DNA of 64,000 nucleotides from Actinomycetes bacterium. Lineage in GTDB: Bacteria > Actinomycetota > Acidimicrobiia > Acidimicrobiales > Ilumatobacteraceae. Shown here in pieces: positions 1 to 64,000 of the stretch (position 1 is the first letter of the stretch; the number at the start of each line of letters is the position of its first letter). The translations under genes were made by a program, and so were the position numbers. A model generated the notes under the pieces. That model saw only the letters and a list, made by a program, of their open reading frames with translations, ran no database searches and was not told where the DNA came from. Where the stretch lies: contig JAIOPC010000009.1 of assembly GCA_021414085.1 (NCBI GenBank), positions 62,001 to 126,000 on the forward strand, in the 5' to 3' direction.

Positions 1-354
1 GGCGAGCCCGACGACCGATGCGGAGGTGAGCGCAACCCTCAGGAAAGTCGTGGGCACCGTCCCTTCGGTCTCCTCCTCCTCGTCGGAGTCGGCACGCAAC
101 AGCACGACGCCACCGATCAGAAACAGCAGGGCGACAGCTAGATGCACAGGAGTCGCGGGCAGTCGTCGCAGCGCCGAGCCAACCGCAACTGCAAGGACCA
201 CATGCATGGTGAATGCGCCGACGACACCTGTCCAGACAGCGAGCGGACGACGAAACCGGGTTGTCAGCACGAGCGTGGCGAACATCGTCTTGTCGGGTAA
301 CTCCGCGAGAAAGACGGTGCCAAACGCAACCCAGAACGCCACCCAGAAGGTCAC
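1..354 (-). CDS. TMEM165/GDT1 (UPF0016) family membrane transporter, partial
   Basis: The minus strand is open from a GTG at 354 to the window edge (118 codons), so the C-terminus is missing. The translation begins with a hydrophobic helix leading into FLAELPDKTMFATLVL, which fits the E-x-G-D-K/R-T/S signature of the GDT1 family apart from Pro in place of Gly. A second helix follows (VVGAFTMHVVLAVAVG), then an acidic cytoplasmic stretch (DSDEEEE). Family members are inner-membrane cation exporters, usually for manganese or calcium. The GTG lies 7 bp after the stop of the upstream amidohydrolase gene, suggesting it is the last gene seen of the same transcript. I see no strong Shine-Dalgarno sequence. 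The family call is firm; the transported ion is inference. Confidence 0.8.
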   Translation of the reverse strand, partial: MTFWVAFWVAFGTVFLAELPDKTMFATLVLTTRFRRPLAVWTGVVGAFTMHVVLAVAVGSALRRLPATPVHLAVALLFLIGGVVLLRADSDEEEETEGTVPTTFLRVALTSASVVGLA

Positions 355-360
355 GAGCGG

Positions 361-1725
361 TCAGCCGAGCCGCTGAATGCGGGCCGCGTGTTGTGCGTGG
401 CTGTGCAGCACGTGGGGCAGGTCGGCGTGCACGATTTCTCCGTCGCGCACAACGAAACGGCCGTTCACAATCGTGTGCCACGCGCCGGTGGGGCCGCAGC
501 GCAACCACGCTTCAATCGGATCAGCCAAGGCGCCGGCGTACATCGGCCCGGTCAGCCGCCAAATCGCCAGGTCGGCGACAGCACCGGGCGCGATCACGCC
601 GATTTCACCAACGCGTCCGAGACATCCTGCACCGCCGAGGGTCGCCATCTCCAGCGCCATGCGTGCAGTGCCAGCGTGTGCGCCGTCGCGAAGCTTGGCA
701 AGCAGCATCGCCGTGCGAGCCTCCAGCCATACCGACGCGCTGTCGGCCGACGATGACCCGTCGACGCCAAGACCAACCTTTACGCCGGCAGCGCGCATCG
801 GCACCACCGGCGAGATGCCCGAGGAGAGGATCAGGTTGCTGCTCGGGCAATGCGCGACACCGATGCCGGCCGCGCCCAGACGGAGAATCTCGTCTGCGTT
901 CGGCATCACGCAATGAGCGACCCAGGTCCGATCGCTGCACCAGCCGGTGCGCTCCAGGTACTCCATCGGCCGACAACCGAACGTGGCCAGTGAGAACGCG
1001 TCGTCTTCTGCGTTCTCCGCGAAGTGGGTGTGCAGCCGCACGTCGAGCCGCTCGGCGAGCTCCGCGCTGCGCACCATCAGTTGCTCGGTCACGCTGAACG
1101 GACTGCACGGAGCCAGCGCGATACGAACCATCGCACCGTGACCGCGATCGTGATGAGCGGCGACTGCTGCTTCGCTCGTCGCGAGGATTTCGTCGTCGTC
1201 GGCCACGACGTCGTCCGGTGGCAGTCCACCGTCTTTCTCACTCAGGCTCATCGATCCGCGAGTTGGATGAAAGCGAACGCCGATCTCGCGCGCCGCCGCA
1301 ACTTCTGCACTCAGTAAGTCGCCAGCACCTTTGGGGTGCACGTAGAGGTGATCCGCGCTGGTGGTGCAACCGCTCAACGCAAGTTCCGCGAGGCCAACGA
1401 ACGTGCTCGCGAAGACGGACTCTTCGTCGATGGCGCGCCACAGCGGGTACAGCGACTGCAGCCAACCGAACAGTGGCTTGTCGGTCATCGGCGGAAAGGC
1501 ACGGGTCAGGTTCTGAAAGATGTGATGGTGCGCATTGATCAGGCCGGGTGTCACCAGGCAATCGCTGGCGTCGAGAACGCTGCTTGCCGTTGGTGCCGGA
1601 TCGACGCTGGCGCCGACCGCTTCAATCAGGTTGTCGGTAACCGCGATCCAACCACCGGGCAGCTCACGACGCTGCGCATCGACCGTGGCTACCAACCTTG
1701 CATTGCGGATCAGTAGATCGGTCAT
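361..1725 (-). CDS. Amidohydrolase, 8-oxoguanine deaminase / chlorohydrolase type
   Basis: This 454-residue cytosolic metallohydrolase of the amidohydrolase superfamily resembles the 8-oxoguanine deaminase / hydroxyatrazine hydrolase group. Metal-binding landmarks are in order: the N-terminal INAHHHIFQNLTR (HxH pair near residues 65-67), HTHFAEN in the middle, VAHCVM and GVAHCPSSNL, and the catalytic Asp in GLGVDGSSSADS. Such enzymes deaminate oxidised guanine or related purines, with zinc activating water. It lies 18 bp downstream of the PLP decarboxylase and just before the GDT1 gene, so it is probably co-transcribed. The exact substrate (8-oxoguanine versus another purine or triazine-like amine) is not decided by the sequence. 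Confidence 0.85.
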   Translation of the reverse strand: MTDLLIRNARLVATVDAQRRELPGGWIAVTDNLIEAVGASVDPAPTASSVLDASDCLVTPGLINAHHHIFQNLTRAFPPMTDKPLFGWLQSLYPLWRAIDEESVFASTFVGLAELALSGCTTSADHLYVHPKGAGDLLSAEVAAAREIGVRFHPTRGSMSLSEKDGGLPPDDVVADDDEILATSEAAVAAHHDRGHGAMVRIALAPCSPFSVTEQLMVRSAELAERLDVRLHTHFAENAEDDAFSLATFGCRPMEYLERTGWCSDRTWVAHCVMPNADEILRLGAAGIGVAHCPSSNLILSSGISPVVPMRAAGVKVGLGVDGSSSADSASVWLEARTAMLLAKLRDGAHAGTARMALEMATLGGAGCLGRVGEIGVIAPGAVADLAIWRLTGPMYAGALADPIEAWLRCGPTGAWHTIVNGRFVVRDGEIVHADLPHVLHSHAQHAARIQRLG

Positions 1726-1743
1726 AGCGCGTTTGCTGAACCT

Positions 1744-3111
1744 TCAGAGCAGCGAGTCGATGATGAGGTGAATGTCGTCGATTGTGGTGAGTGGATTGAC
1801 GACACAAATGCGCAGCACCATCTCGCCCGCCCATGCGGTCGGCACGATGAAGCCGATGCCGTCAGCGAGCAGTTTGTCGCTCCATGCGCGGTACTCCGCC
1901 GGTCCCCAGCCGGTACGACGGAAGAGCAGAACACTGAGTTCCGGCTCCATGATCAACTCGAGGTGCTCGGCTGTGTCGATCAGCTGTGCGGCCGCGCGGG
2001 CGACCGACAGTGTCTGCTCGACCGCGTCGCGATAGGCCGCGGTGCCGTGAGTGGCGAGGCTGAACCAGAACGGCAGCCCGCGGGCACGGCGAGTGAGGTG
2101 ATGCGCGAAGTCGCTGGGATTCCAGTCGTCTTCGCCGTCGTGCAGCACGTCGAGGTACTCGGCGTGCTGCGTGTGCGCATCGCGGGCTTGCAGCGGATCG
2201 CGATAGATCAAGGCGCAGCAGTCGTACGGCGCGAACAGCCACTTGTGCGGATCGATGATCAAACTGTCGGCGCGCTCGATGCCGTTGTAGCGAGCACGAA
2301 CGCTTGGCGCGGCGAGCCCAGCTCCGCCATACGCGGCGTCGACATGGAACCAAACACCAAGTTCTTCCGCGACATCGGCCGCGCCGGCGAGCGGATCGAT
2401 CACGCCCGCGTTGGTTGTGCCACTAGTAGCAACGACCGCAAACACTCGCTCGCGGTCTCCTTGCGAGAGACCTGCCACCATCGCTTGCAGTGCATCAAGT
2501 TTCAAACGGCCCTGATCGTCGGCATCGGCGCTGACGATGTCGACATCCATCGCCCGACCTGCGGAAGCGACACTGCTGTGTGCGCCCTTGCTGACAATGA
2601 TCAGCCCACGGGTGCGGTCGTGCTTGCCGCCTGCACGTTGGCGCCAGCGATGGCGAGCGGCAATGAGCGCGCTGAGATTGCCGGCGGTGCCACCAGTGAC
2701 GAACACTCCACCGGCGCTTGCCGGCAGCCCAGCGAGATCGGAGAGATAGCGCAACGCTTCGTTCTCGGCGAAGACTGCGCCGCCGCCTTCCATCCACGAG
2801 CCGCCGTAGATGCTGGACGCCCCGACAACAAGGTCGAAGAGAATCGCCGCTTCGGTCGGTGCGGTTGGCACGAACGACAAGAAGCGCGGATGATCCGACG
2901 AGATACATGCCTGGGCCAGCACGTCGCCAAAGACGCGCAACGCTTCAAGGCCACCAACGCCCCGCTCGGTGATGGTGCGCCCGGCCATTGCCTGCAACTC
3001 GACCAGCGTGCGTGGGCCATCGAGTGGCGGCGGGTCGAGTCGTACCCGGTCGACGGCGTAGCGAACGATCGCCTGCGTCAACACCTCGGTGGCGGCGTCA
3101 TGCTTGTGCAT
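1744..3111 (-). CDS. PLP-dependent group II amino acid decarboxylase
   Basis: The 455-residue protein belongs to the pyridoxal-phosphate group II decarboxylases (aromatic amino acid / glutamate / 2,4-diaminobutyrate decarboxylase family). The Schiff-base lysine sits in IDPHKWLFAPYDC, preceded by the cofactor-binding HVDAAYGG motif and by FVTGGTAGNLSAL. Length is normal for the family. It starts 5 bp after the small membrane gene and follows a RidA gene. That is a sensible arrangement, because RidA proteins destroy the reactive enamine/imine intermediates released by PLP enzymes. Substrate cannot be assigned; an aromatic or branched substrate is as likely as glutamate. Confidence 0.87.
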   Translation of the reverse strand: MHKHDAATEVLTQAIVRYAVDRVRLDPPPLDGPRTLVELQAMAGRTITERGVGGLEALRVFGDVLAQACISSDHPRFLSFVPTAPTEAAILFDLVVGASSIYGGSWMEGGGAVFAENEALRYLSDLAGLPASAGGVFVTGGTAGNLSALIAARHRWRQRAGGKHDRTRGLIIVSKGAHSSVASAGRAMDVDIVSADADDQGRLKLDALQAMVAGLSQGDRERVFAVVATSGTTNAGVIDPLAGAADVAEELGVWFHVDAAYGGAGLAAPSVRARYNGIERADSLIIDPHKWLFAPYDCCALIYRDPLQARDAHTQHAEYLDVLHDGEDDWNPSDFAHHLTRRARGLPFWFSLATHGTAAYRDAVEQTLSVARAAAQLIDTAEHLELIMEPELSVLLFRRTGWGPAEYRAWSDKLLADGIGFIVPTAWAGEMVLRICVVNPLTTIDDIHLIIDSLL

Positions 3112-3116
3112 GGCGA

Positions 3117-3272
3117 CTAGTAGTTCGAGTCGAGTAACTCGCTACCCGCGTTGCGCTGCTCGCCGTCGCGGTTGAGCAAGAACCCGAGGAGTACCGCGAC
3201 CGTCGCCGAGCCCATGATCGCCATGATCGGGAACAACAACAGGATGAGGATGATCGCGATGGCGCCGGGCAC
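3117..3272 (-). CDS. Small single-helix membrane protein (51 aa)
   Basis: A GTG-initiated ORF of 51 codons fills the gap between ridA and the decarboxylase, 10 bp after the ridA stop and 5 bp before the decarboxylase start. It encodes one long hydrophobic stretch (AIAIILILLLFPIMAIMGS and onward to about residue 33) followed by a polar tail ending GSELLDSNY. No family is recognised. The tight spacing on both sides and strong hydrophobicity argue for a real gene. It could be a membrane anchor or regulator for its neighbours, but that is only a guess from position. Confidence 0.5.
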   Translation of the reverse strand: MPGAIAIILILLLFPIMAIMGSATVAVLLGFLLNRDGEQRNAGSELLDSNY

Positions 3273-3282
3273 GAGGATCAGC

Positions 3283-3645
3283 CTACTTGCCAGACGCCAA
3301 GGGCTTGAATGCCCATGCCTCGATCTCAACGGCTCCGCCAGCCGGCAGCGCCGCCACGCCGATAGTGCTGCGCGCGGGGCGATGATCGCCGAAGCCGGCG
3401 ACGTAGGCCTCGTTGAAGGCGGCGAACGTGGCCATGTCGGTGAGGAAGCAGAGCGTCTTGGCCACATCGTCAACGGTGGCATCCATCGTCGCTAGCTGCG
3501 CCTTCAGGTTCACGACGGCTTGCGCGGTTTGTTCGGCGACGCCGCCAGCGACGAGCGTTCCGTCTTTCATGCCCAGCTGACCGCTCACGATGATCCAATC
3601 GCCGGCGCGCACGACAGGTGTATATGGCCCAAGAGGTTTCGTCAT
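3283..3645 (-). CDS. ridA: RidA / YjgF-family enamine/imine deaminase
   Basis: The 120-residue protein has the size and layout of the RidA family: LGPYTPVVRAGDWIIVSGQLG near the N-terminus, the AQAVVNLKAQLATMDATVDDV helix, and RSTIGVAALPAGGAVEIEAW at the C-terminus, where the arginine usually binds the substrate carboxylate. RidA enzymes hydrolyse 2-aminoacrylate and similar PLP by-products. It is the first gene of the minus-strand run that includes a PLP decarboxylase. The start ATG at 3645 is divergent from the Tat lipoprotein gene that begins at about 3694, leaving only some 48 bp for two promoters. Confidence 0.88.
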   Translation of the reverse strand: MTKPLGPYTPVVRAGDWIIVSGQLGMKDGTLVAGGVAEQTAQAVVNLKAQLATMDATVDDVAKTLCFLTDMATFAAFNEAYVAGFGDHRPARSTIGVAALPAGGAVEIEAWAFKPLASGK

Positions 3646-3693
3646 GCTCGCAGCGTAGGCAGCGCAGCACTCTCACCACTAGCGTTAGGCGTG

Positions 3694-4590
3694 ATGATCC
3701 CTCCCAAGTTGACTCGTCGTGGTTTGTTCGCAGCAACTGGTGGCGCCCTGGTTCTCGCGGCGTGCAGTAGCGATTCGAACTCCGAATCCACACCCACCTC
3801 AGCGGGCGCGCCGGACACAGCTGGTGGTGTTCCAGCCCCCGATGGGTTCGCTGTCGTGCAGCGCTTCCCTAACCATCCGCTGTTCACGCCTGGCGATGTG
3901 CGGCTGCCGGTGTCGTTGGCCGATCAGGCGGGCAATCTCAGCGACGGGCCCGCGACGCTCACAGGCTGGATCGAAGACTTCAATGGCAATCGCATCACCG
4001 ATGTCACGGCACAGCGCCGTGCCGTCGGGATCGAAGTGCCCTACTGGGAAGTCCGCGCCAACTTGCCCGAAGCGTTGGTGTACACGATGCGCCTCGAAGG
4101 CGACGACGGCTACGGCGCGACGTTCGAGCTGTACGAGGAAAGCGACGTGCTATCGCCACTCACCGGCACCAAGTTGCAGCCCTTCGACACGCCAACGGTC
4201 GACGATCACCGCGGTGTCGAGCCCTACTGCTCGCACACTCCAGAGCCGTGCCCATTGCACGCGATCACACTCACCGACGCGCTCGCGGCTGGCACCCCAG
4301 TGGCGTACATGATCGGTACGCCAGCACATTGCACCACGGGCACGTGTTCGCCAGGCCTGGAGTTCCTGGTCGTCGAGCACGAACGCGTCGGCGACTCAAT
4401 CGCGATGGTTCACGCCGACGTCTATGCCGACGACGCGGCTACTGAGGTTGCGCCAGCAGTGACGGCGCTGAACGTGCAGTACGAGCCGATCATCTACCTG
4501 TGCGATGCCGACGGCGTAATTGTCGACCGGCTCGACGGGATTTGGGACGCCAGCGAGCTGACGGAACGAATCGACCTACTGCTCAGCTGA
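3694..4590 (+). CDS. Tat-exported lipoprotein, thioredoxin-like fold suspected
   Basis: About 298 residues. The start is either the ATG at 3694 or the GTG directly before it at 3691. The N-terminus reads KLTRRGLFAATGGALVLAACSSD: a twin-arginine motif, a hydrophobic core and a lipobox cysteine. A Ser/Thr/Pro-rich linker follows. The folded part contains EPYCSHTPEPCPLH and a later AHCTTGTCSPGLEFLV, where the C-x4-C spacing and surrounding strand pattern recall a TlpA/SCO-like thioredoxin fold, ending in GVIVDRLDGIWDASEL as in that superfamily. It is therefore an outer-face lipoprotein of unknown substrate. It converges with the iron-sulphur assembly gene and overlaps its 3' end by 8 bp. Confidence 0.7.
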   Translation: MIPPKLTRRGLFAATGGALVLAACSSDSNSESTPTSAGAPDTAGGVPAPDGFAVVQRFPNHPLFTPGDVRLPVSLADQAGNLSDGPATLTGWIEDFNGNRITDVTAQRRAVGIEVPYWEVRANLPEALVYTMRLEGDDGYGATFELYEESDVLSPLTGTKLQPFDTPTVDDHRGVEPYCSHTPEPCPLHAITLTDALAAGTPVAYMIGTPAHCTTGTCSPGLEFLVVEHERVGDSIAMVHADVYADDAATEVAPAVTALNVQYEPIIYLCDADGVIVDRLDGIWDASELTERIDLLLS

Positions 4591-4909
4591 AACTTTGGCC
4601 GCAGCCGCAGCTGCGCTGTGCATTCGGGTTCGTGATCGCAAAGCCAGCCTGGTTGAGGCCGTCCTTGTAGTCGAGCGTGGCGCCAGCCAACAGCTGTGCC
4701 GAGGCGCTGTCGACGACGACGCTGACCGGATCGGTGCCGAACTCGGCCTTTTCGTCGTCGGCGGCAACATCGCCATCGAAGAACATCTCGTACGAATAGC
4801 CACTGCAGCCACCGGGGCGAACAGCGACGCGCAGCGCCAGGTCGGTCGCGCCTTCAGCCTCGAGCAACTCTTTGACTTTGCGGGCGGCGGGTTCGGTGAG
4901 CGTGATCAT
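4583..4909 (-). CDS. HesB/IscA/ErpA-type iron-sulphur cluster carrier
   Basis: The 108-residue protein is an A-type Fe-S carrier. The three conserved cysteines are visible: C35 in RPGGCSGYSY and C101/C103 in the C-terminal SCGCGQSF. Such proteins receive clusters from the SUF scaffold and pass them to apo-enzymes in the cytosol. It is transcribed divergently from the Mrp/ApbC-type Fe-S ATPase gene at 4948, so the two cluster-trafficking genes share an intergenic region of 38 bp. The gene overlaps the end of the lipoprotein gene tail to tail. ErpA is a reasonable specific name but cannot be separated from IscA/SufA here. Confidence 0.9.
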   Translation of the reverse strand: MITLTEPAARKVKELLEAEGATDLALRVAVRPGGCSGYSYEMFFDGDVAADDEKAEFGTDPVSVVVDSASAQLLAGATLDYKDGLNQAGFAITNPNAQRSCGCGQSFS

Positions 4910-4947
4910 CGTGACTCCTGTCTTGGCGAGCGGCCGTCAGTGTACCT

Positions 4948-6168
4948 GTGAATTACCGTAGCATTGACTTCGTGATTACAACACCGCCGAGCGTGGACCA
5001 GGTGTTCGAGTTGCTACGCGCGGTGATCGACCCCGAACTCGGTGCCGACATCGTGACGCTGGGCATGGTGCCGGGCGTGTCGGTAACGCCCGAGGGCGAC
5101 GTGACCGTCGGGGTGAAGCTCACCATCGGTGGCTGCCCACTGCGGGCCCAGATCAAGAAGGACGTCGAGAGCCGCGTCGCCGTCCACCCAGGCGTGCGGG
5201 ATGTCCGCATCGAGTGGGGCGAGATGAACAGCGACGAGCGCACCGACGTGATGCTGAAGGCGCGCTGGAACGCTCGCGAGAATGCTCCTGCCACGGCTGT
5301 ACCGCTGACCACCCGCGTGCTGGCCATCGCCAGCGGCAAGGGCGGCGTGGGCAAGAGCGCCGTCACGGTCAACCTCGCGGCCGCGGTTGCGGCGCAGGGG
5401 TTCACGGTGGGCGTGCTCGATGCCGACATCTGGGGCTTCTCCGTGCCCCGCCTGCTGGGCATCGACGAGCCGCTGGAAGCACAGCGCGTCAAGGGCAGCG
5501 ATAAGCCCATGATCATCCCCAACGAGTTGCCGGTTGGCCCCAAGAGCCGTGGTGGTCTGCTGAAGGTCGTTAGCACCGGCTTCCTCGTCGAAGAAGGCAC
5601 CGCGCTGATGTGGCGCGGTTTGATGCTCACGAAGGCTGTCGAGCAGTTCCTGCACGACGTCGAATGGGGCGATCTCGACTATCTGTTCATCGACATGCCT
5701 CCCGGCACCGGCGATGTGCAGATGGGCTTGGCGCGGATGCTGCCGCGCACCGATCTGCTGATCGTCACCACACCCGCGCTCGCCGCGCAGAAGGTGGCAG
5801 CGCGTGCGGCCGACATGGCGCGGCGCAGTTTCCTACGCGTGTGCGGGGTCATCGAGAACATGAGCACGTTCACCTGTGATCACGGCGAGACGTACTCGCT
5901 GTTCGGCGAAGGTGGTGGGCAACTACTGGCCGACGAAATCGGCGTGCCGCTCCTCGGCCGCATTCCGCTCGAAGCCGCCGTCACCACCGGTGGCGACGCA
6001 GGCACACCCGTCTCGCTCGCCGGCACGGGTCTGGCCGCGAAGGAGTTCCGTGCGATCGCGCAGCTCATCGTCGAAGAGGTCTCGCCGCCCACCAACATGG
6101 CCGGTTGCAGCGCCCGCATGCTGAACCTGGCTGCCGCCGCCCTCGACGCCCACGACGCCACGAAGTAG
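4948..6168 (+). CDS. apbC: Mrp/NBP35-family Fe-S cluster carrier ATPase with N-terminal MIP18 domain
   Basis: Up to 406 residues. An N-terminal MIP18/DUF59 domain (about residues 15-90, including IDPELG and GGCPLRAQ) is joined to a ParA-like P-loop ATPase with [16 protein letters not shown] at about 129-144, [14 protein letters not shown] and [11 protein letters not shown]. Family members bind and transfer 4Fe-4S clusters. The C-terminal site that often carries CxxC reads [11 protein letters not shown] here, so one cysteine is missing, as in some other actinobacterial versions. The longest frame starts with GTG at 4948; a GTG at 4972 matches the usual family N-terminus better. It is divergent from the A-type carrier gene. 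Confidence 0.9.
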
Positions 6169-6175
6169 TTCTTGC

Positions 6176-6249
6176 GGGGGGTTTGCTGCACGCCGGGGGT
6201 TTCGTGCCCGAAATCGTGCACGAAACCCCCGTGCGGCAGCAAACCCCCC
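6176..6249. terminator. Nested double-stem hairpin between convergent genes
   Basis: Two perfect 14-bp stems are nested. The outer arms 6176-6189 and 6236-6249 read GGGGGGTTTGCTGC and its complement; the inner arms 6194-6207 and 6218-6231 read CGGGGGTTTCGTGC and its complement. A small internal loop and a 10-nt apical loop separate them. It sits between the convergent apbC and NUDIX genes, where a bidirectional terminator would be expected, though there is no U-tract on either side. Both arms share the GGGGGTTT core, so an imperfect duplication of a smaller palindrome is possible. Confidence 0.6.
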
Positions 6250-6260
6250 GATCTGAGCCG

Positions 6261-6989
6261 CTAGTCGAAGGTGTCGTAGTCGGCGTCGCCGGGCATCGAG
6301 AAGGCGACCACCTTGCCCTTTCCGTCAACTCGCACCTTGGGCAGGATGCACGGCGGAGTGCCGACGGCCCATGCCGCTTTCATCGCGTCTGCCACGGTTG
6401 CGTGCGGGACAAGGAAGCGCAGGTTGGCGATCGTTGGTGGCATGAGTCGCAGCTCGCGAGCCTCGTGGCGCGCGAGTGCGTCGGCCGGTCGCACCCACAT
6501 ACTCGCCACGGTTTCGTTGTCGTCGTGATGCGAGGTCTGCCCCGCGGGGTGGGCGGCGATGAAGAACCGGGTGTCGAATCGGCGCGCCGCTTCGCCCTTG
6601 GGCGTGATCCAGTGGCTCACCCACGGAAGTGCGTCGGTCGCCAAGCGCAATCCGTGATCGGCGGCGAGGGCGCGCATGTCGACGGTGCCGTCGTACACGG
6701 CGAGGCGATGTGCGAGCGCCGGGTGGCCATCGTGCACCATCTCGCCTTCGGCGTCGACGGCCAGCAGCACGCCGGCTTCCTCGTAGCACTCGCGGATAGC
6801 GGCGACGCGAAAGGCCTCGTCGCCTTCACCATCGGCCGCGTCGACCTTGCCGCCAGGGAACACGTACATGCCGCTCGCGAACACAGCGGCATTGGTGCGC
6901 TTGAGCACGAACACTTCTGGCCCGTCCGTCGTGTCGCGCAACAACATCACGGTTGCTGCGGGACGGATCGGCACCTCGGCATCGGACAT
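6261..6989 (-). CDS. NUDIX hydrolase
   Basis: A 242-residue protein. The ATG at 6989 was chosen because the longer upstream frame runs back into the oligoribonuclease gene. The Nudix box is split in the usual way: [14 protein letters not shown], a short gap, then [13 protein letters not shown], giving G-x5-E-x7-REUxEExGU in slightly extended form. The N-terminal [18 protein letters not shown] strand is typical of the NUDT19/CoA-like subgroup, and the C-terminal helical extension also fits that group. Such enzymes cleave nucleoside-diphosphate-linked substrates in the cytosol; the substrate here is not known. It is divergent from orn with only 24 bp between starts. Confidence 0.85.
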
Positions 6990-7013
6990 ACGCGGCACGG
7001 TAGCCTGCCAAAC

Positions 7014-7577
7014 GTGCTGGTATGGATGGATCTGGAGATGACTGGGCTCGACCCCGCCACCAATGTGATCGTCGAGATCGCCACCATCGTCACCGACGAC
7101 GAGTTGAACGTCGTTGCCGAAGGCCCCGATCTGGTGATTCATCAAGGCGAGGAAGCGCTCGCGCTGATGGACCCCGTGGTGGTCGAGATGCACACCAAGA
7201 GCGGGCTACTCAACGCGATTCGCGCGTCGACGGTGTCACTTGCCGATGCCGGTGCGCAGACCCTCGAGTTCATCAAGGCGAATCTTCCGGAGGGCACGAA
7301 GGTGCCGCTGTGCGGGAACTCGATCGGTATGGATCGCCGCTTTCTTGCTGCCTACCTGCCTGAGATCGAGAACTTCCTGCACTACCGCAGCGTCGATGTC
7401 AGCAGCATCAAAGAGCTAGTGCGCCGGTGGTACCCGCACCTCGGCAACGGCCACAACAACAAGACCGGCACGCACCGAGCGCTCGACGACATTCGCGAGA
7501 GCATCGCCGAGCTGCGCTTCTACCGCGAGCGTGTCTTCCTGCCGCCGCCGCCCACCGCAGCGGCCGATGAACAATAA
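7014..7577 (+). CDS. orn: Oligoribonuclease
   Basis: A 187-residue DEDDh 3'-5' exoribonuclease that clears 2-5 nt RNA oligomers at the end of mRNA decay. The N-terminal [15 protein letters not shown] carries the first Asp and Glu of the DEDD set, [12 protein letters not shown] the next Asp, and [14 protein letters not shown] the His and final Asp. The GTG at 7014 gives a start matching the usual MVWIDCEMTGL-like beginning; the longer open frame upstream is antisense to the NUDIX gene and was not used. Length is normal for the family. Confidence 0.93.
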
Positions 7578-7588
7578 ATGGAATTGCG

Positions 7589-7603
7589 TTAATTAAGTTG
7601 ACG
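7589..7603 (+). promoter_or_regulatory. Candidate WhiB7-type promoter: AT-rich block plus TTGACG -35
   Basis: An 8-bp AT block (TTAATTAA, 7589-7596) lies one base upstream of TTGACG (7598-7603). Known WhiB7-dependent promoters require an AT-rich sequence just upstream of the -35 element, bound by the WhiB7 AT-hook. The downstream gene encodes a WhiB protein with such a hook, so autoregulation is plausible. No good -10 hexamer is obvious at the expected distance, which lowers confidence. Confidence 0.45.
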
Positions 7604-7679
7604 CGAGGCTAGGAACGTGGTTTCCTTGGCCCTTCTTCACTTCACCCGAACTACCCAGCCCTCTTCAAGGACCAGACCG

Positions 7680-7856
7680 ATGAAACAGCTTCTCGCCGCA
7701 CCGCAAATGCCCGCCGTGGCATACGCGCGCGTCCGCTGCGCGTTTGGTCTGAGCATTGCCGGAAACTCTGAGGTCCAGGGTTTTGACTTCAAGGCCGGCG
7801 GCTCGACGACTGCCACCAATCTCTCCACCCGACGCCTCGGGATGCGAACGACGTAA
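7680..7856 (+). CDS. Possible leader ORF upstream of the WhiB7-like gene (58 aa)
   Basis: An ATG at 7680 follows an AAGGA sequence at good spacing and opens a 58-codon frame that ends 22 bp before the attenuator-like hairpin. The product (MKQLLAAPQMPAVAYARVRC at its start) has no recognised domain. In characterised whiB7 genes a translated upstream ORF controls a Rho-independent terminator, so ribosome stalling by antibiotics switches on whiB7. The position of this ORF between promoter and terminator fits that logic. Whether it is translated cannot be told from sequence alone, and an untranslated leader is the alternative. Confidence 0.42.
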   Translation: MKQLLAAPQMPAVAYARVRCAFGLSIAGNSEVQGFDFKAGGSTTATNLSTRRLGMRTT

Positions 7857-7871
7857 CTCACGTCGCAAGCA

Positions 7872-7921
7872 GCCGCCGAGGCCGTCGGGATCGCAAGATC
7901 CCGGCGGCCTTTCTGATTTTT
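7872..7921 (+). terminator. Rho-independent terminator / attenuator in the whiB leader
   Basis: The 14-bp stem 7879-7892 / 7897-7910 (one G-U pair, GCAA loop) is followed by a T-rich run (7910-7921), a classical intrinsic terminator placed about 40 bp before the WhiB start. GCCGCCG at 7872-7878, just upstream, is complementary to CGGCGGC at 7902-7908 inside the 3' arm, so an alternative antiterminator pairing is possible. This gives the leader the two exclusive folds expected of an attenuator. Confidence 0.7.
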
Positions 7922-7958
7922 CCCAGTATCCGCAAGTGCACAGAAATGGACTCAGGAC

Positions 7959-8348
7959 ATGTACACCCTGAACACCGACAACCTGAACACCGACAATCTC
8001 AACGACCTCCAAGTCCAGACAACCTTCGATGAGCTGGTCGAGCCGATGGCAGTGCGCGTTGCACGGCCGCGCTGCTCTGATGGTCACGGCACGCTCACCC
8101 ACCTGTTCTTCTCCGAGAACCACGTGGATACGGCCCGCGCGAAGGCAATCTGCGGCAAATGCAAGCTCGCTGAGGATTGCCTGGCGGGTGCGGTCGAGCG
8201 CGCCGAACCGTGGGGCGTGTGGGGCGGCGAGCTGATCGAAAACGGTCGCATCGTCGCCAACAAGCGCCCCCGTGGCCGTCCGCCCAAGCACGCACGCGTG
8301 CCGACGGTCATCGACGAGGTCCCAATCCCCCCGCACCTCGTCGCGTGA
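7959..8348 (+). CDS. WhiB-family Fe-S transcription regulator with AT-hook (WhiB7-like)
   Basis: A 129-residue WhiB protein. The four cluster-ligand cysteines are C39 (RPRCSDG), C65 and C68 (AICGKCKL) and C74 (EDCLAG), followed by the G[VI]WGG turn (GVWGGEL) that contacts sigma factor region 4. The C-terminal segment KRPRGRPPKHAR is an AT-hook, the hallmark of WhiB7, the intrinsic antibiotic-resistance regulator of Actinobacteria. The N-terminus has a small internal repeat (NTDNLNTDNLND). The upstream leader with AT-rich promoter, short ORF and terminator supports a WhiB7-like role. Other AT-hook WhiB paralogues exist, so the symbol is withheld. Confidence 0.88.
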   Translation: MYTLNTDNLNTDNLNDLQVQTTFDELVEPMAVRVARPRCSDGHGTLTHLFFSENHVDTARAKAICGKCKLAEDCLAGAVERAEPWGVWGGELIENGRIVANKRPRGRPPKHARVPTVIDEVPIPPHLVA

Positions 8349-8390
8349 GGCGACTCTGGGTAGGCGTGTATGCGCTTACCCAGAGTCGCC
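8349..8390 (+). terminator. Perfect 14-bp hairpin after whiB
   Basis: GGCGACTCTGGGTA (8349-8362) and its exact complement (8377-8390) flank a 14-nt loop, beginning immediately after the WhiB stop codon. There is no U-run. Such hairpins commonly end transcripts in GC-rich Actinobacteria. It separates the regulator from the TlpA/CcdA pair. Confidence 0.6.
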
Positions 8391-8419
8391 TGGGTCGTAG
8401 CGAAGGGCACGGGTAGCTT

Positions 8420-9004
8420 GTGTCCGTGAGGACGATGACGAAAGTTCGGATTGGGACTTCTGTGGTTGCCGTCCTCGTTGCCGTGGGCGCCAGCTGGGCT
8501 GCCTCGCGCTCCAACGACGACTCCAGCGGCGACACAGCGCACCTTGACACGCGTGTGACCTTCGAGCAGCCGAGCATCGAGACCAATGCCGCGGTTGAAG
8601 GCGACCCGCTTCCCGACGCCACGGTGCAAAACCTGGCGGGCGATGACATCGCCGTTTCGTCGCTGGTTGGGCAGCCGATGGTGATCAACATCTGGGGCAG
8701 CACCTGCGGGCCATGCAAGAAGGAGCTGCCCGGATTCGCCGCCGCTCACCTGCAATACGGCGACAGCGTGCGCTTCGTCGGCATCGACTACCTGCCCGCG
8801 AGCGATCGCGAGGAGGCGTTCGCTCGCGACAAGGGCGTGGAGTACGAGCTGCTGTACGACGGTGACGGCGAGTTCATTAATGCTGCCGGTGTGGCTGCAT
8901 TTCCGGTGACGCTGTTTGTCGACGCGAACGGCCGCATCCTGCGCCAGACCGGGCAGCTTGACGAGGCGGAACTGACCGCGATCATTGAGAGCGACCTGCT
9001 GTGA
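8420..9004 (+). CDS. TlpA/ResA-like membrane-anchored thioredoxin
   Basis: About 194 residues, with possible starts at GTG 8420, GTG 8426 or ATG 8435. A short basic N-terminus and one hydrophobic segment (TSVVAVLVAVGASWAAS) anchor it facing outwards. The thioredoxin fold carries the redox site STCGPCKKELPGF (CxxC as CGPC), with the cis-proline region AAFPVTLFVDANG. Such proteins reduce disulphides in apocytochrome c or other extracytoplasmic proteins, drawing electrons through CcdA. The next gene encodes CcdA and its GTG start overlaps the stop of this gene, which strongly supports joint function. Confidence 0.88.
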   Translation: MSVRTMTKVRIGTSVVAVLVAVGASWAASRSNDDSSGDTAHLDTRVTFEQPSIETNAAVEGDPLPDATVQNLAGDDIAVSSLVGQPMVINIWGSTCGPCKKELPGFAAAHLQYGDSVRFVGIDYLPASDREEAFARDKGVEYELLYDGDGEFINAAGVAAFPVTLFVDANGRILRQTGQLDEAELTAIIESDLL

Positions 9005-9840
9005 ACCTGTCGCTCAGCTTCATTCGAGGGTTGATCGCTTCGATCAACCCCTGCGGCTTCGTGCTGCTTCCGACCTACCTGATGTACTTCCTAGGGATCA
9101 GCGCCAACGACCCGCAGGCGCAGCGCGCGCCGATCAGCCGGGCGCTGACGGTCGGCGCACTGGTGTCGGCCGGATTCTTCGCGGTGTTCTTTGTGATCGG
9201 CGCGGCCACGCAGTACTGGACCTACGCATTGTTCGACAACGCCAAGTACGCGACCCTGGTCATCGGCCTGCTCTTCGTCGTTCTCGGCATCGCGATTCTT
9301 TTCGGTTTCAAGCTGCCGATTACGACGCCACGGATCGACATCGGCGAGCGCAATCGCACACTGCGGACGATGTTTCTGTACGGCATCGCCTACGCGGTTG
9401 CGTCGATCGGGTGCACGCTGCCGCTGTTCATCGGGACGCTCTTTCAAACGGGCGAACGCAAGGGCTACTGGGCCGGCGTCGCCAACGTTGTGATGTACGC
9501 CGCTGGCATGGCACTGGTCGTGATCTCGCTCACGCTCGCACTCGCAGTCGCCAATCAAGGTTTTGTTCGCTGGCTGCGCGAGAAGATGCAATACGTCGAA
9601 ATGGTGTCGGGTGCCTTCGTGTTGCTCTCCGGTCTCTACCTGCTCTGGTACTACTGGAAACGCGACGTGCAGGGAACCGGCGATCCGCTGACCGACGCTG
9701 TTGAGAATCTGCAACAAGACGTGCAGGCCTGGCTGAACGACAACTGGCAACTTGCGGCCTGGGTGCTGGGCGGCGTCGTTGCTCTCGGGGTGGCTTATGC
9801 CCTCATCCGGGAACGCACCAAGAGACAGCCGACCGAATGA
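9001..9840 (+). CDS. ccdA: CcdA/DsbD-type transmembrane thiol-disulphide carrier
   Basis: A 279-residue polytopic membrane protein with GTG start overlapping the end of the TlpA-like gene. The two redox cysteines of the family are in INPCGFVLLPTYL at the start of the first helix and in VASIGCTLPLFIG near the middle. It moves reducing equivalents from cytoplasmic thioredoxin to the TlpA-like protein outside. Compared with minimal CcdA it has an extra C-terminal loop and final helix (WVLGGVVALGVAYALI). The likely clients are cytochromes c, including the c domain of the fused CtaC encoded at 16160-17398. Confidence 0.88.
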   Translation: MNLSLSFIRGLIASINPCGFVLLPTYLMYFLGISANDPQAQRAPISRALTVGALVSAGFFAVFFVIGAATQYWTYALFDNAKYATLVIGLLFVVLGIAILFGFKLPITTPRIDIGERNRTLRTMFLYGIAYAVASIGCTLPLFIGTLFQTGERKGYWAGVANVVMYAAGMALVVISLTLALAVANQGFVRWLREKMQYVEMVSGAFVLLSGLYLLWYYWKRDVQGTGDPLTDAVENLQQDVQAWLNDNWQLAAWVLGGVVALGVAYALIRERTKRQPTE

Positions 9841-10475
9841 CGAGTGCAACTCCGTTTCGCGAGTTGCTGGCGACCGACGGCGTGCGCGAAGTGTGCGAGC
9901 TACGCGGCCGACTGGGGTTTATGGCGTATCACGGAGGCGCACTGGAGGCACTCACCGACGTGATCGCCCAACGTGCGGCCGAGCGCAGTGGCGCGAGCTA
10001 CTACGGCGTCTTACAGCCACCCGATCTGAACTGGCACATCCCGTCGCATCTCGTAGCCGCAGCTGAGTCGGAGATGCTGACGACGTTTCTGGGATACGTC
10101 GACGCGGTGATCACGATTCACGGTTACGGACGCCACGGGTACTGGACCACGCTGCTGCTCGGCGGCCAGAACCGCACGCTGGCCGAACATGTGGCTGCGC
10201 AGCTGCGCCAACACCTGCCCGACTACCGGATCGAGACCGACGTCGACGCGATGCCCAGCGAGCTCCGTGGCTTGCACCCTCGCAATCCGGTCAACCTGCC
10301 GAGTCAGCAAGGCCTTCAGATCGAGTTACCGCCACGTGTGCGCGGTGCCAGCCCGATCTGGAAGGACTGGGCAGGCCCAGGGCTTGTGCCGCACGCTGAG
10401 GCACTGATCGATGCCCTCGTGGCCGCGGCGACCGCATGGCCACTCACTACTCGGGTTATGGCGCCAGCCGATTGA
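9837..10475 (+). CDS. Poly-gamma-glutamate hydrolase family protein
   Basis: A 212-residue protein whose ATG overlaps the ccdA stop by 4 bp. Family landmarks are YHGGALEALTDV near the N-terminus, LNWHIPSHL, ITIHGYGR and GLQIELPPRVR; the histidines and glutamate match the zinc site of the phage PghP-like poly-gamma-glutamate hydrolase fold. No signal peptide is visible, so it appears cytosolic despite a family usually acting on extracellular polymer. Its substrate here is unknown. Its 3' end overlaps the convergent pdxH gene by about 20 bp. Confidence 0.78.
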   Translation: MTSATPFRELLATDGVREVCELRGRLGFMAYHGGALEALTDVIAQRAAERSGASYYGVLQPPDLNWHIPSHLVAAAESEMLTTFLGYVDAVITIHGYGRHGYWTTLLLGGQNRTLAEHVAAQLRQHLPDYRIETDVDAMPSELRGLHPRNPVNLPSQQGLQIELPPRVRGASPIWKDWAGPGLVPHAEALIDALVAAATAWPLTTRVMAPAD

Positions 10476-11112
10476 GCTGCCAACCGTCGGCTACTTGCGT
10501 GTAACGAACGCGGTCGTGAAGCCGGCTCGGACGGCCCTGCCAGAACTCGAACAGATGCGGGCGCAGCAGCCAGCCACCCCAAAATGCAGGCCGGGTGATC
10601 ATGCCATCGCCGAACATCGCTGCCGTCTGTTCGATGCGCTGGTCGAGCCACTGCCGATCGGGTATCGGTTGCGACTGCGGCGACGACCATGCCCCGATCT
10701 GTGATGCGCGCGGGCGAGAGGCGAAGTACTCGTCGCTCTCCTGTTCAGGCAAACGCTCGACTTCGCCGACAACGCGCACTTGTCGGTGAAGTTGCAGCCA
10801 AGTGAAGAGCATCGATGCGCGGCCGGAGGCGGTCAACTGCTGACTCTTCGCCGAGTCGTAGTTGGTGAAGAACGAAAAGCCACGCTCGTCCGCGCCGCGC
10901 ACCAGTAGGTAGCGCGATTGCGGCCAACCATCGGCGTCGATCGTCGCGAGCACGAAGGCGTTGGGCTCCGTGCAGTCGGCCTCGCTGGCCTCGGCGTACC
11001 ACCGTTGCCATTGCTCGATGGGATCGGCGACGACATCGGCAAGGTCAAGCCCGGCCGTCTCGTACTCCTTGCGGCGCGACGCGATGTCGTTCAGGTGAGG
11101 GGCTTCGCTCAT
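10456..11112 (-). CDS. pdxH: Pyridoxamine 5'-phosphate oxidase
   Basis: A 218-residue FMN enzyme that makes pyridoxal 5'-phosphate from PNP or PMP. Recognisable stretches are NAFVLATIDADGWPQSRYLLVRG, FFTNYDSAKSQQL (FMN phosphate binding), FASRPRASQIGAWSSPQSQP and the C-terminal PHLFEFWQGRPSRLHDR, typical of PdxH rather than looser flavin-reductase-like relatives. The start overlaps the serS stop by 4 bp, putting it at the end of the long minus-strand operon that begins with heme and oxidase genes. Confidence 0.93.
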   Translation of the reverse strand: MSEAPHLNDIASRRKEYETAGLDLADVVADPIEQWQRWYAEASEADCTEPNAFVLATIDADGWPQSRYLLVRGADERGFSFFTNYDSAKSQQLTASGRASMLFTWLQLHRQVRVVGEVERLPEQESDEYFASRPRASQIGAWSSPQSQPIPDRQWLDQRIEQTAAMFGDGMITRPAFWGGWLLRPHLFEFWQGRPSRLHDRVRYTQVADGWQLNRLAP

Positions 11113-12398
11113 CGCGGCTTAATGACTGTGGCACCGCGCATGTATGGCAGCAGCACAGTGGGGATTGCGACCGAGCCATCGGCGAGCCGGTAGTTCTCGA
11201 GAATCGCCGCCCACACGCGCGGCACGGCCAACGCGGAACCATTCAACGTATTGGCGACGTGCGTGCCCTTCTCGCCCGTCGTGCGAAAGCGGATGTCGGC
11301 GCGGCGCGCCTGATAATCGCTGAACCAACTAACCGAGCTGACTTCCAACCACTTGTCGCAGCCGGGCGCGTAAACCTCGATGTCGAAGCTGCGGTGATGG
11401 CTCTGGCCGAGATCTCCGGTGCAGATTTCGATGATGCGGTAGGGCAGTTCGAGCCCACTGATGAGCTTCTCTGCTCGGTCGCGTAACTCGGTCAGCAGTG
11501 CGGGCGCTTGATCCGGAGTCGACACCGCAAGGATCTCGACCTTGTCGAACTCGTGCACGCGCAACATGCCGCGCGTATCGCGACCAGCGGAGCCGGCTTC
11601 GCGCCTGTAGCAGGGTGAGTACGCCATCATGCGGATCGGCAGCTGAGCGTCGTCGAGCACCTCGCCGGCGTACAGCGAGGTCAGTGGCACCTCAGCAGTG
11701 GGGATGCACCACAGATCGTCGCGCTCGATTGCATACGCGTCGTCGGCGAACTTGGGCAGCTGGCCTGTCGCGGTCAGCGTCGCGGTGGTGACGAGCGACG
11801 GCGGACGAATCTCCTCGAACGCATCGGCATTGGAATCGAGCGCGTACTGGCAGAGCGCACGCGACAGTGTCGCCCCGGCGCCACGCTGCATGTTGAACAT
11901 CGCGCCGCTGATCTTCGTGGCCCGTTCGCCGTCCAAGATGCCCAGCGCCGCCGCAGTTTCCCAGTGCGGCACTCGCTGGTGATCGGCAAACTCCGCCGGC
12001 AAGAACGGACCTTTGATGATCGGGTTGTCTTCGTCGCTGACACCATCGGGTGCATCGGGGTGCAGCACATTGGGAATGCGCAACATCAACTCGTGTAGTT
12101 CGCCCTGCACCACATCCAGCTCGTCGGCCAGCACCTTCTCCTGCTCGCCCAGCGAACGGCTCTGCGCCTGCAGTGCCTCGGCCCCCGCAGCATCGCCTTC
12201 GCGACGCTTGGAAGCCACCTGCTTGGAAACCTCGTTGACCTCGGCGCGCAACGCATCGCGCTTCGCCTGTATCGACCGCACGGAAACATCGGCCTCAATA
12301 GCACGATCGAGTTGCGAGAGAATCTCCGGCGCGTGCCGACGGGTAAGGCTGGCGCGCACGCCGTCGGGATCTGTGCGCAGGAGTCGGACGTCGATCAC
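11109..12398 (-). CDS. serS: Seryl-tRNA synthetase
   Basis: A 429-residue class II synthetase. The N-terminal coiled-coil tRNA arm (about residues 30-105, rich in Lys/Glu/Arg/Gln) is followed by the class II core with motif 2 (CYRREAGSAGRDTRGMLRVHEF) and motif 3 (GSALAVPRVWAAILENY). TAEVPLTS is the serine-binding TxE loop. Length and domain order are normal. It overlaps ctaG by 4 bp upstream and pdxH by 4 bp downstream, so translation of all three is probably coupled. Confidence 0.95.
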   Translation of the reverse strand: MIDVRLLRTDPDGVRASLTRRHAPEILSQLDRAIEADVSVRSIQAKRDALRAEVNEVSKQVASKRREGDAAGAEALQAQSRSLGEQEKVLADELDVVQGELHELMLRIPNVLHPDAPDGVSDEDNPIIKGPFLPAEFADHQRVPHWETAAALGILDGERATKISGAMFNMQRGAGATLSRALCQYALDSNADAFEEIRPPSLVTTATLTATGQLPKFADDAYAIERDDLWCIPTAEVPLTSLYAGEVLDDAQLPIRMMAYSPCYRREAGSAGRDTRGMLRVHEFDKVEILAVSTPDQAPALLTELRDRAEKLISGLELPYRIIEICTGDLGQSHHRSFDIEVYAPGCDKWLEVSSVSWFSDYQARRADIRFRTTGEKGTHVANTLNGSALAVPRVWAAILENYRLADGSVAIPTVLLPYMRGATVIKPR

Positions 12399-13234
12399 GA
12401 CGTCACGTTACCGACGCGGCGATAGGTGTTCTCCTCGCGCCAGCCCCTTGCGAAGCGGCGAAAGAACATGAAGATCACGATCGACCACAGGTACATGCCG
12501 CCAGCCAGCTTCATGATGGCACCAGCCAACTGCTGATCATTGGTGACGCTGAGCCCCCACACGCGCACCGGCTGATTGCCGTAGTGCGAGTAGACCGCAC
12601 CCTCGGCAAACGTCAGCCAAGCTGCCGGCACTGTGGGGACGACGCTCTGCAGGAACAGATAGATCATCTTGCCCGCGTAGCCCATGTGCAGTTCCTTGAA
12701 CGGGCCGACAACTGGCATCCACATCAGCACGGCCGAGAGCACGACCAACAGGTGCAAGGCATAGTGCAGCGCACCGTTGGTGGTGGATGCATTCACCACC
12801 CCTGGTATGTGCGTCACCATCACGATCACGTTGAACGCAATGCCGGCGATCACTGGACGGGCCGCAAAGCAAACCGCCCTGTACGCCCTGCCGTTACCGA
12901 CCAGCACCCGCAGCAGCCATTCAGGAGTCGCCAGCAACACAAGTGGTGGCATGAGGTAGCTGAGCATCATGTGTTGCAACATGTGCACGCTGTAGAGGTA
13001 CTCCTCGCCGATCTGGTGAATCGGCCACGTGCTTGCCGCGAACAGCAGCATCATCGCACCGCAGAAGCAGATGACGTTGCGACGGGTGACGACCGGGGTG
13101 CCACTCGCGACCGCACCGGGGCCAATCACCCGCACCATGTAGACGTACGCGCCGATCAGAAAGGCGACAAGAAGGTAGACCTCGACGTTTGCCTGGAAGC
13201 GCCACGGATCCGCGAACGGAACGGCGGCCAACAT
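12395..13234 (-). CDS. ctaG: CtaG-type cytochrome c oxidase assembly membrane protein
   Basis: A 279-residue protein with about seven predicted helices, of the caa3_CtaG family needed for formation of active caa3-type oxidase. Family motifs include HMLQHMMLSYLMPPLVLLATPEW and MVTHIPGVVN, with histidines likely to bind copper. Location directly after subunits I, III and IV supports the call. Overlap with serS is 4 bp and the gap to ctaF is 4 bp. Confidence 0.88.
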   Translation of the reverse strand: MLAAVPFADPWRFQANVEVYLLVAFLIGAYVYMVRVIGPGAVASGTPVVTRRNVICFCGAMMLLFAASTWPIHQIGEEYLYSVHMLQHMMLSYLMPPLVLLATPEWLLRVLVGNGRAYRAVCFAARPVIAGIAFNVIVMVTHIPGVVNASTTNGALHYALHLLVVLSAVLMWMPVVGPFKELHMGYAGKMIYLFLQSVVPTVPAAWLTFAEGAVYSHYGNQPVRVWGLSVTNDQQLAGAIMKLAGGMYLWSIVIFMFFRRFARGWREENTYRRVGNVTS

Positions 13235-13238
13235 CAGG

Positions 13239-13553
13239 TCACTTCACGAAGAACTGGAAGGTACACAGTGCGGCGGTGTACACGCCGAGCGCGAGGCCGA
13301 GCCCGATGTAGAACATCGCGCCGAAGAGCTTGCTGTCGTACTTCAGATGCATAAAGACGAGCAGGATGACGAAGAACTTGATCGTCATGAGGATCAACAG
13401 CAGCGGAGTGGCGAACGAACCGAAGTCGATCCAGTAGGTCGAGGTTTCGAGCGCGGTGAACAGCGCCAGCACCAGCGCGGTCCAAATGAAGTAGCTGTTG
13501 GTCGGGTGATCGTGTGCTTCGGCGTGTTCGGCGTGTTCGGCGTGTTCGCTCAT
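13239..13553 (-). CDS. ctaF: Cytochrome c oxidase subunit IV (caa3 type)
   Basis: A 104-residue protein with three membrane helices (YFIWTALVLALFTALETSTY, LLLILMTIKFFVILLVFMHL, LGLALGVYTAALCTFQFF) and an N-terminal His/Glu/Ala tandem (HAEHAEHAEAHDH). The MTIKFFVILLVFMHLKYD segment is characteristic of the prokaryotic cytochrome c oxidase subunit IV family. It lies 10 bp after ctaE. Confidence 0.88.
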   Translation of the reverse strand: MSEHAEHAEHAEAHDHPTNSYFIWTALVLALFTALETSTYWIDFGSFATPLLLILMTIKFFVILLVFMHLKYDSKLFGAMFYIGLGLALGVYTAALCTFQFFVK

Positions 13554-13563
13554 GGCAATTACC

Positions 13564-14160
13564 TCAGGCCGGGATCAGATAGACGAGGGTGAAGATGACA
13601 ACCCAGACGACGTCGACAAAGTGCCAGTACAGGCCGATCATCTCAACCGCTTCTGCTTTGTCACCCGTAATGCGCCCGCGAGAAATGATCGCCACCAGCG
13701 CCAACAGCATCATCACGCCGATGCTGACGTGCACGCCATGGAAGCCGGTGAGCGTGAAGAAGCTGCTGGAGAACAGGCTGGTCGTGAACCCGAGACCCTC
13801 CTTGTAGAAGGCGGTGAACTCGTAGACCTGGCCGCCAACGAACAACGAGCCAAGCAAGGCCGTCACCGTCAGCCACAGTTTCGTGTTGCGGTCGTCCTTC
13901 GCCTTGGCTGCGTTCACTGCCAACACCATTGTCAGAGAGCTCATCAGCAACACGAAACTGCTGACCGAAGTCAGCGGAATGTCGAACACCTGCGCCGGGC
14001 CGGGGCCGCCCTCATGACGACCGCGGTACAGCATGTAGGTGCTGATCAGCCCGCCGAACAGCAAGCACTCGCTGCCCAGGAACATCCACATCGCCAGCTT
14101 GTTGTTGCTGAGGCCAGTGGTCGTGCCGTGGCCCGGAGCGTGAATCGTCGTGTCAGCCAA
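13564..14160 (-). CDS. ctaE: Cytochrome c oxidase subunit III
   Basis: About 198 residues if started at the TTG at 14160, which overlaps the ctaD stop by 8 bp and lies about 10 bp after an AAGGAG. The frame is open further upstream but only antisense to nothing useful and inside ctaD. Canonical subunit III features are present: MWMFLGSECLLFGGL with the lipid-pocket Glu, LTGFHGVHVSIGV, and the final YWHFVDVVWVVIFTLVYL. It forms the non-catalytic core subunit next to CtaD. These intact residues contrast with the degenerate paralogue at 18544-19122. Confidence 0.9.
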   Translation of the reverse strand: MADTTIHAPGHGTTTGLSNNKLAMWMFLGSECLLFGGLISTYMLYRGRHEGGPGPAQVFDIPLTSVSSFVLLMSSLTMVLAVNAAKAKDDRNTKLWLTVTALLGSLFVGGQVYEFTAFYKEGLGFTTSLFSSSFFTLTGFHGVHVSIGVMMLLALVAIISRGRITGDKAEAVEMIGLYWHFVDVVWVVIFTLVYLIPA

Positions 14161-16147
14161 CGGAAGCCAACTCCTTAGTTGAGTCGCCGCTATCGGCGGG
14201 TGGGTCGTACTCGTCGTGGCCGGCAACCGACGGCTCAAGAACCCAACCGAAGGCGGCGAGCAACAAGATGACGGCACCGAAGACCGAGAGCATCAGATTG
14301 AAGATGACTCCGTAGGTGATGATCGGCAACGAGAACGCCAGCAGGATCGGCCAGTACGACGGCGACGGAAGATGCATGTGCTCGTCGGGGTGCGCATTCA
14401 GCTCGGCCTGAACCTCTTCGGCCGTCTTCACTTTTACGAGGCGGCTACCGCCCTCCGCATCGACCTCTTCGTACTTGCGGTGGAAGAACTCGTCGAGCGC
14501 ATGCACCGTCGGGATGGAATCGAAGTTGTGTTCCTTCGGCGGACTGGTGGTCAGCCATTCAAGCGTGCGCGCATCCCATGGGTCGAGCGGCGCCTTCTCG
14601 GTCTTGCGTGCCGTGCGGAACACGTTGATCACGAACAGCAGCACGCCAGTCGCGATGGTGAACGAGCCGACCGAGGCGACTCTGTTCCAGAATCCGAGAT
14701 TGAAGAACCCGTCGCCGGTGAGCTTGTCGGGCCAGACGACCATGCGCCGTGGCTGGCCCTGCATGCCGAGAATGTGCATCGGGCCAAACGTCAGGTTGAC
14801 ACCGATGAACATCAGCCAGAAGTTCCACGTGCCCAGTCGCTCGCTGAGAGTCTTGCCAAACATCTTCGGCCACCAGTAATAGAAGCCTGCGAACAGACCC
14901 ATCACGGCGCCACCGACAATCACGTAATGGAAGTGAGCGACGATGTGATACGTGTCGGTCTGCTGCGTGTCGGCCGGTGCCGCTGCGTGCGTCACGCCCG
15001 ACAACCCGCCGATGGTGAAGAGCACAATCGTGCCGATGGCGAAGTTCATCGCGGTTGTGAACCACAACTTGCCGCCCCACAGCGTGAGCGTCCAGTTACA
15101 GATCTTCACACCAGTCGGGATCGCGATCAGCATGGTCGAGACCGAGAACACCGCAACGCTCACCGGACCGAGACCGCTGGCGAACATGTGGTGCGCCCAC
15201 ACGCCCCAACCAACGAAGCCGATGGCAGCGCCGGAGAACACGACGAACTTGTAGCCGAACAGTGGCTTGCGGGCGAACGTCGGAATGACTTCCGAGATGA
15301 TGCCGAAGCTGGGCAAGATCAGGATGTACACCTCGGGATGTCCGAAGATCCAAAACAAGTGTTGCCACAACAATGGGTCGGCGCCCTGCTCGACATCGAA
15401 GAACGCCGCACCGAAGTTGCGTTGGAAGCTGAGCAAGAACAACGCCACAGTGATGACGGGGATCGCGAACAGCAACAGGAACTGCACGACGAGCTGCATC
15501 CAGGCGAACACAGGCAGGCGCATCAGCGTCATGCCGGGAGCACGCATGTTGATGACTGTCACGATCAGGTTGATGGCACCAATCAGCGACGCAATACCGG
15601 TGATCTGCAGGCCGAGCACCCAGAAGTCGACGCCGTGACTAGGCGAGAACAATGCGCTTGAGTTCGGCGAGTACATGAACCAACCGCCATCGGGAGCGCC
15701 ACCAAGGACCCACGACGAGTTCAAGAAGATGCCACCGAACAAGAAGAGCCAGAAGCCCAACGCGTTCATGCGGGGGAAAGCGACGTCGCGGGCACCGACC
15801 TGCAACGGCAAGAAGTAGTTGGCGAACGCTGCCGCCATTGGCATCACGAACAAGAACACCATGGTGGTGGCGTGCATCGTGAACATCTCGTTGTACAGAC
15901 CCGCGCTGAGCACGGTGTTATCGGGTGCAGCCAACTGCAACCGAATCAGCAGCGCCTCGCACCCGCCGAGCAGGAAGAAGAACATGGCGACGGCGCCGTA
16001 CATGATGCCGAGCTTCTTGTGGTCGACGGTGAAGACCCACGACTTCCAGCCAGTAGTAGCGAGCGGTCGGCGAAAGATGCCGAGCGCAGCACTGGGGGTC
16101 ACCAGTGAGTCGGACGGATCGCCGGAACGAAGTTCGAGGGTGGTCAT
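14153..16147 (-). CDS. ctaD: Cytochrome c oxidase subunit I
   Basis: A 664-residue heme-copper oxidase subunit I, the catalytic core that reduces O2 to water and pumps protons. All ligands are in place: H92 in MHATTMVFLF (low-spin heme), H270 and Y274 in GHPEVYILILPS (CuB and cross-linked Tyr), H319/H320 in VWAHHMF (CuB), and H405/H407 in AHFHYVIVGG (hemes). It is of the A-type family. The C-terminal soluble extension after DPWDARTLEW is typical for Actinobacteria. It lies 12 bp after ctaC. Confidence 0.97.
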   Translation of the reverse strand: MTTLELRSGDPSDSLVTPSAALGIFRRPLATTGWKSWVFTVDHKKLGIMYGAVAMFFFLLGGCEALLIRLQLAAPDNTVLSAGLYNEMFTMHATTMVFLFVMPMAAAFANYFLPLQVGARDVAFPRMNALGFWLFLFGGIFLNSSWVLGGAPDGGWFMYSPNSSALFSPSHGVDFWVLGLQITGIASLIGAINLIVTVINMRAPGMTLMRLPVFAWMQLVVQFLLLFAIPVITVALFLLSFQRNFGAAFFDVEQGADPLLWQHLFWIFGHPEVYILILPSFGIISEVIPTFARKPLFGYKFVVFSGAAIGFVGWGVWAHHMFASGLGPVSVAVFSVSTMLIAIPTGVKICNWTLTLWGGKLWFTTAMNFAIGTIVLFTIGGLSGVTHAAAPADTQQTDTYHIVAHFHYVIVGGAVMGLFAGFYYWWPKMFGKTLSERLGTWNFWLMFIGVNLTFGPMHILGMQGQPRRMVVWPDKLTGDGFFNLGFWNRVASVGSFTIATGVLLFVINVFRTARKTEKAPLDPWDARTLEWLTTSPPKEHNFDSIPTVHALDEFFHRKYEEVDAEGGSRLVKVKTAEEVQAELNAHPDEHMHLPSPSYWPILLAFSLPIITYGVIFNLMLSVFGAVILLLAAFGWVLEPSVAGHDEYDPPADSGDSTKELASVG

Positions 16148-16159
16148 CTCGTGTTTCCC

Positions 16160-17398
16160 TTATTTCCGCTCGAGCAGGAAGGCGATGAGCTGATCGATCT
16201 GGTCTTCGGTGAGGTTCAAGTTGGGCATCCCGCGGGTGAGGCCCCCGGTAGAAGCGACCTGGTCAGGGCTGGCGTAGTTCGGCTTCATCGCTGCTGGATC
16301 GCGCAACCAATCGCGCAACGTTGCTTCAGCGAAGCACACCGGCTTCGTCGCATCGGGCCCGCTGTTCATCCACACGCCTTGTAGGTACAAGCTGCCGAAT
16401 TCTTCGGGGGATGCGTTCCACAGCTGCTCGCGACACGCATCGGTCAGCAGATCGAACGTCCAGCCCGCAATCGCCGTGCGAGTCATCAGGTTGGTCAGGT
16501 TGGGTGCTGCACCGGCAACGACGTACAAGTCCGGCTCGGCCAGCACTGGCGTGCCATCGGCCGCCACGAGACCGTTCACCTGGTGGCACCGGCTGCACTG
16601 GTTGACAAACGTGCCCTCACCCGTGGCGGCCAGCGTGCCCGCTTCAGGCGCGACGTAAGCCGCGAGTTGATTAGTCACCCACGTCTGGAAGTCGGCAGTA
16701 CTGAGCGCGACCGCGGCCTGACGCATACGCGCATGGCTCAACCCGCAGAACTCGGTGCACTGGCCGGTGTAGATGCCCGGCTCGTCGGCTTCCATTCGCA
16801 GAGTTTGTAGGCGGCCAGGCACCGCATCGCGCTTGCCGTTCAGCGCTGGAATCCAGTAGCTGTGAATCACATCGCGACTCGTGATGCGCAAGAGCACCGG
16901 GGTGTCGGCTGGAATGACGAGCTCGCCACTTGTGACGATGGGTTGCGTGATCTCGACTCCTCCGCAGGTGCCGGAGTAGTCGTACTCCCACCACCATTGC
17001 TGGCCGGTCACGTTGATCACGCACTCGTTGGACTTGTCGTCGAGATCGAACACCGCTGCGACCGTCGGAATCGCGACACCGGCGAGAATGACCGCGGGAA
17101 TCACGGTGAGGGTTACTTCCAGCCAGGTCTTGCCGTGTGTTTGCTCGGGCATGTCTTGACCGCGGTCTTTGAACCGAATGATCGAATAGCCGATGACGGC
17201 AAACACGATGAGCCCGACAATGCCAGCCACGTAGAACAGCGGGCGCTGCACGTCGTCGATGGTGCGGGCGTTCGGACCCTTCGGCTGAAACGTGTCTTGC
17301 GGTGCGTCTTGCGCGCAGCCAGCGAACAAGACCGCCGCAGCAAATGCGGCAACGGCCAAGCGGCTCCGTCGTGAATTACTTGGTGTCAGAACGGTCAT
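16160..17398 (-). CDS. ctaC: Cytochrome c oxidase subunit II fused to a cytochrome c domain (caa3 type)
   Basis: About 412 residues from ATG 17398. The N-terminus has a lipoprotein-like signal (AAVLFAGCAQD), then two membrane helices, the GQQWWWEYDY strand, and the binuclear CuA site GQCTEFCGLSHARM. A mono-heme cytochrome c domain follows with CSRCH and a distal Met region near the C-terminus, ending NLTEDQIDQLIAFLLERK. Fusion of the electron-donor cytochrome to subunit II defines caa3 oxidases. It begins 2 bp after the stop of the preceding 377-residue membrane protein gene. Confidence 0.93.
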   Translation of the reverse strand: MTVLTPSNSRRSRLAVAAFAAAVLFAGCAQDAPQDTFQPKGPNARTIDDVQRPLFYVAGIVGLIVFAVIGYSIIRFKDRGQDMPEQTHGKTWLEVTLTVIPAVILAGVAIPTVAAVFDLDDKSNECVINVTGQQWWWEYDYSGTCGGVEITQPIVTSGELVIPADTPVLLRITSRDVIHSYWIPALNGKRDAVPGRLQTLRMEADEPGIYTGQCTEFCGLSHARMRQAAVALSTADFQTWVTNQLAAYVAPEAGTLAATGEGTFVNQCSRCHQVNGLVAADGTPVLAEPDLYVVAGAAPNLTNLMTRTAIAGWTFDLLTDACREQLWNASPEEFGSLYLQGVWMNSGPDATKPVCFAEATLRDWLRDPAAMKPNYASPDQVASTGGLTRGMPNLNLTEDQIDQLIAFLLERK

Positions 17399-17399
17399 G

Positions 17400-18533
17400 T
17401 CAGGGCACCACGATCTGGATGGTTGCGCCGTCAACACCAGGCACGATGAATTCGAGGGGGGTGCTGCTGGCGGCGTTGGTTTTGGGAATCTCGAACCCGA
17501 GGTAAGCGGACTTGCCAGGGTGAACAGCCGTCGTGCACGACACCGCTTCGGGTTGGTCGGGGAACGTGCCAAAGCGGCCGGTGAGGCGCTGCGCCTCGCC
17601 GCTGTCGTTGTGGAAGATGACACCGAGGCGCGCGCTGCGCGGCACGGTGAGCTCGTGATATTCGATACCCGAGTAGCCGTTGATGAGCGCCACGAGATCT
17701 CCATCTTCTTGCAGATAGATGTTGGCGACGACGCTGCTCTTCAGCGACACATCTTGCGACGCATGCTCGTCGACTTCTCCCTCGCCACCCTCCAGACACA
17801 GTGCCTTCTGGCTCGGGTCGTCGATGACGGGGTGCGGGTGAATCGTTCGTTGACCAGAGATGGCCGAGGCGACGCCGACGCCCATCAGCGCGACCGCGCT
17901 GATGGTGCAGATCGCGGCGACAGTTCCCTTGGGTGTCGTCCGACCGCCAGCGAGCAGGAAACCGCCGGTGACCACGAGGGCACCGATGACTACAAAAATC
18001 CAGCGCCCGGCATCGGGGTTGGCGGTCAGCAGCACTCGCGAGAACGCATACACGACCGCACCGGCGCCGATCGTCGCCAGGATCGGGAACTCCAGAGCGT
18101 TCAGCATGCGGCTGCGCACATTGGCGTTGTAGCGATGATCTGCGCTGGCCCGCTCGCTCCAGCCCTGCACCATCCACTCGACGATCGCGGCGAGCAACAC
18201 AACAACTGAGACCTTGAACACCACGGGCTTGCTCACGGCACCGACGATCAAGCCACCGATGCCGACAGCGGCGCCAAGCGGCCACATGCTGCGGCCAACC
18301 GGCGCCTGCGCCGCCGACGAAGTCTGCTCGACACCTTGTTGCATGCTCGGGGTGTTGCCGTCGCGCGTGAAGAAGTTGATACCGGCGAGGAAGGCAAAGA
18401 TGATGACAGCGGTGACGAGGCCGACGGTGCTCATCAGCCCAACAGCGCCGCCCTGCGACGCGGCGAAGACAACGGCGGCGACGACCGACAAAGTCGTGGC
18501 ACCCAAGAACATCTTCGATCCGGTGGTGAACAT
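17400..18533 (-). CDS. Multi-helix membrane protein with C-terminal cupredoxin-like domain, oxidase-associated
   Basis: A 377-residue protein with about seven predicted helices between residues 8 and 230 and an extracytoplasmic C-terminal domain of about 140 residues. That domain has a beta-rich pattern (VVANIYLQEDGDLVALINGY, ELTVPRSARLGVIFHN, KSAYLGFEIP, IQIVVP) suggestive of a cupredoxin fold, but I see no complete copper site. I do not recognise the full-length family. It sits between a degenerate subunit III-like gene and ctaC with 2-10 bp spacing, so it is part of the oxidase operon and may act as a partner of the degenerate subunit I. Confidence 0.6.
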   Translation of the reverse strand: MFTTGSKMFLGATTLSVVAAVVFAASQGGAVGLMSTVGLVTAVIIFAFLAGINFFTRDGNTPSMQQGVEQTSSAAQAPVGRSMWPLGAAVGIGGLIVGAVSKPVVFKVSVVVLLAAIVEWMVQGWSERASADHRYNANVRSRMLNALEFPILATIGAGAVVYAFSRVLLTANPDAGRWIFVVIGALVVTGGFLLAGGRTTPKGTVAAICTISAVALMGVGVASAISGQRTIHPHPVIDDPSQKALCLEGGEGEVDEHASQDVSLKSSVVANIYLQEDGDLVALINGYSGIEYHELTVPRSARLGVIFHNDSGEAQRLTGRFGTFPDQPEAVSCTTAVHPGKSAYLGFEIPKTNAASSTPLEFIVPGVDGATIQIVVP

Positions 18534-18543
18534 CAGTTCTCCG

Positions 18544-19122
18544 TTACTTCGTCACGTAGATCACGAACCACAACATCGCGAAGGCGAAGCTGAGGAAGTA
18601 CCAATACAGGGCGTGCGCAGTCACAACCTCGCGATCGGTGGTGCGACCACCGAGGTAGCGGAAGGCAGTGATGGCGCTGAACAGCGCTCCGGCAACCAGC
18701 AAGGCAACCATCGCGCCGGTGAGAGCGTAGAACATCGTGTTGAACGAGCCACCAACTGCCGGCACATGCATGCGTTCGTAGATGTTGACCTGCGCGTTGA
18801 TCATCGCCACGGCAAGCAGTGCAACCAGCCAGAGCGCGACACCGGCGTGCACTCGATCGCCGCGCTTCGCCGAGTACACAGCCCACTGAGCGAAGATCGC
18901 GATTGGCAACATCGCGCACAGCATCACGTTGGCGGGCACCATCGGAACGCTGACGCCTTCCGGCAGCCAGCGCCCGCTCGCCGACAGCGACTGGTCGCGT
19001 AGGCGCAGATACAGAGCGAACATGCCGCCGAACAGCGCGGCCAACGCCGCACAGGTGACGGCGGTGCCGACCAGCACTTGCCGGCGTGGCGCCGGGGCGG
19101 GGGCAGCGGGGAGTGCGTGCAT
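18544..19122 (-). CDS. Degenerate subunit III-like heme-copper oxidase protein
   Basis: A 192-residue protein with five or so predicted helices that follows the layout of oxidase subunit III: a first helix ending in FGGMFALYLRLRD and a final one, ALYWYFLSFAFAMLWFVIYV. Compared with the canonical CtaE encoded at 13564-14160, WHFVD has become WYFLS, GSECLL has become TCAALA, and FHGVHV is absent. The conserved acidic and histidine residues are therefore lost. Its stop is 10 bp from the 377-residue gene and its start overlaps the degenerate subunit I gene by one base. It probably forms a complex with that protein. Confidence 0.7.
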   Translation of the reverse strand: MHALPAAPAPAPRRQVLVGTAVTCAALAALFGGMFALYLRLRDQSLSASGRWLPEGVSVPMVPANVMLCAMLPIAIFAQWAVYSAKRGDRVHAGVALWLVALLAVAMINAQVNIYERMHVPAVGGSFNTMFYALTGAMVALLVAGALFSAITAFRYLGGRTTDREVVTAHALYWYFLSFAFAMLWFVIYVTK

Positions 19123-20768
19123 CAGCTACTGCTCCGTTCGGCGACGCGCAGGTCGAGCAACGGCTCGGCCGACGAAACGATATGTACGACCGGAAAGTTG
19201 TCGGCTGGCGCTGGCGACGCAGCCGCCCATTCCAACGTCTGGCCATTCCAGGGGTCAATCGCGGCGTTTGCTTCGCCGCGCAACGCCCGCACCGCGACGG
19301 CCACGAACGCCAGCACGGCAAGAGCCACCAGCCCCAACCCGACCGCGCTGAGCGTATTCCAGAGACTTGGGTTGCCGCCGTAGGCGAAGTTGACGACCGC
19401 GTTGGAGTTGGCGCTCAGCGCCGGGAACACCGCGCTCGGCTGATCGGCGAAACCAGCAACGAGGAGCGGCAACGAGGCCAGTTCGGCACCGAGGAAGGTG
19501 AGTACGGCCAACTCGAGCATCGGCCTGGTTGGCATTTCGCGCCCCCACCACTTGGGGCCCCAGTACACGACAGCACCCATGGCGGCGAGCACACCAGCGA
19601 AGACAACGGCGAGCCAGTTGCCTTCCTCAAAAGTGGTGCCCGCGAGCTCGGCATCGCCGACATGCAGCAACGCGCTGGCTGCGGCCGCCGACAAGGCAAG
19701 TAGTGCCGCAAGGAAAGCAAAGACAAGCGGCGATTGCAGCTTCGGTCGCGTCGCAAGATTCTTGGCAACAAGCGCGAACGCGACGAAGGCACCGAGCAGC
19801 GGCAAGCCGTGGACTAAGGCGAACGGCACCAAGTCGGCGAGCTTGTCGCCAAGGTTCAGCGCGGAGAAGGCCGGGCGCAGGGTGACCGGGGCCTGAACCA
19901 CCGTCGCCAACACAGCGATTCCGGCAAGGCCGATTGCGCCGAACAACACACCTCGCGGGCGCAAGCGCTGACCGGTGGCAGTAGCCACCGTCTCAGCGAA
20001 GAACCCGAACACCGGAATCACGAACAACAAGGTCGTTGGCTGGCTGAAACCGAAGCCGACCCAATCGTTGATCGCTTGGCTGCCGCTGAGCAGGTTGTCG
20101 GGCGACGGGTACCGATACGCAAGCCAGGAGAACAACAGATCACCGGCGACAACTGGTAGCGCGATGAGAAGTGCGAGCGACGCGATGAGCACCGACCACG
20201 AGAAGAAGGGGATGCGGCGCATGTTCATGCCCGGCGCACGAGTGGTGAGAACGCTGGTGGCAAGACACACGACGCCGGCAACGAGGCCGGCAATCACGAG
20301 CAGCGCCGACAAGTTGAACAGTTCGACGAAACGAGTGTTGCCACCGTTGGGGCCACCGTTGTTGATGATCGAGTAAATGGCCAGTGCTGCACCGACCAAC
20401 CACAACCAGAAACCGGCTGCGGCTACTCGCGGGAACGCGAGCGACCGAGCACCCAGTTGCAGCGGCACGACGGCCAAAGCGATACCGATCATCAGCGGCG
20501 CAAGACCGAGATAGGTGAAGCCGAAACGCTCGACAGCAAACAACTGTGAAAGCGCGTTGATCTCGAACAGCTCACTAGTTGCGGAAGTGCGTTCGACTCC
20601 GAGCAGCACGGCCACAACCGCGGCACCGAGGAACGCGAGCGCGCCACCAACGATGTAGAGGCGACCGATTCGCTTGTGGTCGGTGGTGGTCAGCCACTCA
20701 GCAACGCACGCGAGACCAGTCCCCGCGGATGGGGCGTTACTCGCGGTGGTGTCGATGGTGGTCGTCAT
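19122..20768 (-). CDS. Subunit I-like heme-copper oxidase paralogue lacking heme and copper ligands
   Basis: A 548-residue polytopic membrane protein clearly related to CtaD: TTTDHKRIGRLYIVGG at the start, VPLQLGARSLAFPRVAAAGFW, TTRAPGMNMRRIPFFSW and the C-terminal DPWNGQTLEWAAASP all align with the canonical subunit encoded at 14153-16147. Yet the helix II MHATTM site reads VERFGFTYLG, HPEVY reads SQPTTL, the HH pair of helix VII is VQAPVTL, and the HFHY site is absent (EEGNWLAVVF). No heme or CuB ligand set remains, so it cannot be a terminal oxidase. It opens the oxidase operon downstream of ctaB. A structural, assembly or electron-transfer role is inference. Confidence 0.8.
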   Translation of the reverse strand: MTTTIDTTASNAPSAGTGLACVAEWLTTTDHKRIGRLYIVGGALAFLGAAVVAVLLGVERTSATSELFEINALSQLFAVERFGFTYLGLAPLMIGIALAVVPLQLGARSLAFPRVAAAGFWLWLVGAALAIYSIINNGGPNGGNTRFVELFNLSALLVIAGLVAGVVCLATSVLTTRAPGMNMRRIPFFSWSVLIASLALLIALPVVAGDLLFSWLAYRYPSPDNLLSGSQAINDWVGFGFSQPTTLLFVIPVFGFFAETVATATGQRLRPRGVLFGAIGLAGIAVLATVVQAPVTLRPAFSALNLGDKLADLVPFALVHGLPLLGAFVAFALVAKNLATRPKLQSPLVFAFLAALLALSAAAASALLHVGDAELAGTTFEEGNWLAVVFAGVLAAMGAVVYWGPKWWGREMPTRPMLELAVLTFLGAELASLPLLVAGFADQPSAVFPALSANSNAVVNFAYGGNPSLWNTLSAVGLGLVALAVLAFVAVAVRALRGEANAAIDPWNGQTLEWAAASPAPADNFPVVHIVSSAEPLLDLRVAERSSS

Positions 20769-20863
20769 AAGGCGAAAGACTCATTTCGTGCGGGGACGCG
20801 CGACAGGTCTGACATTACCCTGCAAGCCTCCGCGGAACGGAAATCCTCAACGTGACCAGCGGA

Positions 20864-21802
20864 TCAGCGGATCAGCACGTCGGCGGTCATCGCGCCGAAC
20901 AAGAGGGTGACGTAGGTGATGCTGTACCCAAAAACGCGCATTGAGCGTGCCGCGGTCGGATTGCGCCCAAGATCGATTGTCCCCCACAGGAAAAGTGCCC
21001 CCAGGACAACCGCGGCGATGCCGTACAGCATGCCGAGCTCGGCAACCGGCCAAAGGGCGAGGGTGCCGGCCACCATCAACGCCGTGTACCGCACCATTTT
21101 GGTCACGGTTACCTGCAAAGAAGCCACGGCCGGCAACATCGGCACGTTGGCCGCGCGGTAGTCGTCGGCGTAACGAATAGCCAACGCCCAGAAGTGTGGT
21201 GGGGTCCACAGAAACATGACGACGAACAACAAGATGGGCGACCAGGTCACGTTGTTTTGAACCGCTGCCCAGCCGACGAGCACCGGAACAGCGCCAGCCG
21301 CGCCACCAATGACGATGTTCTGAGTGCTCGTACGTTTCAGCCACAGCGTGTACACGAACACGTAGAACAGCGTCGCCGAGAGCGCCAAGACTGCTGCGAG
21401 AAGGTTCGCCCAGCGCCACAGGACCGCGAACGCAATGGCCTCCAGGGTCAGTGCGAAGACCAGCGCTTCCCGAGGTTGCACCAATCCGGTCACAAGCGGC
21501 CGGCCTTGTGTGCGTGGCATCAGCGCATCGATGTCGCGGTCGACCACCATGTTGATGGCGTTGGCCCCTCCAGCGGCGAGCGTGCCGCCGAGCAGGGTGA
21601 CCAGCACCAGCGACGTGCGCGGCCACTCGCCAGCGGCCAGCACCATCGTGGGCACGGTGGTGATCAGCAACAGTTCAATGATGCGCGGCTTGGTGAGCGC
21701 GATGAAACCACCGACGCGAGACGTGGGCGTTCGGCGCGAGCCGTGCGCGACCCCACCCGGCGCCAAACGGGAGGGAACGAGTGGGCGCGATCCGACAGCC
21801 AT
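20864..21802 (-). CDS. ctaB: Heme O synthase (protoheme IX farnesyltransferase)
   Basis: A 312-residue UbiA-family prenyltransferase. The two Asp-rich sites are visible: [22 protein letters not shown] and the loop [30 protein letters not shown] is the conserved first helix. It farnesylates heme B, the first step to heme A for the oxidase encoded downstream. Nine helices are predicted. It begins at ATG 21802, divergent from clpS with about 32 bp between starts, and is followed after 95 bp by the degenerate subunit I gene. Confidence 0.95.
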
Positions 21803-21834
21803 GGGTCGCCATCGTACGGGTACCTTGTGAGGTA

Positions 21835-22140
21835 ATGCCCACCGTTGCCCCTGTCGTTGCTCCTACCGAGGTCGACCAGCCCGACATTGCGGAGAACATC
21901 TCCGCTGATCGACCTTGGATCGTGTTGGTCTGGAACGACCCAATCAACTTGATGAGCTACGTCACCTTCGTGTTCCAAAAGGTGTTTGGGTACAGCCTGG
22001 AAAAGGCCACCGAGTTGATGCTCGACGTGCACCACAAAGGCCGCGCTGTGGTCAGCAGCGGCGCTCGCGAGAAGGCCGAAATCGATGTGTTCAAGCTGCA
22101 CGAACACGGCTTGTGGGCCACCATGCAGCAGGACACTTGA
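21835..22140 (+). CDS. clpS: ClpS, adaptor of the Clp protease
   Basis: A 101-residue protein from ATG 21835, preceded by a GTGAGG stretch. The core [26 protein letters not shown], then [18 protein letters not shown] matches ClpS, which presents N-degron substrates (N-terminal Leu, Phe, Trp, Tyr) to ClpA/ClpC. The NDxxN/H binding-pocket motif is intact. An Aat transferase, which makes such N-degrons, is encoded at 62883-63530, and a DUF2017 protein commonly found beside actinobacterial clpS is encoded separately at 61461-61961. Confidence 0.92.
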
Positions 22141-22159
22141 TGTTGCGGGACACGTAAAC

Positions 22160-22597
22160 GTGCCCGCCGCGGCGCAGGAACCAGTGGACGGGTTTTACGT
22201 CACCGACCGTGGCCACCGCCTCGCTGTCGCCGCCGTCAGTTGGTCGGCCACCCGCAGCGGAGGCCCCGGCGGCCAGCATGCCAACACCACCGACTCGGCA
22301 GTCACCATCACGATCGACGTCGCGGCGACCGGGTTGTCGCCCATCGTGACCGAGCGCGTGATGGCCGTGCTGGGGGCAACCGTCGTCGCGACGTCAGCGC
22401 GGTCGCGATCGCAGTGGCGTAACCGACAATTGGCGTGGACCGAAGCACTCGCGCGCTTCGATGAAGCTGCTGCTCCGCCACAGCCGCCGCGCGCCCGAAC
22501 GCGCCCAAGTCGCGGAGCCCGCGAGACTCGCTTACGCGACAAGCGAGCGGTCGCCGAGCGCAAACGCGAGCGTCAACGTCCCGATCGGGATGGCTAG
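22160..22597 (+). CDS. arfB: ArfB-type ribosome rescue hydrolase (GGQ domain)
   Basis: About 145 residues from a GTG at 22160. The catalytic loop of class I release factors is present (SGGPGGQHANTTDSAV), which triggers hydrolysis of peptidyl-tRNA, followed by a strongly basic C-terminal tail (RGARETRLRDKRAVAERKR) that enters the empty mRNA channel. No stop-codon recognition domain is present, which distinguishes it from RF1/RF2. It lies 19 bp downstream of clpS on the same strand, so both may belong to one transcript. Confidence 0.88.
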   Translation: MPAAAQEPVDGFYVTDRGHRLAVAAVSWSATRSGGPGGQHANTTDSAVTITIDVAATGLSPIVTERVMAVLGATVVATSARSRSQWRNRQLAWTEALARFDEAAAPPQPPRARTRPSRGARETRLRDKRAVAERKRERQRPDRDG

Positions 22598-22669
22598 CCA
22601 GCACCACTCTTCAAGGGTTCGTCAATAGGTCTCGCAGGCGGCGAAGAGCTGAACGCTAAGAGTAGTTGA

Positions 22670-22700
22670 TTGACACTCTACGTGAGATCGGTGATACCAT
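22670..22700 (+). promoter_or_regulatory. Probable sigma-70-type promoter of the FtsH-like gene
   Basis: TTGACA at 22670-22675 is a perfect -35 hexamer. GATACC (17-bp spacing) or TACCAT at 22695-22700 (19-bp spacing) serve as -10 candidates. The start codon of the FtsH-like gene is at 22728. Confidence 0.55.
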
Positions 22701-22727
22701 GCCCGCAACACAGGGGGATCGGCGAGG

Positions 22728-24254
22728 ATGAACGAGGCACAACTGGAACTGGCGATCCCCTTAGTCGTCGCCGCAATGCTGGCGATCACTGCATATGTGG
22801 CGATCGGTCGTTCACCGCACACCGTTGTGCGCGCGGATGATCTGCCGGTGCGACTGAGCGACGTGGTCGGCGCGTCGACCACCAAACGCGAGGTCGTCGA
22901 CACGCTGAGATTGTTCCTGAATCACGTCACCTTCCGACAACAAATGGGTGGGTCGGCGCGCCGCGGTGTTCTACTGGAAGGCCCTCCCGGCACGGGAAAG
23001 ACGTTCATCGCGAAGGCTTTGGCGGCTGAAGCTGGCGTGCCGTTCTTGTCAGTGTCGGCAAACGCCTTTGAGTCGATGTTCGTCGGGCAGACAAACCGGA
23101 AATTGCGCAACTACTTCAAGGCCTTGCGTCGCGCCGCACGATCCAAAGGTGGCGCCATCGGCTTCATCGATGAGTTCGACGCGATCGGTGCTGCACGTGG
23201 TCGCGACGGTGCCGCAGGAGTCGTCTTCGAGCTTCTCGTCCAACTACAGAGCTTCGGTGCGCCGTCTCCGCGGCGCAAACTCATTGGTGGCATCGCGCAT
23301 CACCTCAATCGAGTCTTGCCGGGCAAACTTGCGCTGCGACGTCCCGCCGCGAACGAAGCCAACGTCTTGGTGATCGCGGCAACCAACCGCGCCGCGGATC
23401 TCGACCCGGCGCTGATGCGACCCGGACGCTTCGATCGCACCATTCACTTCGACCTGCCACCGCGCAACGACCGGTTGGAAATCGCCGAGTACTACCTGGC
23501 CCGCAAGAGCCACGAGTTGTCGGTCTCGGCGGCACTGGTCGCGGATCTGACTGCCGGCTATACCCCCGTGCGCATTGAGCGACTGCTCGACGAAGCGCTC
23601 ATCGTCGCCTTACGCGAAGGGCGCGTGTCGATGCGCTACCACGACGTCATCGCTGCGCAGCTGATCACCGAAGTCGGCCTCGCTCAGGAAGTCGGCTATC
23701 ACCCCGACGAGCGCCGGCGGGTGGCCATCCATGAGGCTGGTCATGCGCTGACGGCCGCGCTCGCCGGCCGCGATGTAAAGCTGGCGAGCATCTTGCGGCG
23801 CTCCGGAGCAATCGGCCTCGTGGCTCACGACGAAGTCGACGAGCGGTATCTGCAAACACCGAGCGAGGCACGCGACGTGATGATGGTGGCACTCGCCGGT
23901 CGTGCCGCTGAGATCCAAGAGTTCGGGGAAGCCTCCAGCGGTGTGGCCAACGACTTGCACGTAGCAACAACCATCGCGGCTGAGTTGGTTGGGATGCTCG
24001 GCTCCAGCGACAGCTTGCTCAGTCTGGATGCTGCTCAGAACTCCACTGGCGGCAACCTGGTGGCGAAGGTGTTCCAGGACACGACGGCGCGGGCCAAAGC
24101 CGACGAGCTGATGAACGCTGCCGCCGACCGCGCGGCGTGCGCCGTGCTGGAACATCGCAGGGCGCTACTGGCCCTGGCTGACGCGCTGGTGGAACAGGAC
24201 GAGCTGAGCGGCGACGAGGTGCACATCATCGTCGCGGGAGCCCTCACCACCTAA
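22728..24254 (+). CDS. FtsH-like membrane AAA metalloprotease, short and divergent
   Basis: A 508-residue protein with a single N-terminal helix (residues 9-26), an AAA domain and an M41 peptidase domain. Walker A GPPGTGKT is at 85-92, Walker B GFIDEFDA at about 145-152, the second region of homology ATNRAADLDPALMRPGRFDR around 218-237, and the zinc site HEAGH at 335-339 with a later VANDL Asp. Differences from standard FtsH are the lack of the periplasmic domain and second helix, and an insertion of about 30 residues between Walker B and the second region of homology (roughly 176-210). It probably degrades membrane proteins; a specialised paralogue is likely because essential FtsH is usually longer. 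Confidence 0.85.
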   Translation: MNEAQLELAIPLVVAAMLAITAYVAIGRSPHTVVRADDLPVRLSDVVGASTTKREVVDTLRLFLNHVTFRQQMGGSARRGVLLEGPPGTGKTFIAKALAAEAGVPFLSVSANAFESMFVGQTNRKLRNYFKALRRAARSKGGAIGFIDEFDAIGAARGRDGAAGVVFELLVQLQSFGAPSPRRKLIGGIAHHLNRVLPGKLALRRPAANEANVLVIAATNRAADLDPALMRPGRFDRTIHFDLPPRNDRLEIAEYYLARKSHELSVSAALVADLTAGYTPVRIERLLDEALIVALREGRVSMRYHDVIAAQLITEVGLAQEVGYHPDERRRVAIHEAGHALTAALAGRDVKLASILRRSGAIGLVAHDEVDERYLQTPSEARDVMMVALAGRAAEIQEFGEASSGVANDLHVATTIAAELVGMLGSSDSLLSLDAAQNSTGGNLVAKVFQDTTARAKADELMNAAADRAACAVLEHRRALLALADALVEQDELSGDEVHIIVAGALTT

Positions 24255-24281
24255 GCGGCAAAGCCGCCCGAAGAGCTCGGG
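24255..24281. terminator. Short hairpins between convergent genes
   Basis: GCGGC-AAA-GCCGC (24255-24267) directly follows the stop of the FtsH-like gene, and CCCGA-AGAGC-TCGGG (24267-24281) abuts the stop of the convergent anti-sigma-like gene. Both are short and lack a U-tract, so termination is plausible but weakly supported. Confidence 0.35.
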
Positions 24282-25474
<1,193 letters not shown>

Positions 25475-25478
<4 letters not shown>

Positions 25479-26104
25479 GACGTATAGATCGCCGGTTCCT
25501 GCCTTGGAATTACAGGTCGTATGGAGTTTTCGCTAGCGACAGCCGATTCGAGCACCGTCGCCAGGCGGCGTAGGGCACGATGTTGCGTGACGCGCACCCA
25601 GTTTGGGGATCGTCCCATGACTTCCGCGACGTGCAACACATCGAGCTCACCCAACACGCGCAACATCAATAGTTCAGCGTGTTCGTCCGGAAGCGTCGCC
25701 GTCATCAGGTCGACAGCGTCTTGTCCGGAGAGCCTTTCGATCACTTCCCGGGCCGTGTCGTTGGGGCCAACAAGAGCGTGGAAGAACTCGCTTTCGGTGA
25801 CGGCTACCGGTCGACGACCCGCGGAGCGGCGGTAATCGGCCGCTCGTCGACGGGCAATCGTGAAAGCCAACGCCCTCAGGCCTGTCAGATCGCCTTCGAA
25901 ACCGCTCATGCCGCGCGCCAAGGCCAACCAGACATCGCCGGCCAAGTCGTCGGCCGCGCCTGGCTCGAGACCACGCAGGAAGCGCAACAATCGGGGCTGC
26001 AGGTCAATGAAGAGCTGCTCGACCGCCCATTCCTCGCCGAGCTTGGCCGCGCCAAGGACGTCGGGAAATGACGCCGGATCGAGAGGGCCGCGGACAGAGG
26101 ACAT
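25475..26104 (-). CDS. ECF-type RNA polymerase sigma factor
   Basis: About 209 residues from ATG 26104. Sigma region 2 is visible in EEWAVEQLFIDLQPRLLRFLR and ADDLAGDVWLALARGM, and region 4 in LPDEHAELLMLRVLGELDVLHVAEVMGRSPNWVRVTQHRALRRL, a helix-turn-helix binding the -35 box. The longer open frame upstream is out of line with the family and overlaps the promoter region of the divergent acetyltransferase, so it was not used. It is coupled to a membrane protein gene that probably encodes its regulator. Confidence 0.85.
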
Positions 26105-26197
26105 GCGAACTGCTATCGGCCGCGGAACGTCAATGATCAAGCCCGAATCTTGAAATTGAGGCTGGCCAGAGACGGCCCGGTGCCTATCGTCGCCGCC

Positions 26198-27154
26198 ATG
26201 AGTGTGACCTATCGAATGGCCGAGCGAGCCGACCTCCCGGCGCTGTGCGCTCTGATCAACGCGGCGCACCGCGCCGACGGCACCCCGCAGGTGCTGTCGC
26301 TGGAGGAGCTGACCGAAGACCTCGACGACTCGGGGGATCTGACCTCCGATGTTCGGCTGGGGCTGCTCGGAAACGAGCTCGTTGGCTACGTTCGGGCGCT
26401 GCACTTTCCGAGCGACGAGTTGTGGGAGCGCTGCTACCTCGTCGGCACGGTGCATCCGGAACATCGAGGCAACGGCATCGGCCGAACGTTGATGGCGTGG
26501 GGCGTCGAGTGCGGAACCGCCTTGTTACGTTCATCCACCAACGAGTTTCCGAAGTACCTGCGCGTTGAGCTGCACGAGAGCAGTGTCGACGCGCGTCACC
26601 TGTTCGAGCGGCTTGGGTTCCGCGATGTGCGAAAGTTCGAAGAGTTGCTGCGCCCGCTCACGAAGTTGCCACCTGTGCAGGAGCCAGTCGGCGTCCGCAT
26701 CGTGGCGTGGCCCGGCGATCGCGACGAGGAGATCCGCGACGTCAAGAACAAGGCGTTCGCTGATCATTGGGGTTCGACACCAACTCCAGCGAACAAATGG
26801 AAGACATGGGTTCACGGCTTCGGCAGCTTCCCCGAGCAGTCGTTCATCGCAGTCGACGAGGCGAATCACGTCGTGGCGTACTCGTTGAATCACCGTTACC
26901 CCGCCGACGACGAGATCCTTGGCCGCCGCGACGGGTGGATCATGAACCTCGGCACGCTGCCCGAATGGCGTGGGCGAGGAGTCGCATCGGCCCTCATCGT
27001 TCGTTCGCTGCATGCATTCGCCGCGGCCGGGCTGACGCACGCGTCCATCGGCGTCGACAGCGACAGCCTCACGGGCGCCGTTCGTCTGTACAAGTCGCTC
27101 GGTTTCACCACCAACCGAAGCCACACCACGCTAGAGATCGAACTGGAGCCGTGA
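26198..27154 (+). CDS. Tandem GNAT acetyltransferase (mycothiol synthase-like layout)
   Basis: A 318-residue protein made of two GNAT domains. Acetyl-CoA-binding loops are seen twice: VHPEHRGNGIGRTLM in the first half and LPEWRGRGVASALIVRSL in the second. The arrangement resembles MshD (mycothiol synthase), the final step of mycothiol synthesis, but many actinobacterial tandem GNATs share it. It lies 14 bp upstream of the aldehyde dehydrogenase gene. I therefore keep the general name. Confidence 0.8.
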   Translation: MSVTYRMAERADLPALCALINAAHRADGTPQVLSLEELTEDLDDSGDLTSDVRLGLLGNELVGYVRALHFPSDELWERCYLVGTVHPEHRGNGIGRTLMAWGVECGTALLRSSTNEFPKYLRVELHESSVDARHLFERLGFRDVRKFEELLRPLTKLPPVQEPVGVRIVAWPGDRDEEIRDVKNKAFADHWGSTPTPANKWKTWVHGFGSFPEQSFIAVDEANHVVAYSLNHRYPADDEILGRRDGWIMNLGTLPEWRGRGVASALIVRSLHAFAAAGLTHASIGVDSDSLTGAVRLYKSLGFTTNRSHTTLEIELEP

Positions 27155-27168
27155 CGTAGCATCTGGCT

Positions 27169-28626
27169 ATGGATTACCCCGTCACCCCGCTTGCAGAAAT
27201 TGCTACGAAGGTCGCCGCGGCACGGGCGGCGTTCGCCGCCGGCACCACCCGCCCGCAGGCGTGGCGGCGCGAAACACTGGAACGGTTGCGCGATTTAGTG
27301 ACGGAGCGCGAAGAGCAATTGCTCGATGCGTTGGCCGCCGACTTTGGCAAGCCGCGGTTCGAAGCGTGGACAACTGAGCTGGGCTACGTCACCAGCGATA
27401 TCAACCACACACTCGCTCACTTGAGCGCGTGGATGCAGCCCGATCGCGTCAGCACTCCGCTGGCCTTTAAGCCGGGTTCATCGCACATCGTGGCCGAGCC
27501 GGTTGGTGTGGCGTGTGTCATCTCCCCGTGGAACTACCCGGTGCAGCTGCTCCTCGCGCCGATGGTCGCCGCGATCGCCGCCGGTAACGCCGTCGTGGGC
27601 AAGCCCAGCGAATTGGCGCCGCACTCCAGCGCCGCGGTGTCCAGCCTGATCGAAGCGATCGGCGACCCGGCCGTGAGTGTCGTGCAGGGCGGCGTTGCCG
27701 AAACCAGCGAACTACTCGCGCAGCGCTTCGACCACATCCTCTACACCGGCAACTCGCGAGTTGCCCGCATCGTCATGCGCGCCGCTGCTGAGAATCTGAC
27801 ACCGGTGACACTCGAGCTCGGCGGCAAGAGCCCAGCCGTCGTCAGCCGCCACGCGAACGTGAACGTCGCCGCTCGCCGCATTGCGTGGGGCAAGTTCATC
27901 AACGCGGGTCAGACGTGCATTGCTCCCGACTACGTGCTGGTCGAGCGACCGGTGCACGACGAGCTAGTCGCAGCGATCGGCAAACACATCAGCGAGTTCT
28001 ACGGCGCCGACCCGCAGGCCAGCGCCGACTACACCCGCATTGTCAACGAGCCCCACTTCCACCGCCTTGAGAAGCTGCTCGACAGCGGCAAGGTCGCCAT
28101 CGGTGGCACCACCGACGTCGACACCCGCTACATCGCACCAACTGTGCTCACCGGCGTAGCGGTCGACGATCCGGTGATGGGCGAAGAAGTCTTCGGGCCC
28201 ATCCTGCCGATCATCGCCGTCGACTCAGTGGCGCAGGCAATCGAGTTCATTCAGCAACGTGCGCAAGACGGCGACAAGCCGCTCGCGCTGTACACGTTCA
28301 GCGACAGCGATGCCGAGAACGAGCAGGTCATTGCGGGCACCAGCAGCGGTGGAGTGTGCGTGAACGGAACGCTGCTGCACTTCAGTAACCCCAACCTTCC
28401 CTTCGGTGGCATCGGCGAAAGCGGAATGGGTTCGTACCACGGCAAATTCGGGTTCGACACGTTCAGCCATCGCCGCGGTGTGCACGAGCGCAGCACGCGC
28501 ATCGACCCGGCAATGCTGTACCCGCCGTACACACCGAAGAAGCAGAAGATGGTTCGCAAGGGCATGACGATGCTCGACCCGCGCGACATGGGCGCAAAAC
28601 TCCGCGGAGCGCTACGGGGTAAGTAA
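27169..28626 (+). CDS. Aldehyde dehydrogenase (class 3-like)
   Basis: A 485-residue NAD(P)-dependent aldehyde dehydrogenase. The catalytic cysteine C250 is in NAGQTCIAPDYVL, the general base E216 in TLELGGKSP, and the oxyanion Asn in SPWNYPVQLLL (N122). Length and the C-terminal hydrophobic region after SHRRGVHERS fit the class 3 fatty-aldehyde group, which often has a membrane-proximal tail. Its 3' end overlaps engB (convergent) by 15 bp. Confidence 0.92.
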   Translation: MDYPVTPLAEIATKVAAARAAFAAGTTRPQAWRRETLERLRDLVTEREEQLLDALAADFGKPRFEAWTTELGYVTSDINHTLAHLSAWMQPDRVSTPLAFKPGSSHIVAEPVGVACVISPWNYPVQLLLAPMVAAIAAGNAVVGKPSELAPHSSAAVSSLIEAIGDPAVSVVQGGVAETSELLAQRFDHILYTGNSRVARIVMRAAAENLTPVTLELGGKSPAVVSRHANVNVAARRIAWGKFINAGQTCIAPDYVLVERPVHDELVAAIGKHISEFYGADPQASADYTRIVNEPHFHRLEKLLDSGKVAIGGTTDVDTRYIAPTVLTGVAVDDPVMGEEVFGPILPIIAVDSVAQAIEFIQQRAQDGDKPLALYTFSDSDAENEQVIAGTSSGGVCVNGTLLHFSNPNLPFGGIGESGMGSYHGKFGFDTFSHRRGVHERSTRIDPAMLYPPYTPKKQKMVRKGMTMLDPRDMGAKLRGALRGK

Positions 28627-29190
28627 CGCCAGCAGGTGGCGCTGCATCGCTTCGATGCCGGTGCCTTTGGCGGCGCTCGCCCACATGATGTCGCCTTCTG
28701 CGAGCGAGCATCCGGCAGCAAGTTGCTTGCGACGTGTTGCCAACTTGGACGGCCGTACCTTGTCGAGCTTGGTCGCGACCACCGTGTGCGGCACTTCGTT
28801 TGCCCGCAGCCAATCGAGCATCTGCACATCGAGCTTGGTGGGGCCGATCTCACCGTCGACTAGCACCAGCACCAGTTCCAGTCCCTCGCGCTCCAGCAGG
28901 TAGCCCTCGATCATCGCTCGCCAACCCGCCTTCTCGCGGCCGGGAACCTTCGCGAATCCGTAGCCGGGAAGGTCGACGACGGTGCCGCCAGTCGGCAGCC
29001 GAAACAGGTTCAGCAATTGCGTGCGACCGGGTGTGTTGGAAACCTTGGCTAACTGTCGTTGATTCGCCAACGCATTGATCAGCGATGACTTGCCGACGTT
29101 GCTGCGGCCAACGAAGGCGACCTCGCACGGCGTGTCGGGCAAGTCGGCGTGCCGCTTCGCCGATGTCACGAAGGTGAGGTGCAACGGCAT
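28612..29190 (-). CDS. engB: EngB/YsxC ribosome-biogenesis GTPase
   Basis: About 192 residues from ATG 29190. The G motifs are in order: G1 GRSNVGKSSL, G2 threonine in NTPGRTQ, G3 DLPGYG, G4 TKLDK and G5 SAAKGTG. EngB proteins assist assembly of the large ribosomal subunit. The upstream open frame extending to 29253 was not used because it lacks family similarity. It is divergent from the MFS gene with 36 bp between starts. Confidence 0.93.
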   Translation of the reverse strand: MPLHLTFVTSAKRHADLPDTPCEVAFVGRSNVGKSSLINALANQRQLAKVSNTPGRTQLLNLFRLPTGGTVVDLPGYGFAKVPGREKAGWRAMIEGYLLEREGLELVLVLVDGEIGPTKLDVQMLDWLRANEVPHTVVATKLDKVRPSKLATRRKQLAAGCSLAEGDIMWASAAKGTGIEAMQRHLLALLTP

Positions 29191-29226
29191 CCTGGCCACG
29201 GTAACGCGCTGAGTAGCGTCGCCACC

Positions 29227-30435
29227 GTGCCGTTGCTGCCAGCGCAAACCCACGCAGACGCCCGCGTGCTCCTGACGACGCGGGCCGTGCGTGGATTTGT
29301 CGACGGTTTGGTCAGTGTCGCAATCGCGGCGCTGCTGCCATTGCTCGGATTCTCCAACCTGCAGATCGGTGTCACGGTCACCGGCATGCTGCTGGGCTCG
29401 GCGATGGTGACGTTGTTGGTGGGCACACGCGGTAACGCGATTCCGCGACGGACCCTGCTGTTCGCCGGTGCTGCAGTGATGATTCTCAGCGGCCTCACGT
29501 TCGGCGCGTTTACACAGTTCGCGATTCTGCTAGCCGTTGGTGTCGTGGGAACGCTCAACCCAAGCGCGGGCGACGTCAGCATGTTCTTGCCGCTTGAGCA
29601 ATCACTGCTCGCGGCCACGACGCCAGCAACGACACGGACGGCGCTGTACGCCCGCTACGCGTTTGCAGGAGGACTGGCTGGCGCTCTTGGCTCGCAAGCG
29701 ATTGCGATTCCCGAGGCGGTCGCACGTCACACATCCGTCTCGCACGAGACCGCTTTTCGCGCGTGTTTCGTGCTGTACTCGTTGGCCGGGGTGGCGGTCT
29801 GGTTGATGTATCGCTCACTCACCCAGGAGAGCGAGGCTGGCAGCGCACCGGCGACTCCACTTGGACCTTCACGCACAGTCGTGTATCGGCTGGCCGCGCT
29901 GTTCTCACTGGACGCTTTTGGTGGCGGCTTCGTCGTGCAGTCGCTGCTGGTGTTGTGGCTGTTCCAACGTTTCGAGATCTCAGTGAGTGGAATTGGCACG
30001 CTGCTGCTCATCACCGGTGTGTGCAGTGCCGCGTCTGGTTTTGTCGCCGCCTGGTTAGCGACACGTATTGGCCCAATACGAACCATGGTGTTCACTCACG
30101 TTCCCGCCAATTGCTTTCTGATCGCGGCAGCCTTCATGCCAACGATGTCGTGGGCGCTGACGATGCTGGTGCTGCGCAGCCTGCTGAGCCAGATGGATGT
30201 TCCGGTGCGCACGTCGTACGTGATGTCGGTGGTTTCACCTCCCGAACGGGCGGCGGCGGCGAGTGTCACCAACGTGCCCCGCAGCCTCGCCTCCGCGCTT
30301 TCGCCAACTGTCGCTGGCTGGATGTTGCAGAACAGTTCGTTCGGCTGGCCGTTGATCGTTGCTGGCGCTTGCAAGATCGTGTACGACCTGCTGCTACTGG
30401 CCGGTTTCCGCCATCAACAGCTTGTTGAGACCTAA
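29227..30435 (+). CDS. MFS transporter
   Basis: About 402 residues from GTG 29227, with around eleven to twelve predicted helices. The segments IGVTVTGMLLGSAMVTLLVGTRGN and WLATRIGPIRTMVFTH resemble the inter-helix loops of the two MFS halves, with a basic cytoplasmic loop between them. SQMDVPVRTSYVMSVVSPPERAAAASVTN is typical of a drug or metabolite exporter subgroup. No substrate is indicated by neighbours. Its end overlaps the ApbE gene tail to tail by 4 bp. Confidence 0.85.
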   Translation: MPLLPAQTHADARVLLTTRAVRGFVDGLVSVAIAALLPLLGFSNLQIGVTVTGMLLGSAMVTLLVGTRGNAIPRRTLLFAGAAVMILSGLTFGAFTQFAILLAVGVVGTLNPSAGDVSMFLPLEQSLLAATTPATTRTALYARYAFAGGLAGALGSQAIAIPEAVARHTSVSHETAFRACFVLYSLAGVAVWLMYRSLTQESEAGSAPATPLGPSRTVVYRLAALFSLDAFGGGFVVQSLLVLWLFQRFEISVSGIGTLLLITGVCSAASGFVAAWLATRIGPIRTMVFTHVPANCFLIAAAFMPTMSWALTMLVLRSLLSQMDVPVRTSYVMSVVSPPERAAAASVTNVPRSLASALSPTVAGWMLQNSSFGWPLIVAGACKIVYDLLLLAGFRHQQLVET

Positions 30436-31202
30436 CCAAGTTCGAGGTGAGCGTCGAAGTCGTCGGTGCTGAGCACTTGCCGGTCGTAGGTAATGAGGCA
30501 GCCGCTATAGCGCTTGTGTCCGGCGAGCCACGTCAGTCCTTGCGTTCCCATGACCAACAGAGTCGTCGCGTACGCATCTGCATCAGCTGCGTCCGGACCA
30601 ACAACGGTGGCGCAAGCAAACTGGTCGACTGCCTGTCCGGTGCGGGGATCGATGATGTGCGCACCGCGTTCGTAGCAACCACTCGTCGCCACCGCCATCG
30701 AACCTTCCACACGGACGGTAAGGGCGATCGCGTTGTCGGCAACCGGATCGCGAACACCGATCCTCCATGGCTGACCATCGGCGTTGGCGCCGCCAACGGC
30801 AACATCGCCACCGGCGTTAATGCAGTAGTTCAATACGCCGTGGCGCTGGAGCAATTCGATGGCTCGCTGAACCGACCAACCCTTCACATAGCCGCACGGG
30901 TTGAAGCGAGTGCCGTTAGGCGACGGAAGCGACCACACGTCGAAGACACCATCGGTGTCAGCACACAGTTCGCCGCATCGTTGGAGCACCTCGCGCACGT
31001 CGTCGCTGACGTCGTTATCAGTTGGTGCTAACTCGCCGCGCCCGATGCGACTGATGGTGCTGTCGGTGATGTACGGACTGAACACGGCGTCGACTTCGTG
31101 GAACCAAGCGACCAATTCGTCGACCACGGCTCGATCGTCGCAATCAACAAGTTCGATGCTGAAGGCCGTGCCCATCACTTGTTCGACATGATGCAAGGCC
31201 AT
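30432..31202 (-). CDS. apbE: ApbE-type FAD:protein FMN transferase
   Basis: About 256 residues from ATG 31202. Family landmarks are MGTAFSIEL at the start, FNPCGYVKGWSVQRAIELL, INAGGDVAVGG (flavin and metal binding), and ATSGCYERGAHIIDPRTG with the later DADAYATTLLVMG. ApbE covalently attaches FMN to a threonine of its target. The neighbouring gene encodes an FMN-binding-domain protein with the matching target motif, so the substrate is probably local. No lipoprotein signal is visible, unlike many ApbE proteins. Confidence 0.9.
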   Translation of the reverse strand: MALHHVEQVMGTAFSIELVDCDDRAVVDELVAWFHEVDAVFSPYITDSTISRIGRGELAPTDNDVSDDVREVLQRCGELCADTDGVFDVWSLPSPNGTRFNPCGYVKGWSVQRAIELLQRHGVLNYCINAGGDVAVGGANADGQPWRIGVRDPVADNAIALTVRVEGSMAVATSGCYERGAHIIDPRTGQAVDQFACATVVGPDAADADAYATTLLVMGTQGLTWLAGHKRYSGCLITYDRQVLSTDDFDAHLELG

Positions 31203-31209
31203 GTGGTCG

Positions 31210-31824
31210 TCAGGCCGCTGAAGTCGCCGCGTCGAGCGCTGACTGCAGCGAGATCGTGTAGCTCTGCCATGTGTACGTCGCGCCAGACACCGAGTCGATG
31301 TTGGCATCCTGCGCAGCCAAAGCTTCGGCCGTCAGGGTGGGCAGTGCTCGTTCGTTGATGCGCACGCTCTTGCGGTCGTCGTCGGGGTACGAGAGCACTT
31401 CAACGTCGGTGAGGAGACCACCACTGACCACAATCTGCACCTGCACCGTTCCCCAACGATTGGTGTCGGGCACTCCTACGAACACACCATCGGCAATTGC
31501 CGCTGGCGCAGTCGCGGTGGTCGTTTCAGTGCCGCCCCCAGTGGTCGCTGCGGTCGTTCCTGCCGTCGTTTCTGCCGTCGTTTCGTCGGTCGCCGACTCG
31601 GTCTCGAACGCAATCGTCGCAGACGTTGTGGCACCGGGCGACGGGGTGACAGCCACCGTGGTGGGTACGTCGTCTTGCTTCGCGAACAGAGCGGCAAGGC
31701 CGAGCGTTGACGCAGTGCTCAGGGTCACAGCAGCGATCTTGGCGCCACGCGCCGGCTTCACGCGCCGACCCACCGGAGCCTTACGCGCGGGAGGTTGTAG
31801 CGACGGCGGCGGGAAGATGCTCAT
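31210..31824 (-). CDS. FMN-binding domain protein, target of ApbE flavinylation
   Basis: A 204-residue protein with one N-terminal helix (about 28-48), a Thr-rich linker (60-108), and an extracytoplasmic FMN-binding domain. SGATYT at 180-185 is the flavinylation motif, so T185 should carry covalent FMN. It starts inside an ATGA overlap with the ferric-reductase-like gene and precedes apbE by 7 bp. The three genes form a compact electron-transfer module that could move electrons from membrane heme to an external acceptor. Confidence 0.88.
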   Translation of the reverse strand: MSIFPPPSLQPPARKAPVGRRVKPARGAKIAAVTLSTASTLGLAALFAKQDDVPTTVAVTPSPGATTSATIAFETESATDETTAETTAGTTAATTGGGTETTTATAPAAIADGVFVGVPDTNRWGTVQVQIVVSGGLLTDVEVLSYPDDDRKSVRINERALPTLTAEALAAQDANIDSVSGATYTWQSYTISLQSALDAATSAA

Positions 31825-32375
31825 GACGTAACCACCCGGCGACGCCGCGACCCAAGGGTGGCGAGACGAATAAACAACGGGTAAACGGCGATGCCCACTA
31901 GAAGCGAGAGAGTACGGGTAAATGTGATCGACGATGCATCGCTGCCCGATTGATAGGCGTGCACGGCGGTGAGCACGATCGCCGGCATCGCCAACAGGTG
32001 CACGACGTGCCACGCCTTGCGCGGCAGACGCCGCCGGATGCGAGCGGTTGAGGGCAACACGACAATTGCGAACAGCCAGGTGGCGATCACACCCCAGCCG
32101 ATGTCCCAGCCGATCTCGCCGCTGGGCGCGACCAGGTCAATGAGCCGCAGGCCAGCATCGGTGTCCAAGAACGAGACCAGCATGTGGATGCCGATGAAGG
32201 TCAGTGTCAGCCCGCCGAGCCAGTTGTGCAGCGCAAGCCACCAGTTCGGCCGGCGACGATTGCCGGTGTTGCGTGAAGAGAACAGCAGACCCCATACGAG
32301 AGCGGCAACGGCCAAAACCGCCGCAACGATCCCGGTCGACCGCGTGAGATACCACATCCACGAATTCACGATCAC
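31821..32375 (-). CDS. Ferric-reductase-like transmembrane heme protein
   Basis: A 184-residue integral membrane protein with five to six helices. Paired histidines spaced for two b hemes are visible in LHNWLGGLTLTFIGIHML and in WHVVHLLAMPAIVLTAVHAYQ. This is the ferric-reductase/MsrQ-like domain without a C-terminal flavin domain; the flavin is supplied by the next gene product. First gene of the flavin electron-transfer trio. Confidence 0.85.
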   Translation of the reverse strand: MIVNSWMWYLTRSTGIVAAVLAVAALVWGLLFSSRNTGNRRRPNWWLALHNWLGGLTLTFIGIHMLVSFLDTDAGLRLIDLVAPSGEIGWDIGWGVIATWLFAIVVLPSTARIRRRLPRKAWHVVHLLAMPAIVLTAVHAYQSGSDASSITFTRTLSLLVGIAVYPLFIRLATLGSRRRRVVTS

Positions 32376-32431
32376 AGTCTGCTGAACAAATGTGATCGAA
32401 GGATGGCAGGAACGTGAGAGTTTCGTAAGTG

Positions 32432-34603
32432 CTATTTGCGCAGCAGACGGTCCGCTGCCGCCTCGATCTCGCTCTCGCTGAGCAGCACAAGTTTCGCTGC
32501 ATCGCCAAGCGGGATGAAGCTGTCCTTGCTCGCCACACGTGCCATGCGCCCGCTGAATCCGTTGTCGATCAGCGCGGCAAGCACACCTTCTGCAACACCG
32601 CCCGACGCGCGTGTTTCGTCGACCACCAGCACCTTGCCTGTTGCTTTGGCCTCGTAGAGCATGTCGTCAATGGGAAGTGGGCTGATCCAGCGCAGGTCGA
32701 CGACTCGCACTTTCTTGCCGCGTTGGCGCAGTTTGTTGGCGACGCGCAGCGACATGTAGACGCCATTGCCGAAGGTGAGAATTGTCAGGTCCTTGCCGCC
32801 GCCGTACGTGCGCGCAGAACCAATCGGAACGTGAACCTTGGGGTTCGGTGCGGCCAGCCACGCCTTGTCGCCCGCGACCAACATGTCGGCGGTGTGGTAG
32901 CGCGCAATTGGCTCAACGAACACGCCCACGGTCCCGTCGAGTTGCGCGCTCGCTGCCAACGTGCGCAACATCGCCGCTGCGTCGTCGGGCCGCGCCGGCA
33001 CCCCCACAACAACACCGGGAAGGTCGCGCAACACCGTCAACGAATCGTCGTTGTGGAAGTGACCACCGAAACCTTCCTGGTAACCCAGGCCGGCAATGCG
33101 CACGACCATGCCGTTGCGATACTGCCCGTTGGAAAAGAACTGCAAAGTCGCCGCTTCGCCGCGCAGCTGATCTTGCGCGTTGTGCAGGTACGCCAAGTAC
33201 TGAATCTCGGCGATCGGCACGAATCCGCTGACCGCGGCGCCCAACGCCAAGCCAAGAATGCTGGTCTCGTCGAGCAGCGTGTCGAACACCCGCGCCGCGC
33301 CCGCTTGCGCGAGCAGGCCCTTCGTCACGCCATACACGCCGCCCTTAGCGGCCACGTCTTCACCGAAGATGATCACCTCCGGGTGATCGCGCAACAATTC
33401 CGAGAGCGTGGTGTTGATCGACTGGGCCAGCGTGAGCGGCGCCACAGGTGCAGCTTCAGGTTGTGCCACGGATGTCGCACCTGCGAGAACGATCCGTGCG
33501 AGCTCCTGCGGGTTGCGCGGAGCGAGTGGCGCCATCACGATGTCGGCCGTTTTCAGTTGCGCTAGCTCGGCTACCGATGCGGCGGTCTCGTACACATTGC
33601 TGCGCAGTTGGTCGTGACGCGCCGCGAGGCTTGCGCCGGTGTGACCGCCACCGTCAACTAGAGCGCGCGCCGTTGCAAGAATCGGATCGCGCTCGCTGTC
33701 GGCGCGCATTTCAGCAGGAGTGCGGTACGCCGACTCGACATCCGTTCCCGCGTGGCCACCGAAGCGCACGGTGCGCAGATGCAGGAAGGCCGGCTGGCGG
33801 CGCGTGCGTACCCACTCGCCCAACTCGGCCGTGAGTGCGAGCACGGCCTGGGGGTCGGTGCCGTCGACCGATTCGTAACGCAAGTGCGGTCGGTTGCTGT
33901 ATGCCGTCTCAATCCAATCGGGCGGAGTGCGCACACTGATGCCGAGCCCGTTGTCCTCGCACACAAACAACAACGGCAGCGGCAGGCGTTGGTGCGCGCA
34001 ATGCATGGCCGTGTTGACGGCTCCGGTGGCAACCGAGTGGTTCGCCGAAGCATCCCCGAAAGAGCAGACAGCCAGCGCATCGGCGGGCCACGGTGAGGCA
34101 AGACCCAAGCGCGCGCCGCGACCGATCGCGAACGCGACACCAACGGCGCGCGGTAGGTGAGAGGCGATGGTGGACGTCTGCGGAATGATCGCCAAGTCGT
34201 GGCGCCCAAATACCTTGTGCCTGCCACCCGAGATCGGTTCGTCGGTTGCCGCACACACGCCGGCGAGAATGTCGCGCACGCCCGCCAAGCCAGCGCGGGC
34301 CAGATAGAAGCCGCCGCTGCGATAGTGCAGCAGTGCCGGGTCGGTAGGGCGAAGTGCCATCGACACTGCCGCGTTGCTCTCATGCCCCGCCGAACCGATG
34401 GTGTAGAAGCCTTTGCCCTGACCGCGAAGCCAACGCGCGGCCAGGTCGCAATGACGGCTGGCCACCTGAGTGTCGAAGAGGCGCTCAAGATCCAGCACCG
34501 ATTGCTCGGAGAGAGGCTTGCTAGCCGACGGCACCTGCTCGTCAAGCGCAAGCAGCGCTGCGTGCAAGGTCGTCTCCAACGCGCCACGTGCGGGATCTGT
34601 CAT
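32432..34603 (-). CDS. Thiamine-pyrophosphate dehydrogenase E1, fused alpha and beta subunits
   Basis: About 723 residues from ATG 34603. The N-terminal 340 residues are an E1 alpha unit (GFYTIGSAGHESNAAVSMAL, the diphosphate-binding FGDASANHS and CEDNGLGISV). The C-terminal 330 residues are an E1 beta unit (INTTLSELLRDHPEVIIFGEDV, GLALGAAVSGFVPIAEIQY, VVDETRASGGVAEGV). Such fusions act on branched-chain or other 2-oxo acids within dehydrogenase complexes. No E2 or E3 gene is adjacent. The longer frame upstream of 34603 overlaps the acetyltransferase gene and was not used. Confidence 0.88.
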   Translation of the reverse strand: MTDPARGALETTLHAALLALDEQVPSASKPLSEQSVLDLERLFDTQVASRHCDLAARWLRGQGKGFYTIGSAGHESNAAVSMALRPTDPALLHYRSGGFYLARAGLAGVRDILAGVCAATDEPISGGRHKVFGRHDLAIIPQTSTIASHLPRAVGVAFAIGRGARLGLASPWPADALAVCSFGDASANHSVATGAVNTAMHCAHQRLPLPLLFVCEDNGLGISVRTPPDWIETAYSNRPHLRYESVDGTDPQAVLALTAELGEWVRTRRQPAFLHLRTVRFGGHAGTDVESAYRTPAEMRADSERDPILATARALVDGGGHTGASLAARHDQLRSNVYETAASVAELAQLKTADIVMAPLAPRNPQELARIVLAGATSVAQPEAAPVAPLTLAQSINTTLSELLRDHPEVIIFGEDVAAKGGVYGVTKGLLAQAGAARVFDTLLDETSILGLALGAAVSGFVPIAEIQYLAYLHNAQDQLRGEAATLQFFSNGQYRNGMVVRIAGLGYQEGFGGHFHNDDSLTVLRDLPGVVVGVPARPDDAAAMLRTLAASAQLDGTVGVFVEPIARYHTADMLVAGDKAWLAAPNPKVHVPIGSARTYGGGKDLTILTFGNGVYMSLRVANKLRQRGKKVRVVDLRWISPLPIDDMLYEAKATGKVLVVDETRASGGVAEGVLAALIDNGFSGRMARVASKDSFIPLGDAAKLVLLSESEIEAAADRLLRK

Positions 34604-34622
34604 GGTCACAGCTTGCCAGGCG

Positions 34623-35123
34623 CTAGATGTCGAGCCGATAGCGCACGACAACCGGATCCTCGCTGGATTGCACGACAGCGCGGTAGCGGTTGATGAGCGC
34701 GCGCATCGGGACGTTCTCGCGCAAGACATCGGCGTAGATCCGGCGCAGCCCCCGTTGGCGCGCCAGTGCGAGCAACGCATCCATGAGGCGTGTGCCGACG
34801 CCCATGCCGTGATACTCGTCGATGACGGTCACCGAGAGTTCGGGCGGACCGGCCGGTTGATCGCCGACTGAACGTGCCATCCAGCGCGCGACACCAATCG
34901 CTTTACCTTCGGGATGGTCGGGGGTGCACCGCGCCGCATCGAGCGCCAGCACAGCGGCGTTCACGACGCCATCAACATCGCTCAAACGCTCCCTTACCGC
35001 TTCCGGCAATTCGCGCACTGGCGTAAAGAACCGCAGGTGACGGGACTCGGGGCTGAGCTCCTGAAACGCCTCGTCGAAGTAGCGGTCGAAGTCGACTTTG
35101 GCCGCCTCGCGAGTCACGATCAA
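34623..35123 (-). CDS. GNAT family acetyltransferase
   Basis: A 166-residue single GNAT domain. The acetyl-CoA loop is in YHGMGVGTRLMDALLALARQRGLRRI. The N-terminal part (FDRYFDEAFQELSPESRHLRFF) resembles the acetyltransferase module found in acyl-CoA synthetase-linked protein acetyltransferases. The target is unknown. It is 19 bp upstream of the fused E1 gene on the same strand, so it might modify that enzyme, though this is only a positional guess. Confidence 0.8.
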   Translation of the reverse strand: MIVTREAAKVDFDRYFDEAFQELSPESRHLRFFTPVRELPEAVRERLSDVDGVVNAAVLALDAARCTPDHPEGKAIGVARWMARSVGDQPAGPPELSVTVIDEYHGMGVGTRLMDALLALARQRGLRRIYADVLRENVPMRALINRYRAVVQSSEDPVVVRYRLDI

Positions 35124-35152
35124 TGGCTGGTGGTTGATACCGCCATTGTGCC

Positions 35153-35239
35153 GTAGCGGCGCGGCTCCGTCGCTGCGACGGTGGACACACTGCCGATTAC
35201 ATATCGGCCGTTCACCGGTTGATCGGAGCCGCGCGCTAC
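35153..35239. other. Structured intergenic element with long-range stem
   Basis: A 16- to 17-nt inverted repeat (35153-35169 with 35224-35239, one bulge) encloses two smaller hairpins: CCGTCG-CTG-CGACGG (35167-35181, competing at its base with the outer stem) and GCCGAT-TACAT-ATCGGC (35192-35208). The region lies between two minus-strand genes and has no ORF. It could be a terminator for the antitoxin-like gene, a leader of the acetyltransferase gene or a small RNA. Confidence 0.4.
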
Positions 35240-35246
35240 GAGTGCA

Positions 35247-35420
35247 CTACTTCTTGATCTTGTCGACTGCCTTCTTCGCCTGATCGGCGACAGCCTCGAC
35301 CTTGTCGTCGATGGCATCGGGGGTCTTGCTCTGGATGACATCGGAAACCTTGTCGATCGCTTCGTTGGCTTTGCTCTTATTGCCGCCGAGCAGACCCTTG
35401 ATCTTGTCGAGAAAACTCAT
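35247..35420 (-). CDS. Small antitoxin-like protein (Rv0909/MT0933 family type)
   Basis: A 57-residue Lys/Ala/Asp-rich protein starting MSFLDKIKGLLGGNKSKANE and ending QAKKAVDKIKK. The pattern of a hydrophobic start followed by amphipathic repeats of D-K-V-x2-A matches the short actinobacterial MT0933-like antitoxin family. No adjacent toxin gene is seen, so it may be an orphan or have a different role such as a CsbD-like stress protein. Confidence 0.65.
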   Translation of the reverse strand: MSFLDKIKGLLGGNKSKANEAIDKVSDVIQSKTPDAIDDKVEAVADQAKKAVDKIKK

Positions 35421-35520
35421 TTTTGACTATTCCTCCGTATGCGCCGCGCGTTTTCGCGGGCGGGAACATTCGCACACCAATTCGGCCCGCGTCCAAACGG
35501 AGCGCGCCCCTGGATCGCCG

Positions 35521-36681
35521 TCAGTTGCACTCCGTGCAGTGAACGTCTTCTACGGGCGTGCCCGCGACCAGCGCGGCAACCCAATCGCGCAGCGATATGC
35601 CGTCGAGTGTCTCCGTGTAGAACCCCGGCTTGCCAAACACCGTGTGTGAGTCGCCAGGCGAGATGTAACTGAACAGCGTGACGCCGGACGCTTCGATCTG
35701 CGTTTCGTTCAGGTCGATCAAGGTCACCAAGTCGTCGGCATCGAAGCCGGCAAGGTTGCCGAAGAACACCTGCGTCTGGTCGAAAGCATAGTCGTGACGG
35801 GCAAACGTGATGTCGGGATCGTGAGCGCCGGCCCTGATGAAGAGACCAGGAAGGCTTTGGGTTTCGGCCGTAACGTCGGCGTACTCCGGCCAATCGGGAA
35901 TCGACACGAGTGTGCCCCACAGCGTGCCGATGCCTGCGTTCAGGCTCGGTAGATCGGGGTATGCGCCGGACCCGTCGGCGATGACGGTGATGCGGGCATC
36001 GGGAAGTTCATCGGACAGCAAGCCGGCGTACAGCGGGGTCGGGGCCGCGCCAGCACTCTCGCCAGTGACGACGACCTCGCTTGCGTCGGGAAACAACTCC
36101 ACCAACTTGGCGAGTGCGGTGGTGCCGTTCACCAAGCCGTTGTGGTGCACGACAACGTTCTCGCCGCTGGCACCTGGGCCATAGTCGTGGACCGCGTTAC
36201 CAATGTGCAGGTCGCCGGTGCAGTAGGGCACATACACGACCGAGTAGTCGCCAAACGGATTGTCTGCGTTGTCGAAGTCGAAGATGCCCTCGCCGTCGGC
36301 AAGGTCGCCTGGGCCGCGCACCGTGGTGCTGTACGCAGGGTCACCCGGATCGCAGGTGACGACGTCGAAGCACGCCCCGCCACCCTGGAAGAAGAACATC
36401 ACTTTGGCGGGGTCGGCCTTGCGGACGAAGAACGAGAACTCGCTGCCGTCGCTGCACATGCAGTCCGATGGGGCGACGACCGTTTCCCACTGCTCTGGTG
36501 CCGCGGTTGTCGTCGGCGCCTCGGTTGCAGCCGGTGCGTCGGTGACAACTACCGCCGCAGTGGTAGCGACGGTTTCGGTCGTCGCAGATTTGTCGTCGCT
36601 GCACGCCAACGGCAGCAGCAAGACGAGAGTGAGCACAAGAAGGCTTGGACGCTTCAACAACGGCGGGTGAATGAACGACAT
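35521..36681 (-). CDS. Secreted pectin-acetylesterase-like alpha/beta hydrolase lipoprotein
   Basis: A 386-residue lipoprotein with the signal LLVLTLVLLLPLACSDD, a Thr/Ala-rich linker to about residue 65, then an alpha/beta hydrolase. FFFQGGGACFD resembles the oxyanion region and VVTGESAGAAPTPLYAG carries the nucleophile elbow G-E-S-A-G of the pectinacetylesterase (notum) family; a late DSHTVFG supplies the histidine. It acts outside the cell on an ester; the natural substrate is unknown. Cysteines (CMCSD, CDPGD, CTECN) suggest disulphides. Confidence 0.8.
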   Translation of the reverse strand: MSFIHPPLLKRPSLLVLTLVLLLPLACSDDKSATTETVATTAAVVVTDAPAATEAPTTTAAPEQWETVVAPSDCMCSDGSEFSFFVRKADPAKVMFFFQGGGACFDVVTCDPGDPAYSTTVRGPGDLADGEGIFDFDNADNPFGDYSVVYVPYCTGDLHIGNAVHDYGPGASGENVVVHHNGLVNGTTALAKLVELFPDASEVVVTGESAGAAPTPLYAGLLSDELPDARITVIADGSGAYPDLPSLNAGIGTLWGTLVSIPDWPEYADVTAETQSLPGLFIRAGAHDPDITFARHDYAFDQTQVFFGNLAGFDADDLVTLIDLNETQIEASGVTLFSYISPGDSHTVFGKPGFYTETLDGISLRDWVAALVAGTPVEDVHCTECN

Positions 36682-36715
36682 ACGCCAACGTTAACGAACC
36701 ACCCACGCGAGGTTG

Positions 36716-38212
36716 TTACTGACCCTCGGCCAACGAATAGACGACCAGATCAGAAACTCGCGTTAACGCGCCTTCGGTTGTGTCGTAGCGATAGATCGCA
36801 CCAGCTCCGCTGGACGCATACGAGTAGCAGATCGCACTGCCGTCGCTGAGCACTGTGGGGCAGTACGTCTGCGAATCGGTCGTCAACAACGCGAACGACT
36901 GAGTGTCGTAGGGCATTAGCCAGATCGACTGGCCGCCGTCGCTCTTGTATTGCGTGAGCAGCAGACCAGCTCGTTGAAACTCGAGAGAGAACTCGCCCTG
37001 GGTCGCGGCCGTCGACGGCAGGGGGATGATCTCGCCCGTAGCGACATTCAAGAGTGAGTCGTACGTGACCGGATCGCCGACGTCGGTCGAAAACACGACA
37101 TAGCGCGCAGTCCCCTGACCAGATGACGACTGAAACGAATCGCCATGGCCAAGGAGTTCGCCTACTCCGTTGAGTGGCAGGCGCCAATACGAGGATGTCT
37201 CCGAGTCGAGCACCAGCAGACTTTGATCGGCGAGCAGCCAGCTAGCTACGCCGCGGGTCGCCGTCTTTTGCGGGATTACGTACGTCATCGCCGGCGCGGA
37301 GCCGGAGATCGGCGTCAACGTGAGGGGGCAATCAGTTTCGCAGGCGTAGCTATAGGTCATTGTCCGATCACCGGTCAACCACAACCCGATGCTGGAGTCA
37401 TTCGAACGATGATTGTTGGTCGGACTGCCATCGGCGGCAATGACGTCGCCGGTGCGAAAGTCGATCCAAACATCCCCATTCGCGTCGGTGCGAACGTGAT
37501 CGTAATTCGAGTACGAATACACGGTGCGATCGGTACCGGTGGTGAGGTCTCGCTCCATCACGTTCGACGATGTGCCATCCCCCGATGTAGTAACGAACCG
37601 CAGGTATTGCCCGTCGGCGGAGAACCTGGCCGCCCACGGAAGGTCGGCCGTGTTTGCTGAAAGCAGCGTTGCCTGCGCCGTCGCCGAGTTAATCAGCACG
37701 GCTGCTTCGGAAACGCCGTAGAAGTATCGAATCACCAAGTACGGGTCGCTCACCGCGACCAACGACCAGCCATTGCTGGGCACGGCCATCTCGACGGCAG
37801 GAAAGTCGACTTGGGTCGCAGTGGTCGGCGTCAGCGAAAAAGCCGTCGGGGTGTCGCCCGCCATGTACATAGCCACTGCTGTCTCGTCGCCGACTTGCCA
37901 CAACCCGAAATTGTTGAGGGTCGTTGGATCGGGAGTGTCCACAAGGACGTTGCTGTGGCCGTTGGTGTCGACTGCAACGATCTGCGCTGGGTCTTGCTGC
38001 CACGCCCACGTCCACTGCGGTGCGACCGCGACCGTCGTGGATGTAGTCGTTGCCGCGATCGAAGTCGTCGCGCTGGCGGTTGACGAGGTGGTAGCGCCTA
38101 CAGAATCGGAACTGCTTGAGGTAGGTGTCGAGGCCTCCGAGTCACCACCCGAACAGCCGACAATGAACATCAAGGCCGCAACGACTGGGGTCACTCGCAA
38201 CGTCGCGGCCAT
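36716..38212 (-). CDS. Lipoprotein with beta-propeller-like (TolB/WD-like) repeats
   Basis: About 498 residues from ATG 38212 (an in-frame ATG at 38236 is less likely, as the signal starts MAATLRVTPVVAALMFIVGCSGG). After the lipobox there is a Ser/Thr-rich linker to about residue 65. The rest alternates short strands with motifs such as AARFSADGQYLRFVTTSGD and GTARYVVFSTDVGDP that recur in the manner of a beta propeller. No enzyme motif is seen. It is the last core gene before the island and ends the chromosomal segment at attL. Confidence 0.6.
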   Translation of the reverse strand: MAATLRVTPVVAALMFIVGCSGGDSEASTPTSSSSDSVGATTSSTASATTSIAATTTSTTVAVAPQWTWAWQQDPAQIVAVDTNGHSNVLVDTPDPTTLNNFGLWQVGDETAVAMYMAGDTPTAFSLTPTTATQVDFPAVEMAVPSNGWSLVAVSDPYLVIRYFYGVSEAAVLINSATAQATLLSANTADLPWAARFSADGQYLRFVTTSGDGTSSNVMERDLTTGTDRTVYSYSNYDHVRTDANGDVWIDFRTGDVIAADGSPTNNHRSNDSSIGLWLTGDRTMTYSYACETDCPLTLTPISGSAPAMTYVIPQKTATRGVASWLLADQSLLVLDSETSSYWRLPLNGVGELLGHGDSFQSSSGQGTARYVVFSTDVGDPVTYDSLLNVATGEIIPLPSTAATQGEFSLEFQRAGLLLTQYKSDGGQSIWLMPYDTQSFALLTTDSQTYCPTVLSDGSAICYSYASSGAGAIYRYDTTEGALTRVSDLVVYSLAEGQ

Positions 38213-38291
38213 CGATGGGGACGATACATTACGCAACTCGTTTTGGTGCTCGATCTTGTCCTGGCCAGGCCGTGACTCAGGTCCGAAAATG

Positions 38292-38365
38292 CAACAAACC
38301 CCCTGGTGAGGGGGCTTGTTCGTGGTCGAGACCGGCGTCGATCCGGTGACCCTACGCTTTTCAGG
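38292..38365. repeat. attL: 74-bp direct repeat of the tRNA-Phe 3' region
   Basis: This copy matches 60659-60732 at 73 of 74 positions (G at 38308 versus C at 60675). It holds the tRNA-Phe 3' half from the anticodon loop onwards plus the terminator hairpin, but the 5' half of the tRNA is absent, so it is a displaced fragment and not a tRNA gene. Confidence 0.93.
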
Positions 38366-38443
38366 GCTGTGAACAGAACCTTCCGAGTTGTGCGGTAAAC
38401 TTTCTCAAAGTGAACGAGATCACACCACCCGACACCGCTGACG

Positions 38444-38551
38444 ATGACTCGGCCCGATAGCACGATTGCTTCTCAACTAATCCTGGCAAACAATCCGAAG
38501 AAGCGACCAAAGAAGCCAAAGCGCAGGGGCGCTGCGGAAGCAGATGACTGA
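38444..38551 (+). CDS. Possible small basic protein (35 aa) coupled to the next gene
   Basis: An ATG-initiated frame of 35 codons starts MTRPDSTIASQLILANN and continues with a Lys/Arg-rich stretch (PKKRPKKPKRRG). It ends 8 bp inside the following membrane protein gene, an overlap that suggests translational coupling. The family is unknown. It is short enough to be chance, so confidence is low. Confidence 0.35.
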   Translation: MTRPDSTIASQLILANNPKKRPKKPKRRGAAEADD

Positions 38552-39107
38552 GAACGTTTCGGACGTCGAGGAGCTGCTCGACACTCTCTTGGAGCGAGAG
38601 ATCACGTTAACTATCGAGCTGGCCGGGCGAACTCAGGCGCGAGCGCTCGGCATAGCAGGCACGACAGGACTTCTGCTCACACTGGTAACGGTGACGTTTC
38701 CCAGCGATCTCGGTCTAGAGCGCCTGGGACGTGAATACCAAGTCGCGGTCTGGACGTACATGGCTCTGTCGTTGATCAGCCTCGTCGCCAGCACAATCGC
38801 CGCATGGCCATCGGTCGTCACGACATATGAAGCGGACTGGTTCCGCTTGGGACTCCTTGGGAACGACAAGCCGAGTCGGAATCTTGTCGAAGGCGAATTC
38901 TATTCGCTTATGCGAGACGCCCGAGCGACACGGATTAGCACGTTTGACGATCTTCAGAAGGCCCAGAGCAGCAAGAGCAAGGCACTGGCGGTAAGTCTCG
39001 TGACTTTTCTCTTGGCACTCGTGGTTCTCGCCCCCACTGTGGCGGTCGCGTGGAGCGATCACACGCCGTCCAACTCGCCGTCCGAGCATTGCACGCTGAA
39101 CGATTAG
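38544..39107 (+). CDS. Three-helix membrane protein of unknown function
   Basis: A 187-residue protein with predicted helices near 35-53, 68-88 and 146-169 and a cytoplasmic loop of about 55 residues between the second and third. The N-terminal part is acidic and amphipathic (SDVEELLDTLLEREITLTIELAG). I do not recognise the family. The size and topology resemble small membrane effectors found in antiphage islands (for example Pycsar or CBASS membrane proteins), but no nucleotide cyclase is encoded nearby, so this is only a resemblance. It is the first full island gene after attL. Confidence 0.55.
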   Translation: MTENVSDVEELLDTLLEREITLTIELAGRTQARALGIAGTTGLLLTLVTVTFPSDLGLERLGREYQVAVWTYMALSLISLVASTIAAWPSVVTTYEADWFRLGLLGNDKPSRNLVEGEFYSLMRDARATRISTFDDLQKAQSSKSKALAVSLVTFLLALVVLAPTVAVAWSDHTPSNSPSEHCTLND

Positions 39108-39119
39108 CCATCGGTCAAC

Positions 39120-40854
39120 TCAGCGCCCGGTCGCGTACTTAGCTCTCGCCGTGACGGCGACTGGGTCGGAATGCCAAGGTTTCGTGGCGTGATAGCGCCC
39201 ACTGGCAATAGCTTCGGTGGAATCGGTGACCTGCCAGCCTCCAGTCTCCAAACGAATGAGACCTGGAAGCCGGACCAACGAGACCTTCTGATCCCGCTCA
39301 TCGACATCCGTTGCGTCCAGGACCACGAGGCCAATCACGCTCGGCTTCCCATCGACACGCAGTGAGCGCCTCATCACCTCGACGACCCAAACAAATTTGG
39401 GCATTGCTGCCATGCGGACAATCTGCGCTGCTTTGGGATCTAGGTCACCGTACAAACTCTGAAATCCTCGTTTGAAATCCGACGACGTGATGGCGTAGCT
39501 GCGCACACTCACGTCGGATGACCCGTCTGACGCCTGGCAGGCGGCGAGGCTCTCCTGCAAGGAGTCCAGATGTTCTTGGTCAATCGACACGGTTTCGGTT
39601 TCGGTTTTCTCTTCTTCGGATAGTGCATCGGCAACCAGGTTCCCGAGAGCCTCGTAGAAGTGCAATCCGCCTCTTTCCTCGGCTGCACTGCCGCTCACCC
39701 AGAGTCCTGGTGGCAGAGGAATGAACACCGCGGCATCGCCAGCCATGACTTCTCTCACAAGGTCATGCACGTTCAAGAAGTCGAACGGGCCCCTTTGATC
39801 ATCCGCAACTACGAATGCTCGAACCGAAGATTCAGATTCATCTGGCGGGAACTCTGTAAAGTCCGCGTTGCGGAGGTAGCCGACGATGACGACCGTGTGA
39901 TCTCCCCTGCGAACCACGGCGGGAAACCCTGAGTTGAGGTATTGGCAGATCTCCCGCGTGACGCCCTCGCGAACCCAGAACATGTCGCGATCGCGTACTA
40001 GGTCAGTCACCTCGCGGTCGCGAGGCACATCGGCGATCTGGCGACCGGCGTCAGACCTCTCTTCCTTCTCCGTGGCTCGCTCCAGAGCTTCGAGGTACAA
40101 CTCATGCAATCGCGTTTGACAACGGCGGTACCAACTCTTGTCCGTCTCCCCAGCGTTGCGATCGACCCCGACGCAATCGGTTTGCCTCGTCCAGAGGCTC
40201 CAATGCTCTTTGCGCTCGTAGTAACGCGGGAAGTGCGCGACGCGAAGGCTGGCGTACATATCAAGCAGCTCAACCGGAAGCCCTAGGCCCTCAAGTACGG
40301 TGGCGATCTCGGTGTCGAACAAACCGGATGAGGGCAAACGACGGCCCAACTGTGAAGCGTGGCCGTTGTGAAAGTCGGCAAGATACCTTCTCGGGGCGAG
40401 CCCACGGAGAACTGCCGTATGGTGCGCAATCCACGCGCTGACGTGAGCACACGCAGTCCGCTCGATCGGGCACCAACACCCTGTAGCCCAGAATCTTGCT
40501 TTCATCCAGCAACGCCAACAGATCTGAGTCGCTAGAAACCGAAACCGGTGCGGCGTCGCGCGCCGGCAATGCTTCAAGAAAGACAAGTCGTCGAGTAACG
40601 AGGCTTCCAACCGAGTGCCTACGCCGGATGGTTACTGCAGCGATTGACCGGAAGTCGGGGTCATAGTAGTTGCGCTCAACAATTGCATGCGACGCAACGT
40701 CGAGTCCCGCGAGGCAAGCGGAGAAAACGTCGGGCTTCTCGACGAGACTCTGAGGGCAGAGTTTCTCCGAGGTGAGCAGGTGCGCGAGGGATGGCCCCTC
40801 CGCCTTGAGGTCAATAAGGACATAGTCCTCCGCGTCAAAGACAACCTTTGGCAT
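39120..40854 (-). pseudogene. Papain-like cysteine peptidase-type protein interrupted by a frameshift
   Basis: Two overlapping minus-strand frames make up one gene of about 577 codons. The N-terminal part runs from ATG 40854 and shifts near 40470; the rest continues in another frame to the stop at 39120. Across the junction the reading goes from DESKILGYRVLVP to IERTACAHVSAW if one base is skipped, so one extra base is the simplest explanation. RTACAHVSAW (possible nucleophile Cys) and GDHTVVIVGYLRN (possible His) fit a papain/C39-like fold. A sequencing error or programmed frameshift would give an intact protein. The downstream half (DKSWYRRCQTRLHELYLEAL and on) is of unknown family. Confidence 0.6.
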
Positions 40855-40875
40855 CGCGTGACGTTCGAGACGAGA

Positions 40876-41076
40876 TTATCTACGAGCGCGAGCGCGAGCG
40901 CGAGCGCTGGCCCGGTCGCCGCGTGAGGGAACTCCGTAACGCTCTATGGCAATTCGGATGTTCTCGTCTTGGAGTCGCTCCGAGTCAGAAATCTCGCGCT
41001 CCGCTCTTTCCTCACCCACCAATTCAGACAACCGGCCTGCCCCGGCCAAGTGCTGAGAGATTCGGATTTCAGCCAT
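40876..41076 (-). CDS. Small Arg-rich hypothetical protein (66 aa)
   Basis: A 66-codon frame begins MAEIRISQHLAGAGRLSELV and ends in an Ala-Arg repeat encoded by tandem GAGCGC-type hexamers (about 40885-40911). It precedes the frameshifted gene by 21 bp on the same strand, consistent with an operon. The middle (ERAEREISDSERLQDENIRIAIERYG) is amphipathic and could be a coiled coil. No known family. Confidence 0.4.
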   Translation of the reverse strand: MAEIRISQHLAGAGRLSELVGEERAEREISDSERLQDENIRIAIERYGVPSRGDRASARARARARR

Positions 41077-41380
41077 GAGTAGGTGTCGCCTTCAGAGATG
41101 GAGTGCCGCCGCGCCCGACGGAAGGCTTTGACACGGTATCGGGGCGCGAGCCGACGATGCAACCGAATTCACAATCGATCAAAGTTCCGCCCATCGGCGT
41201 GTCCCCCCTCGTGGTCCTTCAGCTTGTGCGCTAAAGAATCGACAGGTTCTAGCACAACCTTGAGGGGTCAGAAGACCGCCAGATGGCCGAGAAGCCGCGG
41301 GACGCACAATGACAATGATGACACAGGGGGTAACCAAATAGACGTCATCTCAAACAGCGGTAGGCGCTTGATCAGCACTG
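41077..41380. other. Intergenic stretch without a recognised feature
   Basis: About 300 bp between the small minus-strand gene and the recombinase promoter. I found no convincing ORF, tRNA or strong hairpin; it should contain the promoter of the leftward genes. Confidence 0.5.
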
Positions 41381-41408
41381 TTGCGTTACTTTCAAGTATT
41401 GATACAAT
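41381..41408 (+). promoter_or_regulatory. Probable promoter of the serine recombinase
   Basis: TTGCGT (41381-41386) and TACAAT (41403-41408) are separated by 16 bp, and the GTG start lies 8 bp after the -10 element, implying an almost leaderless mRNA. The surrounding DNA is visibly AT-richer than the core genome. Confidence 0.5.
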
Positions 41409-41415
41409 TTGAGCA

Positions 41416-42108
41416 GTGAGGATCGCCGCCTACACCCGAGTTTCGACAGAAAAGCAGGTACGGGAGGGCTTTGGCTTAGACGCCCAACGAAGCGAGATTG
41501 CTCGGTGGGCGAAGGCCGAGGGACACCGGGTAATGCAGTGGTCAGCCGACGAAGGCATCAGCGGTGCGAACGGCATTGAGACCCGCGAAGGACTGTTCGA
41601 GGCGTTGGCGCTGGTGAAGTCCCGAGGTGCCGATGCTTTGGTTGTCACGTCACTCGACCGCCTCGCCCGACAAATGACGCAACAAGAAGGCGTGCTCGCG
41701 GAGGTTTGGAAGGTAGGAGGCAAGGTGTTCTCCCTCGGCGATGGCGGCGAGGTCTTGGAGGACGATCCCGACGATCCGATGCGAACTGCTATCCGCCAAA
41801 TGCGCGGTGTTTTCGCGCAGCTGGAACGCGGACTCATCCGGCAACGAATGGCGAAAGGTAAACGAGAGAAGTCCTCCCAAGGCGGTTACGTCGGAGGAGC
41901 GCCACCATTCGGATTCACCTCCGATCATCAAGGCAGCTTGGTAACCAACGCACAGACGCAGGCGACATTGGCGCGCATGGCTGAGCTTCGCCAGAGTGGC
42001 GAGAGCCTTCGCGGGATCATCACCGCTTTGCAGGCAGAGGGCCACCCAGCTCCGCGGGGCGGTCGATGGCATCCTGCTTCAGTCGCACGAATCCTCGCCC
42101 GCCGCTAG
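41416..42108 (+). CDS. Serine recombinase (resolvase/invertase family)
   Basis: A 230-residue protein with GTG start. The catalytic serine is S10 in AAYTRVSTEKQ, followed by resolvase-core features LVVTSLDRLARQ and the E-helix RGVFAQLERGLIRQRM. A shortened recombinase DNA-binding region follows (GGAPPFGF, then HPAPRGGRWHPASVARILARR). It is shorter than large serine integrases and longer than Tn3 resolvases. Since a tyrosine integrase sits at attR, this enzyme more likely handles internal inversion, dimer resolution or a second mobile unit. Confidence 0.85.
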   Translation: MRIAAYTRVSTEKQVREGFGLDAQRSEIARWAKAEGHRVMQWSADEGISGANGIETREGLFEALALVKSRGADALVVTSLDRLARQMTQQEGVLAEVWKVGGKVFSLGDGGEVLEDDPDDPMRTAIRQMRGVFAQLERGLIRQRMAKGKREKSSQGGYVGGAPPFGFTSDHQGSLVTNAQTQATLARMAELRQSGESLRGIITALQAEGHPAPRGGRWHPASVARILARR

Positions 42109-42161
42109 ACGCCAGTCGCCGCGGTTACTGACTGGTAGCGCTCGGCTCCGCGTCGGTCGAT

Positions 42162-42656
42162 CTAGCCAGTTGCTAACAAAGCCACTAGATCGTCGTATGC
42201 CGTCATCAAGGTTCCGTCCACATCCCGAGCCAACTGCGCCGGAGTCATGAACTCGTTGTTCGGCATCTCGTAGAATTCGGCGGAATCCGAGTACTTCACA
42301 ATGATGTTGAGGTACACCCTCATGAATTCGCTCCACTCCCGCACTCGGTCAAGCCTGCCAAAGGCCTCGAACTCGCTACTGAAACTTGCGGCGCTTTGCA
42401 GCGCCTGCAGACATTCGGCACTTGCCGGATACGCACGGCAGGTCGAATGCACATTGAAGATCGGCTGAAACGAGCGGTCCAACACGTCGAGCAGCGCGAC
42501 CCGGTTTGTCTCCAGCCACTCCGAATCGCTTTCAGTCGCCTGCGTTGATCTGTCCGATCCACCGTCGCCGCATCCCAATAGAAGTCCAGCCGCCACGAAC
42601 AGAGCCGCCACCGTCGCCGACCTCCGCTGCGACCGTTGACGATTGCGCGCGCGCAT
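42162..42656 (-). CDS. Small secreted lipoprotein of unknown function
   Basis: About 164 residues from ATG 42656, chosen because it places a basic n-region directly before the signal ATVAALFVAAGLLLGCGDG (lipobox LLGC). The mature part is helical with two further cysteines in TCRAYPASAECLQAL. No family is recognised. It is convergent with the serine recombinase gene and divergent from the XRE regulator. Confidence 0.6.
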   Translation of the reverse strand: MRARNRQRSQRRSATVAALFVAAGLLLGCGDGGSDRSTQATESDSEWLETNRVALLDVLDRSFQPIFNVHSTCRAYPASAECLQALQSAASFSSEFEAFGRLDRVREWSEFMRVYLNIIVKYSDSAEFYEMPNNEFMTPAQLARDVDGTLMTAYDDLVALLATG

Positions 42657-42762
42657 GCACGTCGGGTGACCCTGCCGAGTCCGGCGCGTCCATTTGTTCG
42701 GTTGGTGTTGAAAGACTGGCATTTTTCGCTCCCTTGAAGGATCGTCAGACAGCACTCTATTT

Positions 42763-42785
42763 GTACACGGTCGATTAGTACACGG
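42763..42785. promoter_or_regulatory. Direct-repeat operator candidate (two GTACACGG boxes)
   Basis: GTACACGG occurs at 42763-42770 and again at 42778-42785, a 15-bp period, in the intergenic region between the lipoprotein gene and the XRE regulator, about 22 bp before the regulator's start. It is a natural candidate for autoregulation by that protein. Confidence 0.4.
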
Positions 42786-42807
42786 CTAACCGTCATCGTT
42801 TCACAGC

Positions 42808-43083
42808 GTGACAACCGCACGCACCGACCGCCTCGCCGCCGCTGAATTCGGTAAACGAGTACGTGCGGCCCGCGAAAACGTTGGTCTGACTCAAGAGTCC
42901 TTGGCTGAGCGGATTGGTTCCCATCGGACGTTCCCTGGTGCCATCGAACGCGGTGAGGTTGGTCCGACACTGACTTCAATCATCCGATTAGCGGCAGCTC
43001 TAGAGGTAGACCCATCCGTCCTTGTACGAGGAATCAAACCCGCAGGACGACGCGGCACAGCACGGCCACGTCGAAGGGCTTAG
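42808..43083 (+). CDS. XRE-family helix-turn-helix regulator
   Basis: A 91-residue protein with GTG start. The HTH is AEFGKRVRAARENVGLTQESLAERIGSHRTFPGAIERGE followed by TSIIRLAAALEV, a standard lambda-Cro-like fold, and an Arg-rich C-terminus (GRRGTARPRRRA) that may add DNA contacts. Such proteins control restriction-modification or excision genes in islands. The direct repeats just upstream are its likely operator. The 238 bp that follow it hold no feature I can support. Confidence 0.85.
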   Translation: MTTARTDRLAAAEFGKRVRAARENVGLTQESLAERIGSHRTFPGAIERGEVGPTLTSIIRLAAALEVDPSVLVRGIKPAGRRGTARPRRRA

Positions 43084-43321
43084 CGACACCGCGGGTTACC
43101 ACGTTTCCCACCCAGTCGTACGACGCCATCGAGGCACCTCAGCGCCACGGCGTAGCGCTCGGCGCACGTTCAGCCGATGCCGCCGCTGGATTCGTCGGCG
43201 AACGGACTTGTGTTCCTTGTCAACGTTGGCCAACACACTCAATCGCCTTCTGGCAGTCATCCTGGTGGACGATACCCAAGGACCACGACGGGCCGCGCCA
43301 GCCCACGCCGAGCGCCAACGC

Positions 43322-43912
43322 TCATCCTTCGGGAGTTACCGGAACGAGGTCGGCGATCTCGTGGCCACCCATCGTCTGATTCATCACGAACTGATCCCGT
43401 TCATGAACAGTGCTGATTCCAATCAACTCTCGACTGGTCGTTGTTGCGAGCGTCTCCGTAAACATTCGGTAAGCGGCTGCCTTGTGCCACGAGGTTCGTC
43501 TTGCCATTTGCTGCCCGAACACACCACCGATGGCCCATCGATCCATGATCGGGAATGACGCTGGTGCGACAGTCGCCAGAATCGCAGTTGCCATCGGATA
43601 GCCAACTCCCTGAAGCCCAAGCAGACCGGACTTCACTGTCTGGTCGCCGACAGCTCGTCGCACATCGGCTTCCCACCTGTTCCAATCGGTGAGATCACTA
43701 ATGACGTTGTGATTTCTGTACGGCGCTATCGCTGCCATCAGTAGGCGGGTCTGGTCAACAATCGTGTCTTCGTCGTTGAGTGACAGCAAAGCGACCCCCT
43801 TCGCTGACTTCCATGCAGCGATGCGTAGCAACTGCCACGGTGTGATGTAGCCCTGCGCCCAGACCGCATCGCGCGACTGCGGACGCTCTTGGTATGGCTT
43901 GCGCTTAGACAT
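43322..43912 (-). CDS. HhH-GPD-like DNA-glycosylase-fold protein
   Basis: A 196-residue protein. The segment GLLGLQGVGYPMATAILATV is a helix-hairpin-helix and is followed by FPIMDRWAIGGVFG, where the Asp has the position of the catalytic residue of the HhH-GPD glycosylase superfamily. No 4Fe-4S cysteine cluster is present. It could remove a modified base or merely bind DNA. It is the last gene of the minus-strand run that starts with hsdM-hsdS, so a role connected with base modification is plausible. Confidence 0.6.
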   Translation of the reverse strand: MSKRKPYQERPQSRDAVWAQGYITPWQLLRIAAWKSAKGVALLSLNDEDTIVDQTRLLMAAIAPYRNHNVISDLTDWNRWEADVRRAVGDQTVKSGLLGLQGVGYPMATAILATVAPASFPIMDRWAIGGVFGQQMARRTSWHKAAAYRMFTETLATTTSRELIGISTVHERDQFVMNQTMGGHEIADLVPVTPEG

Positions 43913-43935
43913 CGTTGCGCCTCAGAGTCGGATCA

Positions 43936-44424
43936 CTAATCGCACTCGCCCAGCCCTCGCTCGACGGGCGAGTCGGGCACCAATTCGCTCAGTCGTTCCC
44001 GCAGAAGTTCAAACTGACCATTCGACGACGCGGATAGGTCTGCCCAAGCTGCCATGAACGCAGGCTTCCGGAAATTGCTGGTGATGCCCTCAGCCCACTC
44101 ATTCCAGGTTTCTGCAGTGATCTGACCACGAGTGTTGTAGTAGCACTCTTGCTCGCAAAGCTCGAAGTAGTCGTAGAACGCTCGCCGGGTGCGACGGCTT
44201 GATCTGTCATAGACAGCCCCGAGAAGTACCTCCAGCGGGATCCGACGAACGCAGTCGTCATAGCGGGTCGAGAAACGCAGCTCGAACTCCGCACGCTCTC
44301 GGGATTGTTCCGAGGCGCGCTGGGCCTTCGCTTCCTTAAGTTGAATCCATGCGAGGAAGATGCCGAATGCAGTAGCTGTGCCAGCCGCCGCCGAGATGAC
44401 TTCAAATACCATCAACTCGTTCAC
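43936..44424 (-). CDS. Single-helix membrane protein, DUF4760-like
   Basis: A 162-residue protein with one N-terminal helix (EVISAAAGTATAFGIFLAWIQL) and a basic, helical cytoplasmic domain starting KEAKAQRASEQSRERAEFELRF. The pattern, a single helix followed by a coiled segment and an aromatic-rich domain (FYDYFELCEQECYYN), resembles poorly characterised proteins often found in defence islands. Function unknown. It lies 24 bp after the zinc-ribbon nuclease gene. Confidence 0.55.
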   Translation of the reverse strand: MNELMVFEVISAAAGTATAFGIFLAWIQLKEAKAQRASEQSRERAEFELRFSTRYDDCVRRIPLEVLLGAVYDRSSRRTRRAFYDYFELCEQECYYNTRGQITAETWNEWAEGITSNFRKPAFMAAWADLSASSNGQFELLRERLSELVPDSPVERGLGECD

Positions 44425-44448
44425 CGCCGCTTCGCAGGTACATGAACT

Positions 44449-45138
44449 TCATTCGTCAGCTTGAAGATGAGCGAACAATGCTGCCACGCAATCTGGGCAA
44501 ACATATCGCCGACGGTAGACACTGCCGTCCGAGGTGTGCGCACCAGTGCTGTAGGCCGACTCGTACAGCCAGTACATTAGGCCTTTCTCCTGCGCGACGG
44601 CCTTGGAGAGCGCCTTGGGGCTGTTCGACACCTGGCGAATCACGTATTGGAACTGCCCAGGTTTCTCTCCGCTGAGGAACAACGTCGCGCAGATAGCACA
44701 CCTGCTGTAACCAAGCTTCTCGTTCAGCATCGTGCGAAGGCGTTCGATTGGCTCATGCTGTGGCGAAGTCAAGACCACATCCATCGACCGCATACTTCGG
44801 ACTCGAATGAGACCGATGCCGAGCCTTCTCGCAATCGCTTCCTCGTCTGAGCTAAAGCCCTTCTGCGGGCGATACTCCGCGAGGTAGCACTGCTCCGCGT
44901 AGATCGAGTAGCCGAGGGTCTGACCTGCGCAGGTCGCAAAAGGCTGCGTTCCGCGTTTGACCTCAATGGCAATCATCTCGTCCTTGCCCGCTAGGTCTCC
45001 GCCAATCTCTCGGAGACCAGCAACATCCACCCTCCCATGACGCAGACCGACGTTGACCGCGGTGGCGAAGCATCCAAACTGCTTCCGCACGAACTTCTCG
45101 ACGGCTGGATACAAGTCTTTCTCCAACAGAGCCATCAC
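44449..45138 (-). CDS. PD-(D/E)XK nuclease-like protein with zinc ribbon
   Basis: A 229-residue protein. D38 in RHGRVDVAGL and E59/K61 in MIAIEVKRGTQPF form a PD-(D/E)XK site, with Q73 of AGQTLGYSIY as the extra conserved residue. Two CxxC pairs (RCAICATLF around 147-150 and VCPDCVAAL around 213-216) should bind zinc. Its ATG overlaps the hsdR stop by 4 bp, so it is translated with the type I system. It may be an accessory nuclease or DNA-binding partner of HsdR. This is not a standard hsd component. Confidence 0.7.
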   Translation of the reverse strand: MMALLEKDLYPAVEKFVRKQFGCFATAVNVGLRHGRVDVAGLREIGGDLAGKDEMIAIEVKRGTQPFATCAGQTLGYSIYAEQCYLAEYRPQKGFSSDEEAIARRLGIGLIRVRSMRSMDVVLTSPQHEPIERLRTMLNEKLGYSRCAICATLFLSGEKPGQFQYVIRQVSNSPKALSKAVAQEKGLMYWLYESAYSTGAHTSDGSVYRRRYVCPDCVAALFAHLQADE

Positions 45139-48100
45139 CCCGATCCTTCGGCCCGCAAGCGCGCGTACATCTTGCGGACATAAAAGTCGGCGAGAATTTC
45201 GCGGAAGTCGTCGTCGTCGAGAATCCGTTTGTAGATGCCTTCGTTGGCATCCATCCGAGTGACGACGGTGTTGAGGAACTTGGGATCGAACACGAGACGG
45301 AAGTTGTCGAGTGTGTTCTCCCTCGCTTGGGCGGCAAGCTCGCCGTCGGCAGCCCAGGTCTCCTCGAACTGGTCGAACAGCAACTGGTCAGCATCACCCA
45401 GATCGGTGCCATAGCGTTCGTTGAGCAGATCGATGATCTTCGACAGCGGCTCGAGATCGGGCTCGTGCTTCTTGCCTCTACCGTCGCCGAAGATCGTCGT
45501 AATCTCGCCGGTGTCGGCGGAGAGCGCGAGTGAACCCTCGAAGGTGGTTTCGGTGCGCAGGTGTGTGAGTTCGACTTCTCCGCCGAGATCGAGTCTCTCG
45601 ATGGTCGTTGCATCACGCAGGTAGGTAGCGAGCGCGCGGCAGAAGATGTAGTCGCGTTCGAGCTTGGTCTCGCCAAAGGTCACGATCTGCGCCATGAAGC
45701 TGTACGTGCGCACGAACTTGTCGAGTGCATCTTTGAAGCCGAGTTTGTTCTCTTCGTTGAGCGCTTTGAATCGCTCCAACGTCGGGTCGAGCAGCGCATA
45801 CACCTTGCCGTGGTCGCGCGCATCGGAGAGTGTGACGACCAGCGCGACTGTTGCTTCGATCTCATCGACGCGCAGCACGTCAAAACTGTCGAGGCGTTGC
45901 CGAGTGTCCCACAACACGTTGGGATCGGTTGGCGGCGCAATGGTCTTGCCGTAATACGGCTCGAACGCCTTCTGAATGTCTTCGGCGTCGTTACGGAAGT
46001 CGAGCACAAAGGTGTCGATCTTCAACGGATGGATGCGATTCAGCCGTGACAGCGTTTGCACAGTGGCAAGACCGCTGAGCGGCTTATCGACATACATGGT
46101 GTGCAACAACGGCTGATCAAACCCCGTCTGAAACTTCTCTGCGACGACTAGCACCTGGTACTCGTCGGTGTTGAACTCCTCGGCGGTCCGTGACTCAGGC
46201 ACCTTGTTCATTCCTGGCTCGGTGAACTCGCCATCATCCGCGATGACCTTGCCCGAGAACGCAACGAGCGCGGCGATGCCGGTGTAGTGCTTCTCCTTGA
46301 TGTACTTATCGATTGCCTGCTTGTAGCGCACTGCATGCAGCCGCGACGAGGTCACCACCATCGCCTTTGCTTTGCCACCGATCTTGACCGCGGTATGCGC
46401 GCGGAAGTGCTCAACGATGATCTCAGCCTTCTGGGCGAGGCTGTAGGGATGCAGCGACACGAAGCGGGCAATCTCGCGCCGTGCCTTTACCGTGTCGTAC
46501 TTGGGATCGTCGGCGACAGCTTTCTCGATGCGCCAATACGTCTGATAGGTGGTGTAATTGCGCAACACATCGATGATGAAACCTTCCTCTATCGCCTGCC
46601 GCATCGAGTACAGGTGAAAGGGTTCATACTTTTTCTCCTTACTCAAGGTCCCGAACAACTCCAACGTGCGAGCTTTCGGAGTCGCCGTGAACGCGAAGAA
46701 CGACAAGTTCTGCTGCCGACCGCGAGCAGCGACCGCCTTCGCCAACGCCTCTTCCACGGGATCAAGTGGCTGAGCGACCAAGCCCATGTCCTCAGCCTCA
46801 GCAACAGTGAGTTCCGTTTCCTCATCGCCACCCAACGCCAACCGCAGGTCCTTTGCAGATTCGCCCGTTTGCGACGAGTGGGCCTCATCGACGATCACCG
46901 CGTACTTGCGATTCGGTAGGTCGGCGATCTTGTCCAGCACGAACGAAAACTTCTGCAGAGTCGTGATGATCACCCGCGCCTGCGCACCCGTTAACGCCTC
47001 AGCCAATTGCCGAGAGTTCTGATCGATCTTGACCACCACACCATGCGCGTGCTCAAACTGATAGATCGTTTCCTGCAACTGACGATCCAACACAATCCGA
47101 TCAGTGATCACGATCACCTTGTCGAACACCTTCACATCGTTGGCGTCATGCAGCGACGACAAACGATGCGCCGTCCAAGCAATTGTGTTGCTCTTACCCG
47201 ACCCCGCAGAATGCTGCACGAGGTACGACTGACCAGCACCGTGCGCCTTGGCATGCGATTCCAACGACAGCACGGCATCCCACTGGTGGTAGCGCGGGAA
47301 GATCACTACCTCCTTCGCCTTTCTGACAGCCGATGAGCCTGTCCTCGGACGCTCGACATGAATGAATCGCGCCAGTAAGTCCATCCACGCGTCCTTCGTC
47401 CACACTCGCTCCCACAGGTATGAGGTGCGATGACCGCTCGGATTCACCGGGTTACCAGCGCCACCGCTTCTGCCAAGGTTGAACGGCAAGAACCTGGTGT
47501 CCTTGCCGCCTAGCTTGGTAGTCATCGCAATGCGCTCAGCATCGACAGCGAAGTGCACCAACGCGCGCCGACCCAGAGTGACGTTCTTTGGGTCGCGATC
47601 ATTGCGATACTGCTCGACAGCGTGCTCAACCGTCTGGCCCGTCAGTGGGTTCTTCAACTCTGCCGTAGCTACCGGCAAACCATTGATGAACAAGCACAAG
47701 TCGAGCGTCTTGTTCGAGCCAGCCTCAAAGGCCAACTGGCGCGTCACCGTGAGCCGGTTCGCTTCGTAACGATCTACGAGTTCCGGCGTCAGGCTGTGTG
47801 CTGGCTTGAAGAATGCCAACCGCATCAACACAGGACCATCCATCAGGCCGTGCCGCAAAACATCCAGCGTCCCACGATCATCAATCTGCTGCGCCAGACG
47901 TTGCACGAACTTGCGCTGCGCCACATCAGGGTTACCGCCGTGATGCTTAACCAACGACGACCAGACCTCACCTTGGGTCGCACCGATGAACGCGAACAAC
48001 TCCGCTGTGTCGAGTCCCGCAGCTTTGTCAAAGTCGGCAACACCGACCTGACCCACGCCGCGCTTACAGGCGACGTACCCGCCACGATCAACTAGGAACT

Positions 48101-48143
48101 CAGTAATCGCATCCTCAAACAGCGCTTCACTCACTTTGCTCAC
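45135..48143 (-). CDS. hsdR: Type I restriction enzyme, R subunit
   Basis: A 1002-residue motor-nuclease. The nuclease site is LDLCLFINGLPVATAELKNP (D148, E162, K164). Helicase motif I is HSAGSGKSNTIAW (311-323), motif II VIVDEAHSSQTG, motif III FFAFTATPKA, and the motif V-VI region appears later in VVAEKFQTGFDQPLLHTMYVDKPL. With HsdM-HsdS it cuts foreign DNA at a distance from the site after ATP-driven translocation. It overlaps the hsdM-hsdS gene by 4 bp and the downstream nuclease gene by 4 bp. Confidence 0.95.
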   Translation of the reverse strand: MSKVSEALFEDAITEFLVDRGGYVACKRGVGQVGVADFDKAAGLDTAELFAFIGATQGEVWSSLVKHHGGNPDVAQRKFVQRLAQQIDDRGTLDVLRHGLMDGPVLMRLAFFKPAHSLTPELVDRYEANRLTVTRQLAFEAGSNKTLDLCLFINGLPVATAELKNPLTGQTVEHAVEQYRNDRDPKNVTLGRRALVHFAVDAERIAMTTKLGGKDTRFLPFNLGRSGGAGNPVNPSGHRTSYLWERVWTKDAWMDLLARFIHVERPRTGSSAVRKAKEVVIFPRYHQWDAVLSLESHAKAHGAGQSYLVQHSAGSGKSNTIAWTAHRLSSLHDANDVKVFDKVIVITDRIVLDRQLQETIYQFEHAHGVVVKIDQNSRQLAEALTGAQARVIITTLQKFSFVLDKIADLPNRKYAVIVDEAHSSQTGESAKDLRLALGGDEETELTVAEAEDMGLVAQPLDPVEEALAKAVAARGRQQNLSFFAFTATPKARTLELFGTLSKEKKYEPFHLYSMRQAIEEGFIIDVLRNYTTYQTYWRIEKAVADDPKYDTVKARREIARFVSLHPYSLAQKAEIIVEHFRAHTAVKIGGKAKAMVVTSSRLHAVRYKQAIDKYIKEKHYTGIAALVAFSGKVIADDGEFTEPGMNKVPESRTAEEFNTDEYQVLVVAEKFQTGFDQPLLHTMYVDKPLSGLATVQTLSRLNRIHPLKIDTFVLDFRNDAEDIQKAFEPYYGKTIAPPTDPNVLWDTRQRLDSFDVLRVDEIEATVALVVTLSDARDHGKVYALLDPTLERFKALNEENKLGFKDALDKFVRTYSFMAQIVTFGETKLERDYIFCRALATYLRDATTIERLDLGGEVELTHLRTETTFEGSLALSADTGEITTIFGDGRGKKHEPDLEPLSKIIDLLNERYGTDLGDADQLLFDQFEETWAADGELAAQARENTLDNFRLVFDPKFLNTVVTRMDANEGIYKRILDDDDFREILADFYVRKMYARLRAEGSG

Positions 48144-50875
48144 CCGGCCACCCCTTGAAGCTCCAACCCGCCAGTCACAGCGGCCAAAGTCAACGCGTGT
48201 CGATGCTCCAACAGGAGAGTCATCTGCGCACGAAGTTTGGTGACCGTCGCGTCAAGCGCGACAAGTCCCCTGTGGGCGCTTTCGACAATACGGTCTTGCT
48301 CATCGAGCGGCGGTAGCGGGACTCGAAGCGATTCGATGTCGGGCATGTAAATCGTCTGGTGGGTGGAACCCATCGCAAGTCGTCCGAGTAGGTCCTGTCG
48401 CATGGCGCGCAGACACAGCAACAGGAATCTGGGTCGAAGCAGAGGCCCACATGTCCAAGTGGCGAAGTCCTGGCTGGTCGCCATCGCCCGACCCATGATG
48501 GCCGAGTATCCCGCAGAGGCAGTCCGGCATAGCACCACAGTGCCAGCGGGATGGAGCGTGGCGGAGGAGTTAGCCATGCCCAGTTCCGAAATCATCTCCC
48601 TAGTCTCTGTAATGAACTCGATCTGGTCAGAGCGCATCTGCGCCACCTCGCCAGTTGTGATCCATGGAATCGTTGGGTTCTCCCACCACTCTTGGTGCTG
48701 CCTGCTTGGTGTATGACCACTGCCCAACTTGGATACGAGGGTCAACTTCACCTCACGCCAATGAGACGGCACGGCCTCAAGCCACGAACACTCGGCGGGT
48801 CTGAACGAGCCTCCGCGTGCTGAACCTCCGCCAACCGCCGTGGACATCACCGACTGAGCCAGAAGGCGTTGTATTTCCGCTTCGAGTGCTTTGATTTCGG
48901 AATCGATCTCGGCGAGCGGCCTTGGTGGAACGTACCTATAGAAATGCCTCGTCAACGGAATCTCATAGCCGATCCTGGTCTTGTCGTGGTCGGCCCATGC
49001 GTCAGGTACGTAGGGTTGAACCTCGGTGCGCAGGTAGTCCTCGACAGCGTTGCGGTACTCGATTGTGGCGAGTCGTTCTGTGGGGTCTGCAACCCAGGTC
49101 ACAGGCATCGATGGCAATGCAACGTTCTCGTTGTCGCGTACGTCGGGGTCGGGTAGCGGGTTGCCCTTCTTGTCGAATTGCAGAACGCCGTCTGGGTCTG
49201 ATGTGGCGCACAGTTTGATGAGTTCGCGGATGATCTCAATGGGAACGCCGCCGCCCATGTTCTCGCACAACGCGTTCTGCATGTCGTCGGCGTTGTCCCA
49301 CGTCTGCCCCCAGTGGCCGAGCGAGCCGTCAGCGCCGTACACGCCTGATGCAGTGAATCGACTTCCTGGTCCTTCGGCCCACTTCCTCCACGGTTTGCTC
49401 TTCTCCAACGCGACTAACGCGTCGTCAGTGATGCGCCATCTGACGCGCAATGGGCGTTCGACCGTGACACGTAGGTATCCGAAGGTCTCGTTGGGGAAAA
49501 TCTTGACGTTGTCGTTCTCGGTGAAGTCGCCATACCGGCGAGTGATCTCCTCGATCTGGTCTGCGCTGATTTCTTTGCGCTTCTCACCGAGGCTCCTGCG
49601 CATCTTCACGAACGACTCGCGCGCGTCGATTAGTTGCACCTTGCCGCGTCGTTGTTTGCTCTTCCGGTTCGTGACGATCCAGAAGTACGTCGAAATTGCA
49701 GTGTTATAGAACAAGGAGTCCGGCAACGCCACGACAGCTTCGAGCCAATCGTTCTCAATGATCCATCGCCTGATCTCGGATTCGCCCGACCCCGCTGCGC
49801 CGGTGAACAGCGGACTGCCGTTGAACACAATCGCCAACCGCGACCCGCCCTCTTCCGCTGGCTTCATCTTCGAGACCATGTGTTGCAAGAACAAGAAACT
49901 GCCGTCGTTGATTCGTGGCGTTCCGGCACCGAATCGACCTGCGAGTCCCTTCGTCTCGGCTTCGGTCTTGACTACGCCTTCGACTTTCTTCCATTCGACA
50001 CCGAACGGAGGGTTCGCTAGCAGATAGTCGAACTTGCTGTCAGCATGACCGTCCTCAGAGAATGAGTTGCCCAACACGATGTGTGATGCATCCTGCCCCT
50101 TCAACATCAGGTCGCTGCGGCAGATCGCAAAAGTCTCCGCGTTCAACTCCTGGCCGAACACTTCAAGCCGCGCAGCAGGGTTTAACTGTCGAAGATGGTC
50201 CTCGGCGACCGACAACATGCCGCCTGTGCCACACGCTGGATCGAGCAGAGTGCGCACGGTGCCTGGCTTGGTGAGGACGTTCTCATCTTCGATGAACAAC
50301 AAGTTGACCATCAGTCGAACGACCTCGCGCGGCGTGAAATGTTCTCCCGCGGTTTCATTGGAGAGTTCCGAGAAGCGTCGGATCAGTTCCTCGTAGAGGT
50401 AGCCCATCTCGATGTTCGAGACCGCGTCCGTGTGAAGGTCGATGTCGGCGAACTTGGAAATTACCAAGAACAGCAAGTTGGCACGGTCGAGCTTGGCGAT
50501 CTGGGTCGCGAGATCGAACTTCTCGATGACATCCCTTGCGGCGAGCGAGAACGCTGCGATGTACGCGCGCACGTTGTCAGCCAAGTTGGTCGGGTCGTCG
50601 AGCAGTCGCTTGAAGTCGAGTGGGCTGGTATTGAAGAACTGCTGCCCGGCGGCGGCCTGTAGCACCGGCTCAATGTTCTCGATCTTCCCGGCGAGCGACT
50701 TGTGCTTGGCCAACACCTGCGCCTTGGTCGCATCAAGCACGCAGTCGAGACGACGTAGAACTACCAAGGGCAAGATGACCTTGCCGTACTCGCTCTGCTT
50801 GTAGTCGCCTCGCAACAGATCGGCCACCGACCAAATGAACGCGGCATGGTTGCGTATGGTCGGCGAGTCAGACAT
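48140..50875 (-). CDS. hsdM: Type I modification and specificity subunits fused (HsdM-HsdS, one target domain)
   Basis: About 911 residues from ATG 50875 (MSDSPTIRNHAAFIWSVADL), which is the usual HsdM start; an upstream frame to 50956 was rejected. Residues 1 to about 690 are an N6-adenine methyltransferase: SAM motif DPACGTGGM at 212-220 and NPPF at 288-291. The C-terminal 220 residues are a single HsdS target-recognition domain (AVPSHWREVKLTLVSKLGSG, WITTGEVAQ, SLRVPLPPLDEQDRI) with a coiled spacer. With only one recognition domain the enzyme should dimerise and read a symmetrical split site. No separate hsdS is present. Confidence 0.9.
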   Translation of the reverse strand: MSDSPTIRNHAAFIWSVADLLRGDYKQSEYGKVILPLVVLRRLDCVLDATKAQVLAKHKSLAGKIENIEPVLQAAAGQQFFNTSPLDFKRLLDDPTNLADNVRAYIAAFSLAARDVIEKFDLATQIAKLDRANLLFLVISKFADIDLHTDAVSNIEMGYLYEELIRRFSELSNETAGEHFTPREVVRLMVNLLFIEDENVLTKPGTVRTLLDPACGTGGMLSVAEDHLRQLNPAARLEVFGQELNAETFAICRSDLMLKGQDASHIVLGNSFSEDGHADSKFDYLLANPPFGVEWKKVEGVVKTEAETKGLAGRFGAGTPRINDGSFLFLQHMVSKMKPAEEGGSRLAIVFNGSPLFTGAAGSGESEIRRWIIENDWLEAVVALPDSLFYNTAISTYFWIVTNRKSKQRRGKVQLIDARESFVKMRRSLGEKRKEISADQIEEITRRYGDFTENDNVKIFPNETFGYLRVTVERPLRVRWRITDDALVALEKSKPWRKWAEGPGSRFTASGVYGADGSLGHWGQTWDNADDMQNALCENMGGGVPIEIIRELIKLCATSDPDGVLQFDKKGNPLPDPDVRDNENVALPSMPVTWVADPTERLATIEYRNAVEDYLRTEVQPYVPDAWADHDKTRIGYEIPLTRHFYRYVPPRPLAEIDSEIKALEAEIQRLLAQSVMSTAVGGGSARGGSFRPAECSWLEAVPSHWREVKLTLVSKLGSGHTPSRQHQEWWENPTIPWITTGEVAQMRSDQIEFITETREMISELGMANSSATLHPAGTVVLCRTASAGYSAIMGRAMATSQDFATWTCGPLLRPRFLLLCLRAMRQDLLGRLAMGSTHQTIYMPDIESLRVPLPPLDEQDRIVESAHRGLVALDATVTKLRAQMTLLLEHRHALTLAAVTGGLELQGVAG

Positions 50876-50938
50876 TCGGCAAACCTTATGCGCACGGTAT
50901 GACAGCCTGATGCGGTCGAGCGCAAGGGGTGGCTTCAG

Positions 50939-51550
50939 TTGGACGAATCGTGGCAAACCGCGTGGCAGCGATGCTGGAACGCCGCCCCGCCGAAGCCGTC
51001 AAGTAGCGAGGAGTCTCTCGCGGCCATGCTCGACTGCCTCATGACCGGCCTTCCGAAAGTTGGGTACAACCATCGTTTCATTCCAGTCGGCCCGACCGCT
51101 GAGGGCATGACGCGGCTTCGTGAATGGGCATTTGGAAAGATCGAGAGTCCTGGAAGTCCCAACGAGGCCATCAGCGAGGGAACGTGGGCACTGCCACCCG
51201 ACCGAGTCACGAGCCAGCGAAAGGGCTGCTCGCCGGACTGGGTGATCATTTGGACGGACGCGATTCTGATCGTTGAGTTCAAGACCAAAGCAAGCTCCAT
51301 GACCCTGAGCCAGGTCGAAGAACAACTGACGGTCCTTCGCCATCACCATCCGAGTATGCCTTTGCTGCATCTGTACGTAACACCTGTGCCAGCAACGTTC
51401 CAGCCCTCGTTGGACCTGATGATGAGGTACCGCAACATCTCTTGGTCTGAGTTCGTTGAACCGCTTCTCGCTCCATTCCCTGCGCTACCCGACGGCGTTG
51501 CCCTCGGTCGCTTCGTTGCGGCGGGCGATGCTGCCTCGTGGTGGCAGTGA
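50939..51550 (+). CDS. PD-(D/E)XK nuclease-like protein
   Basis: A 203-residue protein started by TTG at 50939, supported by AAGGGG nine bases upstream. D100 in GCSPDWVIIW and E113/K115 in ILIVEFKTKA make a PD-(D/E)XK core, with a following helix TLSQVEEQL. It is divergent from hsdM-hsdS with 63 bp between the starts. Similar stand-alone nucleases occur in antiphage islands. The target is unknown. Confidence 0.7.
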   Translation: MDESWQTAWQRCWNAAPPKPSSSEESLAAMLDCLMTGLPKVGYNHRFIPVGPTAEGMTRLREWAFGKIESPGSPNEAISEGTWALPPDRVTSQRKGCSPDWVIIWTDAILIVEFKTKASSMTLSQVEEQLTVLRHHHPSMPLLHLYVTPVPATFQPSLDLMMRYRNISWSEFVEPLLAPFPALPDGVALGRFVAAGDAASWWQ

Positions 51551-51568
51551 GTGCTGGCAGTTGATAGC

Positions 51569-51836
51569 AACATGGATTCATCTTGATTTTGGTTGAGCAG
51601 CCACCGCTCATCAGTGCTCCAAGGTTGATGCCCGCTGTGAACGCGGTTGCTAGAAGGTCCTGATTGGGCCTCTGCGACTTCTAGGACAGAGCACAGCATC
51701 GCGTCCCTTCCAAACTCGCCGACTCTGCGAATACGAGACCTGACGTGAGGTGCGATCACGATTCGGATGGAAGCCAAAGATGAATCCATCTTGTAGCGCC
51801 TTGTTCGTCGAAGTTAGGGACACATTGATCCATCTT
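51569..51836. repeat. Three copies of the AAGATG-N4-CATCTT motif between convergent genes
   Basis: Copies are at 51569-51584 (15 of 16 matches), 51777-51792 (perfect, on the reverse strand relative to the consensus AAGATGGATTCATCTT) and 51821-51836 (12 of 16). The region 51551-51848 lies between convergent genes, has no credible ORF, and these repeats are its only recognisable structure. Two more copies occur near the replication gene. Confidence 0.65.
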
Positions 51837-51848
51837 GAATCACGCGTC

Positions 51849-52808
51849 CTATCGCAAGTCCCACGCTGTCTCGCTCAATGCGAGGTTGATGTAGCGGTCG
51901 TCGAACGATTTGAGCCATTCCCGTTGTGCCGAACGAAGCAGCAACGGTCGCCATGTGTTGACGACTTGGTCTAGGCCGAACGAGTCGAACGTGACAGCGG
52001 TGTCATTCAAGAAGTCGCGATAGTCCCGCACGGCTTCGGCACATCGATCATCGAGGGGATGATGAACGACGATCTCACAGCCAAGGAGGCCGGGTTCTCT
52101 TTGGCGGATCGACTCGACCAAGAGATGGTTACGCCAAAGCTGATTCCATGGCTTGTATGCCAATGACTCATTAGTGGGGTCCAGCCAGACGCTCGACGCG
52201 GAAGCGACCCCTCGGTAGCGTTTCGTCCGCTTGTCGTTCAAGCCATACGTGCGTTGTGAGAATGGTTCGGTGAGCTTGGTCTCGATACCCGCAAACGCCG
52301 CGTGGCCGTCACGAGTCGTGTAACGAACGGCCACGTCGAACGAGGTGGCATCGTTTAGATGTAGTTCCTTCGGTGGTGCCCACTCGATGTGGACGCTCGC
52401 CTCGCGAACACCACCGGGCAACAAAGGGTCGAGCAACACAGCAGCAAGGTTGGGGTCGTGGTGAAGCGGGCTGAACAAGTTGAACGCCATCGGCTGCGAC
52501 GAGAGCAGGTTGCGGGTGCATCGAAACTCCTCCACACCACCACCAGCAGCGATGCGTTCCTTCGCACACCAATGAATCGCCTCAGTGAGGAAGTTTCGAC
52601 CGGCAAGCGCATCAGCTTCAGTCAGATAGTTCCCATAGGGATTGCCGCGAGTATCGCAACCCCACGGCACGCCTAGTCGTTCGTGTCGCCACCAGGATTG
52701 ATGGAAGCGCATCCGAGCGGTGAGCCAATCGTCTCCCAGATACTGAGGACCAAAGTCGTTAGGCACTGTGCGCAACGTAGTTTCTTCCATGTCATTGCCG
52801 TGCCACAC
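51849..52808 (-). CDS. PGN_0703-like putative restriction endonuclease (PD-(D/E)XK)
   Basis: A 319-residue protein. SSQPMAFNLFSPL (103-115) is a distinctive motif of the PGN_0703 family, and the nuclease core follows with D158 in TSFDVAVRY and E176/K178 in FAGIETKLTEPF. ATG at 52790 is an alternative start. No methyltransferase partner is adjacent, so it may cut modified DNA, act in abortive defence, or be an orphan. It is co-directional with the HNH-like gene upstream by 20 bp. Confidence 0.7.
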   Translation of the reverse strand: MWHGNDMEETTLRTVPNDFGPQYLGDDWLTARMRFHQSWWRHERLGVPWGCDTRGNPYGNYLTEADALAGRNFLTEAIHWCAKERIAAGGGVEEFRCTRNLLSSQPMAFNLFSPLHHDPNLAAVLLDPLLPGGVREASVHIEWAPPKELHLNDATSFDVAVRYTTRDGHAAFAGIETKLTEPFSQRTYGLNDKRTKRYRGVASASSVWLDPTNESLAYKPWNQLWRNHLLVESIRQREPGLLGCEIVVHHPLDDRCAEAVRDYRDFLNDTAVTFDSFGLDQVVNTWRPLLLRSAQREWLKSFDDRYINLALSETAWDLR

Positions 52809-52828
52809 CGAGGAGCGACGAGCAGCAC

Positions 52829-53341
52829 CTAGCGCGGGCGCTCTTTAGGAAACCACTGGATGTTGACTCGGCGATACCTCTCCCATCCAAGATCGGTCAG
52901 CTCGTCGAGCGGGCAGTCGAGCATTCGGAGGTAAAGGTCCCTTTGCTTCTTCCGAAACGCAACTTCCAACCCGCAGCGTCGGTGCTCATCATGTGTTAGC
53001 AAGCACAGCACGGATTGTTGCAGCACTGGCTCGACCTCATCTCCGAGCAGCAGCCGCTCGACAAGAACGATCACCGGCACGACGTGGTCACAATCGACTC
53101 GCACCGACTCATCGGCATCAGCGGCTTGCTTCGTCGTCCACCTGGGCGACCATCGTTCGCTGACCTGACGAACGCGACGCTGAAGTGCCCGCACCGCGGG
53201 CGGCTGAGCTACCCGTTCGCCGGTTGTGAACGGCGAGGCGCGGGCGGCGATGAGAAGCTGATCAAGTCGAGCGAGAGTTCGCTCACGCACCAACAGTTGT
53301 CGTTCTTGTGGCGAACCCATCATGGGCGTCGAACCCGCCAT
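52829..53341 (-). CDS. HNH-like nuclease domain protein
   Basis: About 170 residues from ATG 53341. The segment VRVDCDHVVPVIVLVERLLLG followed by SVLCLLTHDEHRRC has the D-H ... H-x2-H pattern of HNH endonucleases; the rest is helical and basic. A clear second zinc-binding cysteine set is not seen. It lies between the HEPN-like protein and the PGN_0703-like nuclease, all on one strand, and could form part of one defence operon. Confidence 0.55.
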   Translation of the reverse strand: MAGSTPMMGSPQERQLLVRERTLARLDQLLIAARASPFTTGERVAQPPAVRALQRRVRQVSERWSPRWTTKQAADADESVRVDCDHVVPVIVLVERLLLGDEVEPVLQQSVLCLLTHDEHRRCGLEVAFRKKQRDLYLRMLDCPLDELTDLGWERYRRVNIQWFPKERPR

Positions 53342-53387
53342 AGATCGTTTACGAGTTGCAGTCCCGCGACACGGTGGATGCACACTT

Positions 53388-54248
53388 CTAAGGCCCTAAC
53401 CAATTGGGGCTAACCCAATCAGGGAACCACAGTCGTCGGTGGTAGTCCATTGCGTCGTCGGTGCTGATGGTCGGAATACCGAACATTGGACGGAAGCGGT
53501 CGATGACAGTTTCGACCGCCATGTAAATCCCGTCCATCAGTGAACTCATATGGCGGCGGTCGGTGGGCACCACGACTCCGGTCTTGGCGAGAAACACTGC
53601 AAGCATGGGTTTCATGTCCTTGTGCACTTCCTGACGGCTGGCATAGGTAAGCACCATCACCACCTCATCGCGCTTCAACGGCTTCAGCGGAGTAATGATC
53701 GAAGTGGGGAAAGTCCAGCCGCCAAAGAGTCCGAACGCGCCCGCGGCGAACACCAGTAGATGACGGTGCTTATCGATGACGTTGAGCTTGTGGAGCCACC
53801 ACAACCCGCTATCCCGCGTTCCGCCCTCGGTTGCGTAGGGCTGGACCGCCCTGATTTTCGAGAGGGCGATGTCGCTCACCCCGCCGCGGACGACGACCGC
53901 TGGTTGTGCCACGCGGTCGATGTAACGGAACTCCGCGGACCTGATGGGGAACTGGGTCAGTTCGTGAGGCTCACCGCCGTTGAGTAACACCAGTTGCCAC
54001 GCGAGGTGGTCAAGCGCGCTGCGCAGGTTGTGAACGAAATCCCCGAGCAAGGCGGCGAAGTGGTCAGGCAGGGAGGGTGGGTCGCAGTCGGTGCGCCAGA
54101 CATGCTTTCGTCCGTCGTTGTGCACGTCTACGACGAATCGATAGAGGTCTTGCTCGAAGAACGCGCGGCTCTCCTCGTGAAGGGTGCGGGCGTGCTCCCT
54201 GGCGCGAGCCAGCTTGACTTCGACACCGCGCAGCGACGCTTCAGACAT
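53388..54248 (-). CDS. Hypothetical protein with HEPN-like R-x4-H motif
   Basis: A 286-residue protein. Near the N-terminus a helical pair includes LLGDFVHNLRSALDHLAWQLVLL, where R76 to H81 form the R-x4-H signature of HEPN ribonucleases; a coiled helix precedes it (KLARAREHARTLHEESRAF). The C-terminal two thirds (IRAVQPYATEGG, LNVIDKHRHLLVF) match no domain I know. HEPN proteins often act as RNase toxins or defence effectors. Whether this one is catalytic is not shown. Confidence 0.5.
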   Translation of the reverse strand: MSEASLRGVEVKLARAREHARTLHEESRAFFEQDLYRFVVDVHNDGRKHVWRTDCDPPSLPDHFAALLGDFVHNLRSALDHLAWQLVLLNGGEPHELTQFPIRSAEFRYIDRVAQPAVVVRGGVSDIALSKIRAVQPYATEGGTRDSGLWWLHKLNVIDKHRHLLVFAAGAFGLFGGWTFPTSIITPLKPLKRDEVVMVLTYASRQEVHKDMKPMLAVFLAKTGVVVPTDRRHMSSLMDGIYMAVETVIDRFRPMFGIPTISTDDAMDYHRRLWFPDWVSPNWLGP

Positions 54249-54296
54249 GAGCTAGAGGCATTCCATCAGACCGTCATCGAGTCATCTCAAGGAATC

Positions 54297-54641
54297 TCAG
54301 CGTGGTTTGCCCGAGCGTTCGCGCAGCCACCTAGTGATCTCGTCCGCAACTACCTTGGCCAACACCGCCGCCGCAAGCTTCACAGTTGGCTCCAACAGTT
54401 CGACTACGACTTGTCCGGCTGACGCCGACGCGCCCTGATCGAACTGGGAGTAGTGGAATTCAAGTTGCCAAGCGTCAGGGTGACCGGCCTGCTGGAACAC
54501 GTACTGGTCAAGGTGCGCGAGCAGTTCGTCTATCGACAGACCATCCAAGTCCTCGACGTTCTCAGACCGAGACTCGACGACGCCACCCTGCCCAACGAAC
54601 TCGCCCGCCCGAACGTTGACCGTGACTCGTAGCTCGTCCAT
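54297..54641 (-). CDS. Hypothetical protein with acidic N-terminal half (114 aa)
   Basis: About 114 residues from ATG 54641 (MDELRVTVNVRAGEFVGQGG). An upstream frame to 54761 exists but encodes an atypical Cys/Arg-rich stretch in an iteron-like region and is not used. The C-terminal part is helical (VKLAAAVLAKVVADEITRWLRERSG). No family recognised. It is co-directional with the HEPN-like gene, 48 bp apart. Confidence 0.45.
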   Translation of the reverse strand: MDELRVTVNVRAGEFVGQGGVVESRSENVEDLDGLSIDELLAHLDQYVFQQAGHPDAWQLEFHYSQFDQGASASAGQVVVELLEPTVKLAAAVLAKVVADEITRWLRERSGKPR

Positions 54642-54727
54642 CTCAGTTTGAGATTGTGACACAGGGTCAGCAACACGACCACCAACGCCATCAGCACGAA
54701 CGCGGGACTCTGCACACGCCACACCAC

Positions 54728-54879
54728 ACCACACCTCGTCACGCCCGCGACACCACAGCAAACTGTGGTCTCACTACAAGGTTTGCGTTTGTTGCGGTGT
54801 GATCTTGTCAAGAGCACTTACTCGAACGGTGGAAATTGTTGCAAGGTTGACCACACCTCGGTCAGGGTTCACCACACCT
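54728..54879. repeat. Iteron-like repeats in a 490-bp non-coding region, candidate origin
   Basis: ACCACACCT occurs at 54728-54736, 54850-54858 and 54871-54879, the last two exactly 21 bp (two helical turns) apart and embedded in longer similar sequence. A perfect hairpin, ACCACAG-CAAA-CTGTGGT, sits at 54752-54769. The region 54642-55134 has no convincing ORF and lies directly upstream of the primase-like replication gene, as expected for an origin or control region. Confidence 0.5.
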
Positions 54880-54932
54880 GGTTCATCAGCGAGTCGTGAT
54901 GCCCTCGACATCTTCACCGCATATGCAAATGA

Positions 54933-55162
54933 AAGATGGATTCATCTCGCGAAATGCTCGCGCGGCGTGTATGACTCGGATTGTCCAAGTCGTGCGTAAC
55001 AACGCGCGTTGAAGTTGTGCGTCGCCGTTGCAAACGGCACCAATCGCCAGTATGAGGTAACTCCCTCGGCTCAGCCGTGAGAAATTGAAATGCCCGAGCG
55101 CTGTTGATAGCAGCCTCGGGCTTGATCACAAACAATGGAGTTGTTTGAGATGGATTCATCTT
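54933..55162. promoter_or_regulatory. Two AAGATG-N4-CATCTT sites before and over the replication gene start
   Basis: The 16-bp motif is found at 54933-54948 and at 55147-55162 (each 15 of 16 matches to AAGATGGATTCATCTT). The second site contains the ATG at 55150. Binding there would block translation or transcription start, so autoregulation by an island-encoded DNA-binding protein is the simplest idea. Confidence 0.55.
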
Positions 55163-57009
55163 ACATTCCCGGTTCCGTCGGGCCGATCACGAATCACGAC
55201 CTGATTCGCCTGGTGCGTGCGATGGCAGACCCGTTTGGCGCTGTGTTCTACCTCAACCGCGACAACAAGCGCGACGGATGGGCGGACTCAGTTGAAGAGG
55301 CCGTCGCCTCTGGTCGCCCATTCGTTGTGCAAGCACGCGACGACATTCTCGTTGTCGATCACGACCGCGACGATCCACTAGTTCATGAGTTCGTTGACGA
55401 GTTCTGCAGCGACTACGACCATGTCGTGTGCCTGAGTGGCCAGGGCGAGCATCAGCACGGTTTCATCCTCGTTGATGACCCAAACGCTCGTGCGGGCCTA
55501 CAGGCGGCAGCCAAGGACTTTGGGATCGCCGATGCGCAATTCGCCCGCCCGATTCGTCCGCCCGGTTCACCTCATCGGATGGGTGGACACTCTCGTCTGG
55601 TTGGCGTCACTGTCGAGCAGGCAATCAAGACTCTCTACAGGCCACCACGCCAAAGCCATCTGGGCTACAAGGCACAGGCAGCGCTCTACGGCGGTGGTAT
55701 TGGGTTTGTGTCGAGCACGAACCCCAATGGTGATTCAAGTTGGGCGTTGGCGTCAGCGACGATGGGGCTGATCAATGCTCGGTACAGCGATGACCAGGCA
55801 TGGCACACGCTGATGAACAACGCAGGTGGCGAATCCCTCCGCAAGAAGCTCGACGCAGGTTGGTCTGAGGCGAAAGCCAGGCGTTGGTGGATGAAGCAAT
55901 ACGTCGGTGAGGCGAGAAGGAGGGTCGCTCTTCGTCCGACGATCCGTAGTGATCACGACGCGTTGCAACTCGTCTCTGCGGTGTGGGCATGGACGGCAGC
56001 AGTTGCGTGGAAGGGAACCGGCGGTGCCAACAGCTACGCCGTACTTGCTGTGTTCCTCGCCAAGGCAGAAGAGTTGCATCGAGTACACGACCTCGGTCTG
56101 TCCGTTCGACAAGTTGCAGAAGGGGCAGGACTCGGCAGTCCAAGCACAGCTTCCAATGCAATCAAGCGTCTGATCGAACTCGGAGTTCTTGAACGATTGC
56201 CTAGAGGCAACGGCTTCTCTAACCCTGACTTCCACGGTCCCACTTCCGACCGCTTCTCAATCACTGCACCGAAGGCGATGTCTCAACCGGAAGAGACAGC
56301 ATGGCAACAGGGGCTAGCCCAGGACACAAACCAGGTACCACTAGAACAGTCTGAGTCATGGGGGTGTGAGAGGGATTGTTCTCCTAATGCGTCTCACTTC
56401 TTTAGCCATGACGCCTTTCGTCATGGAGCGTTGAGTAAGCCGAAGCTGCGTATCTGGCAGGCCCTCGACCGTCTACACCCGATGAACACGAAACAGATCG
56501 CTCACAAGCTGCTGTACAAGAGCACCTCCACACCCGCCAAGCATCTGAAGCAGTTGGAGGCTGAGGGCCTTGTTCAACTCACTGCCGACGGTTGGGTCCA
56601 ACTTGAGGGTGATCTCGATGCGATTGCTGAGCGCCGCGGTACGGCTGGCAAGGGTGAAAGGCAACGACAACAACACACCAACGAGCGCAAGCTAAGCAAC
56701 GAGAATTTCGCGAAGAGCAACCTTCCCCGCTTCATTAGCTGTCACATCAGAGCCACCGACTCATCGAAGACGATCACGCATGACCAGTTGGTTGCCGAGT
56801 ATCGAGCGTACTGCTGTGAACGCAAGGTGAAAGAAGGTCCCAAGCGCGATCACCAGCTAATGGCTGCGATCACTGAAGCCTTCGAGGGTGCGACGTTCAT
56901 GGATGAACAATCCTCACAGTTCCACAGGAGAGGAACTTGGTTTGGAATCAACGTCGTCGATTCGCCCATCGCAACGCTGTGTCTCCGAGCGGCGGAGTCA
57001 GTCTCGTGA
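55135..57009 (+). CDS. AEP primase-like replication protein with winged-helix domains
   Basis: Up to 624 residues; ATG 55135 or ATG 55150. The N-terminal domain has DDILVVDHDRDD (residues 69-80), the hhDhD site of archaeo-eukaryotic primases, then SGQGEHQHGFILVDD with the conserved His (H108) and RPIRPPGSPHRMGGH. Downstream come two probable winged-helix regions (LSVRQVAEGAGLGSPSTASN, and TKQIAHKLLYKSTSTPAKHLKQLEAEGL) that could bind the origin. No helicase P-loop is seen. It probably initiates replication of the excised island. The gene is coupled to the next one by a GTGA overlap. Confidence 0.65.
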   Translation: MELFEMDSSYIPGSVGPITNHDLIRLVRAMADPFGAVFYLNRDNKRDGWADSVEEAVASGRPFVVQARDDILVVDHDRDDPLVHEFVDEFCSDYDHVVCLSGQGEHQHGFILVDDPNARAGLQAAAKDFGIADAQFARPIRPPGSPHRMGGHSRLVGVTVEQAIKTLYRPPRQSHLGYKAQAALYGGGIGFVSSTNPNGDSSWALASATMGLINARYSDDQAWHTLMNNAGGESLRKKLDAGWSEAKARRWWMKQYVGEARRRVALRPTIRSDHDALQLVSAVWAWTAAVAWKGTGGANSYAVLAVFLAKAEELHRVHDLGLSVRQVAEGAGLGSPSTASNAIKRLIELGVLERLPRGNGFSNPDFHGPTSDRFSITAPKAMSQPEETAWQQGLAQDTNQVPLEQSESWGCERDCSPNASHFFSHDAFRHGALSKPKLRIWQALDRLHPMNTKQIAHKLLYKSTSTPAKHLKQLEAEGLVQLTADGWVQLEGDLDAIAERRGTAGKGERQRQQHTNERKLSNENFAKSNLPRFISCHIRATDSSKTITHDQLVAEYRAYCCERKVKEGPKRDHQLMAAITEAFEGATFMDEQSSQFHRRGTWFGINVVDSPIATLCLRAAESVS

Positions 57010-57362
57010 GTTATCGGCCCAACGATGAGCCGTTACCAACCGTTCGCGGCCTCATCTCGCCGATGCCGCGATGGCTGTACGCCCCTAGCGACGACGTGGT
57101 ACGACGGGCGCGCTTCGATGACATCGCGGCCATGAAAGTGAGAAGCGCCGAGCGGCTAGAGACCTACCTTGAGTTGGCACGCCTTGAGCACAACCTGGCG
57201 TGCGACGATTGGTGGATGGCCGACAACACCTTCGATGACGGCCCACCAACCGCCCCGCGAGAGCGCGGGTTGCTGTGGACGACGCGGGATGGGTATGACG
57301 ACTACGACGTGTGGCCGAGTACGTCCACTCCGATGTCGTTCGATAGCGAGCTTCTTGAATGA
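57006..57362 (+). CDS. Hypothetical protein in the replication operon (118 aa)
   Basis: About 118 residues starting at GTG 57006, overlapping the stop of the primase-like gene by 4 bp. The sequence is rich in Trp, Asp and Arg (PMPRWLYAPSDDVVRRARF, ACDDWWMADNTFDDG) and contains no known motif. It overlaps the next gene by 4 bp. The tight coupling suggests a role with replication or mobilisation. Confidence 0.5.
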   Translation: MSYRPNDEPLPTVRGLISPMPRWLYAPSDDVVRRARFDDIAAMKVRSAERLETYLELARLEHNLACDDWWMADNTFDDGPPTAPRERGLLWTTRDGYDDYDVWPSTSTPMSFDSELLE

Positions 57363-58654
57363 CAACGGGTGTGGAACAGCAGCCACTCATCGGAGCCTTC
57401 CGATGGAACGCACCGGGCAAGCCATTGAGCTTGTATCGCGGGCTAGTCGCCATCAACGGTGACCCAGCCTCATGCGACATCAAGCTGGACACGTCTAACG
57501 GCCTCAGTGTTCGGTGGGAGTTGAAGAACATCAATCAGCATCTTGATGACGAGATCGACATCGTCCTACGCCGTGGCCCCTGGCGAGGCAACACCATTCG
57601 AGCACTTGTTCTCGGTAGCGACGGATACGGCGTCATCGCTAGGCCGCAGAGTATGGGTACAGGTCAACCGATGGTTCGAGTCGTCAGCCACTGGTTCAAC
57701 CTGCCAGTCCTGCTCATGCTGGGCTTGCTCGCCGAAGACAATCGCCGTTGGCGAGGAAGATGGTTCTGCGTCGCCGGTGAGTGGTCGATCACTCTCGATA
57801 GCAGATTTGATCTCATCAACGTCGAGGCAGAAACGGCGAACACCACGCGGTCGGCCATGACCCACGTTTGTGATCTTCACCGAACAGATGGCAACGCGTT
57901 TGAACAGGTCGAGGCGGCACACGTACTGGCTGGACTTCAGTTGGCGTTCTCATTCGCATTAGGTAGATGGATCGCCCCCGCACTGCCCATTGGTTACAAC
58001 GACGACGGAGCGCCGGTGTGGACGCAATGGGGACCGTGGAGATGCGATCCGATGCATGGCTCCGAGTCCTGGCTCGACACTCATCGAGCCGACGACCTAG
58101 CCGCGTTCGTTGCGTTGTTTCTAGACGCATGGCTCGACCCCTCGCGTCACGACATTGTGAAGTACTACGCACACCACGTCATTGCGGCAAATCATTCCGG
58201 CACGACCACCGAGGGCCGCATCATGCTCGCTCAGGCAGGGATGGAATACCTGTCGTGGGTCACGAACGTGTTGAGCGGCAGAATGTCGAAGACGGCTTAC
58301 GAGAGGACCTTTGCTCAAGCGCATGAGGTTGTTCGTGGCCTGATTGGTGAAGCGCGAATTCCCTCAGGCATACCGAAGGAACTCGACACGCTGGCCTCGT
58401 TCGCAACCCAGACGAACGCGGATGGCCCGAGGGTGGTCAGCCAGGTACGGAACAAACTCGTGCATCCCAAGAACCCTGCCGCCGTCTACGAGATCGACAA
58501 CCTCGTTGTTGAGTCGTGGCAACTGTTCATGCACTACAGCGATCTACTGCTACTTAATTGGCTCGGATACACAGGGAGCTATATCTGGCGCTTGCCTGGC
58601 GGATTCGCTCACGCGTCGACCGTCGTTCCGTGGAGCCAGAAGCCTTCACCGTGA
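57359..58654 (+). CDS. Hypothetical protein with C-terminal HEPN-like motif (431 aa)
   Basis: A 431-residue protein. An N-terminal beta-rich region (1-190) resembles the N-terminal domains of large HEPN proteins such as ApeA-type effectors. The middle includes FSFALGRWIAPALPIGYNDD and WTQWGPWRCDP, and the C-terminal helices contain VSQVRNKLVHPKNP, an R-x4-H HEPN signature, preceded by MLAQAGMEYLSWV. Proteins of this layout are widespread but uncharacterised. An RNase or RNA-sensing defence role is inference. It is coupled by 4 bp to the preceding gene. Confidence 0.5.
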   Translation: MTTGVEQQPLIGAFRWNAPGKPLSLYRGLVAINGDPASCDIKLDTSNGLSVRWELKNINQHLDDEIDIVLRRGPWRGNTIRALVLGSDGYGVIARPQSMGTGQPMVRVVSHWFNLPVLLMLGLLAEDNRRWRGRWFCVAGEWSITLDSRFDLINVEAETANTTRSAMTHVCDLHRTDGNAFEQVEAAHVLAGLQLAFSFALGRWIAPALPIGYNDDGAPVWTQWGPWRCDPMHGSESWLDTHRADDLAAFVALFLDAWLDPSRHDIVKYYAHHVIAANHSGTTTEGRIMLAQAGMEYLSWVTNVLSGRMSKTAYERTFAQAHEVVRGLIGEARIPSGIPKELDTLASFATQTNADGPRVVSQVRNKLVHPKNPAAVYEIDNLVVESWQLFMHYSDLLLLNWLGYTGSYIWRLPGGFAHASTVVPWSQKPSP

Positions 58655-58730
58655 AGGCGGCCTTGAAGCGTGCGGCCCAAACCGCCTTGTACGAGTAAAC
58701 GAAACAGTCCCTTACGAATAGCTTGCAGGA

Positions 58731-59570
58731 ATGGACAGAGAGCATTGGACGCTCAAATCGACCTGGCGTTACAGCAAGGTTGTCAATCTGTCGCATGACG
58801 AGACCGAAATCCTCTGGCGATATCCGTTCGCTGAGCGTGGCACCGAGTCCCTCGACGAGCGAGTGTTCTTTGAAGACTTCGTAGAACTCGCGTCCGACGA
58901 TGCGTCTCCTGCCGACTTCCTCCGGTTCGCCAAGCGAAGCGGCCCGATGCTGATATGCGAACACGAGCTGCCAGCAACACACATCGACGTGAGCGCGGGC
59001 AGGTACATTCCCGGCGAATTGATCGACACTCACCAACCCGAGGTTCAGTTTGGTCGAAGGGTGATCGTTGAGCGAGTCTCGACTTGGCGGTCCCTCGCCC
59101 AGCAAGGACATGCGATGCTCGCTATCGCTCACGACCTCCGACGCGGAGTCGAAGTCGAATTGAAGACTTGGGAAGCAGTACGCCCCCTCGTTCCGACGCT
59201 GCAGAATTCCGTGGCGACGAAGCCGCTCGAAGGTCTTGCTGTTCAGCGCCGGGCGCTCGCGTTGGCGGTGCAAACCTGGCTCGACTGGAGCGACGCCCGC
59301 GTCACATACACCTGGGATGACGAACTTGCAAACACCGAAGGTCGTTCGATTCCAAGTGCACGTATCGGAGCGAGCAGCTTCTTTGGTTCCCTCGCTCTCA
59401 GCCTGACGTTGGCTATTGCGCGGGCTCCGAGGTTCGAGGTCTGTACTGGCTGCGGAAAGTCGTTCACCCCGAAACGCCCCCGCGACCATTCCAAGAGGAT
59501 TTGGTGCGACTCTGCAGAGTGTGCAAGGGAAAAGAACCGACGCGAGGTGAGACGATCCCGCGCAAAGTGA
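58731..59570 (+). CDS. Hypothetical protein with C-terminal CGNR-like zinc finger
   Basis: A 279-residue protein. The C-terminal 45 residues hold CTGCGKSFTPKRPRDHSKR followed by WCDSAECAREKNRREVRR, a C-x2-C ... C-x4-C zinc finger with a basic tail like that of CGNR proteins, which bind DNA or RNA. The rest is helical and shows no known domain. It sits between the HEPN-like gene and the integrase gene (convergent, 10 bp apart). Confidence 0.55.
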   Translation: MDREHWTLKSTWRYSKVVNLSHDETEILWRYPFAERGTESLDERVFFEDFVELASDDASPADFLRFAKRSGPMLICEHELPATHIDVSAGRYIPGELIDTHQPEVQFGRRVIVERVSTWRSLAQQGHAMLAIAHDLRRGVEVELKTWEAVRPLVPTLQNSVATKPLEGLAVQRRALALAVQTWLDWSDARVTYTWDDELANTEGRSIPSARIGASSFFGSLALSLTLAIARAPRFEVCTGCGKSFTPKRPRDHSKRIWCDSAECAREKNRREVRRSRAK

Positions 59571-59580
59571 TTCGGAGGGG

Positions 59581-60492
59581 CTAGGGGAATAGGCGTTTGT
59601 GCTCGCTCTGAGCGATCTCGGCCGCGGCTTGCGCGGCGTACCTCCCAGGCATTTCTGGCGATGTCCAACCTGCCGCAGTCATCAACCCAGTTTGCGACAG
59701 GCCAGCGAGCAGCCACCTCACGGCGAGTCTGCGGCGAAACTGATGCGCGGAGACAGTTTCTCCCAGCGCTGCGCCCTTTCGATGCAACATGAGCCTCACG
59801 CCGTCCGCTTCAAGACGCTTGCCACTTCGGGCAACCCACAACGGTGATTGCGACTCAACTGGCAGTGCGCTCACCCCAGTGCGCTCGCGTAACCAAAGGA
59901 GAAGTGTCTTGATGCACTGGTCGTCCAGGAACGCATAACGACCCACGCCAGTCTTGGATTGGCGAATCAGCACCGTTCCTTTGGTCAGATCAACATCGCC
60001 GACGTTCAACGCGACCAACTCACCACGACGGCAACCCGTCGAGTTGAGCAACGTCAGGATTGCCTTGTCGCGTCGCCCGATGAAGTTGCTGGCGCAGGAT
60101 GCCAGCAGCGCCGCATACGTCTCGTCGGAAACGTACGGCTGTGGACGAACCTGCTCCTTCGGCATTGTCACTTCGTTGCATGGGTTCGATGCAACCAGTT
60201 CTTCATCGACCAGCATTCGGAACAGTGCCTTGATGGCAAGCCACCTGAATCTGCGCTTAGACGCCGTGTCGCGTTCACCGATCCAGGCGATCACTTCGGT
60301 TCGGCTGAGGCTCGTGACATCAACGACCTCTGCAAGCAAGGGGCGAAGTTGTCTGCAGTACTCGTTGATCGTTCCAGGAAGCAGACCCCGACCCTCCAGG
60401 TCAACGCGAAGAAGCCCGAGCATGTAGCTCTGCGGGGTGTTCTGGTTAGCGGTCACGAAGGCATTCAACGAGCGCTGAGGTTGAACAAACAC
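59581..60492 (-). CDS. Tyrosine recombinase (island integrase)
   Basis: A 303-residue site-specific recombinase. Catalytic residues are visible in order: Arg in STGCRRGELVAL (about 155), Lys in RQSKTGVGRY (about 180), H250-x2-R253 in SAHQFRRRL, the second-half GW at 275-276 and the nucleophile Y285 in MPGRYAAQ. A SAM-like N-terminal core-binding domain spans 20-100. It is encoded about 200 bp from the tRNA-Phe attR, transcribed away from it, and should catalyse integration and excision at the 74-bp repeats. Confidence 0.93.
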   Translation of the reverse strand: MFVQPQRSLNAFVTANQNTPQSYMLGLLRVDLEGRGLLPGTINEYCRQLRPLLAEVVDVTSLSRTEVIAWIGERDTASKRRFRWLAIKALFRMLVDEELVASNPCNEVTMPKEQVRPQPYVSDETYAALLASCASNFIGRRDKAILTLLNSTGCRRGELVALNVGDVDLTKGTVLIRQSKTGVGRYAFLDDQCIKTLLLWLRERTGVSALPVESQSPLWVARSGKRLEADGVRLMLHRKGAALGETVSAHQFRRRLAVRWLLAGLSQTGLMTAAGWTSPEMPGRYAAQAAAEIAQSEHKRLFP

Positions 60493-60658
60493 TTACGCAC
60501 GGCTTACACCAGTCGGGGTTAAACCGTGACAAGACCATTGGCCCCGTCTCTCGATCCACTATGAACTTGCGCACGCAACCCGCTCCAATCCGCCCAATGA
60601 GGGCCGTTAGGCGGAGGGTCAAGTCCACTGCTCTGAGCAGCGAATCGGGCCGAAAAAT

Positions 60659-60732
60659 CAACAAACCCCCTGGTCAGGGGGCTTGTTCGTGGTCGAGACC
60701 GGCGTCGATCCGGTGACCCTACGCTTTTCAGG
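60659..60732. repeat. attR: 74-bp direct repeat overlapping intact tRNA-Phe
   Basis: Pairs with 38292-38365 (one mismatch). This copy contains the 3' part of the functional tRNA-Phe and its terminator, so integration restored the gene. Confidence 0.93.
60660..60687 (-). terminator. Intrinsic terminator of the tRNA cluster
   Basis: A 12-bp stem (60660-60671 with 60676-60687, one G-U pair, 4-nt loop) lies just after the 3' end of tRNA-Phe on the minus strand, followed by a run of five T residues in the transcript direction. A copy lies in attL. Confidence 0.8.
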
Positions 60733-60762
60733 CGTATGCTCTGCCGACTGAGCTACTCGACC
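60690..60762 (-). tRNA. tRNA-Phe (GAA)
   Basis: The minus strand folds into a full cloverleaf with acceptor GGTCGAG/CTCGACC, discriminator A, and anticodon loop CTGAAAA giving GAA. The 3' CCA is not encoded. It is the integration target of the island. Confidence 0.95.
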
Positions 60763-60799
60763 GTTGTGGCTTGATTATCCGTTCGGGTTGGCACCCGAG

Positions 60800-60873
60800 C
60801 GGTCCCGACGGGACTCGAACCCGCGACCTCCGGCTTGACAGGCCGGCGTGAACTCCAACTTCACCACGGGACC
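60800..60873 (-). tRNA. tRNA-Asp (GTC)
   Basis: Cloverleaf with acceptor GGTCCCG/CGGGACC, discriminator G, T-arm GGGTTCGAGTCCC and anticodon loop CTGTCAA (GTC). CCA is not encoded. Confidence 0.95.
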
Positions 60874-60901
60874 AGTGTGGTAATTGCTTGTGTCAATTGC
60901 G

Positions 60902-60974
60902 CACCCCCAACGGGATTCGAACCCGTGCCGCCACCTTGAAAGGGTGGTGTCCTAGGCCACTAGACGATGGGGGC
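60902..60974 (-). tRNA. tRNA-Glu (TTC)
   Basis: Cloverleaf with acceptor GCCCCCA pairing with TGGGGGT, anticodon stem CCACC/GGTGG, loop CTTTCAA (anticodon TTC) and T-arm CGGGTTCGAATCCCG. First gene of the Glu-Asp-Phe cluster. Confidence 0.95.
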
Positions 60975-61051
60975 TAGTTCGTCCTCCGGTTGAGAGCGTC
61001 GAAACACTATCAGCCGGTGCCTGGTTTTCCGCTAGGCGTTACCGTGCACCC

Positions 61052-61480
61052 GTGCGCCTCTCGCTGCAGCCATCTCTCGACCCAAACGACTATGGGTTCA
61101 TGCACCAACTGCGGGTTCGGTTCGCCGAGACCGACGCGATGGGCATCGTGCACCACAGCCGTTACCTGCCCTGGCTGGAAGCCGCCCGCGTCGAGTACCT
61201 ACGCGACCTCGGGCACCCCTACGCGGAACTGCGTACGGAGGGCATCGATTTCACGGTGCTGGAGGCCTTCGTGCAGTACCGCCAGCCCGTGCAGTTCGAC
61301 GAGTTGGTCGACGTACACCTGCGCTTGGGCGAGGTCACCCGAGCAACGTTTCAGATCGGATACCTGCTCACCGTTGCTGGCCAAACCCGTGCGACCGGCG
61401 TGACCGTGCACGGCTGCGTGAACGCACAGGGTCGCCCGCTGCGCATGCCCGCGTGGCTACTCAACCTTGCTGACCACTGA
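61052..61480 (+). CDS. Acyl-CoA thioesterase, YbgC/4HBT family
   Basis: A 142-residue hot-dog-fold protein with GTG start. The active-site region RFAETDAMGIVHHSRYLPWLEAARVEYL holds the catalytic Asp of the 4-hydroxybenzoyl-CoA thioesterase family (D in ETDAMGIVHH). It hydrolyses short or aromatic acyl-CoA esters in the cytosol. Substrate not defined. It overlaps the convergent DUF2017 gene by 20 bp. Confidence 0.88.
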   Translation: MRLSLQPSLDPNDYGFMHQLRVRFAETDAMGIVHHSRYLPWLEAARVEYLRDLGHPYAELRTEGIDFTVLEAFVQYRQPVQFDELVDVHLRLGEVTRATFQIGYLLTVAGQTRATGVTVHGCVNAQGRPLRMPAWLLNLADH

Positions 61481-61961
61481 GCGCCTCGACCGCGCTCTCC
61501 AGCAAGAAGCTCAGGAACTGGTACAGGTGATGCTCGCCGATCATCGGGTCGTCGTCACTGACGCCGCTCGGGTCGTGGGTTTCGCCGACATCGAGCAACG
61601 TGCCGAGCACGAGGCGCACCGCGTTCAATGACTGCAGCAAGCCCAACATCGCCGCCTCGTTGAGCGCCTCGTCGCTATTGAGTAGGCGATCGGCCTCCTC
61701 GATCGCCGCCAACCGCGACGCAACGAGTTCCTCGCGCATCAGCCGCTGATACTCGGCATTGGCCTCGGCGTCGTCGGCTAGGTGATACGCAGGCGGAAAC
61801 AGGCGACGCAGCAGCGGCTCGGACCGCGGGTCGTTCGAAAGCAAGAGTTCGCGTAGCTCGCCGATCAGCCGCGTGACCAACTCGCGCTCGTCGTGGCCAA
61901 GGTTGATCACGAACCCGGACGGCGTCGGCTCAAAAATCTGACGAGCCTTCTTGCGAGCCAT
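61461..61961 (-). CDS. DUF2017 family protein
   Basis: About 166 residues from ATG 61961 (MARKKARQIFEPTPSGFVI), a start typical for the family; an upstream ATG at 61991 is less likely. The helical core (ERELVTRLIGELRELLLS, FPPAYHLADDAEANAEYQRLM, LNEAAMLGLLQSLNAVRLVLG) matches actinobacterial DUF2017, normally encoded beside clpS. Here clpS is about 40 kb away. Function unknown; a link to Clp proteolysis has been proposed on gene neighbourhood only. Confidence 0.8.
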   Translation of the reverse strand: MARKKARQIFEPTPSGFVINLGHDERELVTRLIGELRELLLSNDPRSEPLLRRLFPPAYHLADDAEANAEYQRLMREELVASRLAAIEEADRLLNSDEALNEAAMLGLLQSLNAVRLVLGTLLDVGETHDPSGVSDDDPMIGEHHLYQFLSFLLESAVEALSGQQG

Positions 61962-62021
61962 GTCGCGAGCGTATCGACTCGGTTCGGCCAAGTTACCGAC
62001 GAGTAGCTACGCTCGGATCTC

Positions 62022-62873
62022 ATGGCTGAGATCAAGCGCGTTGGAATTCTGGGCTCCGGCATCATGGGCGCCGGCCTCGCTGAAGTCGCGGCTCGCGCCG
62101 GTTACGAAGTTGTCGTGCGGTCCCGATCGCTTGCTGCCGCCAACGAGATGATGGCCACGATCGACAAGGGCTTCCGCAAGGCCATCGAGCGCGGCAAGTC
62201 GACGGAAGAGGTGCGTGCAGCCGTGCTGGGGCGCATCACCGCCACTGATCAACTCACAGATGTCGCTGATTGCGACCTCGTCATCGAATCCGTGATCGAA
62301 GACCTCAACATCAAGCTGGGCCTGTTCGCCGAACTCGACAGCGTCGTCAAAGCCGGAGCCATTCTCGCCACGAACACCAGCACGCTGCCGGTCATCGAAC
62401 TCGCGCGGGCTACGCAGCGTCCCGAGTCGGTGTGTGGCATCCACTTCTTCAATCCTGCGACGGTGATGACAGTGGTGGAAGTCGTGCGACCGATCACGGC
62501 CAGCGAAGAAACCATCGCGACTGCGATGGAGTTTGCAACACGGTGCGGCAAAGACGTCGTCGAGACAAAGGACCACGCGGGCTTCATTGTCAACGCACTG
62601 CTGTTTCCATACCTGAACAACGCGGTGCACATGCTCGAGCGAGGGACAGCACCGATGGAGAGCATCGACGTCGCAATGAAGGGCGGCTGCAACTTCCCGA
62701 TGGGTCCGTTCGCGTTGCTCGATCTCGTCGGGCTCGACACATCGGTCGCCATTCTCGATGCACTCCACGCCCAGTTCGGCGACGCGCACTACGCGGCCGC
62801 GCCGACTCTGCGCAAAATGGTCGCCGATGGTCAACTTGGTCGTAAGTCGAAACGCGGCTTCTACACGTACTGA
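62022..62873 (+). CDS. 3-hydroxybutyryl-CoA dehydrogenase
   Basis: A 283-residue NAD(P)-dependent enzyme. The Rossmann motif GILGSGIMGAGLAEVAARAG begins at residue 8, and the C-terminal domain has the catalytic His in CGIHFFNPATVMTVVEVV plus DHAGFIVNALLFPYLNNA. It interconverts acetoacetyl-CoA and 3-hydroxybutyryl-CoA in short-chain fatty acid metabolism. A methylmalonyl-CoA-mutase-family gene follows nearby, consistent with acyl-CoA conversion in this region. Confidence 0.9.
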   Translation: MAEIKRVGILGSGIMGAGLAEVAARAGYEVVVRSRSLAAANEMMATIDKGFRKAIERGKSTEEVRAAVLGRITATDQLTDVADCDLVIESVIEDLNIKLGLFAELDSVVKAGAILATNTSTLPVIELARATQRPESVCGIHFFNPATVMTVVEVVRPITASEETIATAMEFATRCGKDVVETKDHAGFIVNALLFPYLNNAVHMLERGTAPMESIDVAMKGGCNFPMGPFALLDLVGLDTSVAILDALHAQFGDAHYAAAPTLRKMVADGQLGRKSKRGFYTY

Positions 62874-62882
62874 CCCAACCGC

Positions 62883-63530
62883 GTGAACAAGCAACCGGTC
62901 GAGCCACCGGCCACGCGCTGGCAACTGCCGTCACCAGATCTCGCCGACGAGGCTGGGCTCGTGGGTGTCGGTGCCGATCTCGAGCCCGGCACGTTGCTGG
63001 CCGCGTATCGCAACGGGTTGTTTCCGATGCCGTTTCGCAAGCGCGACATTGGTTGGTGGTCGCCCGATCCGCGCGGCATCCTGCCGCTCGACGGCTTGAT
63101 CGTGTCGCGCTCGTTGCGCGCCAGCCAACGCCGCTTCGAGATTCGCAACGACACCGCCTTCACGGAAGTGATGCGCCGCTGCGGTGACCCAGCGCGTCCG
63201 CATGGGTGGATCAACGACGAGTTCATCGCCGCGTACACCGCGCTGCACGAGTTGGGGTGGGCGCACAGCATTGAAACGTGGCTCGACGACGAGTTGGTCG
63301 GCGGGCTGTACGGCATTCGCATCGGCGGACTGTTCGCTGGCGAAAGCAAGTTCCACACGGTGACCGACGCTTCCAAAGTTGCTGTCGTTGCCACGGTGGA
63401 GTGGATGCGTTCGACGGGAGGAACGCTGTTCGACGTGCAGTGGCGCACCGATCATTTGGCAACGCTCGGCGTTGTCGAGATCGGTCGCGATGAGTATCTG
63501 CAACGGGTGGCCGAGGCCATCGAGAAGTAG
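62883..63530 (+). CDS. aat: Leucyl/phenylalanyl-tRNA-protein transferase
   Basis: A 215-residue enzyme with GTG start that adds Leu or Phe to proteins with N-terminal Lys or Arg, creating signals read by ClpS. Conserved stretches are AAYRNGLFPMPF, WWSPDPRGILPLD, IETWLDDELVGGLYGIRIGGLFAGESKFH and FDVQWRTDHLATLG. Length is normal. Its gene is 9 bp downstream of the hydroxybutyryl-CoA dehydrogenase gene. Confidence 0.94.
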   Translation: MNKQPVEPPATRWQLPSPDLADEAGLVGVGADLEPGTLLAAYRNGLFPMPFRKRDIGWWSPDPRGILPLDGLIVSRSLRASQRRFEIRNDTAFTEVMRRCGDPARPHGWINDEFIAAYTALHELGWAHSIETWLDDELVGGLYGIRIGGLFAGESKFHTVTDASKVAVVATVEWMRSTGGTLFDVQWRTDHLATLGVVEIGRDEYLQRVAEAIEK

Positions 63531-63544
63531 CGAAGTAGGTGCTC

Positions 63545-63610
63545 GGTGCCGGGGGCGAACCCCCGGCACCGGCGTACCGAAGCGGTTGGGTTCCCGCTCT
63601 GAACCCAACC
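63545..63610 (+). terminator. Two tandem perfect hairpins after aat
   Basis: GGTGCCGGGGG-CGAA-CCCCCGGCACC (63545-63570) and GGTTGGGTTC-N7-GAACCCAACC (63584-63610) follow the aat stop. Neither has a clear U-tract. Together they probably stop the transcript before the mutase gene. The rest of 63531-63751 holds the promoter region of that gene and nothing else I can recognise. Confidence 0.6.
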
Positions 63611-63751
63611 CTTCAGCGTCCGCCACTTGAGCATCCGCCTGCTCACGCACCGTTACGGCTGAAGTATCGGAGCGTTGCGTGGCGAACTTGAGCAGTTCTT
63701 GACACTTGCCACGGTGCCCGATTTCGCCTACCCATCGGTAACACTGTCCGT

Positions 63752-64000
63752 ATGGGAAGCCAGGGCCAGCGCGATCCGGCGTGGGTGATGCGCACGTATT
63801 CAGGGCATTCCACGGCCGCCGCGAGCAACGAGTTGTACCGCAGCAACCTTGCCAAGGGGCAAACGGGTCTGTCGATCGCATTCGACCTTCCCACGCAAAC
63901 TGGCTACGACCCCGATCACCCACTCGCCCGCGGTGAAGTCGGAAGGGTGGGCGTGCCCGTCGCCCACCTCGGCGACATGCGGACGCTGCTGACCGGTATT
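63752..64000 (+). CDS. Methylmalonyl-CoA mutase family protein, N-terminal part
   Basis: From ATG 63752 the frame runs off the window after 83 codons. The sequence begins [20 protein letters not shown] and contains [20 protein letters not shown] and [21 protein letters not shown], the TIM-barrel entry region of B12-dependent acyl-CoA mutases. Whether it is methylmalonyl-, ethylmalonyl- or another acyl-CoA mutase cannot be decided from this fragment. Confidence 0.9.

What the first reader, a model, noticed from the sequence alone, without database searches (positions are those of the whole stretch)
17400..20768. Oxidase-like module with a ligand-free subunit I paralogue ahead of the caa3 operon
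Three genes precede ctaC: a 548-residue protein homologous to CtaD, a 192-residue protein homologous to subunit III, and a 377-residue membrane protein with a cupredoxin-like end. Aligning the first by eye to the canonical CtaD of this same operon, the low-spin heme site (MHATTM), the CuB/Tyr site (HPEVY), the HH pair and the HFHY site are all replaced, while the scaffold motifs (PLQLGAR-AFPR, RAPGM, the C-terminal DPW-TLEW) are kept. The subunit III-like protein has lost its conserved Glu, His and Asp. Retention of long intact frames with tight spacing argues for selection, so this may be a non-catalytic heme-copper-like complex: an assembly platform, supercomplex partner, quinone or electron-transfer unit, or a proton/ion channel.
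Basis: partly seen in the sequence, partly recalled or inferred. Interest (0 to 1): 0.78.

Follow-up and report, generated by a model that had tools for sequence, protein, structure and literature searches.

The report
Oxidase-like "dead twin" beside caa3
Next to a normal oxygen-consuming enzyme, these bacteria keep a lookalike copy that has lost its metal-binding sites but is still preserved by natural selection, and relatives show the metals being lost in stages.

Summary
Genes at 20768-17400 (minus strand) encode a complete COX1 fold (AlphaFold pLDDT 91.5; TM 0.81 to C. glutamicum CtaD) lacking all six His ligands and the CuB Tyr, a subunit-III relative lacking its conserved Glu/His/Asp, and a CtaF(subunit IV)-like membrane protein ending in a cupredoxin fold without copper ligands. 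The reading needs correction. (1) The copy does not descend from the neighbouring caa3 CtaD; it is one clade (support 100) among actinobacterial aa3-type CtaDs. (2) It is an order-wide module: 34 of 37 family genomes and 17 of 24 other genomes of the order have it, and dN/dS of 0.05-0.14 argues against decay. (3) Deep relatives are not empty: of 102 scored modules 24 keep the low-spin haem His pair plus a type-1 copper cupredoxin, 10 the haem pair alone, none a CuB triad. The oldest state was thus most simply an oxygen-inert copper/haem unit, later stripped. Of 35 order genomes without a memX hit, 33 have neither module nor caa3-type CtaD. Most likely role here: a cofactor-free accessory half of the caa3 complex, comparable to haem-free CydB of cytochrome bd. 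Physical contact was not tested.

The parts
19122..20768 (-). cox1L: subunit-I paralogue of the aa3-type CtaD lineage, 548 aa, COX1 fold, no haem or CuB ligands at the known positions
   Evidence: PF00115 E 1.8e-31; ligand columns E Q L Q A N L; model pLDDT 91.5, pTM 0.92; TM 0.81 to 7qhm_D; trees
18544..19122 (-). cox3L: subunit-III (CtaE-like) paralogue, 192 aa, conserved E/H/H/H/D replaced by L/M/L/Y/S
   Evidence: PF00510 E 4e-7, above its cut-off; NF050119 aa3_CtaE_Actin E 5e-12, below its cut-off; column counts
17400..18533 (-). memX: CtaF/Cyt_c_ox_IV-like N-terminal membrane part, further TM helices, C-terminal cupredoxin fold without copper ligands, two Cys (246, 333) invariant in 58 aligned family members
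   Evidence: memX model hits the frame beside aa3-type ctaD at model positions about 3-122 in 23 of 30 loci; orthologue L060 has PF12270 E 7e-4, below the curated cut-off; Foldseek Cupredoxin_1 4hcf; Cys
20864..21802 (-). ctaB, haem O synthase-like (UbiA family), first gene of the conserved cluster
   Evidence: PF01040 E 1.6e-62; order
16160..17398 (-). ctaC, caa3 subunit II with CuA domain and cytochrome c domain
   Evidence: PF00116 E 1e-22, PF00034 E 8e-7; start at 17398
14153..16147 (-). ctaD, canonical catalytic caa3 subunit I, all ligands present, with Cyt_c_ox_IV-like C-terminal extension
   Evidence: PF00115 E 1.7e-152 and PF12270 E 1.1e-7; HHYHHHH
13564..14160 (-). ctaE, canonical caa3 subunit III (start taken as TTG at 14160)
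   Evidence: PF00510 E 7e-19; start chosen by script
13239..13553 (-). COX4_pro small subunit
   Evidence: PF03626 E 4e-8
12395..13234 (-). ctaG, caa3 assembly factor
   Evidence: PF09678 E 1e-39

Best explanation
The three genes encode a cofactor-free pseudo-oxidase made of subunit I-, III- and IV-like proteins. It descends from an actinobacterial aa3-type oxidase (shown by the trees). An ancestor gave up oxygen chemistry by losing the CuB site, but kept a bis-histidine haem and a cupredoxin domain fused to its CtaF-like subunit (read from ligand columns in deep relatives). In the window's family (Ilumatobacteraceae by the titles of matching records) the haem, a3 and copper ligands have gone, while fold, gene order and purifying selection remain (shown). 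It most likely works as a stoichiometric accessory half of the caa3 oxidase whose genes follow it: a membrane-embedded partner that stabilises the catalytic CtaC-CtaD-CtaE unit, its docking, or its biogenesis (inferred). The logic would be that of CydB, the haem-free fold-mate of CydA in cytochrome bd (analogy). Electron transfer in the ancestral form (type-1 copper to haem, then to caa3) is inferred from ligands alone.
For: Intact COX1 fold: pLDDT 91.5, pTM 0.92; the three best PDB hits by E-value are actinobacterial aa3 subunits I, TM 0.80-0.81. Purifying selection: dN/dS 0.052-0.141 for cox1L over 8 pairs, against 0.009-0.076 for ctaD in the 5 pairs where it could be computed. Conservation: 34 of 37 family genomes and 17 of 24 other order genomes have cox1L (hand count; G060 by gene position only); memX in 264 of 397 order genomes. 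Synteny: 45 of 80 named loci show the nine-gene order complete; memX is present in 76 of 80, the other four loci showing no gene after cox3L. Tie to caa3: of 35 order genomes without a memX hit, 34 have no caa3-type CtaD. Deep relatives: 24 of 102 modules with bis-His haem plus type-1 copper motif, 10 with the haem pair only. Single origin: the 50 cox1L rows form one clade, support 100. CydB precedent: passages of PMC8951039.
Against: No complex was predicted or measured; contact with caa3 rests on operon position and co-occurrence. Outside the order, caa3-like operons were seen without the module (18 of 20 loci, within the stretch fetched), so it is not generally required. One genome, G059 (L065), keeps open cox1L and cox3L frames although no caa3-type CtaD was found in it; its memX is broken, which can be read as decay after partner loss or as an assembly artefact. 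cox1L evolves faster than ctaD, which suits a peripheral part as well as a structural one.
Confidence: 0.5

Rival explanations
1. Biogenesis platform: the module acts during assembly of caa3 (for example holding CtaC/CtaE or receiving haem from CtaB) and is not part of the finished enzyme.
For: Lies directly after ctaB in the cluster; ctaG is in the same cluster; no redox cofactor needed.
Against: The window protein has lost every known haem ligand, so it cannot hold haem at the old sites; CtaG, CtaB and CtaA exist already, and caa3-like operons elsewhere in the phylum were seen without the module.
Confidence: 0.2
2. Binding site for a non-metal cofactor or lipid/quinone in the former haem cavity, making the module a quinone-stabilised or quinone-sensing membrane unit.
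For: CuB histidines 270 and 319 are replaced mostly by Gln (47 of 67 and 51 of 67 ligand-free rows; both in 38), so the site stays polar rather than drifting freely; CydB of E. coli holds a quinone at the haem position (PMC8951039 passages).
Against: No quinone motif is known to me for this position and no cavity analysis was possible; mycobacterial CydB fills the space with aromatic side chains instead (same passages).
Confidence: 0.13
3. Proton or ion channel derived from the oxidase scaffold.
For: The helical scaffold with conserved polar positions remains.
Against: The D-channel Asp column is S, A or T in 58 of 67 ligand-free rows; the K-channel Lys column is V, L, A or T in 62 of 67.
Confidence: 0.05
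4. Decaying duplicate without function.
For: Residues vary at positions 92, 405 and 407; memX is broken in G059.
Against: Low dN/dS, open frames and conserved gene order; memX still found in 264 of 397 order genomes.
Confidence: 0.02
5. Redox-active unit with new ligands not at the old positions.
For: The deep relatives are very probably redox active by their ligands.
Against: In 67 ligand-free rows the only His conserved at 75% or more is H31 of the DHK motif, which the operon's CtaD shares, and no Cys is; the two invariant Cys of memX suit a disulfide.
Confidence: 0.06

Closest known systems
Actinobacterial aa3 oxidase CtaD/CtaE/CtaF (bcc-aa3 supercomplex, e.g. PDB 7qhm, 6adq)
   Same: Fold of subunit I, subunit types I + III + IV, ctaF-like frame beside ctaD, closest branches in the tree
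   Different: All redox ligands lost; no own subunit II with CuA; cupredoxin fused to the CtaF-like part; sits inside a caa3 operon
caa3-type cytochrome c oxidase (the neighbouring ctaC-ctaD-ctaE-cox4-ctaG)
   Same: Same operon and same superfamily
   Different: 27% identity; the module is not a tandem copy of it
CydB of cytochrome bd
   Same: Works-like analogy: a fold-mate of the catalytic subunit without metal cofactors inside one enzyme (PMC8951039 passages)
   Different: Unrelated family; CydB is a proven subunit, the module's association is inferred
Membrane-anchored cupredoxin encoded after ctaG in caa3-like operons of other actinobacterial orders and classes
   Same: Homologous to the second half of holo memX (model positions about 130-333) incl. 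cupredoxin
   Different: Separate protein of about 220-260 aa, copper-binding family match in the three tested (ligands not scored), no CtaF-like part, no cox1L/cox3L beside it in the stretch fetched

Membership tests
Haem-copper oxidase A-type catalytic subunit I | COX1 fold | tested here: met
Haem-copper oxidase A-type catalytic subunit I | Six haem/CuB histidines and cross-linked Tyr | tested here: not met
   E Q L Q A N L in the window; no row with the CuB triad among 102 cox1L rows, some with alignment gaps at the HH columns
Haem-copper oxidase A-type catalytic subunit I | D- and K-channel residues | tested here: not met
   Ser and Ala in the window protein
Cytochrome c oxidase subunit III (CtaE) | Profile match | tested here: met
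   PF00510 E 4e-7, above its cut-off
Cytochrome c oxidase subunit III (CtaE) | Conserved Glu/His/His/His/Asp | tested here: not met
   L, M, L, Y, S
CtaF / Cyt_c_ox_IV (PF12270) | Profile match of the memX N-terminus | tested here: inconclusive
   No Pfam match for the window protein; orthologue L060 E 7e-4, below cut-off; memX model hits the frame beside aa3-type ctaD at 30-71 bits in 23 of 30 loci (that these frames are CtaF is recalled, not tested)
Type-1 copper cupredoxin | Cupredoxin fold | tested here: met
   E 9e-5 to 4hcf; residues 271-377 at block pLDDT 84-95
Type-1 copper cupredoxin | His-Cys-His-Met ligands | tested here: not met
   Absent in the window protein; present in deep relatives
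CydB-like cofactor-free partner subunit (works-like) | Stable heterodimer with the catalytic subunit | not testable with these tools
   only single-chain prediction was on hand

The most novel reading that the evidence does not exclude
An undescribed branch of the haem-copper oxidase superfamily that no longer handles oxygen: it first became a type-1-copper/haem electron-transfer module serving the caa3 oxidase beside it, and then, in the window's family, was stripped of every cofactor while remaining a conserved half of that enzyme. A living series of intermediates survives in one bacterial order.
Probability: 0.4. Interest if true: 0.85.

Novelty: new variant of a known kind. Interest (0 to 1): 0.72.

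Why it matters
Haem-copper oxidase subunit I is a strongly constrained membrane protein, and its metal sites are taken as its reason to exist. A conserved, selected version without them, with relatives standing at successive stages of loss, would let one ask what the scaffold does apart from catalysis, how an oxidase becomes an electron-transfer or structural unit, and whether some caa3 oxidases are built as a live half plus a dead half. It also warns that a COX1 hit in genome annotation does not always mean a terminal oxidase: PF00115 calls the window protein well above its cut-off (109.9 against 34.8 bits).

Tried and rejected
Origin from the neighbouring CtaD was rejected by two trees. Decay was disfavoured by dN/dS and distribution. 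Other ligands were looked for only as conserved His or Cys columns, and none was found besides H31. A holo-type copy outside the order was sought with alignment A7 in 246 genomes of the phylum: 132 had a match; the 30 loci handed out (one per genome, among the best; 24 of them outside the order) all had canonical ligands. The other hits were not scored, so a rare outside copy is not excluded. The co-loss of copper and haem ligands could not be tested statistically: only 3 changes of each state on the 50-row tree. Structure of a complex, cavity and ion-path analysis could not be run. Ten paper searches gave no paper on such a module in their listings. Of PMC8239418, PMC9145763 and PMC8951039 I saw passages; of all others only listings and abstract starts.

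Limits of the counts. The state table is not a random sample: I chose near relatives and the best hits to the holo model. One of 103 rows was dropped, a fragment of a canonical ctaD in L228; three rows labelled 'noMemX' (L231, L232, L245) were counted as type-1 copper on the evidence, where their memX scored below the table's threshold. The type-1 call is a sequence pattern, not a measurement. 'Canonical' rows were defined by having the full ligand pattern, so 110 of 110 is not a finding. Two modules contradict the simple series: L221 and L228 have the type-1 pattern but no haem His pair. Four rows carry one stray His at a CuB column. The 35 genomes checked for caa3 are those without a match that searches listed by name; 113 and 148 further genomes without a match were not listed and not checked. 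dN/dS comes from Biopython's experimental codon module (YN00, NG86 as fallback); ctaD and ctaE were missing from some pairs.
Full report
What is there. On the minus strand nine genes run in one direction with gaps of about -8 to 95 nt: ctaB, cox1L, cox3L, memX, ctaC, ctaD, ctaE, cox4, ctaG (ctaE start taken as TTG 14160). The genome has two COX1 matches in all, this one and the caa3 ctaD. A CtaA and a cytochrome b match lie elsewhere in it.

Ligands. Aligned with the operon's CtaD, the seven site columns (haem a His92, CuB His270, Tyr274, CuB His319 and His320, a3 His405, haem a His407) read E Q L Q A N L. The D-channel Asp column is Ser and the K-channel Lys column Ala; the Arg pair near the haem propionates (role recalled) aligns to S and A in a gappy stretch. 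The AlphaFold model is nevertheless a confident complete COX1 fold. By E-value its nearest solved structures are subunit I of the C. glutamicum and mycobacterial supercomplexes (TM 0.77-0.81), with E. coli bo3 close behind. cox3L keeps the W of the YW motif but none of E/H/H/H/D. memX combines a CtaF-like N-terminus, more helices and a cupredoxin fold without copper ligands.

Distribution. With cox1L as query, 59 of 61 genomes (own included) had a COX1 match. By hand count over, cox1L itself is in 34 of 37 genomes of the family (missing: G005 and G034 without any match, G017 with only the canonical gene on a short contig) and in 17 of 24 of other families of the order (G060 by gene position only; G037 shows memX at a contig end). 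memX was found in 264 of 397 order genomes at E 1e-20 and in 128 of 296 class genomes at E 1e-8, where hits outside the order are weak and partial. Eighty named loci were fetched; many titles read Ilumatobacteraceae, Acidimicrobiaceae or only Actinomycetota, some look mislabelled, and they include the isolates Ilumatobacter nonamiensis and Desertimonas flava. Gene order is kept.

Selection. For eight pairs of relatives dN/dS of cox1L is 0.052-0.141, cox3L 0.035-0.193, memX 0.063-0.261; ctaD in 5 pairs 0.009-0.076, ctaE in 4 pairs 0.032-0.201. Several dS values exceed 1, so distant pairs are rough; the close pairs L036/L039 and L041/L042 (dS 0.2-0.9) give 0.035-0.069 for the three genes. The module is constrained; its subunit I is less so than the catalytic one.

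Origin. In two trees cox1L is one clade (FastTree support 1.0, 67 rows, the window protein twice; support 100, 50 rows, ligand columns left out). It groups with 17 canonical aa3-type CtaDs (support 98), with three further canonical rows next outside, while 17 caa3 CtaDs form their own clade (support 100). The exact sister is unresolved (35). In 23 of the 30 canonical aa3-type loci the neighbouring frame matches the memX N-terminus, which fits joint descent of the trio from an aa3 gene cluster.

Stages of loss. Of 102 cox1L rows, 34 keep both haem-a histidines; 10 of these also keep the a3 His. 24 of the 34 have a memX with a His-Cys-His-Met type-1 copper pattern, 10 have none. Of the 68 without the pair, 65 have no such pattern, 2 have it (L221, L228), and in 1 no memX was seen. 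No row has a CuB triad. On the 50-row tree this needs at least 3 changes for haem, 3 for copper and 5 for a3. The deep branches (L108/L222-type, L076-L079-type, L073/L226) have haem pair and copper, so the common ancestor most simply had both and no CuB. The window family stands at the stripped end. Whether its ligand-free cupredoxin fold was kept throughout or regained is open, because the sampled lineages between have none.

What the stripped form keeps. Among 67 ligand-free rows the conserved polar positions are mostly fold motifs shared with CtaD. Two former CuB histidines are Gln in 47 and 51 of 67, both in 38. This places these columns at the 79th and 84th percentile of conservation in the protein and hints at a kept polar site; its role is unknown.

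Tie to caa3. Thirty-five order genomes without a memX hit were checked with the window's CtaD: 34 have no caa3-type CtaD (best identity 49% or less; G034 has no match at all). Of those 34, one, G059, nevertheless has cox1L; the thirty-fifth, G060, has a caa3-type CtaD and a cox1L cut by contig ends. In G059 memX carries an early stop and then runs out. In other orders and classes 18 of 20 fetched loci show caa3-like genes without the module in that stretch; of the other two, L108 is in the order and has the module, L111 is too short. The simplest reading is that the module joined a caa3 operon once and has stayed with it.

Mechanism. Shown: fold (predicted), ligand loss, origin, selection, synteny. 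Inferred: physical association with caa3 and a structural or assembly-supporting role. The nearest precedent for the principle is CydB, whose fold equals that of CydA but which carries no metal cofactor, with a quinone or aromatic side chains in the haem position (PMC8951039, passages). For the deep relatives, electron transfer between type-1 copper and haem is the natural reading, unproven.

Known or new. Ten searches of the open PMC library listed no report of such a module (calls named under Tried and rejected); subscription papers and preprints were not searchable. It cannot be filed as a haem-copper oxidase enzyme, since the defining ligands were tested and absent; it is a member of the superfamily by fold and descent.

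Noticed in passing
L093-L112 (e.g. L100:7290-7940, L110:7449-8132): In many other actinobacterial genomes a separate 220-260 aa membrane protein with a cupredoxin domain follows ctaG in the caa3-like operon; it is homologous to the second half of memX.
   Followed up: partly
L079:4555-5301, L088:5025-5795: A TlpA/ResA-like thioredoxin frame lies between memX and ctaC in some deep relatives (family call from reading the motif, not from a search).
   Followed up: no
L065 (G059), 6419-6853: memX broken by an early stop, with ABC-transporter-like genes (by eye) where ctaC-ctaD would follow; no caa3-type CtaD in that genome: possible decay after partner loss, or an assembly artefact.
   Followed up: partly
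L221, L228: Two modules keep the type-1 copper pattern although the haem-a histidine pair of cox1L is gone, against the usual order of loss.
   Followed up: no
window 24282-25478 and 25475-26464: A gene with a long Gly/Thr and Gly/Asn repeat tail directly after what reads like a sigma-factor gene; looks like a sigma/anti-sigma pair (by eye).
   Followed up: no
family genomes G000, G003, G025, G035, G036 against G029 and e.g. G044, G057, G072: Of six family genomes tested, five have only a weaker, apparently split cytochrome b match (about 136-141 bits); G029 and several other order genomes with an aa3-type CtaD also have a stronger full-length QcrB-like match (above 200 bits).
   Followed up: no
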